Positions 1-64,000 of a stretch of 64,000 nucleotides of DNA are shown in pieces. The translations under genes and the position numbers were made by a program. The notes beneath the pieces were generated by a model, which did not search any database, had not been told where the DNA came from, and worked only from the letters and a program-made list of their open reading frames with translations. How positions within the stretch are numbered: the stretch's first letter is position 1; every line of letters starts with the position of its first letter. Source of the stretch: Fusicatenibacter saccharivorans (GTDB lineage Bacteria; Bacillota; Clostridia; Lachnospirales; Lachnospiraceae); NCBI RefSeq assembly GCF_015557635.1, contig NZ_JADNOP010000004.1, forward strand, positions 62,001-126,000. Direction: 5' to 3'.

Positions 1-198
1 GCATTTCGGAAAGGAAGGCTGGAGGATCTCACCTTCCGGCGGATGGCCGTCATGGCTGTCCTTTCGCTGCTGGTCGGATTCCAGTCTTCAAATGTGGACA
101 ACTTCGCACACATCGGCGGTTTTCTGGCAGGTGCAGTCCTGATGGCGGTTCTCTATCCGGGAATGGCAAGGATCAGGAAAAGGGGAAAACAACCGTAA
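1..198 (+). CDS. Rhomboid family intramembrane serine protease, C-terminal fragment
   Basis: The window opens inside this gene; only the last 65 codons are present. They encode a hydrophobic helix followed by a NVDNFAHIGGF segment, which matches the last catalytic helix of rhomboid proteases, where the histidine pairs with an upstream serine (outside the window). A second hydrophobic stretch and a basic tail (RIRKRGKQP) follow. Rhomboids cleave membrane-anchored substrates within the bilayer. Its end overlaps the end of the opposite-strand histidine kinase gene by about 26 bases. The family call rests on the HIGG motif and its hydrophobic context. Confidence 0.75.
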   Translation, partial: AFRKGRLEDLTFRRMAVMAVLSLLVGFQSSNVDNFAHIGGFLAGAVLMAVLYPGMARIRKRGKQP

Positions 199-856
199 AG
201 GTGCTTCCTTCCCCGGGAACGGAAGAAACGGAAATCGTGCCGTCGTGTGCGGTTACAATTTCCTTGCAGATGGCAAGTCCAAGGCCGGTTCCGTTTTTCT
301 TATGTGTGACAAAAAGGTCAAAGAGAGTCGGCAGATCCTCGGCGGGGATTCCGCAGCCAGTGTCCTGCACACGGATGGTCAGAAAGTCACCGTCGAAACA
401 GAGAGAGATTTTGATCGTTCCGCCGGAAGGCATTGCTTCCGCCGCATTTCGGATCAGGTTCAGAAAAAGCTGACGAAATTGCGTGGTATCAAGGGCAAAG
501 CGCGGAATGGCAGATTCCTTGACAAGTTCAATGGAAACCTGTTGTTTTTCGAGGAGAACGCCGGTATCGGCACAGAGATTCTGGAGCAGAAGATAAGGAT
601 TCACGTAAGCGCGTACCGCCCGATATGAATGATTATAGCAGGAGAGCTCATCGAGCAGGGAGTTCAGAAAAGCCATATTTTCCTGAATTTTCTGAAAATA
701 GAGATCGTTGGAAAGCTCCGGATGCGCTAAAAGAAGAAGCTGATGAAAGCTGTGGATAATCGCAACAGGATTTCGAACCTCATGTGAAATCCGGGAAATC
801 ATAGCGTGACATTCTTCCGATAAGCCCTGTGAATTGGTTGTTGGTTCTTTTGACAT
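173..856 (-). CDS. Small soluble sensor histidine kinase
   Basis: Encodes 227 residues with an H-box near residue 25 (SHEVRNP), an N-box (NLIRNAAEAM), a G1 box (DTGCGIP) and a G2 box (GTGLGLAICKEI), so the HisKA and HATPase_c modules of a histidine kinase are complete. No membrane segment or sensor domain is visible, so it probably acts in the cytosol with a sensor partner or as a phosphorelay kinase like the small sporulation kinases. The start at 856 is chosen because AGGAGG lies about 8 bases upstream; a longer in-frame version to 952 has no such site. No response regulator lies next to it. Confidence 0.8.
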   Translation of the reverse strand: MSKEPTTNSQGLSEECHAMISRISHEVRNPVAIIHSFHQLLLLAHPELSNDLYFQKIQENMAFLNSLLDELSCYNHSYRAVRAYVNPYLLLQNLCADTGVLLEKQQVSIELVKESAIPRFALDTTQFRQLFLNLIRNAAEAMPSGGTIKISLCFDGDFLTIRVQDTGCGIPAEDLPTLFDLFVTHKKNGTGLGLAICKEIVTAHDGTISVSSVPGEGSTFTVVFPFS

Positions 857-955
857 AGCCGTATCCTCCTTATGATGCGTAGGTAATGATTTTTGATTAG
901 GCAAAAGTTTAGCATTGAAAAGGGGGAGCGCGCAACAAAAAGCGTTCTGCATTAT

Positions 956-985
956 TTGACATTTTTCGACAAATAGTGAGAAAAT
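956..985 (+). promoter_or_regulatory. Putative promoter of the HIT hydrolase gene
   Basis: A perfect TTGACA at 956-961 is followed after 18 bases by GAAAAT (980-985), a weak -10 match. It lies about 75 bases before the HIT gene start and no better candidate is visible. Confidence 0.4.
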
Positions 986-1059
986 AGAGTTGTCCGGAAC
1001 CGTGCGAAACGGGATTCAGAACAACAAAAAAATTAAAAAAAGTAAAGGAGAAAAAGATC

Positions 1060-1476
1060 ATGGATTGTATTTTTTGTAAATTAGCAAACGGAGAAATTCC
1101 AACCGCAACACTATATGAGGACGATGAGTTTCGTGTCATTCTGGATCAGGGACCGGCAACGAAAGGACATGCGCTGATTCTTCCAAAACAGCATTTTGCA
1201 AACATTTATGAAATTCCGGATGAAACCGCAGCGAAAGCAATGATTCTCGGCAAAAAAATGGCGACGGCCATGACGAAAGCGCTTCATTCTGATGGCTTCA
1301 ATCTGGTACAGAACAATGGTGAGGCAGCAGGACAGACGGTATTCCACTTCCATATGCATCTGATTCCAAGATATGAAGGTGACAATGCCGGTATTGCTGC
1401 ATGGAAGCAGGGAACTCTCGAGGATGCGGTAAAAGAGCAGATCATTGAGAGCGTGACGGCAGAGCTGAAGGCCTGA
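1060..1476 (+). CDS. HIT family nucleotide hydrolase
   Basis: The 138-residue protein has the N-terminal zinc-type CIFCKLANGEIP segment and the histidine triad HFHMHLIPR near residues 95-103. This is the HinT/Fhit-like branch that hydrolyses purine nucleoside phosphoramidates and related dinucleotides in the cytosol. Length is normal for the family. AAGGAG lies at a good distance before the ATG. A sigma factor gene follows about 60 bases downstream on the same strand and may be co-transcribed. The exact substrate cannot be read from the sequence. Confidence 0.93.
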   Translation: MDCIFCKLANGEIPTATLYEDDEFRVILDQGPATKGHALILPKQHFANIYEIPDETAAKAMILGKKMATAMTKALHSDGFNLVQNNGEAAGQTVFHFHMHLIPRYEGDNAGIAAWKQGTLEDAVKEQIIESVTAELKA

Positions 1477-1535
1477 GAAAAGGCTGGCAGCAGCCAGAAA
1501 AAGAATCAATGACAGACGAACAGGGGCGGAGAACA

Positions 1536-2060
1536 ATGGACAAAAATAACTTTTCAGAAATATATAAAAAGTATGTAATGACAGCCTATTCAGCCGCAAT
1601 GCAGGTGGTGCACAATGAAGCCGATGCGGATGATATCGCACAGGAAACGATGGTGAAACTGTACCTGAATATTGATGCGCTGGATGAAGACAGAGTAGAA
1701 GGCTGGGTCCGTGTCGCTGCAAAGAATCTGGGAATTGATTATCAAAGAAAAACACAACGTTTTGACTGGAATGAACTGGATGAGGATCTTCGGGCGGAAG
1801 AGATGGAACTTCCGACGCTTGCAGAGGAAGAAAAGCAGGAGAGAAATCATTTTTTTCAGGAAGTGATGGATGCACTGAAAGATCATGATGAATCGGGTTA
1901 TTATATTACGCGTGAAATCAAGGTGCATGAGCGTTCGGAAAAGGAAGTAGCATCCGAAATGGGTATCACCATCGGAAATCTGCGGGTGAAAATGACCCGG
2001 ACGAAAAAATGGCTTTGCCAGCACTTTGCTGACAAAGCCAGAGAAAGGGGATTTCTGTAG
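1536..2060 (+). CDS. ECF-like RNA polymerase sigma factor
   Basis: The 174-residue protein fits the sigma-70 region 2 plus region 4 plan: region 2 spans YKKYVMTAYSAAMQVVHNEADADDIAQETMVK-like sequence at about residues 6-45 and region 4 carries SEKEVASEMGITIGNLRVKMTR near the C-terminus. ECF factors redirect RNA polymerase to stress or envelope regulons. The start at 1536 follows a GGGGCGGAG site; an in-frame ATG at 1509 is possible but has a poorer site. No anti-sigma gene is adjacent. The DUF4367 membrane protein at 3215, of a type often paired with such factors, lies beyond the opposite-strand murG gene. Confidence 0.85.
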   Translation: MDKNNFSEIYKKYVMTAYSAAMQVVHNEADADDIAQETMVKLYLNIDALDEDRVEGWVRVAAKNLGIDYQRKTQRFDWNELDEDLRAEEMELPTLAEEEKQERNHFFQEVMDALKDHDESGYYITREIKVHERSEKEVASEMGITIGNLRVKMTRTKKWLCQHFADKARERGFL

Positions 2061-2063
2061 TTA

Positions 2064-3131
2064 CTATTTGCGTTCGCATTCCTGGATCAGGGAAAGGATG
2101 CGGCCGATGGAATCGGTGTGGCTGCTCTTCTTCATCGCATTGATGTAGGTCTGACGGTTTTCGTAAACCTCACGGATTGCGGACTGAAGGGTCTGCGCAT
2201 TCACGGATTCTTCTTCCAGAACTTTACTGTAACCCTGACGCTCAAAGGAACGCGCATTTAAAATCTGGTCTCCGCGGCTGGCATTGGCAGAAAGCGGAAT
2301 CAGAATGTTTGGTTTTGCCAGAGCACTGATTTCGCAGATCGCATTTGCGCCGGCGCGGGAGATGATCAGATCTGCTGCGGCGAAGAGATCCGGGAGCTCA
2401 TCTTTGATGTACTCGAACTGAACGTAACCTTCGGTACCATTTAAGGATGCATCCAGTTTATCTTTACCGCAGAGATGAATCACCTGGAAATCTTTCAGAA
2501 GTTCTGGTAAAATAGAACGGACCGCATGATTGACAGCGACGGAACCGAGGCTTCCTCCGATGACGAGAATAACCGGTTTTGCGGCATTGAATCCGCAGAA
2601 CTTCAGGCCTTCCCGTGCATCGCCGGACAGCAGTTCCTGGCGGATTGGCGTTCCGGTCAGAACGGCTTTGTTTTCCGGGAGACATTTAACGGTTTCCGGG
2701 AAATTACAGCAGACCTTTGCAGCGGACGGAATACACAGCTTATTTGCCAGGCCAGGCGTCATATCCGATTCATGGATGAGCGCCGGGACTTTACATGCTT
2801 TGGCGGCAAGGACAACCGGTACCGAAACGAAGCCGCCTTTGGAGAAGACAACGTTTGGTTTCAGCTTTTTGAGCAGTTTTTTTGCTTCAAAGTAGCCTTT
2901 TACGACGCGGAATGGATCGGAAAAGTTTTTCGGATCGAAGTAGCGGCGCAGCTTTCCGGATGAAATTCCGTAATACGGAATGCCGAGATCTTCGATCAGC
3001 TTGCGCTCCATACCGTCGTAGGAACCGATATAAGAGATTTTATAACCTGCTTCCTTTAATTTTGGAATCAGGGCAATATTCGGGGTAACATGGCCGGCGG
3101 TACCTCCGCCTGTCAGAACAATATGCTTCAT
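2064..3131 (-). CDS. murG: UDP-GlcNAc:lipid I N-acetylglucosaminyltransferase MurG
   Basis: MurG converts lipid I to lipid II at the inner face of the membrane by adding GlcNAc, the last cytoplasmic step of peptidoglycan precursor synthesis. The 355-residue length is normal. Visible signatures are the N-terminal glycine-rich loop [11 protein letters not shown], the GGSLGS loop starting the second Rossmann domain, and [12 protein letters not shown] in the acceptor-side region. GGGAGGAATT before the ATG at 3131 supports the start. It is convergent with the sigma factor gene, with only a 3-base gap, and is not in a dcw cluster here, as is common in Lachnospiraceae. Confidence 0.96.
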
Positions 3132-3214
3132 GAGAATTCCTCCCTGGAATTTGATAATATCATTTGGCTTTTATTATCCCCTCAAGAAGAAAAAAAGTCA
3201 AGAGCGGTTACAAC

Positions 3215-4174
3215 ATGGAAAATGCCGAGGAACGGAAGAAGATGAAAAAGATAGAAAAAGAAGAACAGCTGAAAAAGAAACTGGAGCAGACGATGGAAGA
3301 AAAAATGGCTGCGGATTCGAAAACGGTGGAAGGGGAATCGGCAGTTGTAAAGGCAGAGGAAGGAAACACAGCAACAGAACAGGAGCCGGAGGCTGCGCCT
3401 GCACTTTCAGAGGAAGAACTGAACGCAATGTACGAGCGCTTCCAGCAGCGACTCCAGAAGGAAGGACTCGCGGACGCGGAAGGCAACCCGACAGAAAAAA
3501 CACTGGAGATCCGCCGCCAGATCGTGGAGAGAAAGGCAGAACGCGAAAAGCAGGCGGAGAGACAGAAGAAGATTGCGAAGAGAGCGAAAACAACAAAACA
3601 CTGGGTACGGACGGCAAAGGCAGCTGGTGTTGTGTTGGTTGTGGGAGCGTGCGTTTTTGGGGCGAGTATGACGAGCGAGGCGAATCGGATTCGGTTGGTG
3701 GAGACGATTAGTGGGGTTCGGAATACGGGTGACGTGACGTGGACAGATAATGGTGAAAATCGGGACGGATCAGAAACAAATTTTGAACAAGCAAAAACAG
3801 AGATCGTAGAAAAAATCCATATTGAGGTGCCGGAATTTTATTATGTACCAGATGGAATGAAATATAGTCAATTTATGATATTTGAAGAAACGGAAATGGC
3901 GGTGATCCAATATCAATATGGAGAACATTCTATCTATTTTCATTTGGCAGCAAATGAAAAAGATTTGTCACAAGGCAATTGGAAAGACAAAGAAAAGGTT
4001 CAAGTAGAAACACTTGATGATGTGATAGAAATTGAAATGGGAACTTTAGCAGAGAATGGAGAAGAAAATTATTATGCATTATGGAAATATAAAGATGCCT
4101 ATTATCAATTAAGCGGACAGATAGAAAAGGAGGAATTGGTGAAAATTATAAATGAAATGCAGTATAATGTGTAA
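3215..4174 (+). CDS. DUF4367-type single-pass membrane protein, possible anti-sigma-like
   Basis: About 319 residues: a highly charged, Glu/Lys-rich cytoplasmic half (residues 1-130), one membrane segment near 135-152 (AAGVVLVVGACVFGASM), and an extracytoplasmic half ending in YKDAYYQLSGQ...LVKIINEM, which resembles DUF4367. Proteins of this plan are often encoded beside ECF sigma factors and may act as anti-sigma or sensing partners; that role is inference. A TTG start at 3164 is also possible; the ATG at 3215 has only a weak ribosome site. Base composition changes abruptly near 3740: GC-rich before, AT-rich after, as if two sources were joined. Confidence 0.6.
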   Translation: MENAEERKKMKKIEKEEQLKKKLEQTMEEKMAADSKTVEGESAVVKAEEGNTATEQEPEAAPALSEEELNAMYERFQQRLQKEGLADAEGNPTEKTLEIRRQIVERKAEREKQAERQKKIAKRAKTTKHWVRTAKAAGVVLVVGACVFGASMTSEANRIRLVETISGVRNTGDVTWTDNGENRDGSETNFEQAKTEIVEKIHIEVPEFYYVPDGMKYSQFMIFEETEMAVIQYQYGEHSIYFHLAANEKDLSQGNWKDKEKVQVETLDDVIEIEMGTLAENGEENYYALWKYKDAYYQLSGQIEKEELVKIINEMQYNV

Positions 4175-4232
4175 TTATTTTATGAAATGCACGTATATAA
4201 TATGTAGGTGAAGACGAGGGGAAAGAGGAAGT

Positions 4233-4730
4233 ATGAAAAAGGTTATAAATTTAAAAAACTTACTCTTTTGTGCGATGCTCATTGTAGCGATGTCTTTGAA
4301 TACAGTTGATGTGCATGCAGATGCGTTGGATTATTTAGGCAGTATTATTGATGGATCTGAATTGACAAATGATCTAGAAGCTTTTGGAGACTACCAGAGT
4401 GTAGCGAGAAGTACATATCTGCACCAAGGATTTGTGAGAATTACTAATAATGGAAACGGGTATGTTGGAATAACCGGAGGAACGGAATGCAACGTTAGCT
4501 GTAATACGGTGAAGTTGAATGTGTATTTGGAACGGTCTAGTGGGGATGGGAACTTTTATAGTTATCAAAAATGGGACAAAGTATCGTATAATACGAATTC
4601 TTTGTATATGAGTACACAGGTAAAAGTAGAAAAAGGGTACTATTATCGCTTAAGAGGATATCATTCATGTACAAAGAATGGAGTACTTGAGAATGGTGGA
4701 AGTTCAACAAATGGAATCTACATTGGCTAA
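4233..4730 (+). CDS. Small secreted protein (DUF6147-like)
   Basis: A 165-residue product with a clear signal peptide (MKKVINLKNLLFCAMLIVAM, then cleavage near VHA-DA) and a mature part rich in Tyr, Asn, Gly and Ser containing VYLERSSGDGNFYSYQKW. It looks like the small exported Firmicutes proteins grouped as DUF6147; this is recognition by eye and not certain. Two cysteine pairs could form disulfides. GAGGAAG precedes the ATG. The gene is AT-rich and continues the AT-rich stretch that begins inside the preceding gene. Function unknown. Confidence 0.6.
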   Translation: MKKVINLKNLLFCAMLIVAMSLNTVDVHADALDYLGSIIDGSELTNDLEAFGDYQSVARSTYLHQGFVRITNNGNGYVGITGGTECNVSCNTVKLNVYLERSSGDGNFYSYQKWDKVSYNTNSLYMSTQVKVEKGYYYRLRGYHSCTKNGVLENGGSSTNGIYIG

Positions 4731-4994
4731 CTGAAAGTTACGAATATTCAAATTAAAACGAGCAAAAAATATTATGAATATAAGCACAAGAGAGATAGCG
4801 TAAACGACCGGAAACAATTTCTAACCCGACCCAGTTTACACTCCCTCACCCCTTAAAAATTTCGGGGCCAGTCCCCTATAGAAACCTTATAACAATGAAT
4901 ATATTAAGACGAAAACGCAGATCTTTCAGGATTTTCAACGCGTCGAAATTCCTTTTTCCAACCACAACACAGATCTGAGTCATCATGTGTTACT

Positions 4995-5084
4995 ATGTTC
5001 AGCGTGTGAGTGATCATACGGAACATCGGCTGGCCCCGATAAGTGAGGCATCGGTATTACTGCAGGAATACCGGTGCCTCTTTT
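4995..5084 (+). ncRNA. Candidate short structured RNA ending in a terminator
   Basis: Two strong hairpins stand in tandem. The first pairs ATGTTC (4995-5000) with GAACAT (5021-5026), extended inward by CGTGTGA/TCATACG around a GTGA loop. The second is the terminator at 5045-5084. A TGTTACTAT extended -10-like sequence lies at 4988-4996 but no good -35 is visible, so this could also be the 3' end of a longer transcript from the gene at 4233. Confidence 0.35.
5045..5084 (+). terminator. Intrinsic terminator
   Basis: GAGGCATCGGTATT (5045-5058) pairs with AATACCGGTGCCTC (5067-5080) with one G-T wobble, followed by TTTT. The nearest upstream gene ends 315 bases earlier. Confidence 0.8.
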
Positions 5085-5161
5085 CTATGCACTTCCGGCG
5101 GCCGATGCCCATAATTGAACAAAAATATTAAGATTGTTGTGCAATCTGCCTTAAAATTCCG

Positions 5162-5190
5162 TTGGAATCTGCCAGATATTATGCTATAAT
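5162..5190 (+). promoter_or_regulatory. Promoter of the beta-CASP metallo-hydrolase gene
   Basis: TTGGAA (5162-5167), a 17-base spacer and a perfect TATAAT (5185-5190). Transcription from here would give a leader of about 185 bases before the start codon at 5383. Confidence 0.75.
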
Positions 5191-5243
5191 AATCAAAAAA
5201 GAGAGAATAAGCATAAAATACAAAAGGAATTTCAGATTATTTT

Positions 5244-5366
5244 CGCGGACAACGCGTCAAAGACCATGCTGGCATGAGAACTTGACGACTGCCGCGATAA
5301 CGGGCCAAACGTATAACGCGTGTTTTGACCCGCAGTGACAACATTTTGTCCCCGAACAAAACGGGA
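5244..5366 (+). promoter_or_regulatory. Structured 5' leader RNA
   Basis: The leader contains a three-tier nested hairpin: CGCGG (5244-5248) with CCGCG (5292-5296), CGTCAA (5255-5260) with TTGACG (5282-5287), and CATG (5265-5268) with CATG (5273-5276). A second imperfect hairpin joins GGG at 5302-5304 to CCC at 5329-5331. Small stems GACAA/TTGTC and CCCG/CGGG follow just before the ribosome site. No U-tract is present, so any control would act on translation or RNA stability. I do not recognise a known riboswitch class. Confidence 0.5.
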
Positions 5367-5382
5367 GAACAGGAGGCATCTT

Positions 5383-7005
5383 ATGCGTCTTACATTTCTT
5401 GGAGCAACACATGAAGTGACGGGCAGTTGTTATTATCTGGAGGCTGCCGGAAAGAAGTTTTTAGTGGACTGCGGTATGGAGCAGGGACCGAATATTTATG
5501 AAAACAAGCCGATTCCGGTCCCGGCATCCCAGCTTGATTTTGTATTGATCACGCACGCGCACATCGACCATACCGGAAATCTGCCGCTGCTGTATGCGCA
5601 CGGCTTCCGCGGCCCAATCTATATGACTCCGGCGACGGTAGCGCTTTCGGACATCATGCTCCGCGACAGCGCACACATTCAGCTCGCCGAGGCCGAGTGG
5701 CGGAACCGTAAGAACCGCCGGGCGGGAAAAGAAGATTACGTCACACCATACACAATGGAGGACGCCCTCGGCGTGATCCGTCTGCTGGAGGGCATTCCGT
5801 ATCATCAGCGTGTGACACTATCGGACGGCATTCAGATCCGTTTTCTCGATGCCGGTCATCTGCTCGGCTCCGCATCCATTGAGCTGTGGCTGACAGAGGA
5901 CGGTGTGACGAAAAAACTGCTCTTCTCCGGCGATATCGGAAATATCCATCAGCCGCTGATCAACGACCCGGAGTACCCGGAGAGCGCCGATTACGTGATT
6001 ATGGAATCCACCTACGGCGACCGTAGCCACGGACCGAAACCGGATTACGTGCCGGAACTGGCAAAAATCATTCAGGAAACGCTCGATCGCGGCGGCAACC
6101 TCGTGATCCCGTCGTTTGCTGTCGGCAGAACGCAGGAGATGCTGTACTTTATTCGTGAAATTAAGGCAGAACATCTGGTTCACGGTCACGGCGAATTCCC
6201 GGTTTACGTGGACAGTCCGCTTGCCGTTGAGGCAACCAATATTTTCCGCGATCACCAGAAAGAGTGCTACGATTCCGATGCTGCTGCGCTCCTTGCGCAG
6301 GGCATTAATCCGATTCTGTTTCCGGGCTTAAAGCTCTCGATTACATCCGATGAGTCGAAAGCCATCAACTTCAACGAAACCCCGAAGGTCATCATATCCG
6401 CGAGCGGCATGTGCGATGCAGGACGAATCAAGCATCATCTGAAGCACAACCTCTGGAGGCAGGAGAGTACGGTTCTCTTCGTCGGCTATCAGGCCGTCGG
6501 TACACTGGGACGGGCGCTGATCGGAGGCGCGAAGGAGGTGAAACTGTTCCAGGAAGAGGTTCATGTGAACGCGCACATCATCCAGTTCCCGGGCATGAGC
6601 GGCCACGCAGATCAGGAAGGACTGCTCAAATGGGCGGGCAGTCTGCGGGCAAAACCGGACCGCGTTTTCGTAACGCACGGCGAAGATAAAGTGACGGAAA
6701 TTTTTGCAGAAAAACTGTGGGACGAATTCCGCTACCCGGCGATGGCTCCGTTCTCCGGCACGGTATTTGACCTGAAAGAAAATGAATTCATCGAAAAAAC
6801 CGTTGGCATTCCGATCCAGAAGGAAACAACGGCAAACGCAGGAACACTGCGCACGAGAAGCAGCGGAAATGCCGTCTTCGATCGTCTCGTTGCGGCTGGT
6901 CAGCGGCTGCTCACCGTCATTACAAGAAACAAAGGTGGTGCTAACAAAGACCTTTCGAAATTTGCCGATCAGATCAACAGTCTCTGCGACAAATGGGACA
7001 GATAA
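5383..7005 (+). CDS. MBL-fold beta-CASP hydrolase (RNA-processing type)
   Basis: A 540-residue metallo-beta-lactamase-fold protein with the metal motif HAHIDH near residues 57-62, a GHLLGSASIEL strand, then a beta-CASP region (SFAVGRTQEMLYFIREI) and the C-terminal RNA-specificity motifs SGMCDAGRIKHHL and FPGMSGHADQEGL. Relatives include CPSF/RNase-type exo- and endoribonucleases, so an RNA substrate is likely, though it has not been shown for this bacterial branch. The ATG at 5383 has AGGAGG about 7 bases upstream; the longer in-frame start at 5335 lacks one. The gene is monocistronic with its own promoter and structured leader. Confidence 0.88.
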   Translation: MRLTFLGATHEVTGSCYYLEAAGKKFLVDCGMEQGPNIYENKPIPVPASQLDFVLITHAHIDHTGNLPLLYAHGFRGPIYMTPATVALSDIMLRDSAHIQLAEAEWRNRKNRRAGKEDYVTPYTMEDALGVIRLLEGIPYHQRVTLSDGIQIRFLDAGHLLGSASIELWLTEDGVTKKLLFSGDIGNIHQPLINDPEYPESADYVIMESTYGDRSHGPKPDYVPELAKIIQETLDRGGNLVIPSFAVGRTQEMLYFIREIKAEHLVHGHGEFPVYVDSPLAVEATNIFRDHQKECYDSDAAALLAQGINPILFPGLKLSITSDESKAINFNETPKVIISASGMCDAGRIKHHLKHNLWRQESTVLFVGYQAVGTLGRALIGGAKEVKLFQEEVHVNAHIIQFPGMSGHADQEGLLKWAGSLRAKPDRVFVTHGEDKVTEIFAEKLWDEFRYPAMAPFSGTVFDLKENEFIEKTVGIPIQKETTANAGTLRTRSSGNAVFDRLVAAGQRLLTVITRNKGGANKDLSKFADQINSLCDKWDR

Positions 7006-7127
7006 AGCAGTCCGGTGGCTGGAAGAAAGACTGTGCTATTAATATAGAAGAAAAACCGGAAGAAAGCAGGCGGCAGGGAAGCTGTGCTGCATCAGAAAAG
7101 AAAAAACAGAAGTGGATAAATTACAAA

Positions 7128-7155
7128 CTCCCCGGGGTGAGCATTCCCCGGGGAG
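7128..7155 (-). terminator. GC-rich hairpin between convergent genes
   Basis: A perfect 10-bp inverted repeat, CTCCCCGGGG and CCCCGGGGAG, around an 8-base loop. On the minus strand it is followed by TTTGTAATTT, so it fits best as terminator of the TSCPD gene; it may also stop readthrough from the plus-strand gene. Confidence 0.65.
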
Positions 7156-7189
7156 GTATTATAATAAAAAAGAGCAAGCGTAAAAAAAG

Positions 7190-7432
7190 TTATTTCTGGA
7201 TAGCCTGTTCCAGTGCTTTTGCAAGCTGGTCTGGACATGATGTTCCGCGTCCGTTGCAGTCGATGCCTTTCATGCGGGAGATGGCTTCGTTTACGTCCAT
7301 GCCCTCAACGAGTCTTGCAACACCCTGTGTGTTTCCGTTGCATCCGCCTACGAACTGTACGTTGTGTACTTTACCGTCTTCTACCTCAAACAGAATTTTT
7401 CTGGAACAGGTACCTTTTGTTGTATATTCCAT
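7190..7432 (-). CDS. TSCPD domain protein (TIGR03905 type)
   Basis: An 80-residue protein with conserved cysteines and the TSCPDQLAKALE motif that names the TSCPD domain, plus GGCNGNTQGVARLVEGM. TSCPD domains also occur at the end of class II ribonucleotide reductases; the free-standing small proteins form the TIGR03905 family, whose role is not established. The ATG at 7432 is chosen because AAAGGAGG lies upstream; an in-frame start at 7489 has no site. Length matches the family. Confidence 0.85.
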   Translation of the reverse strand: MEYTTKGTCSRKILFEVEDGKVHNVQFVGGCNGNTQGVARLVEGMDVNEAISRMKGIDCNGRGTSCPDQLAKALEQAIQK

Positions 7433-7736
7433 CGATAAGATCCTCCTTTGTGAATAAAAAATTAGAACATTATCGTGAACTTCAGCCACGATAATTCTTC
7501 GGTTCCTGCTATTATACCATAGATTACGAAAACAGCAAAGAAAAAAGATACCACAGATCCAAAATTTATTGTATACTGTAACAGGAATTACAAAGAAACC
7601 AGAAGGAAAAGAAAATGGACTCCCGGAGTTTTCCGTTCTTACTTTAGCAGCTGACCGCTGACAAAAATGATTTCATAAAAGCAAGAACAGAAAGAATCGG
7701 AGAGTACATGTAAAGTTATTGGAGGATATCATAAAC

Positions 7737-8435
7737 ATGAAGTTAATCGGAATTATCGGTGCAATGGAAGTTGAAGTTGCAAGCTTAAAGGAAATGATGA
7801 CGGATGTTACAATTCGCACGAAAGCATCCATGGAGTTCAACCACGGTTACCTGAACGGAAAAGAAGTGGTTGTTGTGCGCAGCGGAATCGGTAAAGTAAA
7901 TGCCGGTATCTGCACCCAGATTCTTGTAGATGATTACGGCGTGGACTGTGTCATCAACACCGGAATTGCAGGCTCCCTGCGGAATGAAATTAACATCGGC
8001 GATATCGTCATCTCGACCGATGCTGTTCAGCACGACATGGATGTGCGCATCTTCGGATACCCGCTCGGCGAGATTCCGCAGATGGGCGTTTTGAGCTTCC
8101 CGGCAGACGAGCACCTCGCAGAGGTGGCAGAGGAAGTCTGCAAGGAAGTCAATCCGGAAATCCAGGTATTCCGCGGACGCGTGGTCAGCGGTGACCAGTT
8201 TATTTCCAGCAAAGAAGTGAAAAACCATCTGATCGAGGAATTCAACGGTTCCTGCGCCGAGATGGAGGGCGCTGCGATTGCGCAGGGCGCTTATCTGAAC
8301 AAGATTCCATACGTCGTACTCCGCGCCATCTCCGACAAAGCAGACGACAGCGCAACAATGGACTACCCGACCTTTGAGAGCGAGGCAGCCCGCCACTGTG
8401 TCAACCTGCTGCAGGAAATGGTAAAACGCCTGTAA
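7737..8435 (+). CDS. mtnN: 5'-methylthioadenosine/S-adenosylhomocysteine nucleosidase
   Basis: MtnN removes adenine from methylthioadenosine, S-adenosylhomocysteine and 5'-deoxyadenosine, clearing inhibitory by-products of methylation, polyamine and radical-SAM reactions. The 232-residue protein shows the N-terminal GAMEVEV with the conserved glutamate, SGIGKVNAG, SGDQFIS, and AEMEGAAIAQ plus RAISDKADD with the catalytic acidic residues. GGAGG before the ATG at 7737 supports the start; an upstream in-frame ATG at 7719 is less likely. It has a roughly 300-base upstream region and stands alone. Confidence 0.96.
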   Translation: MKLIGIIGAMEVEVASLKEMMTDVTIRTKASMEFNHGYLNGKEVVVVRSGIGKVNAGICTQILVDDYGVDCVINTGIAGSLRNEINIGDIVISTDAVQHDMDVRIFGYPLGEIPQMGVLSFPADEHLAEVAEEVCKEVNPEIQVFRGRVVSGDQFISSKEVKNHLIEEFNGSCAEMEGAAIAQGAYLNKIPYVVLRAISDKADDSATMDYPTFESEAARHCVNLLQEMVKRL

Positions 8436-8589
8436 TCTAAAAAAAGCAAGAAGAAAAAATCGACAAACGGGCAGGCGAAAACCAGCGAAACCACGCGAAC
8501 CGGCACGAAAGCAGTCCCCTGAAGGAACGAAAAATAAAAATTCACGCGAAAAAGCACAGAATCACAAAGAATTTGACGAACGTTTTTTG

Positions 8590-8618
8590 TTTCCAAATTT
8601 TTCCGGCAGTGCTATACT
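8590..8618 (+). promoter_or_regulatory. Putative promoter upstream of the repeat element
   Basis: TTTCCA (8590-8595), 17 bases, then TATACT (8613-8618) preceded by TG, an extended -10. Transcription would begin near 8625, run through the repeat at 8657-8788 and reach the membrane protein gene at 8926, giving a leader of about 300 bases. The stretch 8436-8589 shows nothing else I can identify. Confidence 0.55.
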
Positions 8619-8656
8619 GTGGCACATCGGAACAAGAAGATGCTCACTACGGATTG

Positions 8657-8788
8657 CTCAGCAGTAAAACACTTGCTGTTTTGCTGCGTAAGAAAGTGAT
8701 TCAGGTGTGAGCAGCCCTCCTTTTGCGAAGCAAAATTTTCAATGAGGGCTGCGAATGTTACAGTTCCCAGGTACCTGTGAACTGTAAC
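8657..8788 (+). repeat. Dispersed structured repeat, copy A
   Basis: A 132-base element whose near-identical copy lies inverted at 30672-30804. It folds into three hairpins: CAGC-AGT-AAAACA with TGTTTT-GCTG; CAGCCCTC with GAGGGCTG enclosing TTTTGC/GCAAAA; and GTTACAGTTC (8757-8766) with GAACTGTAAC (8779-8788), capped by CAGG/CCTG. Outside the cap of the third hairpin the copies differ at only about five positions, and several differences are compensatory. No ORF is present. Confidence 0.85.
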
Positions 8789-8925
8789 ACGTCTCCACTG
8801 CCGATATGCCAGCGGAAGAATCCTGTGCGCGCAAATTCTGCCGCGGCATCCGCCGATGCACCGCAACGGAAGCACCGGCATATGATCATGACAGGCAAAT
8901 TCAAAAATCATCAGGGGGAATAAGA

Positions 8926-9711
8926 ATGCTGGAGTTTTGTGTGAAACAAAATGTGTTCTTATACGCAATGATAGCAGCAGGAATCGCCGGTGTGTGGTGC
9001 CTGTTCTGGAATAACCGTTTCTACACCCGGGCCATCCGCGATCTCGGAAGGCTGAAGGAACCAAAGTCGAAATGGACCAGGTCGGTGCTGGAAACGTGTC
9101 AGAGAAAAGCGCATCCCTTTTCGAATGCCGGGGCGTTTATGCGCAGCCAGATTGCACAGGGCAGGTCAGCGGGAATGGCAGTCCCGACGCTTCTGCGCGG
9201 AAGCCAGAATATGATCCTCACGGTTCTGGCGCTGTCGATTCTTTCGCTGTGGGCGATCTACCGATACCGTTATGGAGAGGCGGAGCTGATGCGCTACCTC
9301 GGAACGGGCACCGCGCTCGCCGGATGCCTTGTCTTTTTCCGGCTCTGTCTGGATTTCGGCGGAAAAGAGGAAATTCTGCTGAACGGCTGGACAGACTATC
9401 TGGAAAATGAGTTTGCAGCGACGAAACAGAGTGCGGTGCTGGAAACCGTACAGCAGACCGAACGGCAGCCGGTGCAGGCGGAAACCATGGCACAGGCAGG
9501 AACCGGAGCGGCGAAAGCAAAAGCGCAGACTGCGGGAAGCGAGTCCGCCAAAGAGAGGAATGAACTGTTCGCAGATCCGGAAAAAGAAGCGAGGATTTCG
9601 AAAGTCAGGGAGGGCATCCGCCAGACCGCCGCGGCCGAGAGCAGGTTTGCCGGAATGCTGACGCCAGAGGAAGAGAAGCTGATGAGGGAGATTATCAGCG
9701 AATACGTGTAA
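8926..9711 (+). CDS. Membrane protein of unknown function
   Basis: A 261-residue protein with three predicted membrane helices: residues about 8-27 (AMIAAGIAGVWCLFW), 103-122 (MILTVLALSILSLWAIY) and 130-150. The C-terminal third is a soluble Ala/Gln/Glu-rich region ending in a helical segment (LTPEEEKLMREIISEYV). The start at 8926 follows GGGGGAATAAG; an in-frame start at 8806 would run back towards the repeat and has no ribosome site. I do not recognise the family. It has its own putative promoter and terminator. Confidence 0.65.
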   Translation: MLEFCVKQNVFLYAMIAAGIAGVWCLFWNNRFYTRAIRDLGRLKEPKSKWTRSVLETCQRKAHPFSNAGAFMRSQIAQGRSAGMAVPTLLRGSQNMILTVLALSILSLWAIYRYRYGEAELMRYLGTGTALAGCLVFFRLCLDFGGKEEILLNGWTDYLENEFAATKQSAVLETVQQTERQPVQAETMAQAGTGAAKAKAQTAGSESAKERNELFADPEKEARISKVREGIRQTAAAESRFAGMLTPEEEKLMREIISEYV

Positions 9712-9804
9712 ATACCAGGGGATCAGGCCGGGGAGCATGGCATATCGACATGACCATATTTCCGAATCGGCAGTCCGCAGGTATCTAAGATAAAAATATT
9801 TCAG

Positions 9805-9844
9805 GCAGTGCCGTCTTTCAAAACAGACAGGCGGCACTGCTTTC
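9805..9844 (+). terminator. Intrinsic terminator
   Basis: GCAGTGCCG and CGGCACTGC form a 9-bp stem, extended by TCT/AGA, followed by TTTCC. It ends the transcript of the membrane protein gene. Confidence 0.75.
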
Positions 9845-9886
9845 CCGGATAAAGCAGAATCATCATCTGCAAAAGGAGGAACCAAC

Positions 9887-10843
9887 ATGAGACTTGTAAT
9901 TCTTGAGGCAGAGTCACTGGGAAAGGACATGGATCTGTCCGGCTTTTCCCGTTTTGGAGAAGTGACAGTATATGAAAAAACAACGGAGGAGGAATGCCCG
10001 GAGCGTGTGCGGGAGGCGGATATTGTCATCTGCAACAAGGTGCGCATGTGCAGCCGCACCCTGTCCGGCGCGGAGAACCTGAAACTGATCTGCGTCACCG
10101 CAACCGGCATCAACAACATCGATCTCGATTATGTGAAGCGCCACAACATCGCCGTGACGAACGTCGCCGGCTATTCCACCGTCAGCGTGGCCCAGCACAC
10201 CTTTGCGATGTACTTCTATCTGGCAGAAAAACTCCGTTATTACGATGATTACGTAAAAAACGGCAGCTACGCCGCCAGCAGCCTTTTCACCTGCATGGAC
10301 AGACCGTTCACCGAGCTGGAGGGCAAGACGTGGGGCATCATCGGCCTTGGCGCGATCGGCAGAAAAGTGGCTTCGATTGCACAGGCATTCGGCTGCCGTG
10401 TGATCTATTACTCCACCTCCGGTGCACACGACGATCCGGACTACGAGCGGGTCGATCTCTATCGTCTGCTGAAGGATTCTGATGTGGTTTCCATCCACGC
10501 CCCGTTAAATGAGGCGACCGAGAACCTGATGAATATCGAAACGTTTGCCAACATGAAGCGGAACGCAATTCTGATCAACGTCGGCCGCGGCTCGATCGTG
10601 AATGAGCGTGACCTCTGCTGTGCCCTGCGAGAGGGCCTGATCGCCGGAGCAGCGCTCGATGTACTTTCCAGCGAGCCGATCCGCAGTGACAGTCCGTTGC
10701 TGAAAATGGCGGACGACGACCGCCTGTACATCACGCCGCACATCGCCTGGGCATCGAAGGAAGCCCGCACGCGCCTGATCGGACTGGTGCAGAAAAATAT
10801 TGCTTCGTACCTGGAAGGCGGCATGGAAAACCGCGTGGTATAA
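9887..10843 (+). CDS. D-isomer-specific 2-hydroxyacid dehydrogenase
   Basis: The 318-residue protein has the family's two-domain plan: substrate domain with TATGINNIDLDYVK, then the NAD-binding GLGAIGRKVASIAQAFG around residues 150-166, the VSIHAPL strand, NVGRGSIVNE, and the terminal PHIAWASKEAR with the catalytic histidine. Such enzymes reduce hydroxypyruvate, glyoxylate or other 2-oxoacids with NAD(P)H; sequence alone does not fix which. AAAGGAGG before the ATG is strong. It lies between two terminators and so is probably a single-gene transcript. Confidence 0.93.
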   Translation: MRLVILEAESLGKDMDLSGFSRFGEVTVYEKTTEEECPERVREADIVICNKVRMCSRTLSGAENLKLICVTATGINNIDLDYVKRHNIAVTNVAGYSTVSVAQHTFAMYFYLAEKLRYYDDYVKNGSYAASSLFTCMDRPFTELEGKTWGIIGLGAIGRKVASIAQAFGCRVIYYSTSGAHDDPDYERVDLYRLLKDSDVVSIHAPLNEATENLMNIETFANMKRNAILINVGRGSIVNERDLCCALREGLIAGAALDVLSSEPIRSDSPLLKMADDDRLYITPHIAWASKEARTRLIGLVQKNIASYLEGGMENRVV

Positions 10844-10880
10844 AAGGGATACAAAGCCAGGGACAAAATACATAAAAAGA

Positions 10881-10955
10881 GCCGGACATCCGACGGAACC
10901 GCAGAGGGGACTGTAAGAACAGCCGCTCCCAGGTTCCGCCGGATGCCCGGCTTTT
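10881..10955. terminator. Bidirectional terminator
   Basis: A long imperfect stem joins the segment at 10881-10900 (GCCGGACATCC...) to 10933-10951 (...GGATGCCCGGC) around a 32-base loop, with TTTT on the plus side and TTTTTATG on the minus side. It serves the dehydrogenase and the convergent small gene. Confidence 0.8.
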
Positions 10956-10990
10956 GCATTTGCTTTATTCGCTGCAAAAACGAGAGAACA

Positions 10991-11254
10991 TTATTCCTCT
11001 GTAATCTGAATTTCCAGATAATCAAACTCCAGCGATTCAATAAAATTATCCTGTGTGAACCGCGTTTTCGATCTCCGTTTAAACTCCGAAATATTCGTAT
11101 CGAGCCAGATCGGCTTCGCCAGATTCCAGGCATCACAGATTTCATCGAGCGCACGGAAGACCTTGTGCGTTCTGGTATCCTCATCGTCGATGCAGACGGT
11201 AAGATCCTGAAGAATATGATTGTTTTTCACTAATTTTCCCCACATCTGAAACAT
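10991..11254 (-). CDS. Conserved-looking small protein of unknown function
   Basis: An 87-residue acidic protein with AGGAGG before its ATG and a terminator after its end, so it is very likely expressed. The sequence (MFQMWGKLVKNNHILQD at the start) has no membrane segment or motif I can name. It sits just after the AraC regulator on the same strand, 54 bases from it, and could be co-transcribed. Confidence 0.65.
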   Translation of the reverse strand: MFQMWGKLVKNNHILQDLTVCIDDEDTRTHKVFRALDEICDAWNLAKPIWLDTNISEFKRRSKTRFTQDNFIESLEFDYLEIQITEE

Positions 11255-11308
11255 ATTAAAAATCCTCCTGAAAAGTACAAAGTGAACAGTGCATTTGGAA
11301 CGACCGTG

Positions 11309-12184
11309 TTAATCGCTGGTAACGGTATGCAGTTCTTTAAAATCCTTCGGCGAGATTCCGTACTCTTTTTTAAACGCGCGGTAAAAACTCGAATAGTCGT
11401 GAAATCCGAACAGCAGATACACCTTTGTGACCGGTACATCGCCGAGCAGCGCTTCACGGCACCTTGCCAGCCGCTTTTTGGAAATGTACTGGTGGATCGA
11501 CATGCCGATTTCATCCTTGAAAACGTGTGCAATGTGATATTTGCTCACAAAAAGTTCCGCCGCCAGCCGTTCGAGCGACAGATTCTCGGACAGGTGCTCA
11601 TCAATATAGAAACAGAGCTGTTCATACAGCGAGAGCTGTGCTTTCCGGGTGAGCGGGTGATGCTGCTCATACACCGTTCGGTTGATCTGCATCAGCAGGT
11701 CGCTGACGTAGAGAAAAATCTGCGTCTCTTTTCCAAAATGATCGGACCGCATTTCTTCGATCAGGCGGATGGTGCGGTACTGGATCGTGTTGAACTCGAC
11801 GGAATCGAGCGGGAACAGATATTTCTGATTTTCGGCAGCGTATTCCATCAGGTAAACGTAGTCGGCGGAACGGGCGCGGAGCTGCTCTGCAAAAGAGGTG
11901 CTGACCCAGAACACAAAGCGGCGGTACGGCACAGACAGGTCGTGCATCACCAGATGATGCGGTACGCCGGGCGGAATCAGAAGAAGATCGCCGGGCGTCG
12001 GTGTGTAGAGCACTCCGTCGATTTCCAGTGAGATCGCCCCTTCGAGAAAGAGATAGAACTCATAATGCGTATGCGTATGTTCTTTTACGCCGGGCACATC
12101 GTCGGTGCTGTAATAGTATAACTCAAACGTATCCGAAATCATGTACTGCCGGGTGGCAAATTTCGTCTGCAGTTTTTCTTTCAT
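11309..12184 (-). CDS. AraC family transcriptional regulator with cupin sensor domain
   Basis: The 291-residue protein has an N-terminal cupin fold (HTHTHYEFYLFLEGA and PGDLLLIPPGVPHHL, residues about 36-80) that usually binds a sugar-like ligand, and a C-terminal AraC DNA-binding domain with two helix-turn-helix motifs (SLERLAAELFVSKYHIAHVF, then GFHDYSSFYRAFKKEYG). It is divergent from the KDPG aldolase gene and shares a 204-base control region with it, so it probably regulates that sugar-acid gene. A moderate AAGGA site precedes the ATG. Confidence 0.92.
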   Translation of the reverse strand: MKEKLQTKFATRQYMISDTFELYYYSTDDVPGVKEHTHTHYEFYLFLEGAISLEIDGVLYTPTPGDLLLIPPGVPHHLVMHDLSVPYRRFVFWVSTSFAEQLRARSADYVYLMEYAAENQKYLFPLDSVEFNTIQYRTIRLIEEMRSDHFGKETQIFLYVSDLLMQINRTVYEQHHPLTRKAQLSLYEQLCFYIDEHLSENLSLERLAAELFVSKYHIAHVFKDEIGMSIHQYISKKRLARCREALLGDVPVTKVYLLFGFHDYSSFYRAFKKEYGISPKDFKELHTVTSD

Positions 12185-12302
12185 AATAAAAGCATCCTTG
12201 CAAAAAAATGATATTTTTGAACCATAACAACAATTCCCAGCATATCACAAAACAGCAAGTTTTACAATGTATTCGGCAATCCGCACAATAGAAAAAAACA
12301 AC

Positions 12303-12332
12303 TTGTCCAGTTACGATACAAGGGAATAAAAT
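12303..12332 (+). promoter_or_regulatory. Putative promoter of the KDPG aldolase gene
   Basis: TTGTCC (12303-12308), 18 bases, TAAAAT (12327-12332). A short inverted pair, CTTGT and ACAAG, overlaps the -35 and spacer and could be part of a regulator site. Confidence 0.45.
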
Positions 12333-12388
12333 AAAAACAGAATGCAGAATAAATTTCAGATAAAGATCAAAACGGAGGAACAGCTATC

Positions 12389-13027
12389 ATGAATCAGATT
12401 CTCGAACAGCTTGGAACATACGGCATTGTGCCGGTTGTCGTTTTACAGGATGCAGCAAAAGCAGAGCCGCTTGCCGAAGCTCTCTGCAAGGGCGGACTTG
12501 CCTGCGCCGAGGTGACCTTCCGCACCGATGCGGCAGAAGAATCCATCCGCATTATGAGTGAAAAATTCCCGGAGATGCTGGTGGGAGCCGGAACTGTGCT
12601 CACAACCGAGCAGGCGGACCGCGCCGTAAAAGCCGGAGCAAAATTTATCGTCAGCCCGGGTCTCAACCCGGAGGTAGTAAAATGGTGTCAGGCACACGAA
12701 GTACCAGTGATCCCGGGCATCGTGACCCCGACTGAGATGGAGCAGGCGATCGGTCTTGGGCTCACCATGGTGAAATTCTTCCCGGCAGAACCGGCAGGCG
12801 GACTGAAATACATCCGTGCCATCGCAGCACCGTACACCATGATGAAATTCATGCCGACCGGCGGCATCAACCCGCAGAATGTAAGAGAATACCTGGCATA
12901 CGACCGCATCGCAGCATGCGGCGGAAGCTGGATGGTAAAAAATACGATGATTGAAAACAACGAATTCGACCGCATTGAAGAGCTGGTGAAAGAGGCGGTT
13001 GAGATCGTAAAGGAAAGCCGGACGTGA
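12389..13027 (+). CDS. eda: 2-dehydro-3-deoxyphosphogluconate (KDPG/KHG) aldolase
   Basis: Eda splits KDPG into pyruvate and glyceraldehyde 3-phosphate in the Entner-Doudoroff and uronate routes. The 212-residue protein shows AEVTFRT with the conserved glutamate, GAGTVLT, SPGLNP, and the Schiff-base lysine near residue 129 in TMVKFFPAE, followed by MPTGGINP for phosphate binding. CGGAGG precedes the ATG. Immediately downstream, in the same frame after the stop, lies a glycosidase remnant, suggesting that a sugar-utilisation cluster was partly deleted here. Confidence 0.94.
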   Translation: MNQILEQLGTYGIVPVVVLQDAAKAEPLAEALCKGGLACAEVTFRTDAAEESIRIMSEKFPEMLVGAGTVLTTEQADRAVKAGAKFIVSPGLNPEVVKWCQAHEVPVIPGIVTPTEMEQAIGLGLTMVKFFPAEPAGGLKYIRAIAAPYTMMKFMPTGGINPQNVREYLAYDRIAACGGSWMVKNTMIENNEFDRIEELVKEAVEIVKESRT

Positions 13028-13465
13028 CGACATCCTTCCCGCAGCCGCTGGGCACCGACCGTTGACCTCGAGCGTGATCCGAGATGGGGAAGAAACGAGG
13101 AGTGCTACGGCGAGGACCCTGTGCTGACCGGAAAAATGGCCGGCGCTTACATCGAGGGAATGCAGGGCGACGATCCAAAATATCTGCGCTGTGCATCAAC
13201 CCTGAAACACTTCTATGGAAACAACACCGAGGTCGGCCGCGGCTGGAAGAACTCTTCGATTGACCCGCGGAATAAATATGAGCTGTATCTCGAGCCGTTC
13301 CGCAGATGTATTGAGGAGAGCGGCGCAGAGGGCATCATGACGGCGTACAACAGAATCAACGGCACCGTCGGCGGAATGGTCCGGGAAAACATGGAAATCT
13401 CGGAATCCGTCATCATGAAACAGGCGGACCAGAAGATGTATGAAAATAAAAAAAGTTCACGGTGA
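13028..13465 (+). pseudogene. Glycoside hydrolase family 3 remnant joined to a GGDEF-domain tail
   Basis: From 13049 the frame reads WAPTVDLERDPRWGRNEE and CYGEDPVL, a hallmark of GH3 beta-glucosidases, and continues to AYNRING (about 110 residues). There is no start or N-terminus, and the SDW nucleophile region is absent. After about 13375 the same frame changes to a stretch ending KQADQKMYENKK, the classic end of a GGDEF diguanylate cyclase domain, then stops. I read this as a deletion scar that fused pieces of two unrelated genes. An ATG at 13121 could allow translation but a functional product is unlikely. Confidence 0.8.
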
Positions 13466-13479
13466 ATCGCCGCAATGGA

Positions 13480-13509
13480 TTGTCCCCGCGGGTCTTTTCG
13501 TGGTACAAT
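13480..13509 (+). promoter_or_regulatory. Putative promoter of the 13547-14428 gene pair
   Basis: TTGTCC (13480-13485), 18 bases, TACAAT (13504-13509), about 38 bases before the start codon of the next gene. Confidence 0.55.
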
Positions 13510-13546
13510 GAAACATAACCGATAAAAAGAAAAACGAGGGCAGAAC

Positions 13547-13804
13547 ATGAACGAATTATATGAAATGATTGAAAAGAAAATCAAAGAATCCGGCTATCCG
13601 CGGCCGATTTCGGGAAGCGATGTTTACGATGACATCTGCGACCAGATCGAGGGAAAAGAGAACGGTTCCTATGTGGTATTATCGAAATTTGATGATGATG
13701 TGATTTTCGAGTACCACATCACGGTGATGGATGATGAATTCAACCTCGGCGTGCTGACGATGCGCACCCCGGAGGGCGTGTTTGAGACTGATTTTGATGC
13801 GTAA
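13547..13804 (+). CDS. Small acidic protein of unknown function
   Basis: An 85-residue cytosolic protein (begins MNELYEMIEKKIKES) rich in Asp and Glu, without membrane segments. GAGGG lies before the ATG. The Nudix hydrolase gene begins 18 bases after its stop, so the two are probably an operon. I do not recognise the family; the good ribosome site, promoter and operon position make it a real gene. Confidence 0.7.
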   Translation: MNELYEMIEKKIKESGYPRPISGSDVYDDICDQIEGKENGSYVVLSKFDDDVIFEYHITVMDDEFNLGVLTMRTPEGVFETDFDA

Positions 13805-13822
13805 AGAAGGGGGAGCGATACC

Positions 13823-14428
13823 ATGCCGAAGATTGAAAAAATCACGAAACAGACGGAGAATCCATATGTAAATCTTTATCTGGTGGAAGGGAAGAACAAG
13901 GTGGATCACCCGTTCCGTTACTATGTTGCTTCGCGCGCGAAAACGATGGAAGCGCTGAAGATCAAGACGAAGAAGAATACGCCGGACGGCGTGCTGATGT
14001 ACAGTCTGTACGGGGAGAAGCGCGATAAAATCGTTCTGGTTCGCCAGTACCGTGTTTCCATTGACGACTACATCTACGAATTTCCGGCAGGCCTCGTAGA
14101 ATCAGGTGAGGAGTTCCACGAAGCGGCAGTGCGTGAGATGCACGAGGAGACGGGGCTTACGTTCCACCCGTTAAAAGTAGATCCGTGTTATGAAAAACCG
14201 TTCTTCACAACCATTGGAATGACGGACGAGGCATGCTCCGCAGTTTACGGCTGGTGTGAGGGTGAGATCAGCCGGAAATACTTGGAGGAGAGCGAAGTTA
14301 TTGAGGTTGTCTTGGCGGACCGTGAGGAGGCAAAGAGAATCCTCAGAGAAGAGAATGTAGCGATTATGTGCTCGTATCATCTGATGCATTTTATTCATGA
14401 TGAGGAGCCGTTTGCATTCCTGAAATAA
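13823..14428 (+). CDS. Nudix hydrolase, ADP-ribose pyrophosphatase-like
   Basis: The 201-residue protein carries a complete Nudix box, GLVESGEEFHEAAVREMHEE followed by TGL, at about residues 90-112, which binds Mg2+ and hydrolyses nucleoside diphosphates linked to another group. An EFPAG segment just before it is typical of the ADP-ribose pyrophosphatase (NudF-like) branch. GGGGGAG precedes the ATG. It is downstream of a small acidic protein in the same likely operon and is followed by a perfect terminator. Exact substrate is not determined. Confidence 0.9.
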   Translation: MPKIEKITKQTENPYVNLYLVEGKNKVDHPFRYYVASRAKTMEALKIKTKKNTPDGVLMYSLYGEKRDKIVLVRQYRVSIDDYIYEFPAGLVESGEEFHEAAVREMHEETGLTFHPLKVDPCYEKPFFTTIGMTDEACSAVYGWCEGEISRKYLEESEVIEVVLADREEAKRILREENVAIMCSYHLMHFIHDEEPFAFLK

Positions 14429-14440
14429 GTGGAGGGGAGC

Positions 14441-14499
14441 CAGAAAAACACAACCCCTGGAAGTTCTTAGCACGAACTGCCAGGGGTTGTGTTTTTCTG
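14441..14499. terminator. Bidirectional intrinsic terminator
   Basis: A perfect 20-bp stem joins 14441-14460 to 14480-14499; AGAAAAACA at its foot gives a T-rich 3' side on both strands. An inner AGTTC/GAACT stem closes the loop. It ends the Nudix operon and the convergent ABC operon. Confidence 0.9.
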
Positions 14500-14537
14500 A
14501 CTCCCATTTACGTTGTGGGGGACGGGATGGTGAGGAC

Positions 14538-16358
14538 TCAGGTGTAGTATTGGGCCTGGGTTTCGTAAAGATTGGCGTAGATGCCGTGGTTTGCGAGGAG
14601 GGTGCCGTGGGTGCCGTCCTCTGCAATGCGGCCGTGGTCAAGGACGATAATACGGTCGCAGAATTTGCAGCTGCTCATGCGGTGGGAGATGTAGACAGCC
14701 GTTTTACCGGCGGTCATCTGGCTGAACTGTTTGTAGATTTCGGCCTCAGCGATCGGGTCGAGGGCTGCGGTCGGCTCGTCGAGGATGACGAACGGGGCAT
14801 CCTTGTAGAGGGCGCGGGCGATGGCGGTGCGCTGGGCCTCGCCGCCGGAAAGGTCGACACCGGAGCCGTTGTTGTTGTAAAGGCGGGTGCGGACGCCCTG
14901 CGGGAGTTGCTGTACACGGTCGGTGAGACCGACTTTTGCAAGAGAGGATTGCAAAGCAGCTTCATCAATCTCGGTTCCGGCGGCGATGTTTTCGTCGAGC
15001 GGGAGGGAAAACAGGTGGAAATCCTGGAAAACGACGGAGAATGCCTGCGTGTACTCTTTGTAGCTATATTTGCGGATGTCAATGCCATTCAGGGTGATGT
15101 AACCTGAAGTTGGCTCATACAGGCGGCAGAGCAGCTTGATGAGTGTTGTCTTTCCGGCTCCGTTACGGCCGACGAGGGCGGTTTTTTCGCCGACGGCAAA
15201 GGACAGTGTCACATGTTCGAGTACCGGAATATTCGTACCGGGATAAGAGAATGAGACATCGTGGAACGCAAATTCGTACTGGCCGTCGTCGCGTTTCTCA
15301 ATCGGCAGTGTACCGTCGTAGGCCATAGACGGCTGCGCAATGAAATCCTCATAGGTCGAGAGATAGGAATTGATATAGTCGAACTCCGATCCGGTTGCGA
15401 GAAATGTCTGAAGATCACTCATGGCGCGTGTCACGGAACCGGCATACAGAAGAACATCCCCAATGGGGAGAACGCCGTACAGAGCCCTGGCGCCGATCAC
15501 AAGGTACGCAGCGAAATTGGAAAGGAGCGAAAGCAGCGCGTTTTTTCCGTCTGTGATGGCGGAGAAGCGGGCGAAGTCGAGGTACATCGGCAGAAAGTGT
15601 TCCATGGCTTTTCCAAACTGTACGTCGAGAAAATGATCGAGATGACCGATGCGGATATCGTCCGCGCGCCGTTCTTCAAGCATCACATTAACGAGATAAT
15701 TGGCAACCGAGTTGGAATGGTCGTTGCCCTGGTTCAGCTCTATCTTTTTCTGCGTACTCCTGCGGTTGATGCGGGAGGAAAGTGCAAGCTGCACACCACA
15801 GAGCAGGAGCAGTGCAAGCATCGAAAACGACGAGGTGAAAAAGTTATTCCTGCTGCTGTCGGGCAGAAGAAACAGACGGAGCAGGAAAAACAGGGCATAG
15901 AGAACCGAGAGCAGGGAAGTGATCAGCGTATGAATGACAATGAGCTGGTCACCCACATTTCCCGATCCCATGGAGGAGACGTTGGTGCGCCGGATGGCAT
16001 CCATCGTCTCTGTTTTTTCGAATTTCTCAAACTCCAGCTCCAGCGCCTTTGCGGTGATTTTCTGTTCCGTGCGTGCAAGACAGAGTTCTTTTTGGCCGTC
16101 GAGATACTGACGGCAGATTTTTTCAAACAATCCCAGCCCATACTGCGTAAGCAGAAAGACGACAACAGTATACAGACAGGCGCGGTACGACTTTGCAAGC
16201 AGTAAATTCAAAATTCGCGCCGAGAAAAACAAGGAGAGATACGGCAGCGTTGCAGCTGCAAAAGCGCTTCCGAGAAGCCAGAACAGCACGCGGTGATTGC
16301 CCTGGCTCACCATAGTTAAAAAGCGGCAGATGGCATGAAACCGTTCTTTCATTTTCAT
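14538..16358 (-). CDS. ABC exporter subunit (permease-ATPase fusion), second gene
   Basis: A 606-residue half-transporter: an N-terminal membrane domain of about six helices (residues 20-320), then an ATPase domain with Walker A GRNGAGKTT, signature LSGGEAQR, Walker B VILDEPTAALDP and the switch histidine in ISHRMSS. It starts at 16358, sharing one base with the stop of the upstream gene (TGATG), so the two are translationally coupled and very likely form a heterodimeric exporter. The signature and the H-loop are intact, so this subunit can hydrolyse ATP. Substrate unknown; neighbours suggest a peptide or signal molecule. Confidence 0.93.
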   Translation of the reverse strand: MKMKERFHAICRFLTMVSQGNHRVLFWLLGSAFAAATLPYLSLFFSARILNLLLAKSYRACLYTVVVFLLTQYGLGLFEKICRQYLDGQKELCLARTEQKITAKALELEFEKFEKTETMDAIRRTNVSSMGSGNVGDQLIVIHTLITSLLSVLYALFFLLRLFLLPDSSRNNFFTSSFSMLALLLLCGVQLALSSRINRRSTQKKIELNQGNDHSNSVANYLVNVMLEERRADDIRIGHLDHFLDVQFGKAMEHFLPMYLDFARFSAITDGKNALLSLLSNFAAYLVIGARALYGVLPIGDVLLYAGSVTRAMSDLQTFLATGSEFDYINSYLSTYEDFIAQPSMAYDGTLPIEKRDDGQYEFAFHDVSFSYPGTNIPVLEHVTLSFAVGEKTALVGRNGAGKTTLIKLLCRLYEPTSGYITLNGIDIRKYSYKEYTQAFSVVFQDFHLFSLPLDENIAAGTEIDEAALQSSLAKVGLTDRVQQLPQGVRTRLYNNNGSGVDLSGGEAQRTAIARALYKDAPFVILDEPTAALDPIAEAEIYKQFSQMTAGKTAVYISHRMSSCKFCDRIIVLDHGRIAEDGTHGTLLANHGIYANLYETQAQYYT

Positions 16359-18160
16359 CAGATATCTTCCTCCGTTTCCTGATAATACTGGCTCTGCACC
16401 TCAAACATATGCGCATACGATCCGCCAAGGGCAATCAGCTCATCGTGGGTTCCGCATTCTTTGATCTTTCCGTTTTCGAGAAACAGGATCGTATCGCAGA
16501 AGCGTGTCGATGCAAGACGGTGCGAGATGAAAAGCGCAGTCTTATTTTTCAGCAGTGTGCTGTAGGTTTCGTACATTTTATTTTCCGAGATTGCATCGAG
16601 CGCAGCCGTCGGCTCATCGAGCAGGAGCAGATGGCAATTTTTATAGAGTGCCCGCGCCATCATCAGTTTTTGCATTTCACCGCCGGAAAGCGTAATGCCG
16701 TCGTCCGCCATATCCTTGCCAAGATAGGTTTCTTCTTTCTGCGGCAGACTTGCAATTTTTTCCAAGAGTCCGGCGCGGATGAGTGCTTCTCGGCAACGGT
16801 TACGATCGGTCTCTTCCAGTGGGGAGCAGCTCACATTTTCTGCAATCGAAAACGAGAGTGCAAACGGGTCCTGAAAGACCGCCGCGATTGCTTTGTAATA
16901 CTGTGCCGGATTCAGACTGCCAAGGGGAATGCCGTTGATGGTGATATTCCCTTCCGTTGGCTGATATAGCCCGCAGATCAGCTTGACAATGGTGGATTTT
17001 CCGGCGCCGTTGATGCCGACAAGTGCCGTATGCTCGCCCGCATGGAGTGTAAAACTGACATCATCGAGGATCCTTTTATCGCCGCCCGGATGGGAAAACG
17101 AGACGTGGGAAAAGCAGATTTCCAGCGGTTTTTCTTCCGCAAGTTCCGGCCGGAACGGCAGCGTGTGGCCTGCAGGGAACGGGAGATCGAAGAATTCCCG
17201 CAGCCAGCGGATCTGCTCGAGACAGAGCACGGATTTGGAGAGCGCGGCGGTGATCTCGTTAAAATATGAAGAAAAACCGGAGACGGCACCGAGCGCAAGC
17301 ACAAAGCCGGATACGGTCATCGTGCCGTGGGATAGACGGTAAATCAGAAAGCCATAGCAGATTCCGTCGCGCAGAAGCTGTAGTGTAAGTGTCAGCAGAT
17401 CATTTGCAAAGTAGGCGCTGCGGATGCGGAACAGAATTTTCTGATACCGCTTGTTGAGCTGGCGATAAACACCATCGAGCCATCCGTTCAGCTGATACAG
17501 ACGGATATCCTTTCCGGCGGATGTGTTGTACGACTGTTTCTGGAAATAGCGCTGCGATACTTCAATTTCAGACAGATCGTCTCTGCGGCGGACTTCGTAA
17601 GAAGCCGCGCGGCGGTAGCTGAGAAACTGCAGAACCGAGAGCACAAGCAGCAGAAGAATGATAGCCGGATGGACGGTTCCGATCAGTCCTGCGTAGAGAA
17701 TCAGCCCAAGAAACGAAGAATAAATTGTGACATCGTATCGGAACATGCCTTCCACGCCGACCCAGTTGCTGCAGGTGGCTCCGACGGCTTTTTCGGCGAG
17801 CTGCAGCGTTTTTGGTTCTGTCAGAACCGCATAATCTATCTGCATGAAATGACAGAGAAGGCGGCGCGTAAAAAAGCCGGTCCGGAATTCGGTATACTGC
17901 CAGGCGTTCCGCGATTGCAGAAAGGTGTGGCTGACAAAAACAACGGCATAGCAAAGAAAGAGAACGAGCGTTCCAAGTGCAAATCCGGAAAAGCCGCTGC
18001 TCTGTTCCAGAAACAGGAGAATCCCGGCAGGAAGCAGAATCCCGAAAAAGCCGGTGAGCACCTGTGAGACGATTTCGAGTGCCTGAAAGAGAAACGGCTT
18101 TTTGCTGTAATGCCACAGCTCCCGATGAATATAAATGTAGTTAGACCATAATGAATACAT
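16358..18160 (-). CDS. ABC exporter subunit (permease-ATPase fusion), first gene
   Basis: A 600-residue half-transporter with an N-terminal membrane domain and a C-terminal ATPase with Walker A GINGAGKST, signature LSGGEMQK, Walker B LLLDEPTAALDA and the switch histidine in ISHRLAS. The start at 18160 has AGGAGG upstream; a longer in-frame version to 18292 has none. It is coupled to the following gene by a one-base overlap. A terminator separates it from the two-component genes upstream, so control by that LytTR regulator is plausible but not shown. Confidence 0.93.
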   Translation of the reverse strand: MYSLWSNYIYIHRELWHYSKKPFLFQALEIVSQVLTGFFGILLPAGILLFLEQSSGFSGFALGTLVLFLCYAVVFVSHTFLQSRNAWQYTEFRTGFFTRRLLCHFMQIDYAVLTEPKTLQLAEKAVGATCSNWVGVEGMFRYDVTIYSSFLGLILYAGLIGTVHPAIILLLLVLSVLQFLSYRRAASYEVRRRDDLSEIEVSQRYFQKQSYNTSAGKDIRLYQLNGWLDGVYRQLNKRYQKILFRIRSAYFANDLLTLTLQLLRDGICYGFLIYRLSHGTMTVSGFVLALGAVSGFSSYFNEITAALSKSVLCLEQIRWLREFFDLPFPAGHTLPFRPELAEEKPLEICFSHVSFSHPGGDKRILDDVSFTLHAGEHTALVGINGAGKSTIVKLICGLYQPTEGNITINGIPLGSLNPAQYYKAIAAVFQDPFALSFSIAENVSCSPLEETDRNRCREALIRAGLLEKIASLPQKEETYLGKDMADDGITLSGGEMQKLMMARALYKNCHLLLLDEPTAALDAISENKMYETYSTLLKNKTALFISHRLASTRFCDTILFLENGKIKECGTHDELIALGGSYAHMFEVQSQYYQETEEDI

Positions 18161-18248
18161 AAAGACCTCCTCTGTCACATGTCTTTCGTGAACTGTAGTT
18201 ATCCTACCATATTCATGCAAAACACGGGGGAAAAGTACGTAAATGGAA

Positions 18249-18287
18249 CAAAAAAGAACGCGAACAGCAAAAAAAGTGTTCACGTTC
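18249..18287 (-). terminator. Terminator of the GHKL kinase operon
   Basis: On the minus strand GAACGTGAACA pairs with TGTTCGCGTTC with one mismatch and is followed by TTTTTTG. It lies between the kinase gene (ends 18345) and the ABC genes (start 18160). Confidence 0.7.
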
Positions 18288-18344
18288 TGCAAAATTTTTC
18301 TGTAGAATCATCGGACAAAATCAAAAAATTCTGGAAAGAGCTTT

Positions 18345-19004
18345 TTACAGCGGCAGCATAATCTCCGTCACGAAAACGCCGGGCTCGTTCTGCCGGTTGA
18401 TATATCCTTCGTACTTTTCCACAACAAGATTGATCCGTTTCAGCCCATGCCCGTGATTTCCGCGCTTCGTGGTGATATACTCGCTGTCCAGCTTCCGCAC
18501 AGTATCCTTTGTTGCATTCGTAACGGAAATATACAGCTGGTTTTTCAGCACACCAATATAAAGCCGGATATAGGGATCCGCAAGGCCCTCGCATGCTTCC
18601 ACCGCATTGTCAATCAGATTTCCGATCAGCGCGCAGAGATCAATATCACTCACCGTAAGATTGGCCGGGCAGGCTGCCTTGTAATCCACGCGGATGCCGT
18701 TCTTTTCGGCGAGTGAAATTTTGGAATTTAAAATCGCATCGAGATTCACATTCCCCGAGTCGCAGAGCTGGTTGACCTGATCGAGATCATTTTCGAGCAG
18801 CCCGAGATATTCCTGCAGCTTATCATACTGTCCCATCTCAACATATGCCTTCATTGACTGCAGATGATTGTGGTAATCATGGCGCCAGCCGCGCATTGTC
18901 AGATAGATATTCTGCACTTCCTCGACCTGGCGGGCGAGAAGCTGGTTCTGGTATTCGATATTTTTGCGTTCCAGATAATGGGATAAAAATGGAATGTGCG
19001 CCAT
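18345..19004 (-). CDS. GHKL-type sensor histidine kinase without membrane domain
   Basis: A 219-residue protein with the H-box WRHDYHNHLQ near residue 42, an N-box NLIDNAVEAC and the G-box HGHGLKRINL of the GHKL family, the type that partners LytTR regulators. The usual multi-helix membrane sensor is missing: the protein begins with a short soluble coiled region. A GAGGTGAT site precedes the ATG at 19004. It lies 51 bases after the LytTR regulator in the same operon. It may sense a cytosolic signal or be a shortened form. Confidence 0.88.
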   Translation of the reverse strand: MAHIPFLSHYLERKNIEYQNQLLARQVEEVQNIYLTMRGWRHDYHNHLQSMKAYVEMGQYDKLQEYLGLLENDLDQVNQLCDSGNVNLDAILNSKISLAEKNGIRVDYKAACPANLTVSDIDLCALIGNLIDNAVEACEGLADPYIRLYIGVLKNQLYISVTNATKDTVRKLDSEYITTKRGNHGHGLKRINLVVEKYEGYINRQNEPGVFVTEIMLPL

Positions 19005-19055
19005 GAAACATCACCTCGGTTCGTTCGGAATTGGAAATTAAAAAATGCAAAACCT

Positions 19056-19796
19056 TTAAAACGCATTCGGCCGGTAAAACTGCAGGAACGCATGGTTGAG
19101 TGATGCATAGCATCCGCGGCTGACCGGAATTTTTGTTCCGTCCGACAAGAGACATTCCGTCCGCGTGATCCGCTCCACATGAGCGAGATTCACAAGATAA
19201 CTCCGGTGTGCGGCCGCAAAACATTCCCCCGTCTCACCAGAAGCCTGCCATGCGGCAGAAAGTTCTTCGCGGAACTCCGACAGATTTTTCTTAAAAGTTT
19301 CCATTCCGGCGGCTGTATGCAGCGTCAGATAATGATTATCGGATTCCACAAAAAGCAGGTCGGAGAGAAACAGCTTCTGCGTCTCCCCGCCAAGTGAAAG
19401 CAGCAGATGCGGCTTTTCCTGTCCGCGCATCGCCTGCAGCTCCTCGAGCAGCGGAAACAGTGTATCCTCTGTCACCGGCTTTAAGAGATACCGGAACGCC
19501 TGCACCTCATATCCTTCGAAAACATATTCTTTATGATTCGTCAGAAAGAGAATCGGCACCTCACTGTCCGTTTCACGGATTTTCCGCGCCAGCGCCATGC
19601 CGTCCATTCCGCCGAGATCAATATCGAGAAAGATGAGATCAAACGGATACGAGCCGGGATACTGGAACAGAAAAGCGGCGGAGTCTGAAAAGGCTTCCAC
19701 GGTCAGAGGAAGCCTTTTTCGCTCCGCAAAGGTGCGGAGCAGCAGTTCCATCCGGGAACGCTGCGCCGGTTCATCTTCGCAGTAAGCAATTCTCAT
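19056..19796 (-). CDS. LytTR family response regulator
   Basis: A 246-residue protein with a receiver domain (CEDE acidic pocket, phospho-acceptor in IFLDIDLGGMDG, conserved lysine in LLKPV) and a C-terminal LytTR DNA-binding domain (FVESDNHYLTLHT, AHRSYLVNLAHVERI, VSRGCYASLNHAF). I chose the ATG at 19796, one base after the stop of the upstream esterase gene; a GTG at 19805 that overlaps that gene is also possible. It pairs with the GHKL kinase downstream. Such pairs often control peptide production, export or immunity. Confidence 0.9.
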   Translation of the reverse strand: MRIAYCEDEPAQRSRMELLLRTFAERKRLPLTVEAFSDSAAFLFQYPGSYPFDLIFLDIDLGGMDGMALARKIRETDSEVPILFLTNHKEYVFEGYEVQAFRYLLKPVTEDTLFPLLEELQAMRGQEKPHLLLSLGGETQKLFLSDLLFVESDNHYLTLHTAAGMETFKKNLSEFREELSAAWQASGETGECFAAAHRSYLVNLAHVERITRTECLLSDGTKIPVSRGCYASLNHAFLQFYRPNAF

Positions 19797-19797
19797 G

Positions 19798-20703
19798 TTA
19801 TTCACCCAAACATTTTTTGAAGAAGTTATCGTAAACGGTAATCATTTCCTCGGTCCAGAATGCTGCACCGCCGTGGTCTGCGCCGCGAAGAAGATACAGC
19901 TGTACATCTTTTCCGGCATCCTTTAATGCGTGGTAGAGATCGACACTCTGCTGGCAGAACACCATCGTGTCCTTGGTGCCGTGTGCGATCAGCATCGGCG
20001 GGAAATCCTCGTTCACGTATGTTTTGGAGCAGGCTGCCTTAGCCTCCTCAAGATGCTCGGTGATGTCATAGCCCATCAGCATGCCCTCCGGGCTGTCTGG
20101 TTTCTGATGGTTCAGCGTTATCGGATAGCCGTACGGCAGTGTCACATCAACAGCTCCGTACAGATCGATAATACCGCATACCTCGCAGCTTTCCTCATTG
20201 ATCGGCTCGTCAAGTTTTCCGCTCTTTGCGGTCATGCCGGCAACGGAAGAAACCTGTCCGCCGGAAGAATCTCCCATCAGGAACATCTGCGATGGATTCA
20301 GCTTGTATTCCTCCGCATGCGCACGCAGAAAACGTACCGCATTTTTTGCGTCGATGATCTGCGCTGGGAAATGTGCGATTCCGCTGTGACGGTATTCGAC
20401 GATTGCAACAACGTAGCCGCGCTGCGCCAGACGGGCGATCATGCCGACCTTCTGGTAGACATACTGTTTCATCCAGGCGGATCCCTGAATAAATGTGATG
20501 CACGGCCAGGTGCGCTCCGGGTGCGCCATCTGGAATGGTGTGAAAATTTCCAGATGAAGATTGTGCGCCTCGTCGTAGACAACTTCATGCGCATAGCGGA
20601 TCTCAATTTCCTCTCCGGTCACCGGAATTTCCACGGCGCCGTCTACCGCGTCTGTGTAGTCCGGCATTGTCTCATACGTGTAGTTTGATGGTTCAATGAT
20701 CAT
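19798..20703 (-). CDS. Alpha/beta hydrolase (esterase/acetylesterase type)
   Basis: The 301-residue protein has the esterase fold: oxyanion-loop FIQGSAW, nucleophile elbow GDSSGG near residue 144, and the acid and histidine in HGTKDTMV and GADHGG. This is the BD-FAE/hormone-sensitive-lipase-like group that removes acyl or acetyl groups from carbohydrates or small esters. There is no signal peptide, so it is cytosolic. AAAGGAGG precedes the ATG. The LytTR gene starts within a base of its stop, so the enzyme is encoded in a signalling operon, which is unusual. Confidence 0.9.
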   Translation of the reverse strand: MIIEPSNYTYETMPDYTDAVDGAVEIPVTGEEIEIRYAHEVVYDEAHNLHLEIFTPFQMAHPERTWPCITFIQGSAWMKQYVYQKVGMIARLAQRGYVVAIVEYRHSGIAHFPAQIIDAKNAVRFLRAHAEEYKLNPSQMFLMGDSSGGQVSSVAGMTAKSGKLDEPINEESCEVCGIIDLYGAVDVTLPYGYPITLNHQKPDSPEGMLMGYDITEHLEEAKAACSKTYVNEDFPPMLIAHGTKDTMVFCQQSVDLYHALKDAGKDVQLYLLRGADHGGAAFWTEEMITVYDNFFKKCLGE

Positions 20704-20763
20704 GTGTAAAAACCTCCTTTTTCTAAAACCCCTTTTTCGGTCCGAAACAGCAATCCACAGGAT

Positions 20764-22152
20764 TTACAATTTCTTCGACTCCTCATATGATTTTAACTCG
20801 GAAAGCGCCTCACCTGCAAGTGGATACAGTGCAATAATGTTGAAAATTGTCATCAGCCCGATACCGACATCACCGAGATCCCACACAAACGTGTAAGCGG
20901 CAATTCCTCCGATAAACAGCATCACAAGTGCCAGAACCTTGTAAGCGGTCTGGAAACACCACTTGTCACCGAACAGGTAGGCAACGTTGCTTCTTGCATA
21001 GAACAAAATGCCAAGGAACGTGGAAAAGCTGAACAAAAACAGCGTAAGTGCGATAAAAATCACACCGAATTTTCCCAGATGATACTGCATGGCGGTCTGC
21101 AAGAGATCCATGCCGGAAAGGCCATTAATCAGATCCTTTGGTGCAAGCAGCATAATCATTGCGGTGCAGCTGCAGATGACGATTGTGTCAACAAAAACGC
21201 CGAGCGCCTGTACAAGGCCTGCTTTGGCCGGGCGGTCACATTCTGCGGCGGCAGCGGCGCATGGAGCGGAGCCGGAACCGGCTTCATTCGAAAACAGACC
21301 ACGCTTTACACCGTTCATCAGAACAGCACCAAAACCGCCGGCTGCCATCTGACGAAGTCCGAAGGCTTCCTCAAAAATGCGTGCAAACACAGAAGGAATC
21401 TGACGGAAGTTGACTGCGATGATAAACAGTGTGATAAAGAAATAGCAGACTGCCATGACAGGAACTACAAAATCCAGCACCTTTACGGTTGCATTTTTCC
21501 GCAGTACGATGATTGCAGAAAGAATCACCAGCATGATACTGGTGTAAAGCGGCGGAATGGAAAATGCATTTTTAAAAGAAGAAGCTACGGAATTGCTGAT
21601 TACCTGACTGATGCCGCACCAGCAGATCAGGCCGGCAATGGCGAACAGGACAGCCGGCAGAACGTATCGTTTTTTCTTCTTGAGGTGGTCTTCAACCAGA
21701 TCGTGAATGTAGTAGGCAGGACCGCCGCGGTAGCCGCCGTACAGAGGATCTTCTTCTTTGTGAAGCTGTGCGAGCGTAGCTTCGATAAACGCGGTAGACG
21801 AGCCGATGATAGCCGTCACCCACATCCAGAACACAGCACCTGCGCCTCCGGCGGAGACTGCAGCGACAACGCCGACCAGATTTCCCATACCGACACGCGT
21901 TGCGGTGGAAACGATCAGTGTCTGAAAAGAAGAAAGGCTGCTTTTTTCATTTTTCTTTTCCGACAGGGCACGGATCATGTCCGGGAACAGACGGATGGGA
22001 AGGAAACGTGTCCGGATCGTAAAATAGATGCCAGTTGGGATCAGCAGAAGAATCAGAAGGGAGATTCCGAGACTGCCGCCGCCCGGGAGCGGAATCGTAA
22101 AAAGATCGCCCCAGAGAAAGTTGTAGACTGTGGTGATGAGATTGACAATCAT
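20764..22152 (-). CDS. Alanine or glycine:cation symporter (AGCS family)
   Basis: The protein of about 462 residues has 10-11 membrane helices and AGCS signatures: TRVGMGNLVGVVAAVSAGGAG-like sequence in the first third, and GVKRGLFSNEAGSGSAPCAAAA in the middle. It imports alanine or glycine with Na+ (or H+). The ATG at 22152 is preceded by AGGG at 12 bases; an in-frame ATG at 22170 lacks any site. It ends 60 bases before the esterase gene start on the same strand and could be co-transcribed with it. Confidence 0.93.
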   Translation of the reverse strand: MIVNLITTVYNFLWGDLFTIPLPGGGSLGISLLILLLIPTGIYFTIRTRFLPIRLFPDMIRALSEKKNEKSSLSSFQTLIVSTATRVGMGNLVGVVAAVSAGGAGAVFWMWVTAIIGSSTAFIEATLAQLHKEEDPLYGGYRGGPAYYIHDLVEDHLKKKKRYVLPAVLFAIAGLICWCGISQVISNSVASSFKNAFSIPPLYTSIMLVILSAIIVLRKNATVKVLDFVVPVMAVCYFFITLFIIAVNFRQIPSVFARIFEEAFGLRQMAAGGFGAVLMNGVKRGLFSNEAGSGSAPCAAAAAECDRPAKAGLVQALGVFVDTIVICSCTAMIMLLAPKDLINGLSGMDLLQTAMQYHLGKFGVIFIALTLFLFSFSTFLGILFYARSNVAYLFGDKWCFQTAYKVLALVMLFIGGIAAYTFVWDLGDVGIGLMTIFNIIALYPLAGEALSELKSYEESKKL

Positions 22153-22273
22153 GTTTTCAAAAACCCTCATTTCAAAATATTTGCGGCACTGTGAAACGTC
22201 AAAGCATAAAAGCACCGTTACCTGCTATTATATCGGTTTCTGTTTGGAATGTAAAGAAGGGAAGAGAAAAGAT

Positions 22274-22327
22274 AAGAGGCAAATATCAGCTTTTTCCGAA
22301 ACCAGAAAAAGTTGATATCTGCCTCTT
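22274..22327 (-). terminator. Terminator after mgtE
   Basis: A long, nearly perfect stem pairs 22274-22296 (AAGAGGCAAATATC...) with 22305-22327 (...GATATCTGCCTCTT) including CTTTTTC/GAAAAAG. The minus strand continues with T-rich sequence. It separates mgtE from the symporter gene. Confidence 0.85.
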
Positions 22328-22353
22328 AAAAATTTTTCAGTCGTATCAAAAGA

Positions 22354-23748
22354 TCAGCCTGCGAGATGCAGCATCTCGATCAGGAACAGCCAGCTCAGGC
22401 CATAGAATGTAACAACAGCGACAAGGTCGTTGACCGTCGTGATGAGCGGACCGGAAGCAACCGCCGGATCGATGTGGATCTTTTTGAAGAACAGCGGAAT
22501 GCAGGTGCCGACTGCACTGGAAATCAGCATTGCCAGCAGCAGTGCGATGCCGATGCAGGCGGAAACGGAAAATGCGAACATCATGGTCTTTCCCTTGAAT
22601 AAGAAGATGAAAAGTCCGATGACAGCAAAGGACAGAACACCAAGCAGAAGACCATTGCAGAAACCGATGCGCATTTCCTTGAAAACAAGCTGTAATTTCT
22701 GTTTTCCGGTCAGGGACTCATCCATCAGGACACGGATGGTAACAGCCAGGGACTGGGTACCAACGTTTCCGGCCATGTCAAGGATCAGGGACTGGAAGGT
22801 CATGATGATCGGAAGGGTTGTGACAACCTGTTCGAAAATACCGACTACAGAAGAAACCAGCATGCCAAGACCGAGCAGGATGATCAGCCATGGAAGACGT
22901 TTTTTCATACTGTCTTTTAACGGCTCTTTTAAATCCTCCTCTGCGGTCAGACCTGCGAACATCGCGTAGTCCTCACCCATCTCATCATCAACCAGGTCGA
23001 TGATGTTTGATGATGTGATGACACCGAGCAGGCGGTTGTCATTGTCGAGGACCGGAATAGAATCCTCGGAATAATCCTTCAGTTCTTCGATACACTCGTT
23101 GATCGGCTCCTCTGCATATACGTACGGGTAAGAAGTTACGGTCAGATCCTCGAGCGTCTCGTCGCGTCTTGCGATGATCAGGTTTTTCAGATCGATCGCT
23201 CCGTAAAATTTCTGCTGCGCATTGACAACAAAGATGGTAGAGATGTTGTCGTTCTTTGCGGCCTGATCGATCAGGCTGCTCATCGCCTGTTTGACATTCA
23301 GATCCTCGCGGATGATGATGCAGTTTGTCGTCATGCGGCTGCCGATTTCATCTTCATCGAAGGAGGCGATCATCTCAATATCGTGGCGTACTTCCGGATC
23401 GAGCAGTTCGATCAGAAGTTTTTTCTTTGCTTTGTCGAGTTTCTGCAGAACCTCGGCCAGTGCATCGGTCTCCATTTTGGAGAGGATGGAAGCGGCTTTT
23501 TTGACATCCATCTCTTCGAGGTACTCGGCTACGTTGTCGGATTCAGCATACTCAAAAATATCGGACAGCATGTCCGTGTCCAGAATGCGGTACAGTTTGC
23601 ATCGCTCCGGAACCGTTAAAAGCGGCAGAACATCTGCCAGGTCATTTTCGTGGTAATCTTCCAGGCGGCTGCCCATGACAGCCGGAGAAGAGTTACTGCG
23701 GATTGTATCCAGGATCTCCTGGGTATAATCCTGTACTCGTTTTTCCAT
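22354..23748 (-). CDS. mgtE: Magnesium transporter MgtE
   Basis: The protein of 464 residues follows the MgtE plan: an N-terminal helical superhelix domain (to about 130), two CBS domains (MTTNCIIIREDLNVKQAM and VTSYPYVYAEEPINECIEE regions) that close the channel when Mg2+ is plentiful, a linker helix, and five membrane helices forming the pore. The ATG at 23748 has GGAGG 11 bases upstream; the ATG at 23766 is an alternative six codons longer without a clear site. A roughly 380-base leader with possible attenuation lies upstream. Confidence 0.95.
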   Translation of the reverse strand: MEKRVQDYTQEILDTIRSNSSPAVMGSRLEDYHENDLADVLPLLTVPERCKLYRILDTDMLSDIFEYAESDNVAEYLEEMDVKKAASILSKMETDALAEVLQKLDKAKKKLLIELLDPEVRHDIEMIASFDEDEIGSRMTTNCIIIREDLNVKQAMSSLIDQAAKNDNISTIFVVNAQQKFYGAIDLKNLIIARRDETLEDLTVTSYPYVYAEEPINECIEELKDYSEDSIPVLDNDNRLLGVITSSNIIDLVDDEMGEDYAMFAGLTAEEDLKEPLKDSMKKRLPWLIILLGLGMLVSSVVGIFEQVVTTLPIIMTFQSLILDMAGNVGTQSLAVTIRVLMDESLTGKQKLQLVFKEMRIGFCNGLLLGVLSFAVIGLFIFLFKGKTMMFAFSVSACIGIALLLAMLISSAVGTCIPLFFKKIHIDPAVASGPLITTVNDLVAVVTFYGLSWLFLIEMLHLAG

Positions 23749-23782
23749 TTTTTCGTTATCCTCCATTCTTTTTTTTGACAGC

Positions 23783-23820
23783 AGAAAAAAACATGCGTGC
23801 TGTCGGTGCGAAAAAGCATG
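23783..23820 (-). terminator. Candidate regulated terminator just before mgtE
   Basis: On the minus strand AACATGC (from 23820) pairs with GCATGTT (to 23788), followed by a run of T. It ends about 35 bases before the mgtE start, so it must be bypassed for expression. Confidence 0.55.
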
Positions 23821-23852
23821 TTGGAACCCTCACAGGGCAGTAAAAGCACACG

Positions 23853-23888
23853 AAAAAAGAACCAGAGAATTACGTTTCAAAACTGGTT
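23853..23888 (-). terminator. Candidate upstream terminator in the mgtE leader
   Basis: On the minus strand AACCAG and CTGGTT form a 6-bp stem followed by CTTTTTT. Stem is short and the loop is 17 bases, so strength is uncertain. Confidence 0.45.
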
Positions 23889-23944
23889 TGGATCATGTGT
23901 CTTACTTCGGGTTTTCATAGGATAAGAAGGGAAAATATTTAAGA

Positions 23945-24037
23945 TTAAAGCAGGACAGAAGGATGGCCGTCATCCTGCATATTTTCCGGTTCCCGTCCTA
24001 TGCTGGTACTTCGCCCATGAGAATCACAACTATCCAT
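23945..24037 (-). CDS. Possible 30-residue leader peptide upstream of mgtE
   Basis: Begins MDSCDSHGRSTS and contains an acidic, proline-bearing stretch (EPENMQDDGHP) before ending SVLL. AGGTGA stands about 8 bases before the ATG. Acidic and proline-rich leader peptides are known to sense low Mg2+ in enterobacterial mgtA and mgtC leaders; here this is only an analogy. The same bases could instead belong to a folded aptamer and not be translated. Confidence 0.35.
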   Translation of the reverse strand: MDSCDSHGRSTSIGREPENMQDDGHPSVLL

Positions 24038-24136
24038 TCTGTTCACCTGCCTTTTTTTAGAAATTTTTTGATCAAACAGCCGTTTTTGCCGGTCTGTTTC
24101 GCTTGAAATACGGGATTCAAAAATCATCCCTCAAGT

Positions 24137-24165
24137 ATTCTAACTGCTTTCCAGAAAAAAATCAA
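24137..24165 (-). promoter_or_regulatory. Promoter of the mgtE transcript
   Basis: On the minus strand TTGATT (24165-24160), a 17-base spacer and TAGAAT (24142-24137). Transcription would start near 24130, giving a leader of about 380 bases. The -35 box abuts the end of the GGDEF remnant. Confidence 0.65.
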
Positions 24166-24168
24166 TTC

Positions 24169-24576
24169 CTATTTTGGTAAAATTTTCGCAACATTCTTAT
24201 CTCGTTTCTGTTTCTCCTCGTAAAGCATTGCATCCGCATGCGCGAGCATCTCCTGAAGTGTGGATTCCGTATCGCCGGGAAGCAGATAAAAGCTGGTGGA
24301 AACGGTAATATTATATGCTTTTTCGCTCGTTCTATTAAAGAGGTCGAAAGCAGAGTGCAGGGTCCGATACAGATCCACGGACATCGCTGCGCCAGAGCAC
24401 GGCACAAGGCATACAAATTCATCGCCGCCGATGCGTCCGCAGACACCGCGTTTCCCGAAGGAATCCTGCAGAAACTGTCCGGTGAGGCGGATAGAGAAGT
24501 CCCCTTCTTCATGGCCGTACCGGTCATTGATAATCTTTAAATTATTGAGATCCGCATAGACGGCAAGCAGGATGTG
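24169..24576 (-). pseudogene. 5'-truncated GGDEF (diguanylate cyclase) domain
   Basis: Reading the minus strand, an open frame starts directly after a TAG and gives LAVYADLNNLKIINDRYGH, CGRIGGDEFVCLVP with an intact GGDEF motif, and an end LAHADAMLYEEKQKRDK. About 135 residues are present. The first strand of the domain and any sensor region are missing and no start codon with a ribosome site is seen. It looks like the surviving 3' part of a cyclic-di-GMP synthase gene. Sequence upstream of 24577 is unrelated. Confidence 0.8.
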
Positions 24577-24817
24577 CTAAGAAAATAATTGCAATTGTCT
24601 AAAAAATGTTTGAGCTCTGAATTCACAGACAAAACTTTATAGAAACTTAAGATTTTCCTTTGCGGACCTAAAGATTCCTTTGGTACAGTAAGGATGAAAA
24701 CAAAAGACATCTGGCAACTTGAGGGAATTTGCGGTACAATCATCTTTGAATCATGTGGGAGGTCCGGCGCGGAAAAAAGTGCCGGAAAAGAAAAAATGAA
24801 AGGTGGAGAAAGAAGAA

Positions 24818-25513
24818 ATGTACAACATTTTAGTATGTGATGATGATAGAGAGATTGTAGACGCCATTGAGATTTATCTGACCCAGGAGGGCTATCATGT
24901 GCTGAAAGCATATGACGGCATGCAGGCCATCCAGATGCTCGAGAGGGAGGAGATTCAGCTGCTGATTATCGACGTCATGATGCCGAAACTGGACGGCATC
25001 CGTGCGACGCTGAAAATCAGGGAAAAGAGCAGTATTCCGATCATTATTCTGTCCGCAAAATCAGAGGATGTGGACAAAATTCTGGGACTGAACATCGGCG
25101 CGGATGATTACGTGACGAAGCCGTTCAATCCGCTCGAGCTGGTGGCGAGGGTGAAATCTCAGCTGCGGCGCTACACGAAACTTGGAAATCTTCCGGCGGA
25201 CGACGAAGAAAATGTGTATCAGGTCGGGGGTCTTCTCGTCAACGACGATTTAAAAGAAGTCAGCGTCGAGGGCGAACCAGTCAAACTGACCCCGATCGAA
25301 TACAACATTCTCCTGCTGCTGGTAAAAAATCCAGGCAAGGTATTTTCGATTGAACAGATCTACGAGAGCATCTGGAACGAGGAGGCGATCGGTGCGGACA
25401 ACACCGTTGCGGTCCACATCCGTCACATCCGTGAGAAAATCGAAATCAACCCGAAGGAGCCGCGCTATCTGAAAGTTGTATGGGGAATTGGGTATAAGAT
25501 TGAGAAACAATAA
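24818..25513 (+). CDS. OmpR/PhoB-type response regulator
   Basis: A 231-residue regulator: receiver domain with the DDD acidic pocket (CDDDREI), phospho-acceptor aspartate in LLIIDVMMPKLDG, and lysine in VTKPFNP; then a winged-helix domain (LTPIEYNILLLLVKNPGKVF and NTVAVHIRHIREKIE, ending VVWGIGYKIEK). The ATG at 24818 has GGTGGAG upstream; an in-frame start at 24803 is less likely. The partner kinase gene begins 16 bases after the stop. About 240 bases upstream hold possible -10 boxes (TACAGT, TACAAT) but no clear single promoter. Confidence 0.94.
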   Translation: MYNILVCDDDREIVDAIEIYLTQEGYHVLKAYDGMQAIQMLEREEIQLLIIDVMMPKLDGIRATLKIREKSSIPIIILSAKSEDVDKILGLNIGADDYVTKPFNPLELVARVKSQLRRYTKLGNLPADDEENVYQVGGLLVNDDLKEVSVEGEPVKLTPIEYNILLLLVKNPGKVFSIEQIYESIWNEEAIGADNTVAVHIRHIREKIEINPKEPRYLKVVWGIGYKIEKQ

Positions 25514-25529
25514 TAAGGAGTGAATAATT

Positions 25530-28208
25530 GTGAAAGAACGAAAACTCTACAGCCTGACGGGGAAGCTGATCGTTTTTCTTCTGCTGATCGTTTTTGCCGC
25601 CAGTGCGCTGTTCGGGGGCATTCAGACACTGATGCTTTCCAGCGTCGGCCTGACGCCGAATGCGGCAGCAAAAAAGTATGCGTTTGAAGAAACCACCGCA
25701 TGCGGCACACTGGTGCAGCGGCAGCTTCATAACGTCATGAGCTACTATAATGATATGAGTAAATTCGGCACAAACGGTCGATACGACGGAACAAAAGAGA
25801 TTGATTACCGTGCTTTTGCAACCGATGGAGAGGGAAGCGGCGGGATAAGTACAACGTACACCATTGACCAGCTTGTCAAGATGTACGATGACGGCAGCAG
25901 CGCAGACCTCAATGAGGTGGCAGCGTATACTGCGGACAATTATGCGACGAACGATGCCGGAATTGACAAAGAAGCCTATCTTGCATACGAAGATGGAACT
26001 GACGTGAGCCAGGAAACAGAAGAGACGGATGTAGCCGCACTCACCGAAGAAGTGAGCGCGGCAGATGCAGAGACGTTTGACAGCTTTTCCCCGGACGGCG
26101 AGGTCTACTTTCCTTCCGATAATGCAGTGAAAAGCCTGAAAGAGAAAAAAATTGATCCTGCTGATGTTTCCTCCCAGTTTTTGTATCTATACGATCAGGG
26201 AATGAGCCTGGAAACGCAGAAAACGAAAGCGGGAACGTACCTCTATGAGTACGCGGCGGCAAATCTGAAAAAGGTATCCATCCGCGATCTGTACATGACA
26301 CTTTCCGGGGTCACGGAAGAAGTTGCTGCTTTTAAAAACCAGGAGAGCGGCATCAGCGTCGATGCGGACGATGCCAATCTCTGGTACTGTCTGGAGGATA
26401 AAGAAGGAAATATCTATACGAATGTGGATTCCTGGAAAAATGGTTACACAACAGCCATTGCGCAGAAATCGTCCTATCCGTTCGCCTTTGTTGTTGACCG
26501 GACCGGCGGTGCCGACAAAGTCCGTTCTTATGCAACAAGAAAAAACAGCCCGGCCGTGGAAGCAGCGAGAAGCTATTTGCTGAACAATCAGATTGCAGAT
26601 AATTATCAGAAGATCTTTGTTGCACTGGATCCGGATCTGGCAGCAAGCGACTATTTCTCCCAGTACAGTGAGATCTACAGCCAGTGGCTTCCGAAAATGC
26701 AGCTCCTTCTTCTGATGATTGCAGTTGGCGGAATCGGAACGCTGGTCTGCCTGGTCCTGTTCACACTGCAGGCAGGAAGAAATGGAAAAAACAAAGAAAT
26801 CCGCCTTTACTTTTTCGATCAGTGGTACACGGAAATCGCAGCTGCAGCCGCCATCCTGATTGTGATGGGAGCAGTTGGAATCGTTGCTGTCTGCATCGAA
26901 CTTTCCTACGGCGGCGTTCATTATATCCAGAATTTTGACGGAAACTACATCTACAGCGGATCCTATGGAAATGAAGCAGATACATGGCGAAGCCTGGTGG
27001 CCGCATCGGGCATTCTCGCCGGATTTCTGATCACACTGATTCCGTACTGCTCACTGGTGCGCCGGATCAAAGCACGCAACGTCTGGAAACAGTCGTTTTT
27101 GTACTGCGTCGGCCACCGGATCGTGTCTGCCGGAAGAACCTTCTATGAAGGCAGACAGGAGTCGGAGCGAACGATCCTTATGTTCTGCGTTTTCTGCGGC
27201 GTGCAGATCATTCTCTGCTGCGGCTTCGGAATGTTCGGCGTATTCCTTACCCTGGTGATGGATGCCGCAGTGCTGCTTCTTCTGCTGCGCGAGGCATCCG
27301 GAAGAAAACAGATTGAACATGGCTTAAAAGAGATTGCTGCGGGCGATCTGGATTACAAGATTGACCTGACGGAGCTGCAGGGGGAAGACAACCTTCAGCT
27401 TGCCGGAATTGTCAATTCGCTCGGAGAGGGAATGAAAGCGGCAGTGCAGGAGCAGATGAAGAGCGAGCGCTTAAAAGCGGATCTGATCACGAACGTATCA
27501 CACGATATCAAGACACCGCTTACTTCTATTATTAATTATGTCGATCTGCTGAAACGGGAAAATATTGAAAACGAGAAAGCGAAAGATTATATCCGCGTAC
27601 TCGACGAAAAATCACAGCGCCTGAAACAGCTGACGGAGGACCTTGTCGAGGCATCGAAGATCAGTTCCGGAAACATTAAACTGGAATTTATGAACCTGAA
27701 CCTGAACGAACTTGTACAGCAGGTGAACGGAGAGTTTACCGAGCGGTTTGAAAGCCGTAATCTTGATCTGATCTGTATTCTTCAGCCGGAGCCGCTTCTG
27801 ATCTGTGCGGACAGCCGCCGCATCTGGCGTGTGCTGGAAAACCTGTACGTAAATGTCTGCAAATATGCCATGCCGGGAACACGGGTTTATGTGGATGCCA
27901 TCAAAAAAGACGGAAAGATTCAGTTCTCGATTAAGAACATTTCCGAGAACCCGCTGAACTTCCAGGCAGATGAACTGACGGAGCGTTTTATCCGCGGCGA
28001 TGTCAGCCGGAGCACCGAGGGCAGCGGCCTGGGTCTTTCAATCGCAAAGAACCTGACGGTATTGCAGCATGGAAGCTTCAACATTTATCTGGACGGCGAC
28101 CTGTTCAAGGTTACGATTACGTTTGATGAAGCTGTAAAGGAGAAAAAACCGATGCCTCCGATGATCGTACCGGAAGCGGTACAGGAGGAAGCACAGCAGG
28201 ATGCCTGA
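25530..28208 (+). CDS. Large membrane sensor histidine kinase
   Basis: An 892-residue kinase with a GTG start preceded by AAGGAG. Helix one is at residues about 13-35, followed by a roughly 350-residue extracytoplasmic region with no recognised fold, then several more helices (about 390-415, 435-460, 490-515, 550-585). The cytoplasmic end has a HAMP-like linker, the H-box VSHDIKTPLTSI near 657, N-box NLYVNVCKYA near 771 and G-box GSGLGLSIAK near 831. The multi-helix central part is longer than in typical kinases. It forms an operon with the regulator upstream. Confidence 0.93.
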   Translation: MKERKLYSLTGKLIVFLLLIVFAASALFGGIQTLMLSSVGLTPNAAAKKYAFEETTACGTLVQRQLHNVMSYYNDMSKFGTNGRYDGTKEIDYRAFATDGEGSGGISTTYTIDQLVKMYDDGSSADLNEVAAYTADNYATNDAGIDKEAYLAYEDGTDVSQETEETDVAALTEEVSAADAETFDSFSPDGEVYFPSDNAVKSLKEKKIDPADVSSQFLYLYDQGMSLETQKTKAGTYLYEYAAANLKKVSIRDLYMTLSGVTEEVAAFKNQESGISVDADDANLWYCLEDKEGNIYTNVDSWKNGYTTAIAQKSSYPFAFVVDRTGGADKVRSYATRKNSPAVEAARSYLLNNQIADNYQKIFVALDPDLAASDYFSQYSEIYSQWLPKMQLLLLMIAVGGIGTLVCLVLFTLQAGRNGKNKEIRLYFFDQWYTEIAAAAAILIVMGAVGIVAVCIELSYGGVHYIQNFDGNYIYSGSYGNEADTWRSLVAASGILAGFLITLIPYCSLVRRIKARNVWKQSFLYCVGHRIVSAGRTFYEGRQESERTILMFCVFCGVQIILCCGFGMFGVFLTLVMDAAVLLLLLREASGRKQIEHGLKEIAAGDLDYKIDLTELQGEDNLQLAGIVNSLGEGMKAAVQEQMKSERLKADLITNVSHDIKTPLTSIINYVDLLKRENIENEKAKDYIRVLDEKSQRLKQLTEDLVEASKISSGNIKLEFMNLNLNELVQQVNGEFTERFESRNLDLICILQPEPLLICADSRRIWRVLENLYVNVCKYAMPGTRVYVDAIKKDGKIQFSIKNISENPLNFQADELTERFIRGDVSRSTEGSGLGLSIAKNLTVLQHGSFNIYLDGDLFKVTITFDEAVKEKKPMPPMIVPEAVQEEAQQDA

Positions 28209-28241
28209 GAAGTGTTGAAAAATAAAAGAGAATAGAAAACG

Positions 28242-28296
28242 ACAACTCCCCGCCGGGAAACACGCAGCAGATGCGGTTCCCGGCGGGGAGTTGTTT
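28242..28296. terminator. Bidirectional intrinsic terminator
   Basis: A perfect 18-bp stem pairs 28242-28259 (ACAACTCCCCGCC...) with 28277-28294, with TTTATG on one side and TTTTC on the other. It serves the kinase operon and the convergent DUF624 gene. Confidence 0.9.
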
Positions 28297-28312
28297 ATGA
28301 AATGCATTTTAT

Positions 28313-29128
28313 TTATTCGTTTGTTTCATCTGTTTCTGTCTGTTCAGCCGGGCTTGCAGATTCCTCTTCCGAAGCAGTTTCTGCAGCATCGGTAGTTTCA
28401 GCCGGAGTAGCGTCATCGGAACGTTCAGTCAGCGGGCTTGGTCTGTCCATTGCTTCAAGTGCGCGTAAGGACTCTTCTTCCGGGGTCAGAACCTCGTTCT
28501 CTTCTTCCGGCATATAATATGGAAAGATCTTGTTCACGAAGAACCAGGAGCATCCAAGTGCCACAGAAGAAAAGCCCAGAAGGAACATCAGAAGAATCAG
28601 ATAGCTGACAATCTTTGTCGTGGAGAATACATAGATCAGCAGCGGACAGAGATTGACGAGCAGGATCATGATGGTCCACGGCAGGTGGCGGATTGCCATC
28701 AGGATGGAGTTCTTGATCGTGTTTTTTACAGTATTGTCAAAGCGGCTCAGTACCGGAAATACATAGGAAAGTACCATGGCCTCGAAAAAGATCAGTACCA
28801 GGAAAACAAAACGCAGGTAGGTGATGGTACCCGGCATTTTCATGACCAGCAGAAGATCAAGAATCAGAACAATCAGAACCGCCAGCAGGATGAGCCAGAT
28901 GGCAGTTGCCTGCTTGAAGTTTTCGCGGAAGGATTTCCAGTAGGTACGGAAGATATACGTCTCCTCATTTTTGATCATCTTCAGCGTGACGTAGTACATT
29001 GCTGTGAAATTGGCGCCGATTGTCACAATCGGGATACACATAATAAGGAAAATAATGTTCAGCATCATCAGGTCGAAGACACGGCCCATAATCTGCGAGA
29101 ACTTACTGTCCAGGCTGAAAAAACTCAT
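28313..29128 (-). CDS. DUF624 family (YesL-like) membrane protein
   Basis: A 271-residue protein with five or six membrane helices, including LMMLNIIFLIMCIPIVTIG near the start, the signature region of the DUF624/YesL family often found near carbohydrate uptake genes. The last 60 residues are a low-complexity Glu/Thr/Ala-rich tail. AGAGGAAC precedes the ATG at 29128. Its role is unknown. It is divergent from the MsmK sugar-transport ATPase gene, in line with the family's link to sugar uptake. Confidence 0.87.
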   Translation of the reverse strand: MSFFSLDSKFSQIMGRVFDLMMLNIIFLIMCIPIVTIGANFTAMYYVTLKMIKNEETYIFRTYWKSFRENFKQATAIWLILLAVLIVLILDLLLVMKMPGTITYLRFVFLVLIFFEAMVLSYVFPVLSRFDNTVKNTIKNSILMAIRHLPWTIMILLVNLCPLLIYVFSTTKIVSYLILLMFLLGFSSVALGCSWFFVNKIFPYYMPEEENEVLTPEEESLRALEAMDRPSPLTERSDDATPAETTDAAETASEEESASPAEQTETDETNE

Positions 29129-29199
29129 AATTTGTTCCTCTTTTCTGTTGAATTAAGTGTGCCGCCGATTAACGTTCCGGCTGGCAGACATCATAGAAA

Positions 29200-29228
29200 A
29201 GTATAGCGAATTTTTCAGAAAAATGCAA
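29200..29228 (-). promoter_or_regulatory. Promoter of the DUF624 gene
   Basis: On the minus strand TTGCAT (29228-29223), 17 bases, TATACT (29205-29200), about 70 bases before the start codon. Confidence 0.65.
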
Positions 29229-29372
29229 TGAAGAGAATATAAACTTTTCGTTTCGTCATTTTGTATAAGAGTGAACATTTTGTTTGTGCAAAGTGGACAG
29301 AAGAGAACGGTTCGAGAAAATCCGAAAGCAGAATTGCCAATCTGCCGGAGGAAAGTTTGTGTAATTGTGGCA

Positions 29373-29401
29373 TGGTCGAATGCGGGTAGAAAAGGTATAC
29401 T
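29373..29401 (+). promoter_or_regulatory. Possible promoter of the MsmK-type ATPase gene
   Basis: TATACT at 29396-29401 is a good -10, but the matching -35 at 29373-29378 (TGGTCG) is poor, suggesting an activated promoter if real. Confidence 0.35.
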
Positions 29402-29477
29402 AGTCCCATAAGTAAGAGAGATGCAAATGCAAAACTCATAATAAAACGCATGATGTTCATTTAGGGAGGATTCAAAA

Positions 29478-30590
29478 ATGGCAAGTTTATCTTTACAGCA
29501 CATTACAAAAAGATATCCGAACGGTTTTGAAGCAGTAAAAGACTTCAACCTGGAAATCGCTGACAAAGAGTTTATCATCTTCGTAGGACCATCTGGATGT
29601 GGTAAATCTACAACACTTCGTATGATCGCAGGTCTTGAGGAGATCTCCGATGGTACTCTGAAAATTGACGATAAAGTAGTAAACGATGTAGAGCCGAAAG
29701 ACCGTGATATCGCAATGGTATTCCAGAACTACGCTCTGTATCCGCACATGACCGTATATGATAACATGGCATTCGGTCTGAAACTGAGAAAAGTTCCGAA
29801 AGATCAGATCGACAAACAGGTTAAAGAAGCAGCTAAAATCCTTGACCTGGAGAAACTGCTTGACCGTAAACCGAAAGCTCTTTCCGGTGGTCAGAGACAG
29901 CGTGTTGCTATGGGACGTGCCATCGTACGTGATCCTAAAGTATTCCTTATGGACGAGCCTCTGTCAAACCTGGATGCAAAACTTCGTGTACAGATGCGTA
30001 CCGAGATTTCCAAACTGCATGAGAGACTGGGCGCTACCATCATCTACGTAACACATGACCAGACCGAGGCTATGACACTTGGTACCAGAATCGTTGTTAT
30101 GAAAGACGGAGTTGTTCAGCAGGTAGATACCCCGCAGAACCTGTACAACGCACCGGGCAACCTGTTCGTTGCAGGATTCATCGGATCTCCGCAGATGAAC
30201 TTCCTGGATGCAAAAGTAAAAGTTAACGGAAACGACGTTACTCTTACTGTTGGTAAATACAACATGAAACTGCCGGCTTCCAAAGCAAAAGCTGTTATCG
30301 ACGGCGGATATGACGGAAAGACCGTTGTTATGGGTATCCGTCCTGAGAACGTACATGATTCTCAGATGTTCATCGAAACTTCCAAAGACAGCGTAGTTGA
30401 GTGCAAGATCAACGTATACGAGCTGTTAGGTGCAGAAGTTTACCTGTACTTCGATTGCGAAGGCTTCCCAATGACAGCCCGCGTAGATCCTCGTACAACT
30501 GCAAGAAGCGGTGATACCGTTAAATTTGCTCTGGATATGGAGAAAGTTCATCTGTTCGACAAAGAGACAGAGATCACCATTACCAACTAA
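29478..30590 (+). CDS. Sugar ABC transporter ATP-binding protein (MsmK/UgpC type)
   Basis: The 370-residue ATPase has Walker A GPSGCGKST near residue 38, signature LSGGQRQR near 135, Walker B VFLMDEPLSNLD near 155 and an OB-like C-terminal regulatory domain (GIRPENVHD). In Firmicutes one such orphan ATPase powers several CUT1 sugar importers encoded elsewhere. No permease or binding protein is adjacent, fitting that role. GGGAGG lies upstream. Codon use is strongly biased, as in highly expressed genes (heavy use of GTA, AAA and CGT). It is followed by a terminator. Confidence 0.94.
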   Translation: MASLSLQHITKRYPNGFEAVKDFNLEIADKEFIIFVGPSGCGKSTTLRMIAGLEEISDGTLKIDDKVVNDVEPKDRDIAMVFQNYALYPHMTVYDNMAFGLKLRKVPKDQIDKQVKEAAKILDLEKLLDRKPKALSGGQRQRVAMGRAIVRDPKVFLMDEPLSNLDAKLRVQMRTEISKLHERLGATIIYVTHDQTEAMTLGTRIVVMKDGVVQQVDTPQNLYNAPGNLFVAGFIGSPQMNFLDAKVKVNGNDVTLTVGKYNMKLPASKAKAVIDGGYDGKTVVMGIRPENVHDSQMFIETSKDSVVECKINVYELLGAEVYLYFDCEGFPMTARVDPRTTARSGDTVKFALDMEKVHLFDKETEITITN

Positions 30591-30627
30591 TCCATATGAA
30601 CATCAGCGCGTATGCGCAAACATAGAG

Positions 30628-30665
30628 AAAAGGATCGACATCCGTTCGGATGCCGGTCCTTTTTG
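30628..30665 (+). terminator. Intrinsic terminator
   Basis: AAAAGGATCGACATCC pairs with GGATGCCGGTCCTTTT around GTTC, with a following T-run. It ends the MsmK transcript. Confidence 0.9.
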
Positions 30666-30671
30666 CATATG

Positions 30672-30804
30672 GTTACAGTTCACTGGTTTCCAGCGAACTG
30701 TAACATTCGCAGCCCTCATTTAAAGTTTTGCTTCGCAAAAGGAGGGCTGCTCACGCCTGAATCACTTTCTTACGCAGCGAAACAGCAAGTGTTTCACTGC
30801 TGAG
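30672..30804 (-). repeat. Dispersed structured repeat, copy B (inverted)
   Basis: The reverse complement matches copy A (8657-8788) over its full length. All three hairpins are kept. Compensatory changes: the A-T pair of hairpin one becomes G-C, and CAGG/CCTG at the tip of hairpin three becomes CTGG/CCAG. The terminal hairpin occupies 30672-30704. It lies between a terminator and the promoter of the next gene. Confidence 0.85.
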
Positions 30805-30826
30805 TGAACAGTAACTGCATATGCAC

Positions 30827-30865
30827 GACCCTCCTTTTGCGAAGCAAAAAATAGTTGCCAATGAG
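30827..30865 (+). repeat. Partial third copy of the repeat (central hairpin)
   Basis: Matches the central hairpin region of the repeat, keeping CCCTCC, the TTTTGC/GCAAAA stem and CAATGAG, in the opposite orientation to copy B. Its end overlaps the -35 box of the following promoter. Confidence 0.65.
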
Positions 30866-30883
30866 AAAAAAATAAGCTATAGT
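30855..30883 (+). promoter_or_regulatory. Promoter of the CdaR/PucR-like regulator
   Basis: TTGCCA (30855-30860), 17 bases, TATAGT (30878-30883). Start of transcription near 30890 makes an ATG at 30894 almost leaderless and favours the TTG at 30939. Confidence 0.65.
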
Positions 30884-30938
30884 TATAAATAAGATGCACC
30901 CTGGAGTAAAATGCGCCAGGAGAAAGGAAGTGGCAGAT

Positions 30939-32030
30939 TTGGTATCAAGTCAGGTATTACAGAAAACCCTTGATGAATTAAGAAATATTACGAGAATTGA
31001 TTTATGTGTGACGAATACGGATGGTGTTCTGCTGGTGACCACATTCCCGGAAACCGCGATTGATGCAGAAAGCATCCGTTCTTTTGTATTATCCGCTGCG
31101 GACAGCCAGATTGTACAGGAATATCATTATTTTAAAGTATATGACAACCAGAACGTAGAGTACATTCTGATCTCCAAAGGCAGCAGCGATGACGCTTACA
31201 TGATCGGAAAAGTTGCAGTATGCGAGATTCAGAACCTCATCATTGCATACAAAGAGCGTCTGGACAAAAACAATTTTATCCAGAATCTTCTTCTTGACAA
31301 CCTCCTTCTGGTGGATGTCTATAACCGTGCGAAAAAGCTGCGCATCGACACCGACGTGCGCCGCGTTGTTTTCATGGTAGAAACGAAGATGGAAAAAGAC
31401 ATCAGCGCGCAGGAAACCGTAAAGAGCCTGTTCGCATCGAGACCGAAGGATTTTATCACCGCGGTCGATGAGAAGAGTATTATTATTGTAAAAGAACTGA
31501 AAGACACCGACACCTTCGAGGATATGAACCAGACCGCAAGAATGCTGGTGGATATGCTGAATGCGGAGGCCATGTCCCAGGTGCGCGTTTCCTACGGAAA
31601 TCCGGTCAACGAGATCAAGAGTGTATCGCGTTCTTACAAAGAGGCGAAGATGGCACTCGAAGTAGGAAAAATTTTCTACGCAGACAAAAACGTGGTACCG
31701 TACAACAACCTCGGCATCGGCCGTCTGATCTATCAGCTCCCGATTCCGCTGTGCGAAATGTTTATGACCGAAGTCTTCGGCGAAAATCTGCCGGATACGT
31801 TCGATGAGGAAACACTGACCACAATCAATAAATTTTTTGAAAATAACCTGAATGTGTCCGAGACATCCCGTCAGCTCTATGTACACAGAAATACTCTGGT
31901 GTACCGTCTGGAGAAGCTCGAGAAGAGCACAGGACTCGACATTCGTAAATTTGACGATGCGCTGACCTTTAAAATTGCCATGATGGTCGTAAGCTACATG
32001 ACGTATATGAACAACAGCGAAAATCTGTAA
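30939..32030 (+). CDS. CdaR/PucR-type transcriptional regulator
   Basis: About 363 residues: an N-terminal sensor region ([21 protein letters not shown], a sugar-diacid-recognition-like fold), a central GGDEF-like regulatory region, and a C-terminal helix-turn-helix of the PucR type ([24 protein letters not shown] in two parts). CdaR relatives respond to sugar acids. I prefer the TTG start at 30939, preceded by AAAGGAAG at 8 bases; an ATG at 30894 lies almost at the predicted transcription start. The aconitase gene follows on the same strand 119 bases later and may be a target. Confidence 0.85.
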
Positions 32031-32049
32031 AACCGTTCAGAGCCGTACA

Positions 32050-32114
32050 GGATTGCGGGAGTGCAAAGCACGGAGCAATCCGGGTATCGAAGGGGTCAAA
32101 AGACTTTTTGACCC
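32050..32114 (+). other. Two hairpins between regulator and aconitase genes
   Basis: GGATTGC (32050-32056) pairs with GCAATCC (32075-32081), with an inner GTGC/GCAC stem. Next, GGGTCAAAA (32093-32101) pairs with TTTTGACCC (32106-32114). No U-run follows, so they are not a classic terminator. They could modulate readthrough, RNA stability or bind a protein. Confidence 0.55.
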
Positions 32115-32149
32115 TAACATTTTATCAACAACAAGAGGAGAGGAACGAC

Positions 32150-34438
32150 ATGATTGAATTACTGAACACAGGTGCATACCTTGTCAACGGAATCGACATC
32201 ATCCCGGATACAGAAGAAGGCCGCGCGGAACTCAAAGCGCGTACCGGCGCTGTGCCGTGTCCGGCGGATGCTGCAAAAGAAACCATTGCCTATGGAATCT
32301 TAAAAGACCACAATGTTTCCGGCAACATGGAAAATCTGCAGATCAAATTTGACAAACTTACATCGCATGACATTACTTTTGTTGGAATCATTCAGACCGC
32401 GCGCGCGTCAGGACTGGAAAAATTCCCGGTACCGTACGTGCTGACCAACTGCCACAACTCCCTTTGCGCAGTCGGCGGAACCATCAACGAAGATGACCAC
32501 ATGTTTGGTCTTACCTGTGCGAAAAAGTACGGCGGCGTCTATGTACCGCCTCATCAGGCAGTAATTCATCAGTTTGCCCGCGAGATGCTTGCCGGCGGCG
32601 GAAAAATGATCCTCGGATCCGATTCCCACACCCGTTACGGTGCACTCGGAACCATGGCCATGGGTGAGGGCGGACCGGAGCTGGTAAAACAGCTTCTCTC
32701 CAAAACATATGATATCGCTATGCCGGGAGTGATCGCAATTTACATGACAGGCGCACCGCAGCCGGGCGTAGGACCGCAGGATATTGCACTTGCCATCATC
32801 GGTGCAGTCTTTGCAAATGGTTACGTAAAGAACAAAGTTATGGAGTTCGTAGGACCTGGCGTATCTTCCTTAAGCGCAGATTACCGGATCGGTGTGGACG
32901 TTATGACAACCGAGACAACGTGTCTGTCCTCCATCTGGAGAACCGATGAGAAGATCAGCGAGTTCTATCAGATCCACGGCAGAAGCGCAGATTACAAAGA
33001 GCTGAATCCTGGCGCGGTTGCTTACTATGACGGCGTTGTAAAAGTAGAACTCGACAAGATCAAACCGATGATCGCGATGCCGTTCCATCCGAGCAATGTT
33101 TATACCATTGAAGAGCTGAAAGCAAACCTCGATGACATCCTGAACGATGTAGAGAAGAAAGCAGCCATCAGCCTCGACGGAAAAGTTCCGTTCACTCTGA
33201 AAAATAAAGTACACGACGGAAAACTCCTGGTAGACCAGGGAATCATTGCAGGATGCGCCGGCGGCGGATTTGAGAACATCTGCGACGCAGCCGATATCCT
33301 GAAAGGCCACAGCATTGGCGACGATGCGTTCACCTTAAGTGTTTACCCGGCAAGTACCCCGATCTATATGGAGCTGGCAAGAAACGGAAAACTGGCAGAC
33401 CTTTTGGAAACCGGTGCGATCGTAAAAACCGCATTCTGCGGACCGTGCTTCGGCGCAGGCGATACTCCGGCAAACAATGCGTTCTCAATCCGTCACTCCA
33501 CCAGAAACTTCCCGAACCGCGAGGGATCCAAGATCCAGAACGGCCAGATTTCTTCCGTTGCCCTGATGGATGCACGTTCCATTGCAGCAACCGCAGCAAA
33601 CAAGGGATTCCTGACCGCAGCAGACGAGTTCACCGGAACATACACGAAACCGGCATACCACTTCGACAAGAAGATTTACGAGAACCGTGTCTTCGACAGC
33701 AAGGGTGTGGCAGATCCGTCTGTAGAAATCCAGTTCGGACCGAACATCAAAGACTGGCCGGCTATGCCGCAGCTTGCCGAGAACCTGATTCTGAAGGTTG
33801 TTTCCGAGATCCACGATCCGGTTACGACAACCGACGAGCTGATTCCATCCGGCGAGACTTCTTCCTTCCGTTCCAACCCGCTCGGACTGGCAGAGTTCAC
33901 CCTGTCAAGAAAAGATCCGGCTTACGTGGGACGTGCAAAAGAAGTACAGGTCGCAGAGAAAGCCATCCAGGAAGGAAACTGCCCGGCAGAGGCACTTCCG
34001 GAACTGAAACCGGTCTTCGCAGCCATCCATACCCAGTACCCGGATATCGACAAGACAAACGTCGGTGTCGGATCCACCATCTTCGCTGTAAAACCGGGCG
34101 ACGGCTCTGCGCGTGAGCAGGCAGCTTCCTGCCAGAAGGTATTAGGCGGCTGGGCAAACATCGCCAACGAGTATGCAACGAAGCGCTACCGCTCCAACCT
34201 GATCAACTGGGGCATGCTTCCATTCCTGATCCCGGAGGGAGATCTGCCGTTTACAAACGGAGATTACATCTTTGTACCGGAGATCCGCAAGGCAGTGGAA
34301 GAGAAAGCCGATGTGATCAAAGCGTACGTTGTAAAAGACGGAGCACTTGTTCCGTTCGAGATGACGTTAGGCGCGCTGACCGATGATGAGAGAGAAATCA
34401 TCCGCAAGGGATGCCTGATCAACTATTATAGAGGATAA
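32150..34438 (+). CDS. Aconitate hydratase (aconitase superfamily)
   Basis: Aconitase interconverts citrate and isocitrate with a [4Fe-4S] cluster. The 762-residue protein has GSDSHTRYG near residue 157, cluster cysteines in GCAGGGF (about 368) and CGPCFGAG (about 430 and 433), the [17 protein letters not shown] region, and a C-terminal swivel domain. The ATG at 32150 follows AGGAGAGG; an in-frame start at 32108 falls in the preceding hairpin region. Length suits the clostridial form. Downstream citrate-cycle genes are not present. A related hydratase specificity cannot be excluded. Confidence 0.88.
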
Positions 34439-34447
34439 GTATTTGAG

Positions 34448-34492
34448 AAAGAGCTGTGTGGCAGAAGAAAAGTCTGTTTCATAGCTCTTTTT
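34448..34492 (+). terminator. Intrinsic terminator after aconitase
   Basis: AAAGAGCT (34448-34455) pairs with AGCTCTTT (34483-34490), followed by further T. Confidence 0.75.
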
Positions 34493-34609
34493 CTGCGCAC
34501 TTATTTGAAACAAAATATCAGAAAACAATATAAAATTCAGAAAATAAACACAATAATTAAGAAAAGAAAAAGCGATATAAAAAAATAATAAAAATATTTT
34601 AAAAATGTG

Positions 34610-34638
34610 TTGACAAATACTGGCGGATCTGTTATATT
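34610..34638 (+). promoter_or_regulatory. Strong consensus promoter of the large non-coding RNA
   Basis: A perfect TTGACA (34610-34615), a 17-base spacer and TATATT (34633-34638). The 100 bases upstream are extremely A/T-rich, like an UP element. No ORF with a ribosome site follows on this strand for over 600 bases. Confidence 0.9.
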
Positions 34639-34645
34639 AAAATCA

Positions 34646-35175
34646 CAAAGAAACAAGAAAACAAAAACCTAACCAAGAGGTACAAAGAGAAAGACTTGGG
34701 ACCCCCTTTTCAAGAGAACAAACCATTTTCATAGAAAGAGACGAGAAATCTTCTATAGAAGAATGGAAAAAAAGGGAAAAGGAAGATGTTCTTAAGATGA
34801 GAGACTTCCGAAAGGAAAGAAAACCTGAGATAAAGATCCATACAAAAGAAGTTCGAAAGAAAACCTTTTGATAAACATGAGATCAGAGCAGATCTTAGGA
34901 AATCCTAAGGAAAAGATTTTCGGAGTGGAAATCTTAACCGCAAAGGAAAAGCCTCTGAAAAAGAACATCTTCCCGAAAAAAAGAAAATCTACAACAGGGA
35001 AATGGAAGAGAAACGATCTTTGAAATATCAAACGAAAGCGAAAACAAAGATCACAGATCGGTAAAGAAAGAAAACCAGTGAAAATCCTTGAAAGTAGAGA
35101 AAAAACTGAATATGGAAAATAAAGAAAAAGCGGTCGCTGTATCAGAAAAAATGATTGGTATGGCGATCGCTTTTT
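34646..35175 (+). ncRNA. Candidate large structured non-coding RNA, about 530 nt
   Basis: The segment is purine-rich, has no plausible ORF, and is bounded by a strong promoter and terminator. Several helices are visible. GGAAGATGTTCTT (34781-34793) pairs perfectly with AAGAACATCTTCC (34961-34973), enclosing a multi-branched domain. CCCTTTT (34704-34710) pairs with AAAAGGG (34770-34776), enclosing a CCATT.../...AATGG hairpin. CCAAG/CTTGG lies near the 5' end. CTTAGG/CCTAAG and AAGATTT/AAATCTT lie inside the big domain. GATCTTTG (35015-35022) pairs with CAAAGATC (35045-35052). Size and style recall ornate large RNAs such as ROOL or GOLLD, but I cannot assign a family. Confidence 0.75.
35125..35175 (+). 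terminator. Terminator of the large non-coding RNA
   Basis: AAAAAGCGGTCGC (35125-35137) pairs with GCGATCGCTTTTT (35163-35175) with one wobble; the T-run is at the end of the stem. Confidence 0.9.
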
Positions 35176-35303
35176 GTGTTGTGTAATTCGTCCGCCGGGC
35201 ATGTTTTTCTTGACAGATGCGGCGGAAATGGTGCATACTTCTTAAAGCATAACAGCGGAGAAATCCGTGTATCGAAAATAAGAAGTCAGAACAGGAGAAG
35301 AAA

Positions 35304-35999
35304 GTGGCTGGATTTTGCAGAGAAGATATTTTAATGGAAGATAACGATATTCTTGTTGTTCACAAGCACGCGGGTATGGCAGTGCAGAATGCGCGGATGG
35401 GACAGATGGATCTGGAGCATGCGCTGCTGAATTATTTGGCGAAGCAGGCAAGGGCGGAAACACCGGGTCAGGCGCGGACTCAGATTCCATATCTGGCGGT
35501 CGTTCACCGGCTCGATCAGCCGGTTGAGGGCGTGCTGGTGTTTGCGAAAAACAAAGACGCCGCAGGAAAACTGGGACGGCAGGTGAAGGACGGGACGATG
35601 AAGAAAGAGTATCTCGCCGTCTGTGAGGGAAAAATCGAAAAACAGGGCGTGCAGAAGTTTGAGGATTTCCTTGTAAAAGACGGACGGAGCAACACATCCC
35701 GCGTCGTACAGCCAGGCACCGCCGGAGCGAAAAAAGCGGTGCTGGAATATGAAGTGATAAGGACACAGGAGAACCGAACCCTGGTGCAGATCCACCTCGG
35801 AACGGGCCGCCACCACCAGATCCGCGTCCAGTTTTCCCATGCGGGATATCCGCTGGCGGGGGATGCAAAATATGGGGCGAAAGAGAAAGGATCTCTGGCG
35901 CTGTGCGCGCATCATCTCGAGCTGAAGCATCCGCGGACAGGCAAACGGCTTTCGTTTACCGTAAAACCAGAAGGTGAAATCTTCCACAGCTTTGTGTAA
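35304..35999 (+). CDS. RluA-family pseudouridine synthase
   Basis: A 231-residue enzyme that isomerises uridine in rRNA or tRNA. The catalytic motif is VVHRLDQPVEGVLVFAK (residues about 66-82), where the aspartate attacks the base; the more common form is HRLDxxTSG. The GTGRHHQIRVQFSHAGYPLAGD block is typical of the RluA group. No S4 domain is visible, so this is the short form. A GTG start at 35304 follows AGGAG at 6 bases; an ATG at 35334 is an alternative. The modified site is unknown. Confidence 0.9.
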   Translation: MAGFCREDILMEDNDILVVHKHAGMAVQNARMGQMDLEHALLNYLAKQARAETPGQARTQIPYLAVVHRLDQPVEGVLVFAKNKDAAGKLGRQVKDGTMKKEYLAVCEGKIEKQGVQKFEDFLVKDGRSNTSRVVQPGTAGAKKAVLEYEVIRTQENRTLVQIHLGTGRHHQIRVQFSHAGYPLAGDAKYGAKEKGSLALCAHHLELKHPRTGKRLSFTVKPEGEIFHSFV

Positions 36000-36056
36000 C
36001 TATTCAGAGCTATGTGAAATTGCAAAAAAGTTCAGAAAATCATAAGAAAACAGGAC

Positions 36057-36084
36057 TGGACTATTTTTACGGTTTGTGTATAAT
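36057..36084 (+). promoter_or_regulatory. Promoter of the sugar-binding lipoprotein gene
   Basis: TGGACT (36057-36062), 16 bases, a perfect TATAAT (36079-36084) preceded by TGTG (extended -10). Confidence 0.6.
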
Positions 36085-36158
36085 AGAGAAAGGTTATGTA
36101 ACAAAACTGTAAAAAGTAATGGAAAATGATTCATCAGGCAAAGCAGAAAGGGAGAATT

Positions 36159-37379
36159 ATGAAACGCAGAATGATTGCAGTACTGCTTTCCGGAATCCTG
36201 CTGTGCTCGGCAGCTGGATGCGGAAAAGAAGCAGTGACAGACAAGAGCACCGCAGCATCGTCGTCTCAGGAAGTGACAGAAACTCCGGCGGCAGAAGAAA
36301 GCCCGGAGGCCTCATCGTCCAGCGCAGATTCTACAGCAGAGTCAGCCAGTGCATCCACATCTTCTGAAAGCTCTGGAGATGAAGGAAAAGAAGCAGACAA
36401 AAAACGAATAGAAATCACCGTTCCGCACAAAGACGGCATGGAAGCATTGTACGACACCGTGGATGGACTTACCGTTGAAAAAGGCTCTTACATCGCCGTG
36501 GTTGCAAAAGACTTAAGTGCCGGTTTTTGGAAAGCCGTAAAAGCCGGTGCGCAGCAGGCACTTGACGATCTGAACGCCTCGCTTGGCTACACCGGAAACG
36601 ACAAAGTTTATATGACATTTGAAGGCCCGGAAAATGAAAGTGACACCAACTCTCAGATCAATATCATCGACTCTGTCATTTCGGAAAATCCGGACGCGCT
36701 GATCCTTGGCATCATTGACCAGCAGTCGGGACAGGCACAGATGGAAGAGGCTTCCGACAGCCAGATTCCAGTCATCATCGCGGATTCCGGTATCGAGAGT
36801 GATCTGATCACCTCGACATGTGCGACTGATCACGCAGCGGCAGCAAAGCTTGCGGCAGATCATCTCTGTGAGGCCATCGGCAACAGCGGAGAGGTTGCGA
36901 TTGTTGCACATCAGTACAACACCGAGAGCAGCGTAGAGCGCGTGGAAGCATTTAAAAAAGAGATCGAAGAAAAATATACCGATGTGAAAGTGGTTCAGGT
37001 GAATTACGGAGATGGAGAAGAATCCATCGCGGACATGCTGAAAAATACACTTGAAACCTACCCGGCTCTGAAGGGCATCTTCTGTACGAACGAAGACATG
37101 GCAGACCAGACGCTGGATGCGCTGGCAGATATGGAAAATACTGAGCAGATTCAGATTGTCGGTTTTGATTCCGGTGAAAAACAGCAGAAAGCGATCCAGG
37201 AGGGACGCGAGTACGGTACCGTAACGCAGAATCCGTACGGTCTTGGCTATGCGGCAATCGTGGCGGCCGTCCGCGCGATTCAGGGACTTCCGGTAGATCA
37301 GAAGATCGATACGGGATATCAGTGGCTCGACAAAGACACGATCGATCTGGAGACAAATCAGAAGTATCTTTATAACTGA
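36159..37379 (+). CDS. Sugar ABC transporter substrate-binding lipoprotein (RbsB-like)
   Basis: A 406-residue lipoprotein: basic start MKRRM, hydrophobic segment, lipobox ending SAAGC near residue 20, then a Ser/Glu/Ala-rich linker of about 65 residues and a periplasmic-binding-protein fold of the ribose/galactose type (GFWKAVKAGAQQALDDLN, ILGIIDQQSG, IFCTNEDMADQTLDAL, IVGFDSG). It would sit on the outer membrane face and capture a sugar. The start at 36159 follows AAAGGGAG. No permease or ATPase is adjacent, so it is an orphan that may work with a transporter elsewhere or in signalling. Confidence 0.9.
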   Translation: MKRRMIAVLLSGILLCSAAGCGKEAVTDKSTAASSSQEVTETPAAEESPEASSSSADSTAESASASTSSESSGDEGKEADKKRIEITVPHKDGMEALYDTVDGLTVEKGSYIAVVAKDLSAGFWKAVKAGAQQALDDLNASLGYTGNDKVYMTFEGPENESDTNSQINIIDSVISENPDALILGIIDQQSGQAQMEEASDSQIPVIIADSGIESDLITSTCATDHAAAAKLAADHLCEAIGNSGEVAIVAHQYNTESSVERVEAFKKEIEEKYTDVKVVQVNYGDGEESIADMLKNTLETYPALKGIFCTNEDMADQTLDALADMENTEQIQIVGFDSGEKQQKAIQEGREYGTVTQNPYGLGYAAIVAAVRAIQGLPVDQKIDTGYQWLDKDTIDLETNQKYLYN

Positions 37380-37397
37380 AAATCAGGATAAAAAATG

Positions 37398-37440
37398 AAC
37401 CCGGCAGACAAGGGAATGTTCCTTTGCCTGCCGGGTTTTC
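37398..37440. terminator. Shared terminator of convergent genes
   Basis: AACCCGGCAGACAAGG pairs with CCTTTGCCTGCCGGGTT, followed by TTC; the minus strand also has a T-rich foot. It lies between the lipoprotein gene and the convergent membrane protein gene. Confidence 0.85.
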
Positions 37441-37456
37441 TGCGCTGCAGTGCGGA

Positions 37457-38548
37457 TTACGAGTTCTGATCGTCTTCGTAAATTCTCTGTACCTCTTCGG
37501 AAATCTGCTGCCGGATCGCGGAGAGATCGACATCCGGGATGCCGTCCTCGGTGATCTGCGGTTTGGAAGGAGAGGTATACGGCTTCGTGTCGCCCATGGA
37601 AGCTTTTGGGGATGTTTCTTCTTCGTCAAACTCCTCCGGAGCGGCCGGTTTTGCGGATGGCCGGCGGCGGATGATTTTTGGAAGATCTTTCTCATCGTCG
37701 TCATCGTCAGGTTCTTCCGGAACAAAACGGAAATCGTACATGGTGTTCTGCGAAACACGGGTACGGTTCGACGGTTTCTGATAGCTGCGGTACGGATCTC
37801 TTGCGTTGCCGGAAGAAGAGGAAGAGGAGCCGCGGCGTTTCTTTTTCTTCTTTCTGGATGGAAGAGGGTCGAAACCGGATCTGCGCTTCCGTCTGGCGCG
37901 CGCTTTTGCACGGTGTTCGCGTTCTTCTTCGTCGTCATCCTCCCAGTAGTCCGCCTCTTTCCACGGTTTAAACTGGAAGAGCATGCCTGCTGCGGCGAGA
38001 ATGGCAGAGACAATCCAGAACATCATGTTCAGATCGAGGTCCTTGAAGAAATATGCCATGCGGATCGTCGTGAGGGCGCCGCAGATGGAGGTGACCAGGA
38101 TTACGGAAATGCGTTCGAACGGAACGCAGATCAGGCCGATCACGAAAGCGACGAGGGCGACGAGTCCATAACCTGTGATATCGTTTGGATTGACGAGATG
38201 CCAGAGGCAAAAGCCGACGAGCCCGCAGATCAGAAGAAAAAGTCCGATCCGGTAGAGGACGAAGGCAATGATTGCGGTCAGAAGACCGGTGCCGACGGCA
38301 AGCGCCAGGGTGATCGTCGTGGTCTGATTCGTGTAGGTACCCGCTGCATAACCGGCGGCCGCGCCGAGAAAAAATCCGGGAATGACGCTCCAGAGCTTGC
38401 GGAGCGCATAGCCGAAGAAACAGTTCAGCAGGGCAAAAACAATCACAATCAGAAGAAGCTGCTGCTGGTAAACACCCATGACGTCCCGGACTTTATCGAG
38501 ACCGCCAAGCAGCGTGTTGATGTTGAAAGTTTGCATATTCAGATTCAT
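37457..38548 (-). CDS. Multi-pass membrane protein with charged cytoplasmic tail
   Basis: About 363 residues. The first 200 contain six or seven membrane helices with Gly/Ala-rich segments (PGFFLGAAAGYAAGTY), resembling the DUF4203/TMEM198-like plan. The last 150 are hydrophilic: an acidic run (YWEDDDEEE), a very basic run (RARRKRRS, KKKKKRR), a serine run, another acidic run, and a C-terminal helix (SAIRQQISEEVQRIYED). The start at 38548 follows TAGGAG; a longer in-frame version to 38713 has no site. Function unknown. Confidence 0.75.
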   Translation of the reverse strand: MNLNMQTFNINTLLGGLDKVRDVMGVYQQQLLLIVIVFALLNCFFGYALRKLWSVIPGFFLGAAAGYAAGTYTNQTTTITLALAVGTGLLTAIIAFVLYRIGLFLLICGLVGFCLWHLVNPNDITGYGLVALVAFVIGLICVPFERISVILVTSICGALTTIRMAYFFKDLDLNMMFWIVSAILAAAGMLFQFKPWKEADYWEDDDEEEREHRAKARARRKRRSGFDPLPSRKKKKKRRGSSSSSSGNARDPYRSYQKPSNRTRVSQNTMYDFRFVPEEPDDDDDEKDLPKIIRRRPSAKPAAPEEFDEEETSPKASMGDTKPYTSPSKPQITEDGIPDVDLSAIRQQISEEVQRIYEDDQNS

Positions 38549-38711
38549 GATATTCACTCCTATATGATGTATCGGAAAAATAGATACAGGTTGTATTTTA
38601 GTACGGAACGGCGGTTTTGGCAAGTGAAATTGTGTTTGAGATCTGGGAAACGGCAGAATGGCGGCGGTGTGCATATGGTATAAGGAAGAGCAAAAAGGAA
38701 ATAAAACAGGC

Positions 38712-39137
38712 ATGAATCAGGATAGAGTGTATGAAAATAGAAGAAATTCCTATCAGGGAAATCCGATGGAGCGGCCGGAGCCGTTTTTTGCGGCACAGCC
38801 CTTATGGGGAAGAAGTATGGAGGAGCAGCAGGAAGCGCGGGAACGGCAGCGGATGCAGTCGTATTATTCCCGGACGGCATCTGATCTGCAGCGGCTGGTG
38901 GAGGCAGAGTGTGACCGCATGGATTACCGCGGCAGCATGATGTACGACGAATTCCCGGACCGGCTCATGATGGAGCACACCTGCCGGAATATCGCACGTC
39001 AGTACGGCAGGGAAAACGGCGGGAAGGATGAGAAAACGGCAGAAGAGGAACTGCTCGATTTGATCGGCGTTCTTTTTTATAATGAAATGTTCCGGAGGCG
39101 GAGCAGGAGGAAACATTATTACAATCTGTGGCTTTAA
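38712..39137 (+). CDS. Protein of unknown function, 141 residues
   Basis: A soluble, Arg/Glu/Met/Tyr-rich protein (begins MNQDRVYENRRN) with a helical C-terminal half containing EECDRMDYR-like and LLDLIGVLFYNEMFRRR segments. No recognised domain. An AGGAAATAAAACAGGC stretch gives a moderate ribosome site before the ATG at 38712. It is divergent from the membrane protein gene. Open frame and spacing support it as real but no function can be given. Confidence 0.55.
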   Translation: MNQDRVYENRRNSYQGNPMERPEPFFAAQPLWGRSMEEQQEARERQRMQSYYSRTASDLQRLVEAECDRMDYRGSMMYDEFPDRLMMEHTCRNIARQYGRENGGKDEKTAEEELLDLIGVLFYNEMFRRRSRRKHYYNLWL

Positions 39138-39187
39138 ACTGCGCCATAAAGTAATAAGAGGGTAACACATTTTTAATAATTTTTCTG

Positions 39188-39216
39188 TTGTGGTTTTGCG
39201 GAAAACAGATTACAAT
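39188..39216 (+). promoter_or_regulatory. Promoter of the methyltransferase operon
   Basis: TTGTGG (39188-39193), 17 bases, TACAAT (39211-39216), about 70 bases before the methyltransferase start. Confidence 0.6.
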
Positions 39217-39284
39217 ATTAGCGGGGTTGTAAGGGGCTTTATTACACATGTTTACAAACGATTCAGGAAGTTTGGAGAGTATAA

Positions 39285-40442
39285 ATGGAATTACAGAAAT
39301 TATTACAGGATGAAATCCGGGAAGGGCTGTACCGTATCACGATCAGCGGCCCAAGAGGGGACAGTGAAGTGTCCAAAGTGAGAATACGCCCGGTTGAAAT
39401 AAAAGGAAAACTGCTCTTTCAGTGCCAGGAGACCGTCGGCACGAAGGAGTTTCATAAAAATATGACAAAAGACGACGTGATCACCCGGATCAGCGACTGG
39501 ATGAACGGAACCTTCAAGCAGATGCAGCTCGAATCCGACATCTGCACAGCATCTGTTCTGGTCAGCAAAAAGGGAACGATGACGATCAAAAAGAAACCGC
39601 ATATGAAAGGAACCGGCAAACCCGTCAATCTGGCGCACAACCGGAAGAAACGGTATATTCTGGAAGAAGGAATCCCGGTTCCTTTTTTACAGGATCTTGG
39701 TGTTATGACAAAAGAAGGCAAAATCGTGCGGACCCGCTACGACAAGTTCCGCCAGATCAACCGCTTTCTGGAGTTCATCGAAGATATCCTGCCGCAGCTC
39801 CCATCGGACCGCGAGATCACGATTCTCGATTTCGGCTGCGGAAAATCGTATCTGACGTTTGCGATGTATTATTACTTCCGCGAACTGAAAAAACTGGATG
39901 TCAATATCATCGGACTTGACTTGAAAGAGGATGTCATCGCAATCTGCAACGGACTGGCAGAGAAATATGGCTATGAAAAGCTGCATTTCTATCAGGGTGA
40001 CATCGCTTCTTATACCGGCCGCGACGAGGTCGATATGGTGGTGACGCTGCACGCGTGCGACACGGCGACTGACTATGCGCTGGAAAAGGCCGTCAAATGG
40101 AATGCAAAAGTTATTCTTTCCGTTCCGTGCTGCCAGCATGAGCTGAACCGCCAGATTGCAAACAAAGAACTGTATCCGATCATGGATTACGGCATCTTAA
40201 AAGAGCGCATGGCGGCGCTTCTGACCGACGGAATCCGGGCAAAGCTTCTGGAGAATGCAGGCTATGAGACACAGATTCTCGAATTCATCGACATGGAGCA
40301 CACGCCGAAGAACCTTCTGATCCGCGCGGTAAAACGCCAGGAAGGCTCGAAAAAACTGCCGGAAGAACTGAAAGCGTGCATGGAAGCGTACCATGTGAAG
40401 CCGACACTGGCAGACCTCCTCACAGAAAAGGAGGAGCCGTGA
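39285..40442 (+). CDS. SAM-dependent methyltransferase (Methyltransf_32-like)
   Basis: The 385-residue protein has an N-terminal domain of about 170 residues and a class I methyltransferase domain with the SAM loop ILDFGCGKSYLTFA near residue 183, the acidic strand NIIGLDLKE and a VPCCQHELNRQI motif that marks this group. Target, probably RNA or protein, is unknown. TTGGAGAG precedes the ATG. Its TGA overlaps the ATG of the next gene by one base, so the two are translationally coupled. Confidence 0.87.
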   Translation: MELQKLLQDEIREGLYRITISGPRGDSEVSKVRIRPVEIKGKLLFQCQETVGTKEFHKNMTKDDVITRISDWMNGTFKQMQLESDICTASVLVSKKGTMTIKKKPHMKGTGKPVNLAHNRKKRYILEEGIPVPFLQDLGVMTKEGKIVRTRYDKFRQINRFLEFIEDILPQLPSDREITILDFGCGKSYLTFAMYYYFRELKKLDVNIIGLDLKEDVIAICNGLAEKYGYEKLHFYQGDIASYTGRDEVDMVVTLHACDTATDYALEKAVKWNAKVILSVPCCQHELNRQIANKELYPIMDYGILKERMAALLTDGIRAKLLENAGYETQILEFIDMEHTPKNLLIRAVKRQEGSKKLPEELKACMEAYHVKPTLADLLTEKEEP

Positions 40443-42910
40443 TGAATAAAAGAGCAGCAAGGATTCTGATCCTTTTTCTTGTTTTTGCCGCATCAGTCGG
40501 TGTGTTCACACACCTGATGAGCCATGAGACGACGGAGAATGCGACCGATCTGGACGCAGCGAGTCTTCCGGTGCTGTACATGAAGACCGCGGACACGACA
40601 GTGAACCGCATGTACGGATACCGCCAGGAGATGAACGGCGTAACGACAAGAGAAAACCTGACACCGCTGCCGACGGACCGTTCGCTTACGCTTGAAATTG
40701 ATGCGAAGGGACAGAAAATTAAAAACGTGACCTATACGGTGGAAAGCACAGACGGCGGAGCGCTGATTGAAAACTCGGTGCTGAAATCGTTTGACGAGGA
40801 CGGAAGCTATCTGAAAGCAGACTTCCAGTTAGAGACCGCGATTCTGATGAATCAGGAATATACGCTGAAGCTCGAGGTTGCCTACGGGGACGGCCAGTCT
40901 GCCTGGTATTACACCCGCATTGTACAGCGCAACGGCGTGGAGGTCGGCGATTATCTGGCCTACACGCAGATGTTTGCGCAGACATGCCTGGATAAAACGC
41001 AGGCGGAAGCGCTCGTTCCGCAGCTTGAGCCGGATGAGACGGGGGATAATTCTTCGTTCCTCAATGTCAACATTCATTCCAGCCTCGACCAGATTTCCTG
41101 GGGAAGCCTCGCACCGACGATCGTACAGCAGCCGGTGCAGCAGATCAAAGAAGCGAATGAGACGACGACCAGCATCACACAGGAGTACATGATCAGTGCG
41201 CAGGATGAGAACGGACAGACGGAGTATTATACCGTAAGCGAGTTCTATCGGATGCGAGAGTCCGACGGAGAGATTATTCTGCTGGACTTCGAGCGGAGCG
41301 CACAGCAGATCTTTGATCCGGAGCTTGGTGTTCTGACGAAATCCGGCATCAACCTCGGTGTGACCGGCGAGGATACCAAGTATGTGACGAATACGGCAGG
41401 TGATATTGTCGCATTTGTAGTAAACGGTGATCTCTGGTGCTACAACCGCAGCGCCAACAAGACGATCCGCGTTTTCAGCTTCCGTGAGAACGGCAGCATG
41501 GATGAACGGGAACAGCACGGAGAGCATGATGTCAACATTGTGCGTGTGGATGATGCGGGCGATGTGACGTTTGTTGTTTATGGCTATATGAACCGCGGAA
41601 ACCACGAGGGTGAAGTGGGAGCAGCCGTTTACTATTATCGCGCCGAGCGGAATGTGGCAACCGAGGAGATTTTCGTTCCGGCGGATATTTCCTACGAGAT
41701 GCTGAAAAAACAGCTCGACCGCCTCTCCTACGTCAACAAGCAGAGAGAGATGTATCTCTATCTGAATGAGAACCTGTGTAAGGTAGATATTGAAACCGGC
41801 ACGACGACGGTGGTCCGGGAAAGTATCCCGGAGGACTGCTTTGTAGTATCGGAAAGCCAGGAGAGCATCGCGTGGATGGATGCGGACAATGCAAGCAGTG
41901 CGATGAACATCACCGTGATGAATCTGGAGAGCGGGGAAACGCAGCGCTTTGCGGCGGATGACGGACAGAAGATCCGGGCACTTGGCTTTATCAATGAAGA
42001 CTTTGTCTATGGTATGGCAAACGACAGCGATATTTTAAAAGATATTTCCGGCAATGAAGTTTTCGCTATGCATACGGTGCGGATTGTCAGCATCGACGGA
42101 AACGTGAAAAAAGAGTATCATCAGGACGGCTATTATGTGACAGGCGTGTCGATTTCGGACGGCCTTCTGGAGCTGGACCGCGTGGTACGCCAGGAAAACG
42201 GCTATGCGGATGCGCCGGAGGATCACATCATGAACGGCGAGCAGCAGAGCCAGGAACTGGTGACGGGCCGCCTGGCAACGGTGGACGACAGAAGAGAGCA
42301 GCAGTTCCTTCTGGAATTCTCGACGAGCGGCAAAACACAGTCGCTTCTGACACTGACACCGAAATATATCTATTCAACCTTACGGACCGATCTTACGATG
42401 TCGTACGACACGGGCAGCGCAGATCTTTACTATGTATATGGAAAAGGAAAACTGATCGCCATTTTAAGCTCCCCGGCCGAGGCCGTACAGCTTGCCGATG
42501 AGAATGTCGGCGTTGTGCTGAACAGCAGCCAGTCCTATGTGTGGGAGCGCGGAAACCGCCAGCAGGGCATGCGCCTCGACGAGACAACGATGCCGTCGGG
42601 ATTCCAGAGTGCATCTCTGGACGAAAACGTGCTGAAGGAGTCACTCGGTGATGATTACGAACTGCTGAACCTGACGGGCTGCACAAGAGAAGAAATTCTC
42701 TATATGATCAGCAGCGGCTGCGGCGTTGTTGTAAAGACCGGCGCGAACGAGAGTCTGCTTCTGACCGGATACGATATTTTTGGAAATTCCTGGCTGTATA
42801 ACCCGGCAACGGGCGAGACAACTGCACTTTCTGACGATGACAGCGATGCATTGTTCGCACAGAACGGCAATGTCTTCATCAGTTATATTAAAAAAGTAAA
42901 GATCGAGTGA
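40442..42910 (+). CDS. Large extracytoplasmic membrane-anchored protein, unknown function
   Basis: An 822-residue protein with an N-terminal membrane anchor (residues 7-25, ILILFLVFAASVGVF) and a long extracytoplasmic part with repeated beta-rich segments of propeller-like look. The last 90 residues (TREEILYMISSGCGVVVKTG, then LLLTGYDIFGNSWLYNPATG) resemble the end of C39-like papain-fold domains; the histidine usually found before the TGYD motif is replaced, so it may be inactive. This similarity is by eye. AAGGAGGAG precedes the ATG, which overlaps the stop of the methyltransferase gene. Confidence 0.7.
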   Translation: MNKRAARILILFLVFAASVGVFTHLMSHETTENATDLDAASLPVLYMKTADTTVNRMYGYRQEMNGVTTRENLTPLPTDRSLTLEIDAKGQKIKNVTYTVESTDGGALIENSVLKSFDEDGSYLKADFQLETAILMNQEYTLKLEVAYGDGQSAWYYTRIVQRNGVEVGDYLAYTQMFAQTCLDKTQAEALVPQLEPDETGDNSSFLNVNIHSSLDQISWGSLAPTIVQQPVQQIKEANETTTSITQEYMISAQDENGQTEYYTVSEFYRMRESDGEIILLDFERSAQQIFDPELGVLTKSGINLGVTGEDTKYVTNTAGDIVAFVVNGDLWCYNRSANKTIRVFSFRENGSMDEREQHGEHDVNIVRVDDAGDVTFVVYGYMNRGNHEGEVGAAVYYYRAERNVATEEIFVPADISYEMLKKQLDRLSYVNKQREMYLYLNENLCKVDIETGTTTVVRESIPEDCFVVSESQESIAWMDADNASSAMNITVMNLESGETQRFAADDGQKIRALGFINEDFVYGMANDSDILKDISGNEVFAMHTVRIVSIDGNVKKEYHQDGYYVTGVSISDGLLELDRVVRQENGYADAPEDHIMNGEQQSQELVTGRLATVDDRREQQFLLEFSTSGKTQSLLTLTPKYIYSTLRTDLTMSYDTGSADLYYVYGKGKLIAILSSPAEAVQLADENVGVVLNSSQSYVWERGNRQQGMRLDETTMPSGFQSASLDENVLKESLGDDYELLNLTGCTREEILYMISSGCGVVVKTGANESLLLTGYDIFGNSWLYNPATGETTALSDDDSDALFAQNGNVFISYIKKVKIE

Positions 42911-42986
42911 TTTGCGGGGTTTTCTAATGACGCAAAAAGTGTTAGAATAAAGAAAGCACTATGAATATTTAGGGAGAAAAAAGACA

Positions 42987-44378
42987 ATGAAACTTACAAC
43001 CATCCGAGAGATTTATAAAAACCGGGAAGCATACCTGGACAAAGAAGTAACCGTAGGCGGCTGGGTGCGCAGCGTACGTGATTCCAAAACCTTTGGTTTC
43101 ATCGTTCTGCACGACGGAAGCTATTTCGAAACCCTGCAGATCGTATACCACGATGAGATGGAAAACTTCTCTGAGATTTCCAAAATGAACGTCGGCGCAG
43201 CCATCATCGTAAAAGGTATCCTCGTTGCTACCCCGCAGGCAAAACAGCCGTTTGAGATTCAGGCGACAGAAGTTACCGTAGAGGGCGTTTCCGCACCGGA
43301 TTACCCGCTGCAGAAAAAACGCCACTCCATGGAATACCTTCGTACCATTTCCCATCTGCGTCCGAGAACCAACACCTTCCAGGCAGTATTCCGTGTTCGT
43401 TCCCTCTGCGCCTATGCGATCCATCAGTTCTTCCAGGAGAGAGACTTCGTTTATGTCAACACCCCGCTGATCACCGGAAGCGACTGCGAGGGAGCCGGCG
43501 AGATGTTCCAGGTAACCACCATGGATCTTGACAATATTCCGAAAACCGAGGACGGCGCTGTCGATTTCACACAGGACTTCTTCGGAAAAAAGACAAGCCT
43601 TACCGTAAGCGGACAGTTAAACGGCGAGACCTTTGCACAGGCATTCCGCAATATCTACACCTTCGGACCGACCTTCCGTGCAGAAAATTCCAACACCACC
43701 CGCCATGCAGCAGAGTTCTGGATGATCGAGCCGGAAATCGCTTTCGCTGATCTGGAGGACGATATGGAGCTTGCTGAGGCAATGCTGAAATATGTCATCC
43801 GCTACGTTATGGAGCATGCACCGGAAGAAATGCAGTTCTTCAACAGTTTCGTGGACAAGGGACTGATCGAGCGTCTGAACCATGTCGTAAATTCTGAGTT
43901 CGGCCGTGTAACCTACACCGAGGCTATCGAGCTTCTGGAGAAAAACAACGACAAATTCGATTACAAAGTATACTGGGGATGCGATCTGCAGACCGAGCAT
44001 GAGCGTTATCTGACCGAGCAGATCTTCAAGAGACCGGTTTTCGTTACCGATTATCCGAAGGAGATCAAAGCGTTCTATATGAAGCTGAACGATGACAACA
44101 AGACCGTTGCCGCTATGGACTGTCTGGTTCCTGGCATCGGAGAGATCATCGGCGGAAGCCAGCGTGAGGACGACTACGAGAAACTGCTTGGCCGTATGAA
44201 AGAGCTGGGACTTGCTGAGGAAGATTACGGATTCTATCTGGACCTCAGAAAATATGGTTCTACCCACCATGCAGGATTCGGACTGGGATTTGAAAGATGC
44301 GTCATGTATCTGACCGGAATGGGCAATATCCGCGACGTCATCCCGTTCCCGAGAACAGTAAACAACTGCGAGCTGTAA
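42987..44378 (+). CDS. asnS: Asparaginyl-tRNA synthetase
   Basis: AsnRS charges tRNA-Asn. The 463-residue enzyme has an N-terminal OB-fold anticodon-binding domain ([19 protein letters not shown]) and a class II catalytic core with motif 2 [20 protein letters not shown] and motif 3 [15 protein letters not shown]. The [18 protein letters not shown]-like stretch in the catalytic domain fits AsnRS and not AspRS. TAGGGAG precedes the ATG. It is followed by its own terminator. Confidence 0.97.
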
Positions 44379-44406
44379 TTACGAAAAGTGATATAGAAAT
44401 TTAAAA

Positions 44407-44466
44407 AATACGGATGCCGGGTGCAGTGGAATCTAATGTGGATTTGGTGCGCCTGACGTCCGTATT
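44407..44466 (+). terminator. Terminator after asnS
   Basis: AATACGGA (44407-44414) pairs with TCCGTATT (44459-44466), with an inner GAATC/GGATT stem. The following T-run is weak. Confidence 0.6.
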
Positions 44467-44507
44467 GTAGTAATAGAGAAAATGAATCCAGAAAGGGGTA
44501 TGCGCCT

Positions 44508-45572
44508 ATGCGGTTTATTCATATTGCGGACGTGCATCTCGGCATGCAGCCGGATGCGGGATTTCCCTGGAGCGAGGAGCGCGGGGAGGCCATCTGGGAG
44601 AGCTTCCGGCGGATCATCCGCCTGGCCGGTCGGGAAAAGACGGACTTTCTGCTGATCGCGGGAGATCTGTTTCAGTGCCAGCCGCTTCTGCGGGAACTGA
44701 AAGAGGTCAACGATCTTTTTGCGTCCATCCCGGAGACGATCGTCGTTCTGATTGCCGGAAACCACGATTATGTGAAGCGGGAGAGCTTTTACCGCGGTTT
44801 CGACTGGGCAGACAACGTGGTAATGCTCCTGTCGCCGGAGCCGGAGTGTGTTGAAGTCCCGGAGAAGAAGACGGCGGTGTACGGATGCAGTTACGACAAA
44901 AAAGAGATCCTGGAAAACCGGCTGGACGGCGTGCGGCCGGAGGGCAAAATGAAATATCATCTGCTGCTCGCGCACGGCGGCGATGCCCGCCACATGCCGT
45001 GGAATCCGGGCCGCATGGCGCAGGCAGGGTTTGATTATATTGCGTGCGGGCACATTCATAAGCCGGGGATTCTTATTCCCGACAAAATGGTATACGCAGG
45101 CGCACTCGAACCGACGGATGAGACGCAGTTGGGGCCGCACGGCTACATCCGCGGAACGGTGGACGAGCACGGCACGCGGATTCAGTTTGTGCCGTTTGCC
45201 AGATATGAGTACGAAGATCTGGTGTTGAACGTGACGGAGGATCTGACACAGTATGCGCTGGAGACGAAGCTGAAACAGGAGCTGGCGCTGCGGGAGGATG
45301 GGAAGATCCGAAAAATCATCCGCCTGAAACTTGTGGGACACCGTGCCGCCGAGCTGGAATTTTCTCCGAAACGGCTGCTGGACTGCGGCAGAGTCATCTC
45401 TGTGGAGGATGAAACACGTCCGGCATACGATCTGGAACAGCTGAAGAAAACGTATGGCGCTAGTCTGATCAGCACCTATATTGAAGCATTTGAAACAAAG
45501 ACGGATGCGCAGTCACAGAAGGCGCTCGACTATGGTCTCGAGGCGCTGCTGGCGGCACGCAGGAACGGCTGA
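44508..45572 (+). CDS. Metallophosphoesterase/DNA exonuclease, YhaO/SbcD-like
   Basis: The 354-residue protein carries all metallophosphoesterase motifs of the SbcD/Mre11 group: IADVHLG, AGDLFQ, AGNHDYV, a histidine in LLAHGG and ACGHIHKP. These nucleases process DNA ends together with an SMC-like ATPase, which is encoded next (27 bases downstream). The pair matches YhaO/YhaN of Bacillus. AAAGGGG precedes the ATG. Confidence 0.9.
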   Translation: MRFIHIADVHLGMQPDAGFPWSEERGEAIWESFRRIIRLAGREKTDFLLIAGDLFQCQPLLRELKEVNDLFASIPETIVVLIAGNHDYVKRESFYRGFDWADNVVMLLSPEPECVEVPEKKTAVYGCSYDKKEILENRLDGVRPEGKMKYHLLLAHGGDARHMPWNPGRMAQAGFDYIACGHIHKPGILIPDKMVYAGALEPTDETQLGPHGYIRGTVDEHGTRIQFVPFARYEYEDLVLNVTEDLTQYALETKLKQELALREDGKIRKIIRLKLVGHRAAELEFSPKRLLDCGRVISVEDETRPAYDLEQLKKTYGASLISTYIEAFETKTDAQSQKALDYGLEALLAARRNG

Positions 45573-45598
45573 AAAAAAGATTGCGGGAGGCGTAGAAG

Positions 45599-47131
45599 AT
45601 GAAAATAGAAAAACTGGAAATCCGCAATTTTGGAAAAATGCAGAACCGCACACTGGAATTTTCCGATGGGATTCAGCTCATCAGCGGGGAAAATGAGAGC
45701 GGAAAATCGACCGTCCATACCTTCATCCGCAGCATGCTGTTTGGCATGACACGCGGCCGGGGGCGGGCGGCAAAAAATGATGTCTACAGTCGTTATGAGC
45801 CATGGGAAAATCCGGCATACTATGCGGGAGAGATGGTGCTTGAAAGCGGCGGCAAACGGTTCCGCCTGACACGGAATTTCGGGCGGCAGAACGCCAATGC
45901 AAAGCTGGTGTGCCTGACGGACGGCGAGGTGCTCTCCGTGGAGGACGGCGATCTTTCCATGCTGCTCGGCGGTGTCAGTGAGATTGTGTATGATAATACG
46001 GCTTCGATCGGGCAGTTAAAAGGCAGAACCGAGGAAGGGCTTGCGGATGAGCTGCGGAACTATATGGCAAATTACCAGGGGAGCAGCGATGGAGAGCTCG
46101 ATGTGGCGGCGGCGCTGGATCTGCTGAAGCAGAAGAGAAAGCGCCTGGAGCAGGAACAGAAAAAGACGCTGGCGGGACTGGAAAAACGGAAGGAAGAACT
46201 TGAGACGAAAATTTCCGTTTTTACGGAGGAGTGCCGTCAGAGCGAGGAGAATCTGCAGCAGGCGAAAGAGCAGATGAAGCGGGATATTTATCAGAAGGAT
46301 GTGCCGATCGAACGGGTGCGGAAGATGAAAAAAGAATCTCGGAAGAGCCGCAAATGGGGTGCCGCGTGCGTGGCGCTGGCTGGATTTCTCTTGTTCTTAT
46401 GCATTCTGCAGTTCTTCCATATTGATTCGCTGCTGACGAGAACGGGACTCGGGCTTGCGATTGCGGCGCTCTTGTATCTGGCGTACAGTCTGTTCCGTCA
46501 CCGGAAAACGGAGGTCGAGCAGGTCGTGACGGAGCCGGAGGAGCAGGCGATCCGCCGCCAGCAGTGGAATGTGGATCGCCTGAAGCAGGAGCTGGGGCAG
46601 AAACAGACGGTGCTGTCGAACCTGCAGAGTGAATACGAAGAGCTCTGCATTTCCATGACGGAAAAAGATCATCTGCAGGAAGAACTCGATGCGCTTTCCC
46701 TGGCGGGGGAGACGATCCAGAGTCTCTCCGTACAGATGCAGAGCCGGATCGGCGACCGCTTAAAACAGCAGATGTCAAAAACGCTGTCATCGCTGACGAA
46801 TGGCCGCTATCTGCAGGTGAATATGGATGAGAATCTGCGGATCGGCCTTCACACCGCAGACGAATATGTGCCGCTTGAACAGGTCAGCCGCGGCACGATC
46901 GAGCAGGCGTACTTTGCGCTCCGCATGGCGGCGATGGATGTGCTCTGCGGCGAGGAGGAGCTGCCGGTGATTCTCGATGAATCGTTTGCGTTTTACGATG
47001 AAAACCGGCTGAAAGAAACTTTGAAATGGCTGGCGGAAAACCGGACGCAGGTGCTGCTCTTTACGTGTCAGAAGCGGGAGGAGGAAGCACTCTCGGAGAT
47101 GGGAATTCCGTACCGGAAAATTGTGCTTTAA
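45599..47131 (+). CDS. SMC-like AAA ATPase, YhaN/SbcC-like, short form
   Basis: A 510-residue ATPase: Walker A GENESGKST near residue 30, a coiled-coil stretch (about 170-240), two membrane-like helices (about 258-300, GAACVALAGFLLFLCIL and LGLAIAALLYLAYSLF), a second coiled coil (310-380), and a C-terminal half with SRGTIEQAYFALRMA signature and Walker B LPVILDESFAFYD. The membrane hairpin inserted in the coiled coil is like YhaN, but the protein is about half of YhaN's length. It works with the nuclease upstream, presumably at the membrane. GGGAGG precedes the ATG. Confidence 0.88.
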   Translation: MKIEKLEIRNFGKMQNRTLEFSDGIQLISGENESGKSTVHTFIRSMLFGMTRGRGRAAKNDVYSRYEPWENPAYYAGEMVLESGGKRFRLTRNFGRQNANAKLVCLTDGEVLSVEDGDLSMLLGGVSEIVYDNTASIGQLKGRTEEGLADELRNYMANYQGSSDGELDVAAALDLLKQKRKRLEQEQKKTLAGLEKRKEELETKISVFTEECRQSEENLQQAKEQMKRDIYQKDVPIERVRKMKKESRKSRKWGAACVALAGFLLFLCILQFFHIDSLLTRTGLGLAIAALLYLAYSLFRHRKTEVEQVVTEPEEQAIRRQQWNVDRLKQELGQKQTVLSNLQSEYEELCISMTEKDHLQEELDALSLAGETIQSLSVQMQSRIGDRLKQQMSKTLSSLTNGRYLQVNMDENLRIGLHTADEYVPLEQVSRGTIEQAYFALRMAAMDVLCGEEELPVILDESFAFYDENRLKETLKWLAENRTQVLLFTCQKREEEALSEMGIPYRKIVL

Positions 47132-47191
47132 GTAATGCGGCTCGCAGAGAATCGGTGAGTTGTGGTTTGGAAATAAAGGAGAATAAAAGTT

Positions 47192-48022
47192 ATGCTGACA
47201 ATAGGATGTCATTTATCATCGTCCAAAGGATATCTTGCCATGGGAAAAGAGGCGGTGTCCATCGGGGCGAATACCTTTCAGTTTTTTACAAGAAACCCGA
47301 GAGGAAGCAAGGCGAAAGCCATCGACGAGGCGGATGTCGCAGCGTTTCTTTCTTACAGTAAGGAGCATGGAATCGAGCGCATTTTGGCACATGCGCCGTA
47401 CACGCTGAATCCGTGCTCGAAGGATGCGCACACGAGAGAGTTTGCATGGATGACGATGGCGGATGATCTGAAACGGATGGAGTATACGCCGGGAAACTGC
47501 TACAATTTCCACCCGGGCAGCCATACCGGACAGGGGGCAGAAGAGGGAATCCGTCTGATTTCGGAGATGCTGAATGAAATTTTAAAACCGGAGCAGACGA
47601 CCACGGTGCTGCTCGAGACGATGGCAGGAAAAGGAACCGAAGTCGGCCGCTCGTTTGAGGAGCTGGCGGCGATTCTGGAGCGCGTGGAATTAAAAGACCA
47701 CATGGGTGTCTGCCTGGATACGTGCCATGTGTACGATGCGGGATACGATATTGTGGATCACCTCGATGATGTGCTTGAGAGGTTCGACCGCGTGGTAGGA
47801 CTTTCGAAGCTGAAAGCGGTTCATTTGAACGACAGCAAGAATCCGTTTGAGAGCCATAAGGACCGCCATGAGAAGATCGGCGAGGGATCGCTGGGACTTG
47901 CGGCATTTGAGCGGATTGTGAAACATCCGGCGCTGGCGGGACTGCCGTTCTATCTGGAAACACCGAATGAGCTGGACGGATATGCAAAAGAGATCGCGCT
48001 GCTGCGCGGGTTTGCGAAATAG
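47192..48022 (+). CDS. nfo: Endonuclease IV (AP endonuclease)
   Basis: Nfo cleaves DNA at abasic sites in base-excision repair. The 276-residue TIM-barrel protein shows the zinc-binding motifs of the family: [52 protein letters not shown] and [16 protein letters not shown] precedes the ATG. It follows the YhaO/YhaN pair by 60 bases on the same strand, forming a possible DNA-repair operon. Confidence 0.96.
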
Positions 48023-48041
48023 AGGAAGAAGGTAAGAGAAA

Positions 48042-49331
48042 GTGGAAAACACGAGAGAGAAGAATAAAAGATCTGACGGAAGAAAAAAGACGTATTTCGA
48101 CAGGGAAAATAAAAAGAAAGCCGTTCGTACCGAGAAAACAAAGAGCGTGGCACCGGAAAAAGGAAAGCAGAAAAAGAGTTCATCATCGTCGAAATGTCCT
48201 TATCAGAAAAAATGCGGCGGATGCACATATCTGAACCTCTCCTACGAAGAGCAGCTCGCGAAAAAAGAGCAGTTCCTGAAGAAGACTCTGAAGGGCATCG
48301 TCCAGGTCAAAGGCATGGTTGGCATGGAAAATCCTTATCATTACCGGAATAAAGTCAATTCCGCCTTTGCACGCAAAAAAGACGGAACGATCATATCCGG
48401 CATTTATGAAAAGGGCACACACAAAGTGGTCCCGGTCGATGAGTGCCTGCTCGAGGATCAGCGTGCCGATGCCATCATCCGCGATATCCGCAGTCTGCTG
48501 AAGAGCTTCAAAATCATGATCTACAACGAGGACAGCGGCTACGGCCTCCTGCGCCACGTCATGGTGCGCACCGGCTTTGCTTCCGGCGAGATCATGGTCG
48601 TCCTCGTCTGCGTATCACCAGTCTTCCCGTCAAAAAACAACTTCGTAAAGGCCCTGCGCAAACTCCACCCGGAGATCACCACGATCGTACTGAACGTCAA
48701 CGACCGCACCGACAGCATGGTACTCGGAAAACGCGACATTGTCCTCTTCGGACGCGGTTACATCGAGGATGAACTCTGCGGCTGCACCTTCCGCATCTCC
48801 CCGCAGTCCTTCTACCAGGTCAACCCGGTTCAGACGAAAAATCTGTACGAAAAAGCCATTTCTATGGCTGGCCTTACCGGAAACGAACGCGTCATGGACG
48901 CCTACTGCGGAATCGGAACCATCGGCCTCATCGCATCCCGCGATGCCAGAGAAGTCATCAGCGTCGAACTGAACCCGGACGCCGTCCGCGATGCCGTAAC
49001 AAACGCCAAACGAAACCAAATCAAAAACGTCTCCTTCTACCAGAACGACGCCGGCGCCTTCATGGTCTCCATGGCTGAAAAAGGCGAAAAAGCCGACGTC
49101 GTCTTCATGGACCCGCCAAGAGCCGGCAGTGATGAAGCCTTTCTGTCCTCTGTCGTAACCCTTTCACCGAAAAAAGTGGTCTACGTCTCCTGCAATCCGG
49201 ATACATTGGCGAGAGACCTGCGGTATCTGACGAAACACGGATATAAGGCAGAAGAGGCATGGGGGTATGATATGTTCGCGTGGTCGGAGCATGTGGAGAC
49301 GGTAGTCTTGATGTCAAAGAAAGAGAAATAA
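48042..49331 (+). CDS. rlmD: 23S rRNA (uracil-5-)-methyltransferase, RlmD-type
   Basis: A 429-residue enzyme of the RumA/TrmA group that makes 5-methyluridine in 23S rRNA. After a very basic tail of about 45 residues come the iron-sulfur cysteines in CPYQKKCGGC, the SPQSFYQVNP motif, the SAM loop DAYCGIGTIGLIA, DPPRAG, and the catalytic cysteine in VYVSCNPDTLARDL near residue 384. The start is GTG. Firmicutes often carry several paralogues, so the exact uracil (747 or 1939) is not certain. It is the last core gene before the AT-rich island. Confidence 0.9.
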   Translation: MENTREKNKRSDGRKKTYFDRENKKKAVRTEKTKSVAPEKGKQKKSSSSSKCPYQKKCGGCTYLNLSYEEQLAKKEQFLKKTLKGIVQVKGMVGMENPYHYRNKVNSAFARKKDGTIISGIYEKGTHKVVPVDECLLEDQRADAIIRDIRSLLKSFKIMIYNEDSGYGLLRHVMVRTGFASGEIMVVLVCVSPVFPSKNNFVKALRKLHPEITTIVLNVNDRTDSMVLGKRDIVLFGRGYIEDELCGCTFRISPQSFYQVNPVQTKNLYEKAISMAGLTGNERVMDAYCGIGTIGLIASRDAREVISVELNPDAVRDAVTNAKRNQIKNVSFYQNDAGAFMVSMAEKGEKADVVFMDPPRAGSDEAFLSSVVTLSPKKVVYVSCNPDTLARDLRYLTKHGYKAEEAWGYDMFAWSEHVETVVLMSKKEK

Positions 49332-49508
49332 ATAGCGAAAAGTAGCGTATTTACGGGCTTTTTTTGAGATTAGGCAATAGCTCATGAAAGTCCGTATTTC
49401 TTATATTGAAACATATCTACTGAAAAAACGGTCAAAGGGTTTAGGCTGTGGATTAGATGTTATGAAAAAGCGTTAAGCATGAATCAGTAAATACAAGGAG
49501 GAATTAAT

Positions 49509-50243
49509 ATGGATTGGGCTATATTGATATTTGAAATTTTATTGACAGTTGCAGTGTTTTTAATTGGTTTGTTTGTCAAAAATTATCTTCCTTCATACAT
49601 GGATGAAAAAGGTAAGAATTTAGCAACTAAAGAAGACATAGAAGAAATTACAAGAAAGACCGAGGAAGTCCAGCAAGAGTTCCGTGAAGGATTTGAACTT
49701 TTTTCAAATGATGTAAAGTTCAAATATGATTTCTTTTATAAACAGTACTCTGAGTTATACTGCAAATTGTATGCGATTATTATTCAGTCTGAGTATGTTA
49801 GGCATTTTATAGAACTGACAGATAAAAGAAATATACCTTTTGAAGAGGCTCCTTTTTTAGAAATTACGCCAACACACAAGGAAACTACTACTTTCAATAT
49901 AAGCAAAGCAAATGGTTCATCTGTTACAAGAAAAACAGAAGAGATTGAAACACCGATATCGCAGTTTAACAAGAAAGAGTTGTGTGATTACATAATAAGC
50001 AATGGCAGTTTGGCTTCACAAAAACTGTTAAAGCTTGCGGTTGCATATAGATTTGCCGCAGACCATTATTCGGGAAATGGTTCAGGTGGAAGTATTGATG
50101 TTAAAGATATTGCTGATGAAGAAGAATTCAGAATGATAAAAGATATAGTCGTTGCAATTGTGCAGGACTATAATCTGTTAAGAAAAGAATTGAAATTGGA
50201 TTATAATGAAAACGAAATAAAGACTGGTATTCCAGAATTATAA
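49509..50243 (+). CDS. Membrane-anchored protein of unknown function (island)
   Basis: The 244-residue protein has one N-terminal helix (residues 3-25) followed by KGKNLATKEDIEEITRKTEEV, a short conserved stretch seen in many small membrane-anchored accessory proteins, then a helical cytosolic domain. AGGAGG precedes the ATG. It is the first gene of the AT-rich island and has a terminator behind it, so it is separate from the restriction operon. Its function is unknown; a defence role is only suggested by location. Confidence 0.7.
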   Translation: MDWAILIFEILLTVAVFLIGLFVKNYLPSYMDEKGKNLATKEDIEEITRKTEEVQQEFREGFELFSNDVKFKYDFFYKQYSELYCKLYAIIIQSEYVRHFIELTDKRNIPFEEAPFLEITPTHKETTTFNISKANGSSVTRKTEEIETPISQFNKKELCDYIISNGSLASQKLLKLAVAYRFAADHYSGNGSGGSIDVKDIADEEEFRMIKDIVVAIVQDYNLLRKELKLDYNENEIKTGIPEL

Positions 50244-50246
50244 ATT

Positions 50247-50280
50247 AAAACCCTCTCAACCATCATGGCTGGGAGGGTTT
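50247..50280 (+). terminator. Intrinsic terminator
   Basis: AAAACCCTC and GAGGGTTT form the stem, with inner CC/GG pairs. The trailing T-run is short. Confidence 0.6.
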
Positions 50281-50315
50281 CGTGCGTGTATGATGTTAAT
50301 ATAAACTTCACAATT

Positions 50316-50370
50316 TAATACTACATTTATTCTTGTAATACTACATTTGTTGTGATACATTATTACTACA
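50316..50370 (+). promoter_or_regulatory. Promoter with tandem operator-like repeats
   Basis: TAATACTACATTT occurs at 50316-50328 and again at 50336-50348, exactly 20 bases (two helical turns) apart, and a related TATTACTACA is at 50361-50370. They overlap a promoter: TTGTAA (50333-50338), 17 bases, TACATT (50356-50361). This is the layout of a repressor site, probably for the HTH protein encoded just downstream. Confidence 0.6.
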
Positions 50371-50383
50371 AGGAGGGAGCTTG

Positions 50384-50863
50384 ATGGATACTTATAGTGT
50401 TAAGGAAATAGCAGATATGCTAAATACAAATCCAGAAACCGTAAGAAGATGGATTCGTTCAGGTAAGCTAGAAGCAATTCAAGAATCGAGAAAAGGCGGA
50501 AATGTAGTAACAAAATCAATGCTTGATGCTTTTCTTAAAACCTCTCCAAAGTACGCCGGTATTGCTACAGGGTTATTGGCTTCGCCAGTCGGCTTAACAA
50601 CAGCTACAGCTGCGATTGTTGGAGGCATTCTTGCTCAACAGCTTATAAAGAATGATGAGATAAAAAATGCTCACGTTAATACTTCAGAAATACGTAAGTT
50701 GTTGTTAGGCAATATCCAATCTTCCAAAGAAATTATTGCTAGAAAGAAAAAGAGTATCAAGCATCTTCAGGAAGAGATTGACGAAGAACAACAGCGTATT
50801 AATGAAGCAGAAAGACTTATAAAAGAGCTCGATGAAAAGACTAAAAGTCAAGAGGAGGAATAG
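50384..50863 (+). CDS. HTH (excisionase/MerR-like) protein with membrane segment and coiled coil
   Basis: 159 residues in three parts: an N-terminal DNA-binding helix-turn-helix (SVKEIADMLNTNPETVRRWI, residues 5-45), a hydrophobic glycine/alanine-rich stretch (about 58-88, GIATGLLASPVGLTTATAAI) that could cross the membrane, and a charged coiled coil (115-159). This combination is unusual. AAGGAGGGAG precedes the ATG, and tandem repeats lie in its promoter. It probably represses its own operon, and the membrane segment could link repression to an envelope signal. Confidence 0.7.
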   Translation: MDTYSVKEIADMLNTNPETVRRWIRSGKLEAIQESRKGGNVVTKSMLDAFLKTSPKYAGIATGLLASPVGLTTATAAIVGGILAQQLIKNDEIKNAHVNTSEIRKLLLGNIQSSKEIIARKKKSIKHLQEEIDEEQQRINEAERLIKELDEKTKSQEEE

Positions 50864-50864
50864 T

Positions 50865-51176
50865 ATGGCTCAGAATTGGGATTATGCAGAATTATCAAAA
50901 GATGCAAAAGTAGCAGGAGGCCCAGAAAAGTATGTTGAAATGCTGGAGCTTGCAAGCAAAGAGGCAGGTAAAATGGAGATGCTGCCTTGGCTTGGAGTAG
51001 CGGCAGTTGGTGCTTCATTATTGGCTGCGGCAACTATTAAAGTTGTTGACTATTTCAAATCGAGAAAGAAGAACAACGAAACCGAAATAGAAAAAGCAAA
51101 AGCAGAAATCATAAATGGTATTAAAGAATATGATGCTGCACATCCAGATGAAGAAGGAGGTAGCGAAGATGAGTGA
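50865..51176 (+). CDS. Small single-pass membrane protein
   Basis: 103 residues: a short N-terminal helical region (EKYVEMLELASKEAGK), one membrane helix (about 46-65, WLGVAAVGASLLAAATI) and a charged tail (SRKKNNETEIEKAK). It begins 1 base after the preceding stop with GAGGAGGAA upstream, so it is co-translated with the HTH protein. No family recognised. Confidence 0.65.
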   Translation: MAQNWDYAELSKDAKVAGGPEKYVEMLELASKEAGKMEMLPWLGVAAVGASLLAAATIKVVDYFKSRKKNNETEIEKAKAEIINGIKEYDAAHPDEEGGSEDE

Positions 51177-51351
51177 AAGATTTCCGGGAATTGATTGGTA
51201 CTGTGACCGTTGTAATGTCTATTTGAATGACCAACCGGGATTTGATGACCATCATTATGTGTGGAAGTGTACCGAATGTGGTCATAAGAATAGTATTTCC
51301 GCTGATGATATTTATGAATCAGAAGAAGACTTTAGAAACTATAACAAATAA
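51169..51351 (+). CDS. Small zinc-ribbon protein
   Basis: 60 residues with two cysteine pairs, YCDRCN and KCTECGHKN, the pattern of a zinc ribbon. It overlaps the previous gene by 8 bases and has AGGAGG upstream. Function unknown; similar short ribbons occur in phage and plasmid genes. Confidence 0.65.
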   Translation: MSERFPGIDWYCDRCNVYLNDQPGFDDHHYVWKCTECGHKNSISADDIYESEEDFRNYNK

Positions 51352-51368
51352 TTTAAGGGAGCGAAAAG

Positions 51369-51500
51369 ATGACTAGAGAAGAATTAAAAGAACAGATTGA
51401 TGAGCTTATGCGACAGTATGCTGATGAAGAAATTGATGGAGCTACATACGCACAAAAGATGATGGAGTTAACTTCATCTGCTCAGAACGATAACGATTAA
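51369..51500 (+). CDS. Very small acidic helical protein
   Basis: A 43-residue ORF (begins MTREELKEQIDELMRQ) with GGGAGCG about 6 bases upstream of the ATG. It follows the zinc-ribbon gene by 17 bases. The reading frame is helical and acidic and looks coding, but no family is recognised. Confidence 0.5.
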   Translation: MTREELKEQIDELMRQYADEEIDGATYAQKMMELTSSAQNDND

Positions 51501-51537
51501 ACTTGATTATTCGATAATGTGCTGAGGTGGTCAAACT

Positions 51538-51678
51538 ATGCCTTATAATTACAAGGGTGATTTGTACAAAAGAGAAATTGTAAAAAAACTGCAGGATATG
51601 GGACTAGATGTTAAAAGCGTAAATGCTCTAAACAAAATCATGGAAAAAATGGGATTGCTTATTCATTACGGCGATTGA
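51538..51678 (+). CDS. Very small protein, possibly shortened by a frameshift
   Basis: A 46-residue ORF (begins MPYNYKGDLYKRE). Just after its end, another frame gives AIELYENGGELFGWSWAKK and a Glu/Lys-rich end stopping at 51775, which looks coding but has no start. One frameshift near 51660 could have split a longer gene. GAGGTGG precedes the ATG. Confidence 0.45.
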   Translation: MPYNYKGDLYKREIVKKLQDMGLDVKSVNALNKIMEKMGLLIHYGD

Positions 51679-51797
51679 ACTTTATGAAAATGGTGGAGAG
51701 CTGTTCGGCTGGTCATGGGCAAAGAAAGCGACAGAAGAGAAACAGGTTGCTATTGAAACTAAGGTGACTGAATAATCATTATAGATGGAGGTATTGG

Positions 51798-52037
51798 ATG
51801 CGTATCAGTTATAACCCGTTATGGAAAATGCTTATTGATAAAGGTATGAATAAAAAAGAATTAAGAGAACTTAGCGGAATCAGCACAGCTTCTATGGCGA
51901 AATTGGGTAAGGGAGAGAACATTACTACAGATGTATTACTTAGAATTTGCACGGCGTTGAATTGCCAGATTAGTGATATTTTAGAAACCCTGCCAGATGA
52001 AGAAACGGAAAAGAACGAAGAGCTCCGAGAAAAATAA
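51798..52037 (+). CDS. XRE family helix-turn-helix regulator (Cro/CI type)
   Basis: A 79-residue single-domain regulator with the HTH_XRE/YozG pattern (NKKELRELSGISTASMAKLG, then TDVLLRICTALNCQISDILE). TGGAGG precedes the ATG. It lies 13 bases before the helicase-nuclease gene on the same strand and probably controls the restriction operon, as small C proteins do in many restriction systems. Confidence 0.88.
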   Translation: MRISYNPLWKMLIDKGMNKKELRELSGISTASMAKLGKGENITTDVLLRICTALNCQISDILETLPDEETEKNEELREK

Positions 52038-52050
52038 AAGGGGAAAATAA

Positions 52051-54918
52051 ATGTTTGATTTTGGTAATGCGAATGATGGCCAAAGACAAGCTATTTCTAC
52101 TACAGAAGGTCCTGTTCTTATTACGGCGGGTCCAGGTACCGGAAAAACCTATACTTTGGTGCAAAGAGCTATTTATTTAATTGAAGAACGAGGCGTTAAA
52201 CCAGAAGATATTTTTATTGCTACATTTACGGAAAAAGCAGCGAAGGAGTTAATCACACGTATCACAAACGAATTGGCGAGTAGAAATATTACAGTGAATG
52301 TCAACGAAATGTACGTGGGAACATTTCATTCGCTATGTCTTCGCATTATTAAAGATCACTTAGAGTATACAAGACTGAAAAAAAACTACAGACTTTTGGA
52401 TACGTTTGATCAGCAGTATTTGGTTTTTAGGAATATCTACAAATTCAGAACGATTTCTGGAATTGAAAATGTTATGCCAAAGGGTGGCGCTTGGAAATGG
52501 GCACAGGCAATCTGTGAATTTTCAAATAATTTGACAGAAGAGGTTGTAGATATTGACGCAATGCTTAGTGATCACGATATGGAAATATCAGTGATTGCTA
52601 AAGTTGTAAACACATACCAAGCGATGCTTGATGAGGAAAATTTAATGGATTTTTCTGCTATTCAAACAGAGTGTTATCGATTGCTGAAAGAGAACAAAGA
52701 TATTCTTGAAGACTTGAGAAATTCGATTAAATACATAATGGTCGATGAATACCAGGATACAAATTATATTCAGGAACAGACTATATTTTTGTTAGGAACC
52801 CACGAGAATATTTGTGTAGTGGGTGATGATGACCAGGGTTTATACCGATTTAGAGGTGCAACGATACGAAATATACTTGAATTTCCATCTAAGTTCGACG
52901 TGGGAAAATGTCAGATAATACCGCTTGTGATCAATTATAGATCGGATAGCGATATCGTTGAGTTCTATAATAAATGGATGATTACCACGTCTGGATCAAA
53001 GTTCAAATTTGAGTGGGATAAATTCAGATATGACAAGAGAATCGTAGCTAACGAAACGTCTAAAATAGAGAGTCCGTGTGTCGTGAAATTAGCGAGCAAA
53101 GACGATGAGGATGAATGGCATGAGAGAGTTCTTGACTTTATAAACAGGCTTAAGAATTCTGGAAAGATTCAGGATTATAATCAGCTGGCTTTCTTGTTCA
53201 GTTCGGTTAAGCATGAGCGGGTTATATCGCTGGCAAGATTTCTGGAGTCTAATCATATCAATGTTTATTCACCAAGATCAGATATGTTTTTCAGAAGAGA
53301 AGAGGTTATGCAAGCACTTGGGTGTATGATGCTAATGTTCCCTAATTACGTTAAAGGTCTAGAGAATGGTGAGTATAAATTTTTAGATAACACACATTAC
53401 TTTTATTTTAGAGATTGTATAAAAGCAGCTAATGAATTTGTAACAAAGCCTGAGAACCTTGAACTTAAGAGATTCATCCGAGCACACGGGAAAGGACATG
53501 CTACGCTGGCTGCAAATTCATCAGGGACAACAGATTACACATATTCTGGATTGCTTTATAGGTTATTTATGTATAAGCCATTCAGTGACATTCTGGATAC
53601 TGATATTGGCGTTGGTGTAGTGGATATCAGGCCTGCCAGAAACCTTGCAAAGCTAACGCAGATAATCGGGAAGTTTGAGTATCTTCACAATATAGATGTT
53701 TTGACAGGAAAATACATCATTAAGAATACAGAGCTGCTATTCAACATGTATATCAAACTTCTCTTTGATGGAGGAATTGCAGAATACGAGGATGACGAAG
53801 AGTATGCACCTACTGGTTGTGTTTCGTTCCTTACAATTCATCAATCAAAAGGCATGGAGTTTCCTGTTGTGTTTGTAGATTCATTAGGGAATGTTCCGAG
53901 AAAAAGCTATAAGGATATTCTGAATAAAATCGAAGAGAAGTATTATCATAGAGAGGCCTTTGAACCATATGATGAAATGAAACTCTTTGATTTCTGGAGA
54001 TTGTATTATACAGCCTTTTCCAGAGCACAGGATTTATTAGTGCTAACCTGCAACGAAGATAAGAAAACGCCAAGTAAGTACATTAAGGAAGTTTATGGCG
54101 AGCTTCAAAGTGTGGAGGCACTTGATCTTTCTGAGTTTACCTTTCATACAGTAAAGAGCGTGAATTTGAAAAATACCTTTTCGTTCACATCACATATTGC
54201 TGTTTACGAGACTTGTGCCCTTCAATACAAATTTTATAAAGAATTGGAATTTATGCCTATTCGTCAGGGAGCTATGTTATTCGGTACCCTGGTTCATGAA
54301 ACGATTGAAGACGTACATCGTGCAGCACTTAGAAATGAGACCGAAAAAATAACTAAGGATAATATCACTAGTTGGTTTGACAGCAATTACATATCGCTTA
54401 TCAAGACCGAACACGGCTATCTGGCCGAGGGACAGCGTAAAGCAGCTTTGAATCAGGTGCTTCGATATGTTGAAAGACAACATGGCAATTGGAGTGCCAT
54501 ACAGCAGGCAGAGGTCGATGTTAGCTTGGTGCAGCCGGATTATATCATTGAGGGAAAAATAGACTTAGTTAAAGGCGAAAACGGAACTGTTGAGCTTGTT
54601 GACTTTAAGTCGGAAAAAAAGCCTGACATAGAAAAAATGAGAGATCGATTGGAGCACTATAGAAGGCAGTTGCACATCTATGCCTATCTGATAGAGCAAA
54701 GAACCGGCCAGAAGGTAAGCAAGATGCACGTGTACTATACGGGAGAGGAAAATGGCAATCCCATGATCAGTTTTCCGTATACGAAGAGTGCGATAGATGG
54801 AACGGTGGCTGCGTTTGATGATACAGTCCATAAGATTTTGAAAAAAGACTTTAGGAGTTGTTCGAATGACCCCAAGACCTGTTCCAACTGTGACTTCAGG
54901 CATTATTGCCAGAAATAA
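52051..54918 (+). CDS. UvrD-family helicase fused to PD-(D/E)XK nuclease with Fe-S cysteines
   Basis: A 955-residue protein: SF1 helicase motifs GPGTGKTYTL (residue 27), DEYQDTN (about 232), GDDDQGLYRFRGA (259), HQSKGMEFPVV (599) and YTAFSRAQDLL (about 655), then a C-terminal nuclease with EGKIDLV and VDFKSEK. Four cysteines fit an AddB-like 4Fe-4S clamp: one near 722 (YETCALQY) and three at the end (CSNDPKTC, CDFRHYC). It resembles a single-chain AddAB-like enzyme. The mod gene starts 37 bases later, so it is part of the restriction operon, where such a gene is not usual. Confidence 0.9.
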   Translation: MFDFGNANDGQRQAISTTEGPVLITAGPGTGKTYTLVQRAIYLIEERGVKPEDIFIATFTEKAAKELITRITNELASRNITVNVNEMYVGTFHSLCLRIIKDHLEYTRLKKNYRLLDTFDQQYLVFRNIYKFRTISGIENVMPKGGAWKWAQAICEFSNNLTEEVVDIDAMLSDHDMEISVIAKVVNTYQAMLDEENLMDFSAIQTECYRLLKENKDILEDLRNSIKYIMVDEYQDTNYIQEQTIFLLGTHENICVVGDDDQGLYRFRGATIRNILEFPSKFDVGKCQIIPLVINYRSDSDIVEFYNKWMITTSGSKFKFEWDKFRYDKRIVANETSKIESPCVVKLASKDDEDEWHERVLDFINRLKNSGKIQDYNQLAFLFSSVKHERVISLARFLESNHINVYSPRSDMFFRREEVMQALGCMMLMFPNYVKGLENGEYKFLDNTHYFYFRDCIKAANEFVTKPENLELKRFIRAHGKGHATLAANSSGTTDYTYSGLLYRLFMYKPFSDILDTDIGVGVVDIRPARNLAKLTQIIGKFEYLHNIDVLTGKYIIKNTELLFNMYIKLLFDGGIAEYEDDEEYAPTGCVSFLTIHQSKGMEFPVVFVDSLGNVPRKSYKDILNKIEEKYYHREAFEPYDEMKLFDFWRLYYTAFSRAQDLLVLTCNEDKKTPSKYIKEVYGELQSVEALDLSEFTFHTVKSVNLKNTFSFTSHIAVYETCALQYKFYKELEFMPIRQGAMLFGTLVHETIEDVHRAALRNETEKITKDNITSWFDSNYISLIKTEHGYLAEGQRKAALNQVLRYVERQHGNWSAIQQAEVDVSLVQPDYIIEGKIDLVKGENGTVELVDFKSEKKPDIEKMRDRLEHYRRQLHIYAYLIEQRTGQKVSKMHVYYTGEENGNPMISFPYTKSAIDGTVAAFDDTVHKILKKDFRSCSNDPKTCSNCDFRHYCQK

Positions 54919-54955
54919 TTGAGAAGATTAAGACAACCTATGGAGGAAAATAAAA

Positions 54956-56824
54956 ATGGATGAGCAATTGACTTTTGAATTTGCAGAGAGAACTACTATA
55001 AAAGGTTTCCCTGAACTTCGTTGGACCGGAAAGAGACCATATCGCTCCACACAGTATTACCCTGCACAGTTGCGCGAGCGTTATGGCGAGGAAAGGGACG
55101 GATGGATCAATAAGATATTTTGGGGCGATAACCTTCAGGTAATGAGTCATTTGCTTAAGGAATATCGCGGGAAGATTGATCTTGTTTACATTGATCCGCC
55201 CTTTGATAGCAAGGCTGATTATAAACGCAAAATAGCGCTAAAAGGTATTGGGAACACAACAAGTGATGCTACAAGTTTTGAGGAAAAACAGTATGGCGAT
55301 ATATGGACAAATGATGAGTATCTTCAGTTTATGTACGAAAGATTAATGATACTCAGGGAACTTATGTCTGATACTGCTTCTATTTTTGTTCATTGCGATT
55401 GGCACAAAGTTCATCATTTGAGATGTTTAATGGACGAGATATTCGGTAGCAATATGTTCTTGAATGAAATTGTCTGGCAGAGAACGCGAGCTGCACACTC
55501 AGATGCGACATATTTTGGAAAGGTTCATGACACCATTTTAGTATATAAAAAAGGTGGACAGGCAAAGTTTAATCCTTTGTATACGGAGCACTCTGAGGCC
55601 TATCTAAAAAGATTCACGAAGGAGGAAAATGGAAGGAAATATATGCTTGTTCCATTGCACGGCCCAGGGCAAGGGGTGGCAAGAAACTTTTTTGGAAAAA
55701 TTATTGCACCACCGGCAGGACGTTGCTGGCCTGTGCAGTCTAAAATTGACGAGCTGATTGCACAAAATAGAGTTGAGTTGACTTCGAATGGTACGCCGAG
55801 TAAAAAAAGTTATTTGGACGAGAACAATGGAAACCCTGTATCAGATTGGTGGGACGATATTGTGCCGCTGAATCCGGTTGCAAGCGAAAGGACTGATTAT
55901 CCAACTCAAAAACCGGAACAGCTCCTTGAAAGAATAGTTGAGGCTGCAACGAATAGAGGAGATTTGGTTTTTGACTGTTTTATGGGAAGTGGTACAACTC
56001 AATCGGTTGCTATGAAACTTGGCAGAAGATTTATAGGTGCGGATATTAATCTCGGTGCTATTCAAACAACAACCAAGCGACTTATCAATGTCGCAAGTGA
56101 ATTAGATGGCCAGTTACAAGAGGAGATAAAATACACCGGTTTTGAAGTTTATAATGTAAACAATTATGACTTTTTCCGAAATCCTATTGAAGCAAAAAAT
56201 TTGATTATTGAAGCGCTTGAAGTTCAACCATTTACTCAGGGGAATGTGTGGGATGGAGAACTCGATGGTCGCATGGTTAAGATCATGCCGGTCAATCGCA
56301 TAGCTACCAAAGCTGATCTTGAGGAACTTAAGGCGAATCTTCCATATAAAACATATGAAAAGAGAAAAGAAGAGAATCCACGACAGCCGGTAGAACTAAT
56401 AACAATCATTTGTATGGGTCATGAGCCAGACTTGAAGGCATCTTTAGAGCAATCTTTGTCCGAATATAAAGTTGATGTGCAGATAGTAGACATCTTACGA
56501 GATAAGTCTGAACTCCAGCTCAAGCGAGAGGCGGAGGCAGAAGTCGTTCGAGAAGGAAACAAACTTGTTATTCGCTCGTTCTATCCTATGAATTTGATGC
56601 AGAAGCTCTCTTTACAGAAAGAATATGTAGAGGATTGGAAGCAGCTTGTGGAATCTATTATGATTGATTGGAACTACGATGGAGTAGTGATGCAGCCGAT
56701 GGTTACAGACGTACCGGATAAGAAAGAATTTGTTGCTGGTATATATGATATTCCGGAGGATGCCGGAACAATTAAGGTCAAGATTACTGACTTGTTATCC
56801 GAGTCTTTGGAAGTGGAGGTGTAA
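54956..56824 (+). CDS. Type III restriction-modification DNA methyltransferase (Mod)
   Basis: The 622-residue enzyme has the N6-adenine/N4-cytosine methyltransferase motifs in beta-class order: DPPF near residue 81 and, further on, DCFMGSGTTQSVAM (SAM-binding) near 342, with GDNLQVMSHL before. Mod recognises a short asymmetric site and methylates one strand, and is needed for cleavage with Res. TGGAGG precedes the ATG. The Res-like gene starts 3 bases after its stop. The C-terminal 200 residues probably help to choose the target. Confidence 0.93.
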   Translation: MDEQLTFEFAERTTIKGFPELRWTGKRPYRSTQYYPAQLRERYGEERDGWINKIFWGDNLQVMSHLLKEYRGKIDLVYIDPPFDSKADYKRKIALKGIGNTTSDATSFEEKQYGDIWTNDEYLQFMYERLMILRELMSDTASIFVHCDWHKVHHLRCLMDEIFGSNMFLNEIVWQRTRAAHSDATYFGKVHDTILVYKKGGQAKFNPLYTEHSEAYLKRFTKEENGRKYMLVPLHGPGQGVARNFFGKIIAPPAGRCWPVQSKIDELIAQNRVELTSNGTPSKKSYLDENNGNPVSDWWDDIVPLNPVASERTDYPTQKPEQLLERIVEAATNRGDLVFDCFMGSGTTQSVAMKLGRRFIGADINLGAIQTTTKRLINVASELDGQLQEEIKYTGFEVYNVNNYDFFRNPIEAKNLIIEALEVQPFTQGNVWDGELDGRMVKIMPVNRIATKADLEELKANLPYKTYEKRKEENPRQPVELITIICMGHEPDLKASLEQSLSEYKVDVQIVDILRDKSELQLKREAEAEVVREGNKLVIRSFYPMNLMQKLSLQKEYVEDWKQLVESIMIDWNYDGVVMQPMVTDVPDKKEFVAGIYDIPEDAGTIKVKITDLLSESLEVEV

Positions 56825-56827
56825 ACC

Positions 56828-59491
56828 ATGGCCAAAAAGTCTTCAATGACATTTGTAGAGGATTTTGCGTTCTACGAGCAGTTATGGAACTATTATGCTT
56901 CTAATAGAGGTAAAATCCGATCCAGATATAATGACTTAACAAAGAAGTTCTTAGCCTATAATGACAGAAATGAAAACCCGGATGCTTTTTTGCGTACACC
57001 ACAGTTTGAAGCACTTGAAATGTATGTGTTTATTAAGGAATTTATGAACAATGCCCATATGTTTCAGATGTTTGATGATTGGAGAAATCATAGAGACAAA
57101 TTTTCAGATGTCTCATATTATACAATTCACAAACGTGGACAGATAACTTTACTGGACCTTGGGGACGAACAGAACGAAGCAATTTTTAAGCAAATGAAAA
57201 AATACAGGGAATCTTATCCTAACTATATTTATGCTCTGACAATGGGACTTGGAAAGACTATCCTTATGGGAACCTGTATCTTCTATGAATTCCTTCTGGC
57301 CAACAAGTATCCGAAGGACAAAAGATTCTGTCACAATGCACTTGTGTTTGCTCCTGACAAGACGGTGTTGGAGTCTCTTCGTGAAATTATGACCTTTGAT
57401 AAAACAAAGGTCGTACCACCCGAATATGCACGCGTGTTAGATGCCAATATAAAGTTTCATTATTTGGATGAGAGCGGAACTACTTTACAGACAATTGATG
57501 ATTCAGACTTCAATATCGTAATTTCTAATAACCAGAAAATTATTGTCAAGAAAAAGAGGAAAGAGGATAAGCCTACCGATGTTTTATTTGGAAGCGACTC
57601 CCTCCTCGCTGATGTCTACGGCGACGATGATGATAGCGATGTGTGGAATGATGCAACGCTTATGGATAACCAGCGTTTTAAAAAACTGTGTCGTTTACCT
57701 CAGTTGGGGGTGTATGTAGATGAGGCCCACCATCTTTTCGGGGCTAATCTTGAGAAGGAATTACGTTCAGGAGGAGCAAATAAGACAACGTTACGAAACA
57801 CCATCAATATGCTTGCAGAAGCAACATCGATAGTGGCTTGCTATAACTATACAGGTACACCATATGTGAAGAGACAGGTGCTGCCGGAGGTCGTCTATGC
57901 CTATGGCCTTAGGGATTCTATAAGCCATGGATTTCTTAAGGATGCAGACCCTATAGGGTTTGATAATGTTAAGAATGAAGAGTTCTTAAAGAAATCTATT
58001 ACTATGTTCTGGGAAAGATATGGTGGAAAAACCTATGAGGGATTGCCACCTAAGATGGCCATCTTTGCTGCAAGCGTAGCGGAGGCTACAGATGTTGTAA
58101 GGCCTGCTGTAGAGAAGATTTTAAGTGAGTTAAATGTATCGCTTGATACTATCCTTGTGAATACGGGAGATACGACGGTTACAAAAAACGACGATATAAG
58201 AGACTTCAACAATTTGGATGTTCTCGGAACAGAAGGTAGCAGGAAGCAGTTTATCATTCTTGTCGAAAAAGGACGTGAAGGCTGGAATTGCCGATCACTA
58301 TTAGGAATAGCTTTATTCCGTAGTCCTAAGTCAAAGATCTTTGTGTTACAGGCCACGATGCGCTGCCTAAGAAAACTGACAGATGAGCAGCTTAAGGCGA
58401 CGGTGTTCTTGTCAAAAGAAAATCTTGATACCTTAGATGAAGAGCTACGCAACAATTACAATATGGAGATAAAGGATTTAGGACAATCTTCAGATAAGAA
58501 AAAGAATAGCTATAAGGTGCGTGTGCTTCCACCACCAAGAAGCATCAAGATGAAGCGCATCTGGCATGAGTATTCTCTGATAGAAAAAGAGTATTCAGAG
58601 CCGATTGATTTTAAAGTTTCGGAAATCGATGATGCTAAGTATGAGTCCAAGATGTATGAAAAAGGAAGTATCAGACTTGAGCTTTCAACCAAAGAAACTG
58701 TAATTGATGATATCAAAGATCAGATGAGATATAGCAGGTTTTCATTGGTTGGCGAAATTTCACGATATATGAACTTGTCGTGTGTTTTAATTAGTCGAAT
58801 TCTTTCAGAGGCTATTGATGGATTTGACAACTTAGTTGAAGTAGTGAATAAGCATAACGAAGTATTGGATGATGTGATTATACCCAAAATCTTCAACACA
58901 CTTTATGAGGTTAAATCTGAGCAGAAGAATGAGGATGTGGATGTAATCTTACTAAAAGAGCCAAAAGATTCAGGATATTATGAGTTCTCTGCCGATGAGA
59001 ATTTGGTGATAGAAAAAGATCATAATAGTTTTACTCCTGAGGAAATCAAGAAAAGCTTTCATGCCGACACGTATTGCTTTGATTCAAAGCCGGAGAAGGA
59101 ATGCTTCTTACAGTATATTTCAAGTAAAAAGGTTAAAGAAATATACTTTACTGGTATGTTTACGGCCAACCAAGGAGATTTATTTGTTCAGTATTATGAT
59201 CCGGAATCAAAACGTATTAGGCAGTATTATCCGGATTTTTTGGCTAAGATGAATGATGGTTCATATCAGCTTATTGAGGTCAAGGGCGATAATATGATCG
59301 ATGATGAAGTCGTAAAGGCAAAGGCAGAAGCCGCAGAGGAGATGTCTGTCGCAAGCGGAATGAAATACGTTATGTATGCGGGCAGTGTACTCATGAAGCA
59401 AAATGTATTAGAGCATCCGCCTGTGACATATTCCGATGAGCCGTCACCTTTGCTTATGGTAGCTGAAGACCCTGTGCCTTACGGCAAGTAA
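56828..59491 (+). CDS. Type III restriction enzyme Res-like helicase-nuclease
   Basis: The 887-residue SF2 protein has motif I LTMGLGKTILMG (residue about 138), DEAH in YVDEAHHLFG (298), TGTP (344), motif VI QATMRCLRKL (508), and a C-terminal PD-(D/E)XK nuclease with YPDFLAK (about 802) and IEVKGDN (817). It is the endonuclease partner of Mod: ATP-driven sensing along DNA followed by cleavage. A 3-base gap to mod indicates coupled expression. Motifs look intact, so activity is likely. Confidence 0.92.
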   Translation: MAKKSSMTFVEDFAFYEQLWNYYASNRGKIRSRYNDLTKKFLAYNDRNENPDAFLRTPQFEALEMYVFIKEFMNNAHMFQMFDDWRNHRDKFSDVSYYTIHKRGQITLLDLGDEQNEAIFKQMKKYRESYPNYIYALTMGLGKTILMGTCIFYEFLLANKYPKDKRFCHNALVFAPDKTVLESLREIMTFDKTKVVPPEYARVLDANIKFHYLDESGTTLQTIDDSDFNIVISNNQKIIVKKKRKEDKPTDVLFGSDSLLADVYGDDDDSDVWNDATLMDNQRFKKLCRLPQLGVYVDEAHHLFGANLEKELRSGGANKTTLRNTINMLAEATSIVACYNYTGTPYVKRQVLPEVVYAYGLRDSISHGFLKDADPIGFDNVKNEEFLKKSITMFWERYGGKTYEGLPPKMAIFAASVAEATDVVRPAVEKILSELNVSLDTILVNTGDTTVTKNDDIRDFNNLDVLGTEGSRKQFIILVEKGREGWNCRSLLGIALFRSPKSKIFVLQATMRCLRKLTDEQLKATVFLSKENLDTLDEELRNNYNMEIKDLGQSSDKKKNSYKVRVLPPPRSIKMKRIWHEYSLIEKEYSEPIDFKVSEIDDAKYESKMYEKGSIRLELSTKETVIDDIKDQMRYSRFSLVGEISRYMNLSCVLISRILSEAIDGFDNLVEVVNKHNEVLDDVIIPKIFNTLYEVKSEQKNEDVDVILLKEPKDSGYYEFSADENLVIEKDHNSFTPEEIKKSFHADTYCFDSKPEKECFLQYISSKKVKEIYFTGMFTANQGDLFVQYYDPESKRIRQYYPDFLAKMNDGSYQLIEVKGDNMIDDEVVKAKAEAAEEMSVASGMKYVMYAGSVLMKQNVLEHPPVTYSDEPSPLLMVAEDPVPYGK

Positions 59492-59543
59492 TGATCTTAG
59501 AAGGTTGCTACTGAATATAGATATAAAAGAGGAGGGCGTAAAC

Positions 59544-61337
59544 ATGCCAACAACGATAGAAGTAAATAAACAAAGCGTGGAAGCGCTCCTGGGTAGCGGA
59601 AAATCAAAACCGTTTGTTATTCCTGAGTACCAGCGACCATATGCTTGGACAGATGAACAGGTAGAAACACTCTTTGAGGATTTATGGGATTTTACTGCTA
59701 CAAGTGGCGGTACAGAAAGAGAGAGTTCCTATTTCCTCGGAAGTGTGGTTTCCTACGAAAATGAAGATGGTGAGCAGGAAATAATCGATGGACAGCAACG
59801 TATTACGTCTTTGTTTCTGCTGCTGCGTGCGATTTATACGAAGCTTGTTGCTACGCCTGCATCAGAGAGAACGGCAGAGGCCAATAACTTTATTGGAAAG
59901 ATTGAGCCTACCATCTGGAGAACCAATAAACTTACCGGAATGGTGGATTTCAAAAATATCCTTTTGACATCACGAGTTGTGAATAACGAAGGAAATGAAA
60001 TTTTGCGATCAATCTTGGAAACCGGAAAAGCGGATGAGGATGCGAAAGACAACTATTCGAAAAACTATCGCCATTTTCAAGAGCTGTTTGATAAGCATTC
60101 CACTGAGAATCCATTGATGGTATATCAGTTTATTTATGCGCTCCTGAACCAGGCTATTCTGCTGCCTATCACAGCAGATACCCAGGATACTGCGTTGACT
60201 ATTTTCTCAACGTTGAATGACAGAGGTCTTCCTCTGTCGGACGCAGATATTTTTAAGGCAAAGATTTACAACCAACTTGCGCCGGATGATAAGAAGGCAT
60301 TTATCGACCGCTGGAAAGATTTAGATGAGCAGTCTACTGATGCGAATGAAAGTATTCAACAGCTGTTCTACTATAATATGTTTTATTATCGCGCACTGGA
60401 TAAGGATACGAAGACGACTACTCCTGGCGTCAGGAAGTATTATGCGGCTAATAAGTTTGAGCGCTTGTATAAGCCTGAATTGTTGGACACTCTTTTTGTT
60501 ATCCTGAATCTGTGGAAGGTTGTAAACAAAGGAGAGGAACTTGAAGATGAAGCCTGGTCCAAGAATATTAAAATAAGGCAGACACTGGATATTCTGACTT
60601 CATATCCGAACGAGTACTGGAAATACCCGGTTGTTATTTACTATGTTTGCTATAGGAATGAAGAAAATTTTGAAACACGATTTGCTCGGTTCTTGAATAA
60701 GCTGCTCATGGAGCTGATGACAAAATACTTGATGATACCGACAATCAATGCTGTAAAGCCGGATATCCTGAAGCTGAATTCTGCAATTGTAGCATCGGAT
60801 ATACCTACGTTTGAGTTTAAGACTGTCGATATGACACAGCTGGAGCCGTATATCCAGAATCCGAATCGTAATGCAGTGCGTATGCTTCTGAAGACGCTTG
60901 CGTATGAACATCAGGATGATCTGCTTCCGGCTAAGTGGGAGATAGAACATATCTTTCCGCAGAAGTGGCAGACGAATTATTTCCCGGATGAGCCAGACGC
61001 AACCATCAAAGAGAGAATTGAGCATATAGGAAACAAGCTTCCATTTGAAAAGAAGCTGAACATTGTCGCTGGTAATGGATATTTTGGCAAGAAGAAAAAA
61101 GAGTACACCTCTTCCAAGATTGTAATTACCAAGGCAATGGGAACCTCTGATGTAATGGATTGGAATCTGGAATCCATCACGAAACGCGATATTCGCGTAT
61201 CTGATGAGGTGATCGAAATTATGAAGAGATGGAATAACGAATATTTGGACGTTCCGGCTAGTGAGGGTAAGGCAGAAGAACCTTCTGAGGAAGAATTGGC
61301 TCAGATTGAGAAATTTAAGAAGAATGGCTGGATCTAG
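59544..61337 (+). CDS. DUF262/DUF1524 (GmrSD-like) HNH nuclease
   Basis: 597 residues with the DUF262 signatures IPEYQRPYAWTDEQ (residue 26), FLGSVV and IDGQQRITSLFLL (about 82), and a C-terminal HNH domain with EIEHIFPQKW (about 466) and HIGNKLPFEKKLN. GmrSD-type proteins cut modified phage DNA using NTP hydrolysis (type IV restriction). The ATG at 59544 follows GAGGAGGG; an in-frame start at 59505 is less likely. With a type III system beside it, phages with plain and modified DNA would both be targeted. Confidence 0.9.
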   Translation: MPTTIEVNKQSVEALLGSGKSKPFVIPEYQRPYAWTDEQVETLFEDLWDFTATSGGTERESSYFLGSVVSYENEDGEQEIIDGQQRITSLFLLLRAIYTKLVATPASERTAEANNFIGKIEPTIWRTNKLTGMVDFKNILLTSRVVNNEGNEILRSILETGKADEDAKDNYSKNYRHFQELFDKHSTENPLMVYQFIYALLNQAILLPITADTQDTALTIFSTLNDRGLPLSDADIFKAKIYNQLAPDDKKAFIDRWKDLDEQSTDANESIQQLFYYNMFYYRALDKDTKTTTPGVRKYYAANKFERLYKPELLDTLFVILNLWKVVNKGEELEDEAWSKNIKIRQTLDILTSYPNEYWKYPVVIYYVCYRNEENFETRFARFLNKLLMELMTKYLMIPTINAVKPDILKLNSAIVASDIPTFEFKTVDMTQLEPYIQNPNRNAVRMLLKTLAYEHQDDLLPAKWEIEHIFPQKWQTNYFPDEPDATIKERIEHIGNKLPFEKKLNIVAGNGYFGKKKKEYTSSKIVITKAMGTSDVMDWNLESITKRDIRVSDEVIEIMKRWNNEYLDVPASEGKAEEPSEEELAQIEKFKKNGWI

Positions 61338-61363
61338 TGATAAGAAAAAGGGAGGCACTTCAT

Positions 61364-62407
61364 TTGGCAAAGAAAAAAGATGAGATAACCATCCGCTCAA
61401 GCGCAGCGGAATACCTGACCTATGTTGCCTCTGTAGGTGATCAGCAGGACAGCATAGAAATGCGCTATGAGGATGAAAATATATGGCTGACACAGAAGAT
61501 GATGGCCACATTGTATGATGTTGGTTTACCGACGATAAATGAACATATTAAAAAAATATACGCAGATAGTGAATTGGAAGAGGCTGCAACTATTCGGAAT
61601 TTCCGAATAGTTCAAACCGAAGGTTCTCGTCAGGTCACACGCGATACCAAGCACTATAGCCTTCAAATGATCATTGCCGTAGGCTTTAAGGTCAATTCTG
61701 AGCGAGCGGTACAGTTCCGTAAATGGGTAAACCAGATCGCTAAAGACTACACCATCAAAGGCTGGGTGATGGATGATGAAAGGCTGAAGCGAGGAACGTA
61801 TCTGACTGAAAAGTATTTTGATGAACAGTTAGAGCGTATTCGTGAGATCCGTGCGAGCGAAAGAAAGTTCTATCAGAAGATCACCGATCTGTATGCTACA
61901 GCCATTGATTATGATAAGAATTCTGCAACGACGAGAAGATTCTATGCGACCGTTCAGAATAAAATGCATTACGCAGTTCATGGACATACAGCAGCTGAGC
62001 TGATCGTGGAAAGAGCCGACCACACAAAGGAACATATGGGATTAACTACCTGGGCAGATGCTCCTGATGGAAAGATTAAGAAAAGCGATGTCACGATTGC
62101 GAAGAATTATCTGAGTCAGGATGAAATGAAGCAGCTGAATCGTATGGTTACGGCATACCTGGATTTTGCGGAAAACATGACATTACGGCATATTCCGCTT
62201 ACGATGCAGGATTGGGAAAAAAGGCTCAATAGCTTCATTGAAATGTTTGATTACGGTATTTTACAGGATGCAGGCAAGGTGACAGCGGAAATTGCAAAGC
62301 TTCATGCTGAGACAGAATTTGAAAAATACCGCGTGATCCAGGACAGATTATTCATGTCCGACTTTGATAGGTATATGCTGGAGTTGGAAGAAAGCGCAAA
62401 GAAATAG
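61364..62407 (+). CDS. RhuM family DNA-binding-like protein
   Basis: 347 residues of the RhuM family: an N-terminal KilA-N-like part (WLTQKMMATLYDVGLPTINE and TKHYSLQMIIAVGFKVNSE, with FRKWVN) and a helical C-terminal half. RhuM genes often sit within restriction and toxin-type loci; their role is unknown. I prefer the TTG at 61364, with AAGGGAGG about 8 bases upstream; a GTG at 61337 overlaps the previous stop. It is the last gene of the island operon. Confidence 0.87.
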   Translation: MAKKKDEITIRSSAAEYLTYVASVGDQQDSIEMRYEDENIWLTQKMMATLYDVGLPTINEHIKKIYADSELEEAATIRNFRIVQTEGSRQVTRDTKHYSLQMIIAVGFKVNSERAVQFRKWVNQIAKDYTIKGWVMDDERLKRGTYLTEKYFDEQLERIREIRASERKFYQKITDLYATAIDYDKNSATTRRFYATVQNKMHYAVHGHTAAELIVERADHTKEHMGLTTWADAPDGKIKKSDVTIAKNYLSQDEMKQLNRMVTAYLDFAENMTLRHIPLTMQDWEKRLNSFIEMFDYGILQDAGKVTAEIAKLHAETEFEKYRVIQDRLFMSDFDRYMLELEESAKK

Positions 62408-62909
62408 GGACAATATTTCAGGTCGAGACGGTGAAATCCGGCAATTCAACCTTGTCGAGTGTATGGGCTCATCTGAGATAATCACCGGCATGTTATGAGG
62501 ATATAAGTCGACCTTCACTGTCTCAACTGTCGAGACAGTGGCAGGGAGCAGCAGTGTAGACTTGCCTTGCATTATATAGGTAGGAAGGATCTTATGCTGA
62601 CTTGTTCCCATAGACTTCAATGGTTAAGACCGTGATATGAATGTCAAATTTGCCACAGATTGCATCGGTTTGAAGCCATGAATGCGCGGTTTCAGAAGGT
62701 GTGGACATGTTTCCGTTTTGACAGGATATGTTTCCACGAACGGGCACAATACCAGACACCAATCAGAAGGTATCGTGCCATGTGTAGACAGTCTGTTTAC
62801 TAACGCAAAAGAAGGCTTAATACAACAGAAGAAAATAATTTCGTGAAACAGACGAAGAGGCTTGTCTGAAAAAAGAAGGAATGAAAAAACAGGAGAGGAA
62901 AAAAGAAAC
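62408..62909. other. Non-coding island boundary
   Basis: About 500 bases without a convincing gene, containing broken short frames on both strands, probably decayed accessory DNA. A perfect palindromic hairpin, CACTGTCTC (62516-62524) with GAGACAGTG (62532-62540), lies here; it lacks a T-run. I found no integrase, tRNA or direct repeat that would mark an attachment site. Confidence 0.5.
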
Positions 62910-63845
62910 ATGGCAGTAAATAAAAATGGAATCGTAGTATTAGGAGCAGTTTTTGTGGATATCAAAGGTTTTCCAGAGGACATCTACGTCCCGGACGGCA
63001 GAAACGCCGGCCATGTCGAATACATCCACGGCGGTGTGAGCCGAAACGTGGTGGAGGATATCGCAAACCTGGAACTGCGCCCGACCTTCCTTGGAATCGC
63101 GGATAATACCGCACTCGGCGAGGATGTTGTGCGCAAACTGCAGCGCCACAAAGTCAATACCGAATACATGAAAGAAATCCCGAACGGTATGGGAACATGG
63201 CTTGCTGTCTTCGATCACAACGGTGACCTGGCGGGCTCCATTTCCCAGCGCCCGAACCTGATGCCGATTCTCGGTATTCTGGAAGAAAACGGAGATGAAA
63301 TTATCGAAAACTGCGATTCCATTGTGGCAGAGATCGATATGGACAAAGAGATCATCAAAAAGCTGGTACAGCTCTGTGAAAAATACGATAAAAAACTGTA
63401 CGGCGTTGTCAGCAACATGAACATCGCGGTCAGCAGAAGAGATCTTCTGCAGAAATTTGACTGCCTGATCTGCAACCAGCTCGAGGCAGGCGTTTTCTTC
63501 TCCGATGATTACAGCGAAAAAACACCGGCCGAGATGGAAAAGATTCTCGCCGAGCGTCTGAAAGCGGCAAATGTTCCGGCCATGGTCGTAACAATGGGCG
63601 GCGACGGAGCGGTTTATGCGGAAGCAGACGGAGAGAGCGGCTTCTGCCCGGCGCAGAAAGTACAGGTAAAAGATACAACAGGAGCCGGTGATGCGTTCTG
63701 TGCAGGTGTTTCCGCCGGTCTGACCTATGGAAAAACGCTTGGCCAGGCAGTTGAAATCGGTACGCGTCTTGCTGCATCCGTCATCACATCATCGGAAAAT
63801 GTCTGCCCGCGCTTCCGCCCGGAAGAGTTCGGCATCGAGGCATAA
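62910..63845 (+). CDS. PfkB-family carbohydrate kinase
   Basis: A 311-residue ribokinase-fold sugar or nucleoside kinase. The C-terminal anion hole and base DTTGAGDAFCAGVSAGL (residues about 256-272) and an N-terminal glycine-rich region (YIHGGVSRNVVEDIANL, residues about 37-53) define the family. The ATG at 62910 follows AGGAGAGG; an upstream in-frame start is less likely. Substrate cannot be told. It returns to the core-genome composition and is followed 12 bases later by the rdgB gene. Confidence 0.9.
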   Translation: MAVNKNGIVVLGAVFVDIKGFPEDIYVPDGRNAGHVEYIHGGVSRNVVEDIANLELRPTFLGIADNTALGEDVVRKLQRHKVNTEYMKEIPNGMGTWLAVFDHNGDLAGSISQRPNLMPILGILEENGDEIIENCDSIVAEIDMDKEIIKKLVQLCEKYDKKLYGVVSNMNIAVSRRDLLQKFDCLICNQLEAGVFFSDDYSEKTPAEMEKILAERLKAANVPAMVVTMGGDGAVYAEADGESGFCPAQKVQVKDTTGAGDAFCAGVSAGLTYGKTLGQAVEIGTRLAASVITSSENVCPRFRPEEFGIEA

Positions 63846-63857
63846 AAGGGGGCAGAA

Positions 63858-64000
63858 ATGAAGTTATTGTACGGAACCGGCAACCCGGCAAAACTCGACG
63901 CGATGCGTCACCGCCTTGCCGGTCTTGGGATTGAGCTGATCGGGCTGAAAGATCTTGGCGGTGTTAAGCAGCCAGAGATTATCGAGGATGGAAAAACGCC
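63858..64000 (+). CDS. RdgB/HAM1-type non-canonical purine NTP pyrophosphatase, N-terminal part
   Basis: The last gene runs off the window; 47 codons are present. LYGTGNPAKLDAMRHRLAGL matches the start of RdgB/Ham1 proteins (usually TxNxxKxxE), which remove ITP and XTP from nucleotide pools. AGGGGG precedes the ATG. It follows the PfkB kinase by 12 bases and is probably co-transcribed. Confidence 0.75.
   Translation, partial: MKLLYGTGNPAKLDAMRHRLAGLGIELIGLKDLGGVKQPEIIEDGKT

Follow-up and report, generated by a model that had tools for sequence, protein, structure and literature searches.

The window analysed here is a stretch of 64,000 nucleotides from Fusicatenibacter saccharivorans, in which the 865 bases between a hydratase gene and a pseudouridine synthase gene are without a plausible gene on the + strand. 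This bears out the preliminary description, which had seen no plausible ORF there; the largest + strand ORF lying wholly within the RNA described below encodes 51 aa. The product of the upstream gene passes the NCBIfam model NF008503 (hydratase) and falls far under the cut-offs for aconitate hydratase, and it is therefore better named an aconitase-family hydratase. The following features were located, running from this gene to the next.

32108-34438, + strand: upstream neighbour, aconitase-family hydratase (NCBIfam NF008503), outside the RNA
34610-34638, + strand: promoter TTGACA-17-TATATT with TG before the -10 (11/12 consensus matches)
34645-35175, + strand: structured RNA, predicted transcript (start at about 34645 placed from the -10, end set by the terminator)
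34673-34699, + strand: 5' hairpin CCAAG/CUUGG around AGGUACAAAGAGAAAGA, from sequence comparison by eye
34704-34710 with 34770-34776, + strand: 7-bp helix CCCUUUU/AAAAGGG closing the 5' domain (34704-34776)
34723-34766, + strand: family hairpin with loop GACGAGAAA at 34740-34748, stem AUAGAA/UUCUAU on CCAUU/AAUGG
34781-34793 with 34961-34973, + strand: 13-nt inverted repeat forming a 13-bp helix, 167 nt between the arms
35015-35022 with 35045-35052, + strand: 8-bp helix GAUCUUUG/CAAAGAUC, seen in the window sequence only
35125-35175, + strand: terminator hairpin of the AAGCGGUCGCUGUAUCA type, arms 35125-35144/35156-35175
35210-35239: promoter-like site before the pseudouridine synthase gene (10/12, a weak consensus match)
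35304-35999, + strand: downstream neighbour, RluA-type pseudouridine synthase, outside the RNA

The promoter, the terminator arms, the 13-bp and 8-bp perfect helices and the 7-bp helix enclosing a hairpin had all been claimed in the preliminary description, and each was found at the position listed. The promoter is near-consensus, which suggests that the predicted RNA is abundant; a scan over 1.8 kb found three sites of at least 9/12 matches, with 1.7 expected by chance. The terminator resembles the GAACGACCGUUGUAUCA...UGGUAUGACGGUCGUUC type of the relatives, and is absent from the list returned by a simple terminator scan. The RNA is 47% A and 68% purine, so that its earlier characterization as purine-rich stands. 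Antisense to it there is a phenylalanine-rich ORF of 136 aa (34792-35202, - strand), which probably arises since a purine-rich strand leaves the opposite strand few stops.

It had also been claimed that such a set of structures is unlikely by chance, and the fold agrees. The minimum free energy of the window RNA is -121.7 kcal/mol, where shuffles average -84.1 (z -6.69, 0/100 shuffles as good), and with the terminator removed the fold still scores z -5.36, again with 0/100 shuffles as good. The 13-bp repeat alone is weaker evidence, as 1 of 150 shuffles reached 13. What is decisive is covariation in homologues, a check proposed at the outset, which was found for the 5' hairpin, for helices A1:B1 and H3 of the core and for the hairpin after the core.

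A DNA search covered 41 genomes, seven of which matched, the window's own included. A homologue lies at the same locus in five of the six other genomes of the genus, and the DNA search found none in the sixth, which is 75% complete; a 31-base match in one order-level genome was taken as chance. Both neighbour genes are identical in kind at four of these loci (G002, G003, G004 and G006), while the G005 contig stops before the upstream gene. The intergenic stretches of these relatives are longer, at 1394-2763 bases (that of G005 is truncated where its contig ends). Inspection by eye and pairwise BLAST showed two domains in G004 and G006, the 13-bp-helix domain of the window and a second one, the core, whereas G002, G003 and G005 have the core and no 13-bp-helix domain. 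The 5' hairpin and the terminator were found in all five. G004 and G006 share both of the window's 13-bp helix arms letter for letter, with about 600 nt between them, so this helix is without covariation because its arms do not vary. In the 5' domain, the CAAG/CUUG of the hairpin at 34673-34699 is retained in G004 and G006 (by eye), and the closing helix CCCUUUU/AAAAGGG becomes CUCUUUC/GAAAGAG in both, a compensatory change.

A conserved protein frame over the RNA as a whole, which would have spoken against an RNA, was not found. In the five same-genus alignments, gaps in multiples of three numbered 5/26, 2/20, 4/29, 1/18 and 1/10, and substitutions had no consistent three-base period over the whole RNA. 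Gap lengths and substitution pattern thus oppose a protein-coding reading of the whole RNA on either strand in these relatives, the pairs of which evolve as non-coding. The stretch between the RNA and the pseudouridine synthase gene of G003 (L013, ~3065-3195) contains AAAGCTGGCACC ... GGTGCCAGCTTT, a long inverted repeat that may be a small mobile element.

The 5' domain also holds the family hairpin with the loop GACGAGAAA, which the window has at 34740-34748. The letters of the stem beneath this loop vary widely among species. Across 30 sequences, the window's included, pairing of the arms scored 7.55 with their own partners and 2.51 with swapped partners, and none of 2000 permutations was as good. 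The motif, with G, A or T as its first base, occurs upstream in 39 of 62 core-bearing RNAs, three of these probably by chance. An internal pairing partner of the loop was sought and rejected: for the four 6-mer complements tried, the RNAs that contain them number 0, 1, 0 and 5 out of 62, with 1 kb around the core scanned. Since the complement is nearly absent from the RNAs themselves, an outside partner is likelier, and the conservation of the loop suggests that it binds a protein or another RNA as a putative partner.

The number of relatives grew with the query. Among 397 sampled Lachnospiraceae genomes, the G003 RNA matched 34, a first model (R1) matched 47 and a model of core strand B plus the hairpin after it (R2) matched 56, in 48 of 334 genera; 341 genomes gave no core match with R2, and as the model searches used strict filters, the true number of genomes may be higher. 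In an order-level sample, R1 matched 7 of 295 genomes, every match being within Lachnospiraceae, and R2 matched 0 of 226 genomes of the class sample and 0 of 199 of the phylum sample, both of which hold a few Lachnospiraceae. A pattern scan of named genomes returned 44 stretches, 29 of them confirmed by R1 at E below 0.001, including records of Blautia, Lactonifactor longoviformis and Candidatus Scatomonas; the remainder are mostly chance pattern matches. A phage or plasmid origin was considered and rejected: BLAST with the G003 RNA against 50,697 phage and 72,556 plasmid records gave no match, and three viral contigs with the pattern were weak at best (28 bits, E 0.03). The RNA occurs in 48 of the 334 Lachnospiraceae genera sampled, with covariation enough to draw its structure, and judged from sequence comparison it is almost certainly a real structured RNA class, in this sampling restricted to Lachnospiraceae.

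The domain commonest among the relatives is a crossing core. In order, it consists of an AGGAGG ribosome site, a start codon, A1 (CAAUAUGAG), A2 (GUGGUA), the inner helix H3, B1 (CUCAUAUUG), B2 (UACCAC) and a hairpin with the loop GUGUAAAGAAAY. A1 pairs with B1 and A2 with B2, and given the order A1-A2-B1-B2 the two helices cross, as in a pseudoknot. For A1:B1, changes on both sides are seen in GAG/CUC, GUC/GAC, GGU/ACC, AUC/GAU and CAAUACGAG/CUUGUAUUG; over 58 RNAs with 16 distinct arm pairs, 139 of 144 cells are paired, against a permuted mean of 117 and with 0 of 5000 permutations as good. As a scripted set, A2:B2 is weak (41 of 54 cells are paired, and 96 of 5000 permutations do as well); single clear compensatory cases are GUGACA/UGUCAC and GUGGCA/UGCCAC, and in one further case, GCGGUA with UACCGA, an end pair is lost. 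H3 varies by clade (ACCUUUUAU/AUAAAAGGU, ACCUGAAAU/GUUUCAGGU, UUCAGUAG/CUACUGAA and GCAAAU/AUUUGC), with a mean score over 57 RNAs of 17.2 against 13.8 permuted and 0 of 300 permutations as good.

For the hairpin after B2, two alignments agree. In the model-fitted one, 88.1% of cells are paired against 64.9% in shuffles, and the covariation score is 0.594 against 0.205; in a plain MAFFT alignment, the values are 84.9% against 62.9% and 0.561 against 0.198, and in neither did any of 500 shuffles score as high. Pairs changed on both sides number 12 of 13 and 11 of 13, respectively, a count that is not decisive alone because 86 and 19 of 500 shuffles reach it. By eye, one clade (L130, L134, L135, L136, L138, L139 and L142) carries TCGGAG within the core and CTCCGA close to the 3' end, with CCGAAG/CTTCGG as the counterpart in L142; these could form a long-range helix, for now a candidate. 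A further 3' element, AATTGAATA, stands just before the terminator in L013, L022 and L038, and its 9-mer is common to 38 of the 62 RNAs.

The window itself has no such core. The core model (B plus hairpin) gave a best score of 8 bits against the window (E 0.35), which is no match, and none against the window's own genome, so that a core remnant was rejected for both; the window is assigned to the class by its locus, promoter, 5' domain and terminator, and it has neither the crossing A1-A2/B1-B2 helices nor the GUGUAAAGAAAY hairpin. By these comparisons, the copy in the window represents a short form that has no counterpart of the domain commonest among the relatives. One could argue that it is a decaying remnant of a real family whose functional core was lost in the window species, and the retention of both the 13-bp-helix domain and the core in G004 and G006 fits this. 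A remnant would sit poorly with a promoter, a 5' hairpin with an intact loop, a 13-bp helix and a terminator that are all present, with the compensatory changes in the closing helix and with a fold far stabler than shuffles, and we consider decay improbable.

In the core-bearing relatives, promoter calling returned a TTGACA promoter for 61 of 62 homologues (taking the best site within at most 1500 bases upstream; the one exception lies near a piece end). Scripted promoter-to-terminator lengths span about 430-1490 nt with a median of about 810, one shorter value being set aside and several single values certainly being miscalled. Thus, comparison backs the proposal of the preliminary description that this is a large structured RNA with a promoter and a terminator of its own: read from sequence, it is an independent RNA gene that combines these signals with paired domains and a crossing core, to which most relatives add a small ORF whose codons make up one side of that core.

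This small ORF of 15-34 codons lies behind the ribosome site and is open through A1 in 44 of 59 RNAs. Shine-Dalgarno matches of at least 5/6 were found in 52 of the 59, all of which have an ATG, TTG or GTG start, as the script required. In 43 of the 44 open-frame RNAs the distance from start to A1 is a multiple of three (24, 27 or 30), against 7 of the 15 in which the ORF stops early (Fisher p 2e-5, or 3e-4 without two doubtful rows). A ribosome site this strong, placed within the crossing core, suggests a coupling to translation. In those 15 RNAs the ORF ends before the core, after 2-9 codons (two rows doubtful), so translation through the core is not essential everywhere.

These same data could mean that the RNA serves chiefly as the messenger of a conserved small peptide (...QYxSG...), with the structure regulating its translation or stability. 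The ribosome site and the kept frame would be expected of a messenger, as would one clade with peptides of 26-34 aa of the type MDN...QYVSGMAN..S...SLNHR. Against this, the residues before QY, and so before A1, vary widely, which makes translation or the ribosome seem weightier than the peptide, and the A1 residues change together with their pairing partner (GAG/CUC, GUC/GAC, GGU/ACC), so that RNA pairing can explain QYxSG. With the early stops in 15 of 59 and a window copy that has no ORF-bearing core, a messenger role appears distinctly unlikely.

The neighbouring genes bear on whether the RNA acts on the gene that follows. A hydratase or a pseudouridine synthase lies within the 1.5-kb flanks of 17 of the 28 first related loci (a few of the 28 being probably chance matches), and in the window's genus and these 17 loci one or both of the same genes adjoin the RNA, as they might if it controlled the downstream gene in cis, as a leader or attenuator. 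In the window, a terminator ends the RNA, and a promoter-like site, albeit a weak consensus match, follows. Among 20 more distant loci, compared over the two nearest larger ORFs on each side, the hydratase is upstream in five and the synthase is the first or second ORF downstream in four; in ten, the RNA precedes one family of large proteins, with GlgB homologues next in seven of these. The downstream gene is thus, by clade, the pseudouridine synthase, a large protein of uncertain family (often then glgB) or others. The changing downstream gene, the terminator and the promoter-like site before the window's downstream gene together argue against a cis role, which we regard as quite improbable, and the variation of neighbours between clades, with that same site, favours action in trans: the RNA is probably trans-acting and not the leader of the next gene. 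The large protein (863-1047 aa) is encoded immediately upstream of glgB at L130, L134, L135, L136, L139, L141 and L142; the L130 pair was the one tested against families, and its large protein gave only sub-threshold matches to CbbX/SpoVK-like AAA, NB-ARC and pentapeptide families.

Few large structured RNAs are known from bacteria, and to most of them no function has been assigned. The preliminary description had suggested a check against ROOL, GOLLD, OLE, raiA and HEARO, all of which we take to be present in Rfam 15. No Rfam 15 covariance model matched the window at gathering score; twelve homologous loci gave only an unrelated T-box at that score, and those five families were absent even from the matches of permissive scans. 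What the permissive scans did return (snoRNA, miRNA, lncRNA, bacterial sRNAs, a frameshift element and a CRISPR repeat) lay well below gathering and was taken as chance, the best being mir-6301 on L142 (E 5e-5, with 31.7 bits where gathering requires 70). No prior description was recognised in the literature searched, which lay mostly outside subscription journals, nor in the available portions of PMC8632094, PMC6429828, PMC12286853 and PMC11109978. It had been left open whether this RNA is a member or relative of ROOL, GOLLD or OLE or a new class: membership found no Rfam match, and what is supported, as far as Rfam 15 and the searched literature reach, is a new class of large structured RNA that has yet to be named.

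OLE associates with an OapA-type membrane protein. It is likewise large (~600 nt) and conserved, occurs in Gram-positive extremophiles and anaerobes, and sits in a membrane-associated RNA-protein complex. The window RNA differs in having no Rfam match and in being flanked by the hydratase and the pseudouridine synthase, and most of its relatives hold an internal ribosome site and ORF. ROOL and GOLLD are similar in size and multi-domain fold; according to PMC12286853, ROOL has several pseudoknots, the function of GOLLD is unknown, and both are carried by phages and prophages, frequently close to tRNA islands. The window RNA, in contrast, lies between ordinary chromosomal genes, and it does not share that location as judged by its flanking genes and by the phage and plasmid BLAST with its G003 homologue. 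The raiA motif (ModT) is also a conserved structured RNA of Bacillota; its length is given in PMC12286853 as ~205 nt, and no Rfam match links the window RNA to it. Dual-function RNAs of the S. aureus RNAIII type are structured regulatory RNAs that also hold a small ORF, whereas here the ORF codons themselves form a core helix.

As a whole, we give about an even chance to an independent RNA gene of an unnamed class whose product serves as a trans-acting scaffold or sponge, with a translation-gated core in most relatives. A strongly transcribed RNA would act in trans, and ribosomes entering the small ORF would cover a stretch that must pair downstream; translation would keep the core open, and a drop in translation would let it close, with the GACGAGAAA loop as a possible docking site for a partner. 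The gating of the core by translation is itself a tentative proposal, for which we see somewhat less than an even chance. The window species would then have a short form that retains the 5' docking domain without the ribosome-gated core; as the window copy has neither core nor ORF, the gating idea is inapplicable to it, and only the scaffold part can hold there. Speculative, and on balance unlikely, is the fuller picture of a ribosome-gated RNA machine, in which an abundant RNA with a pseudoknot core in its own ORF codons would be opened and closed by the translation state of the cell, capturing or releasing a partner on the GACGAGAAA loop, and which would be core-less and ungated in the window species. 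If true, this would be an RNA class with a built-in link to the ribosome. At one locus, in G321 (L125, 4981-5064 and 7827-7908), two copies of the core lie on the same strand, 2.8 kb apart.
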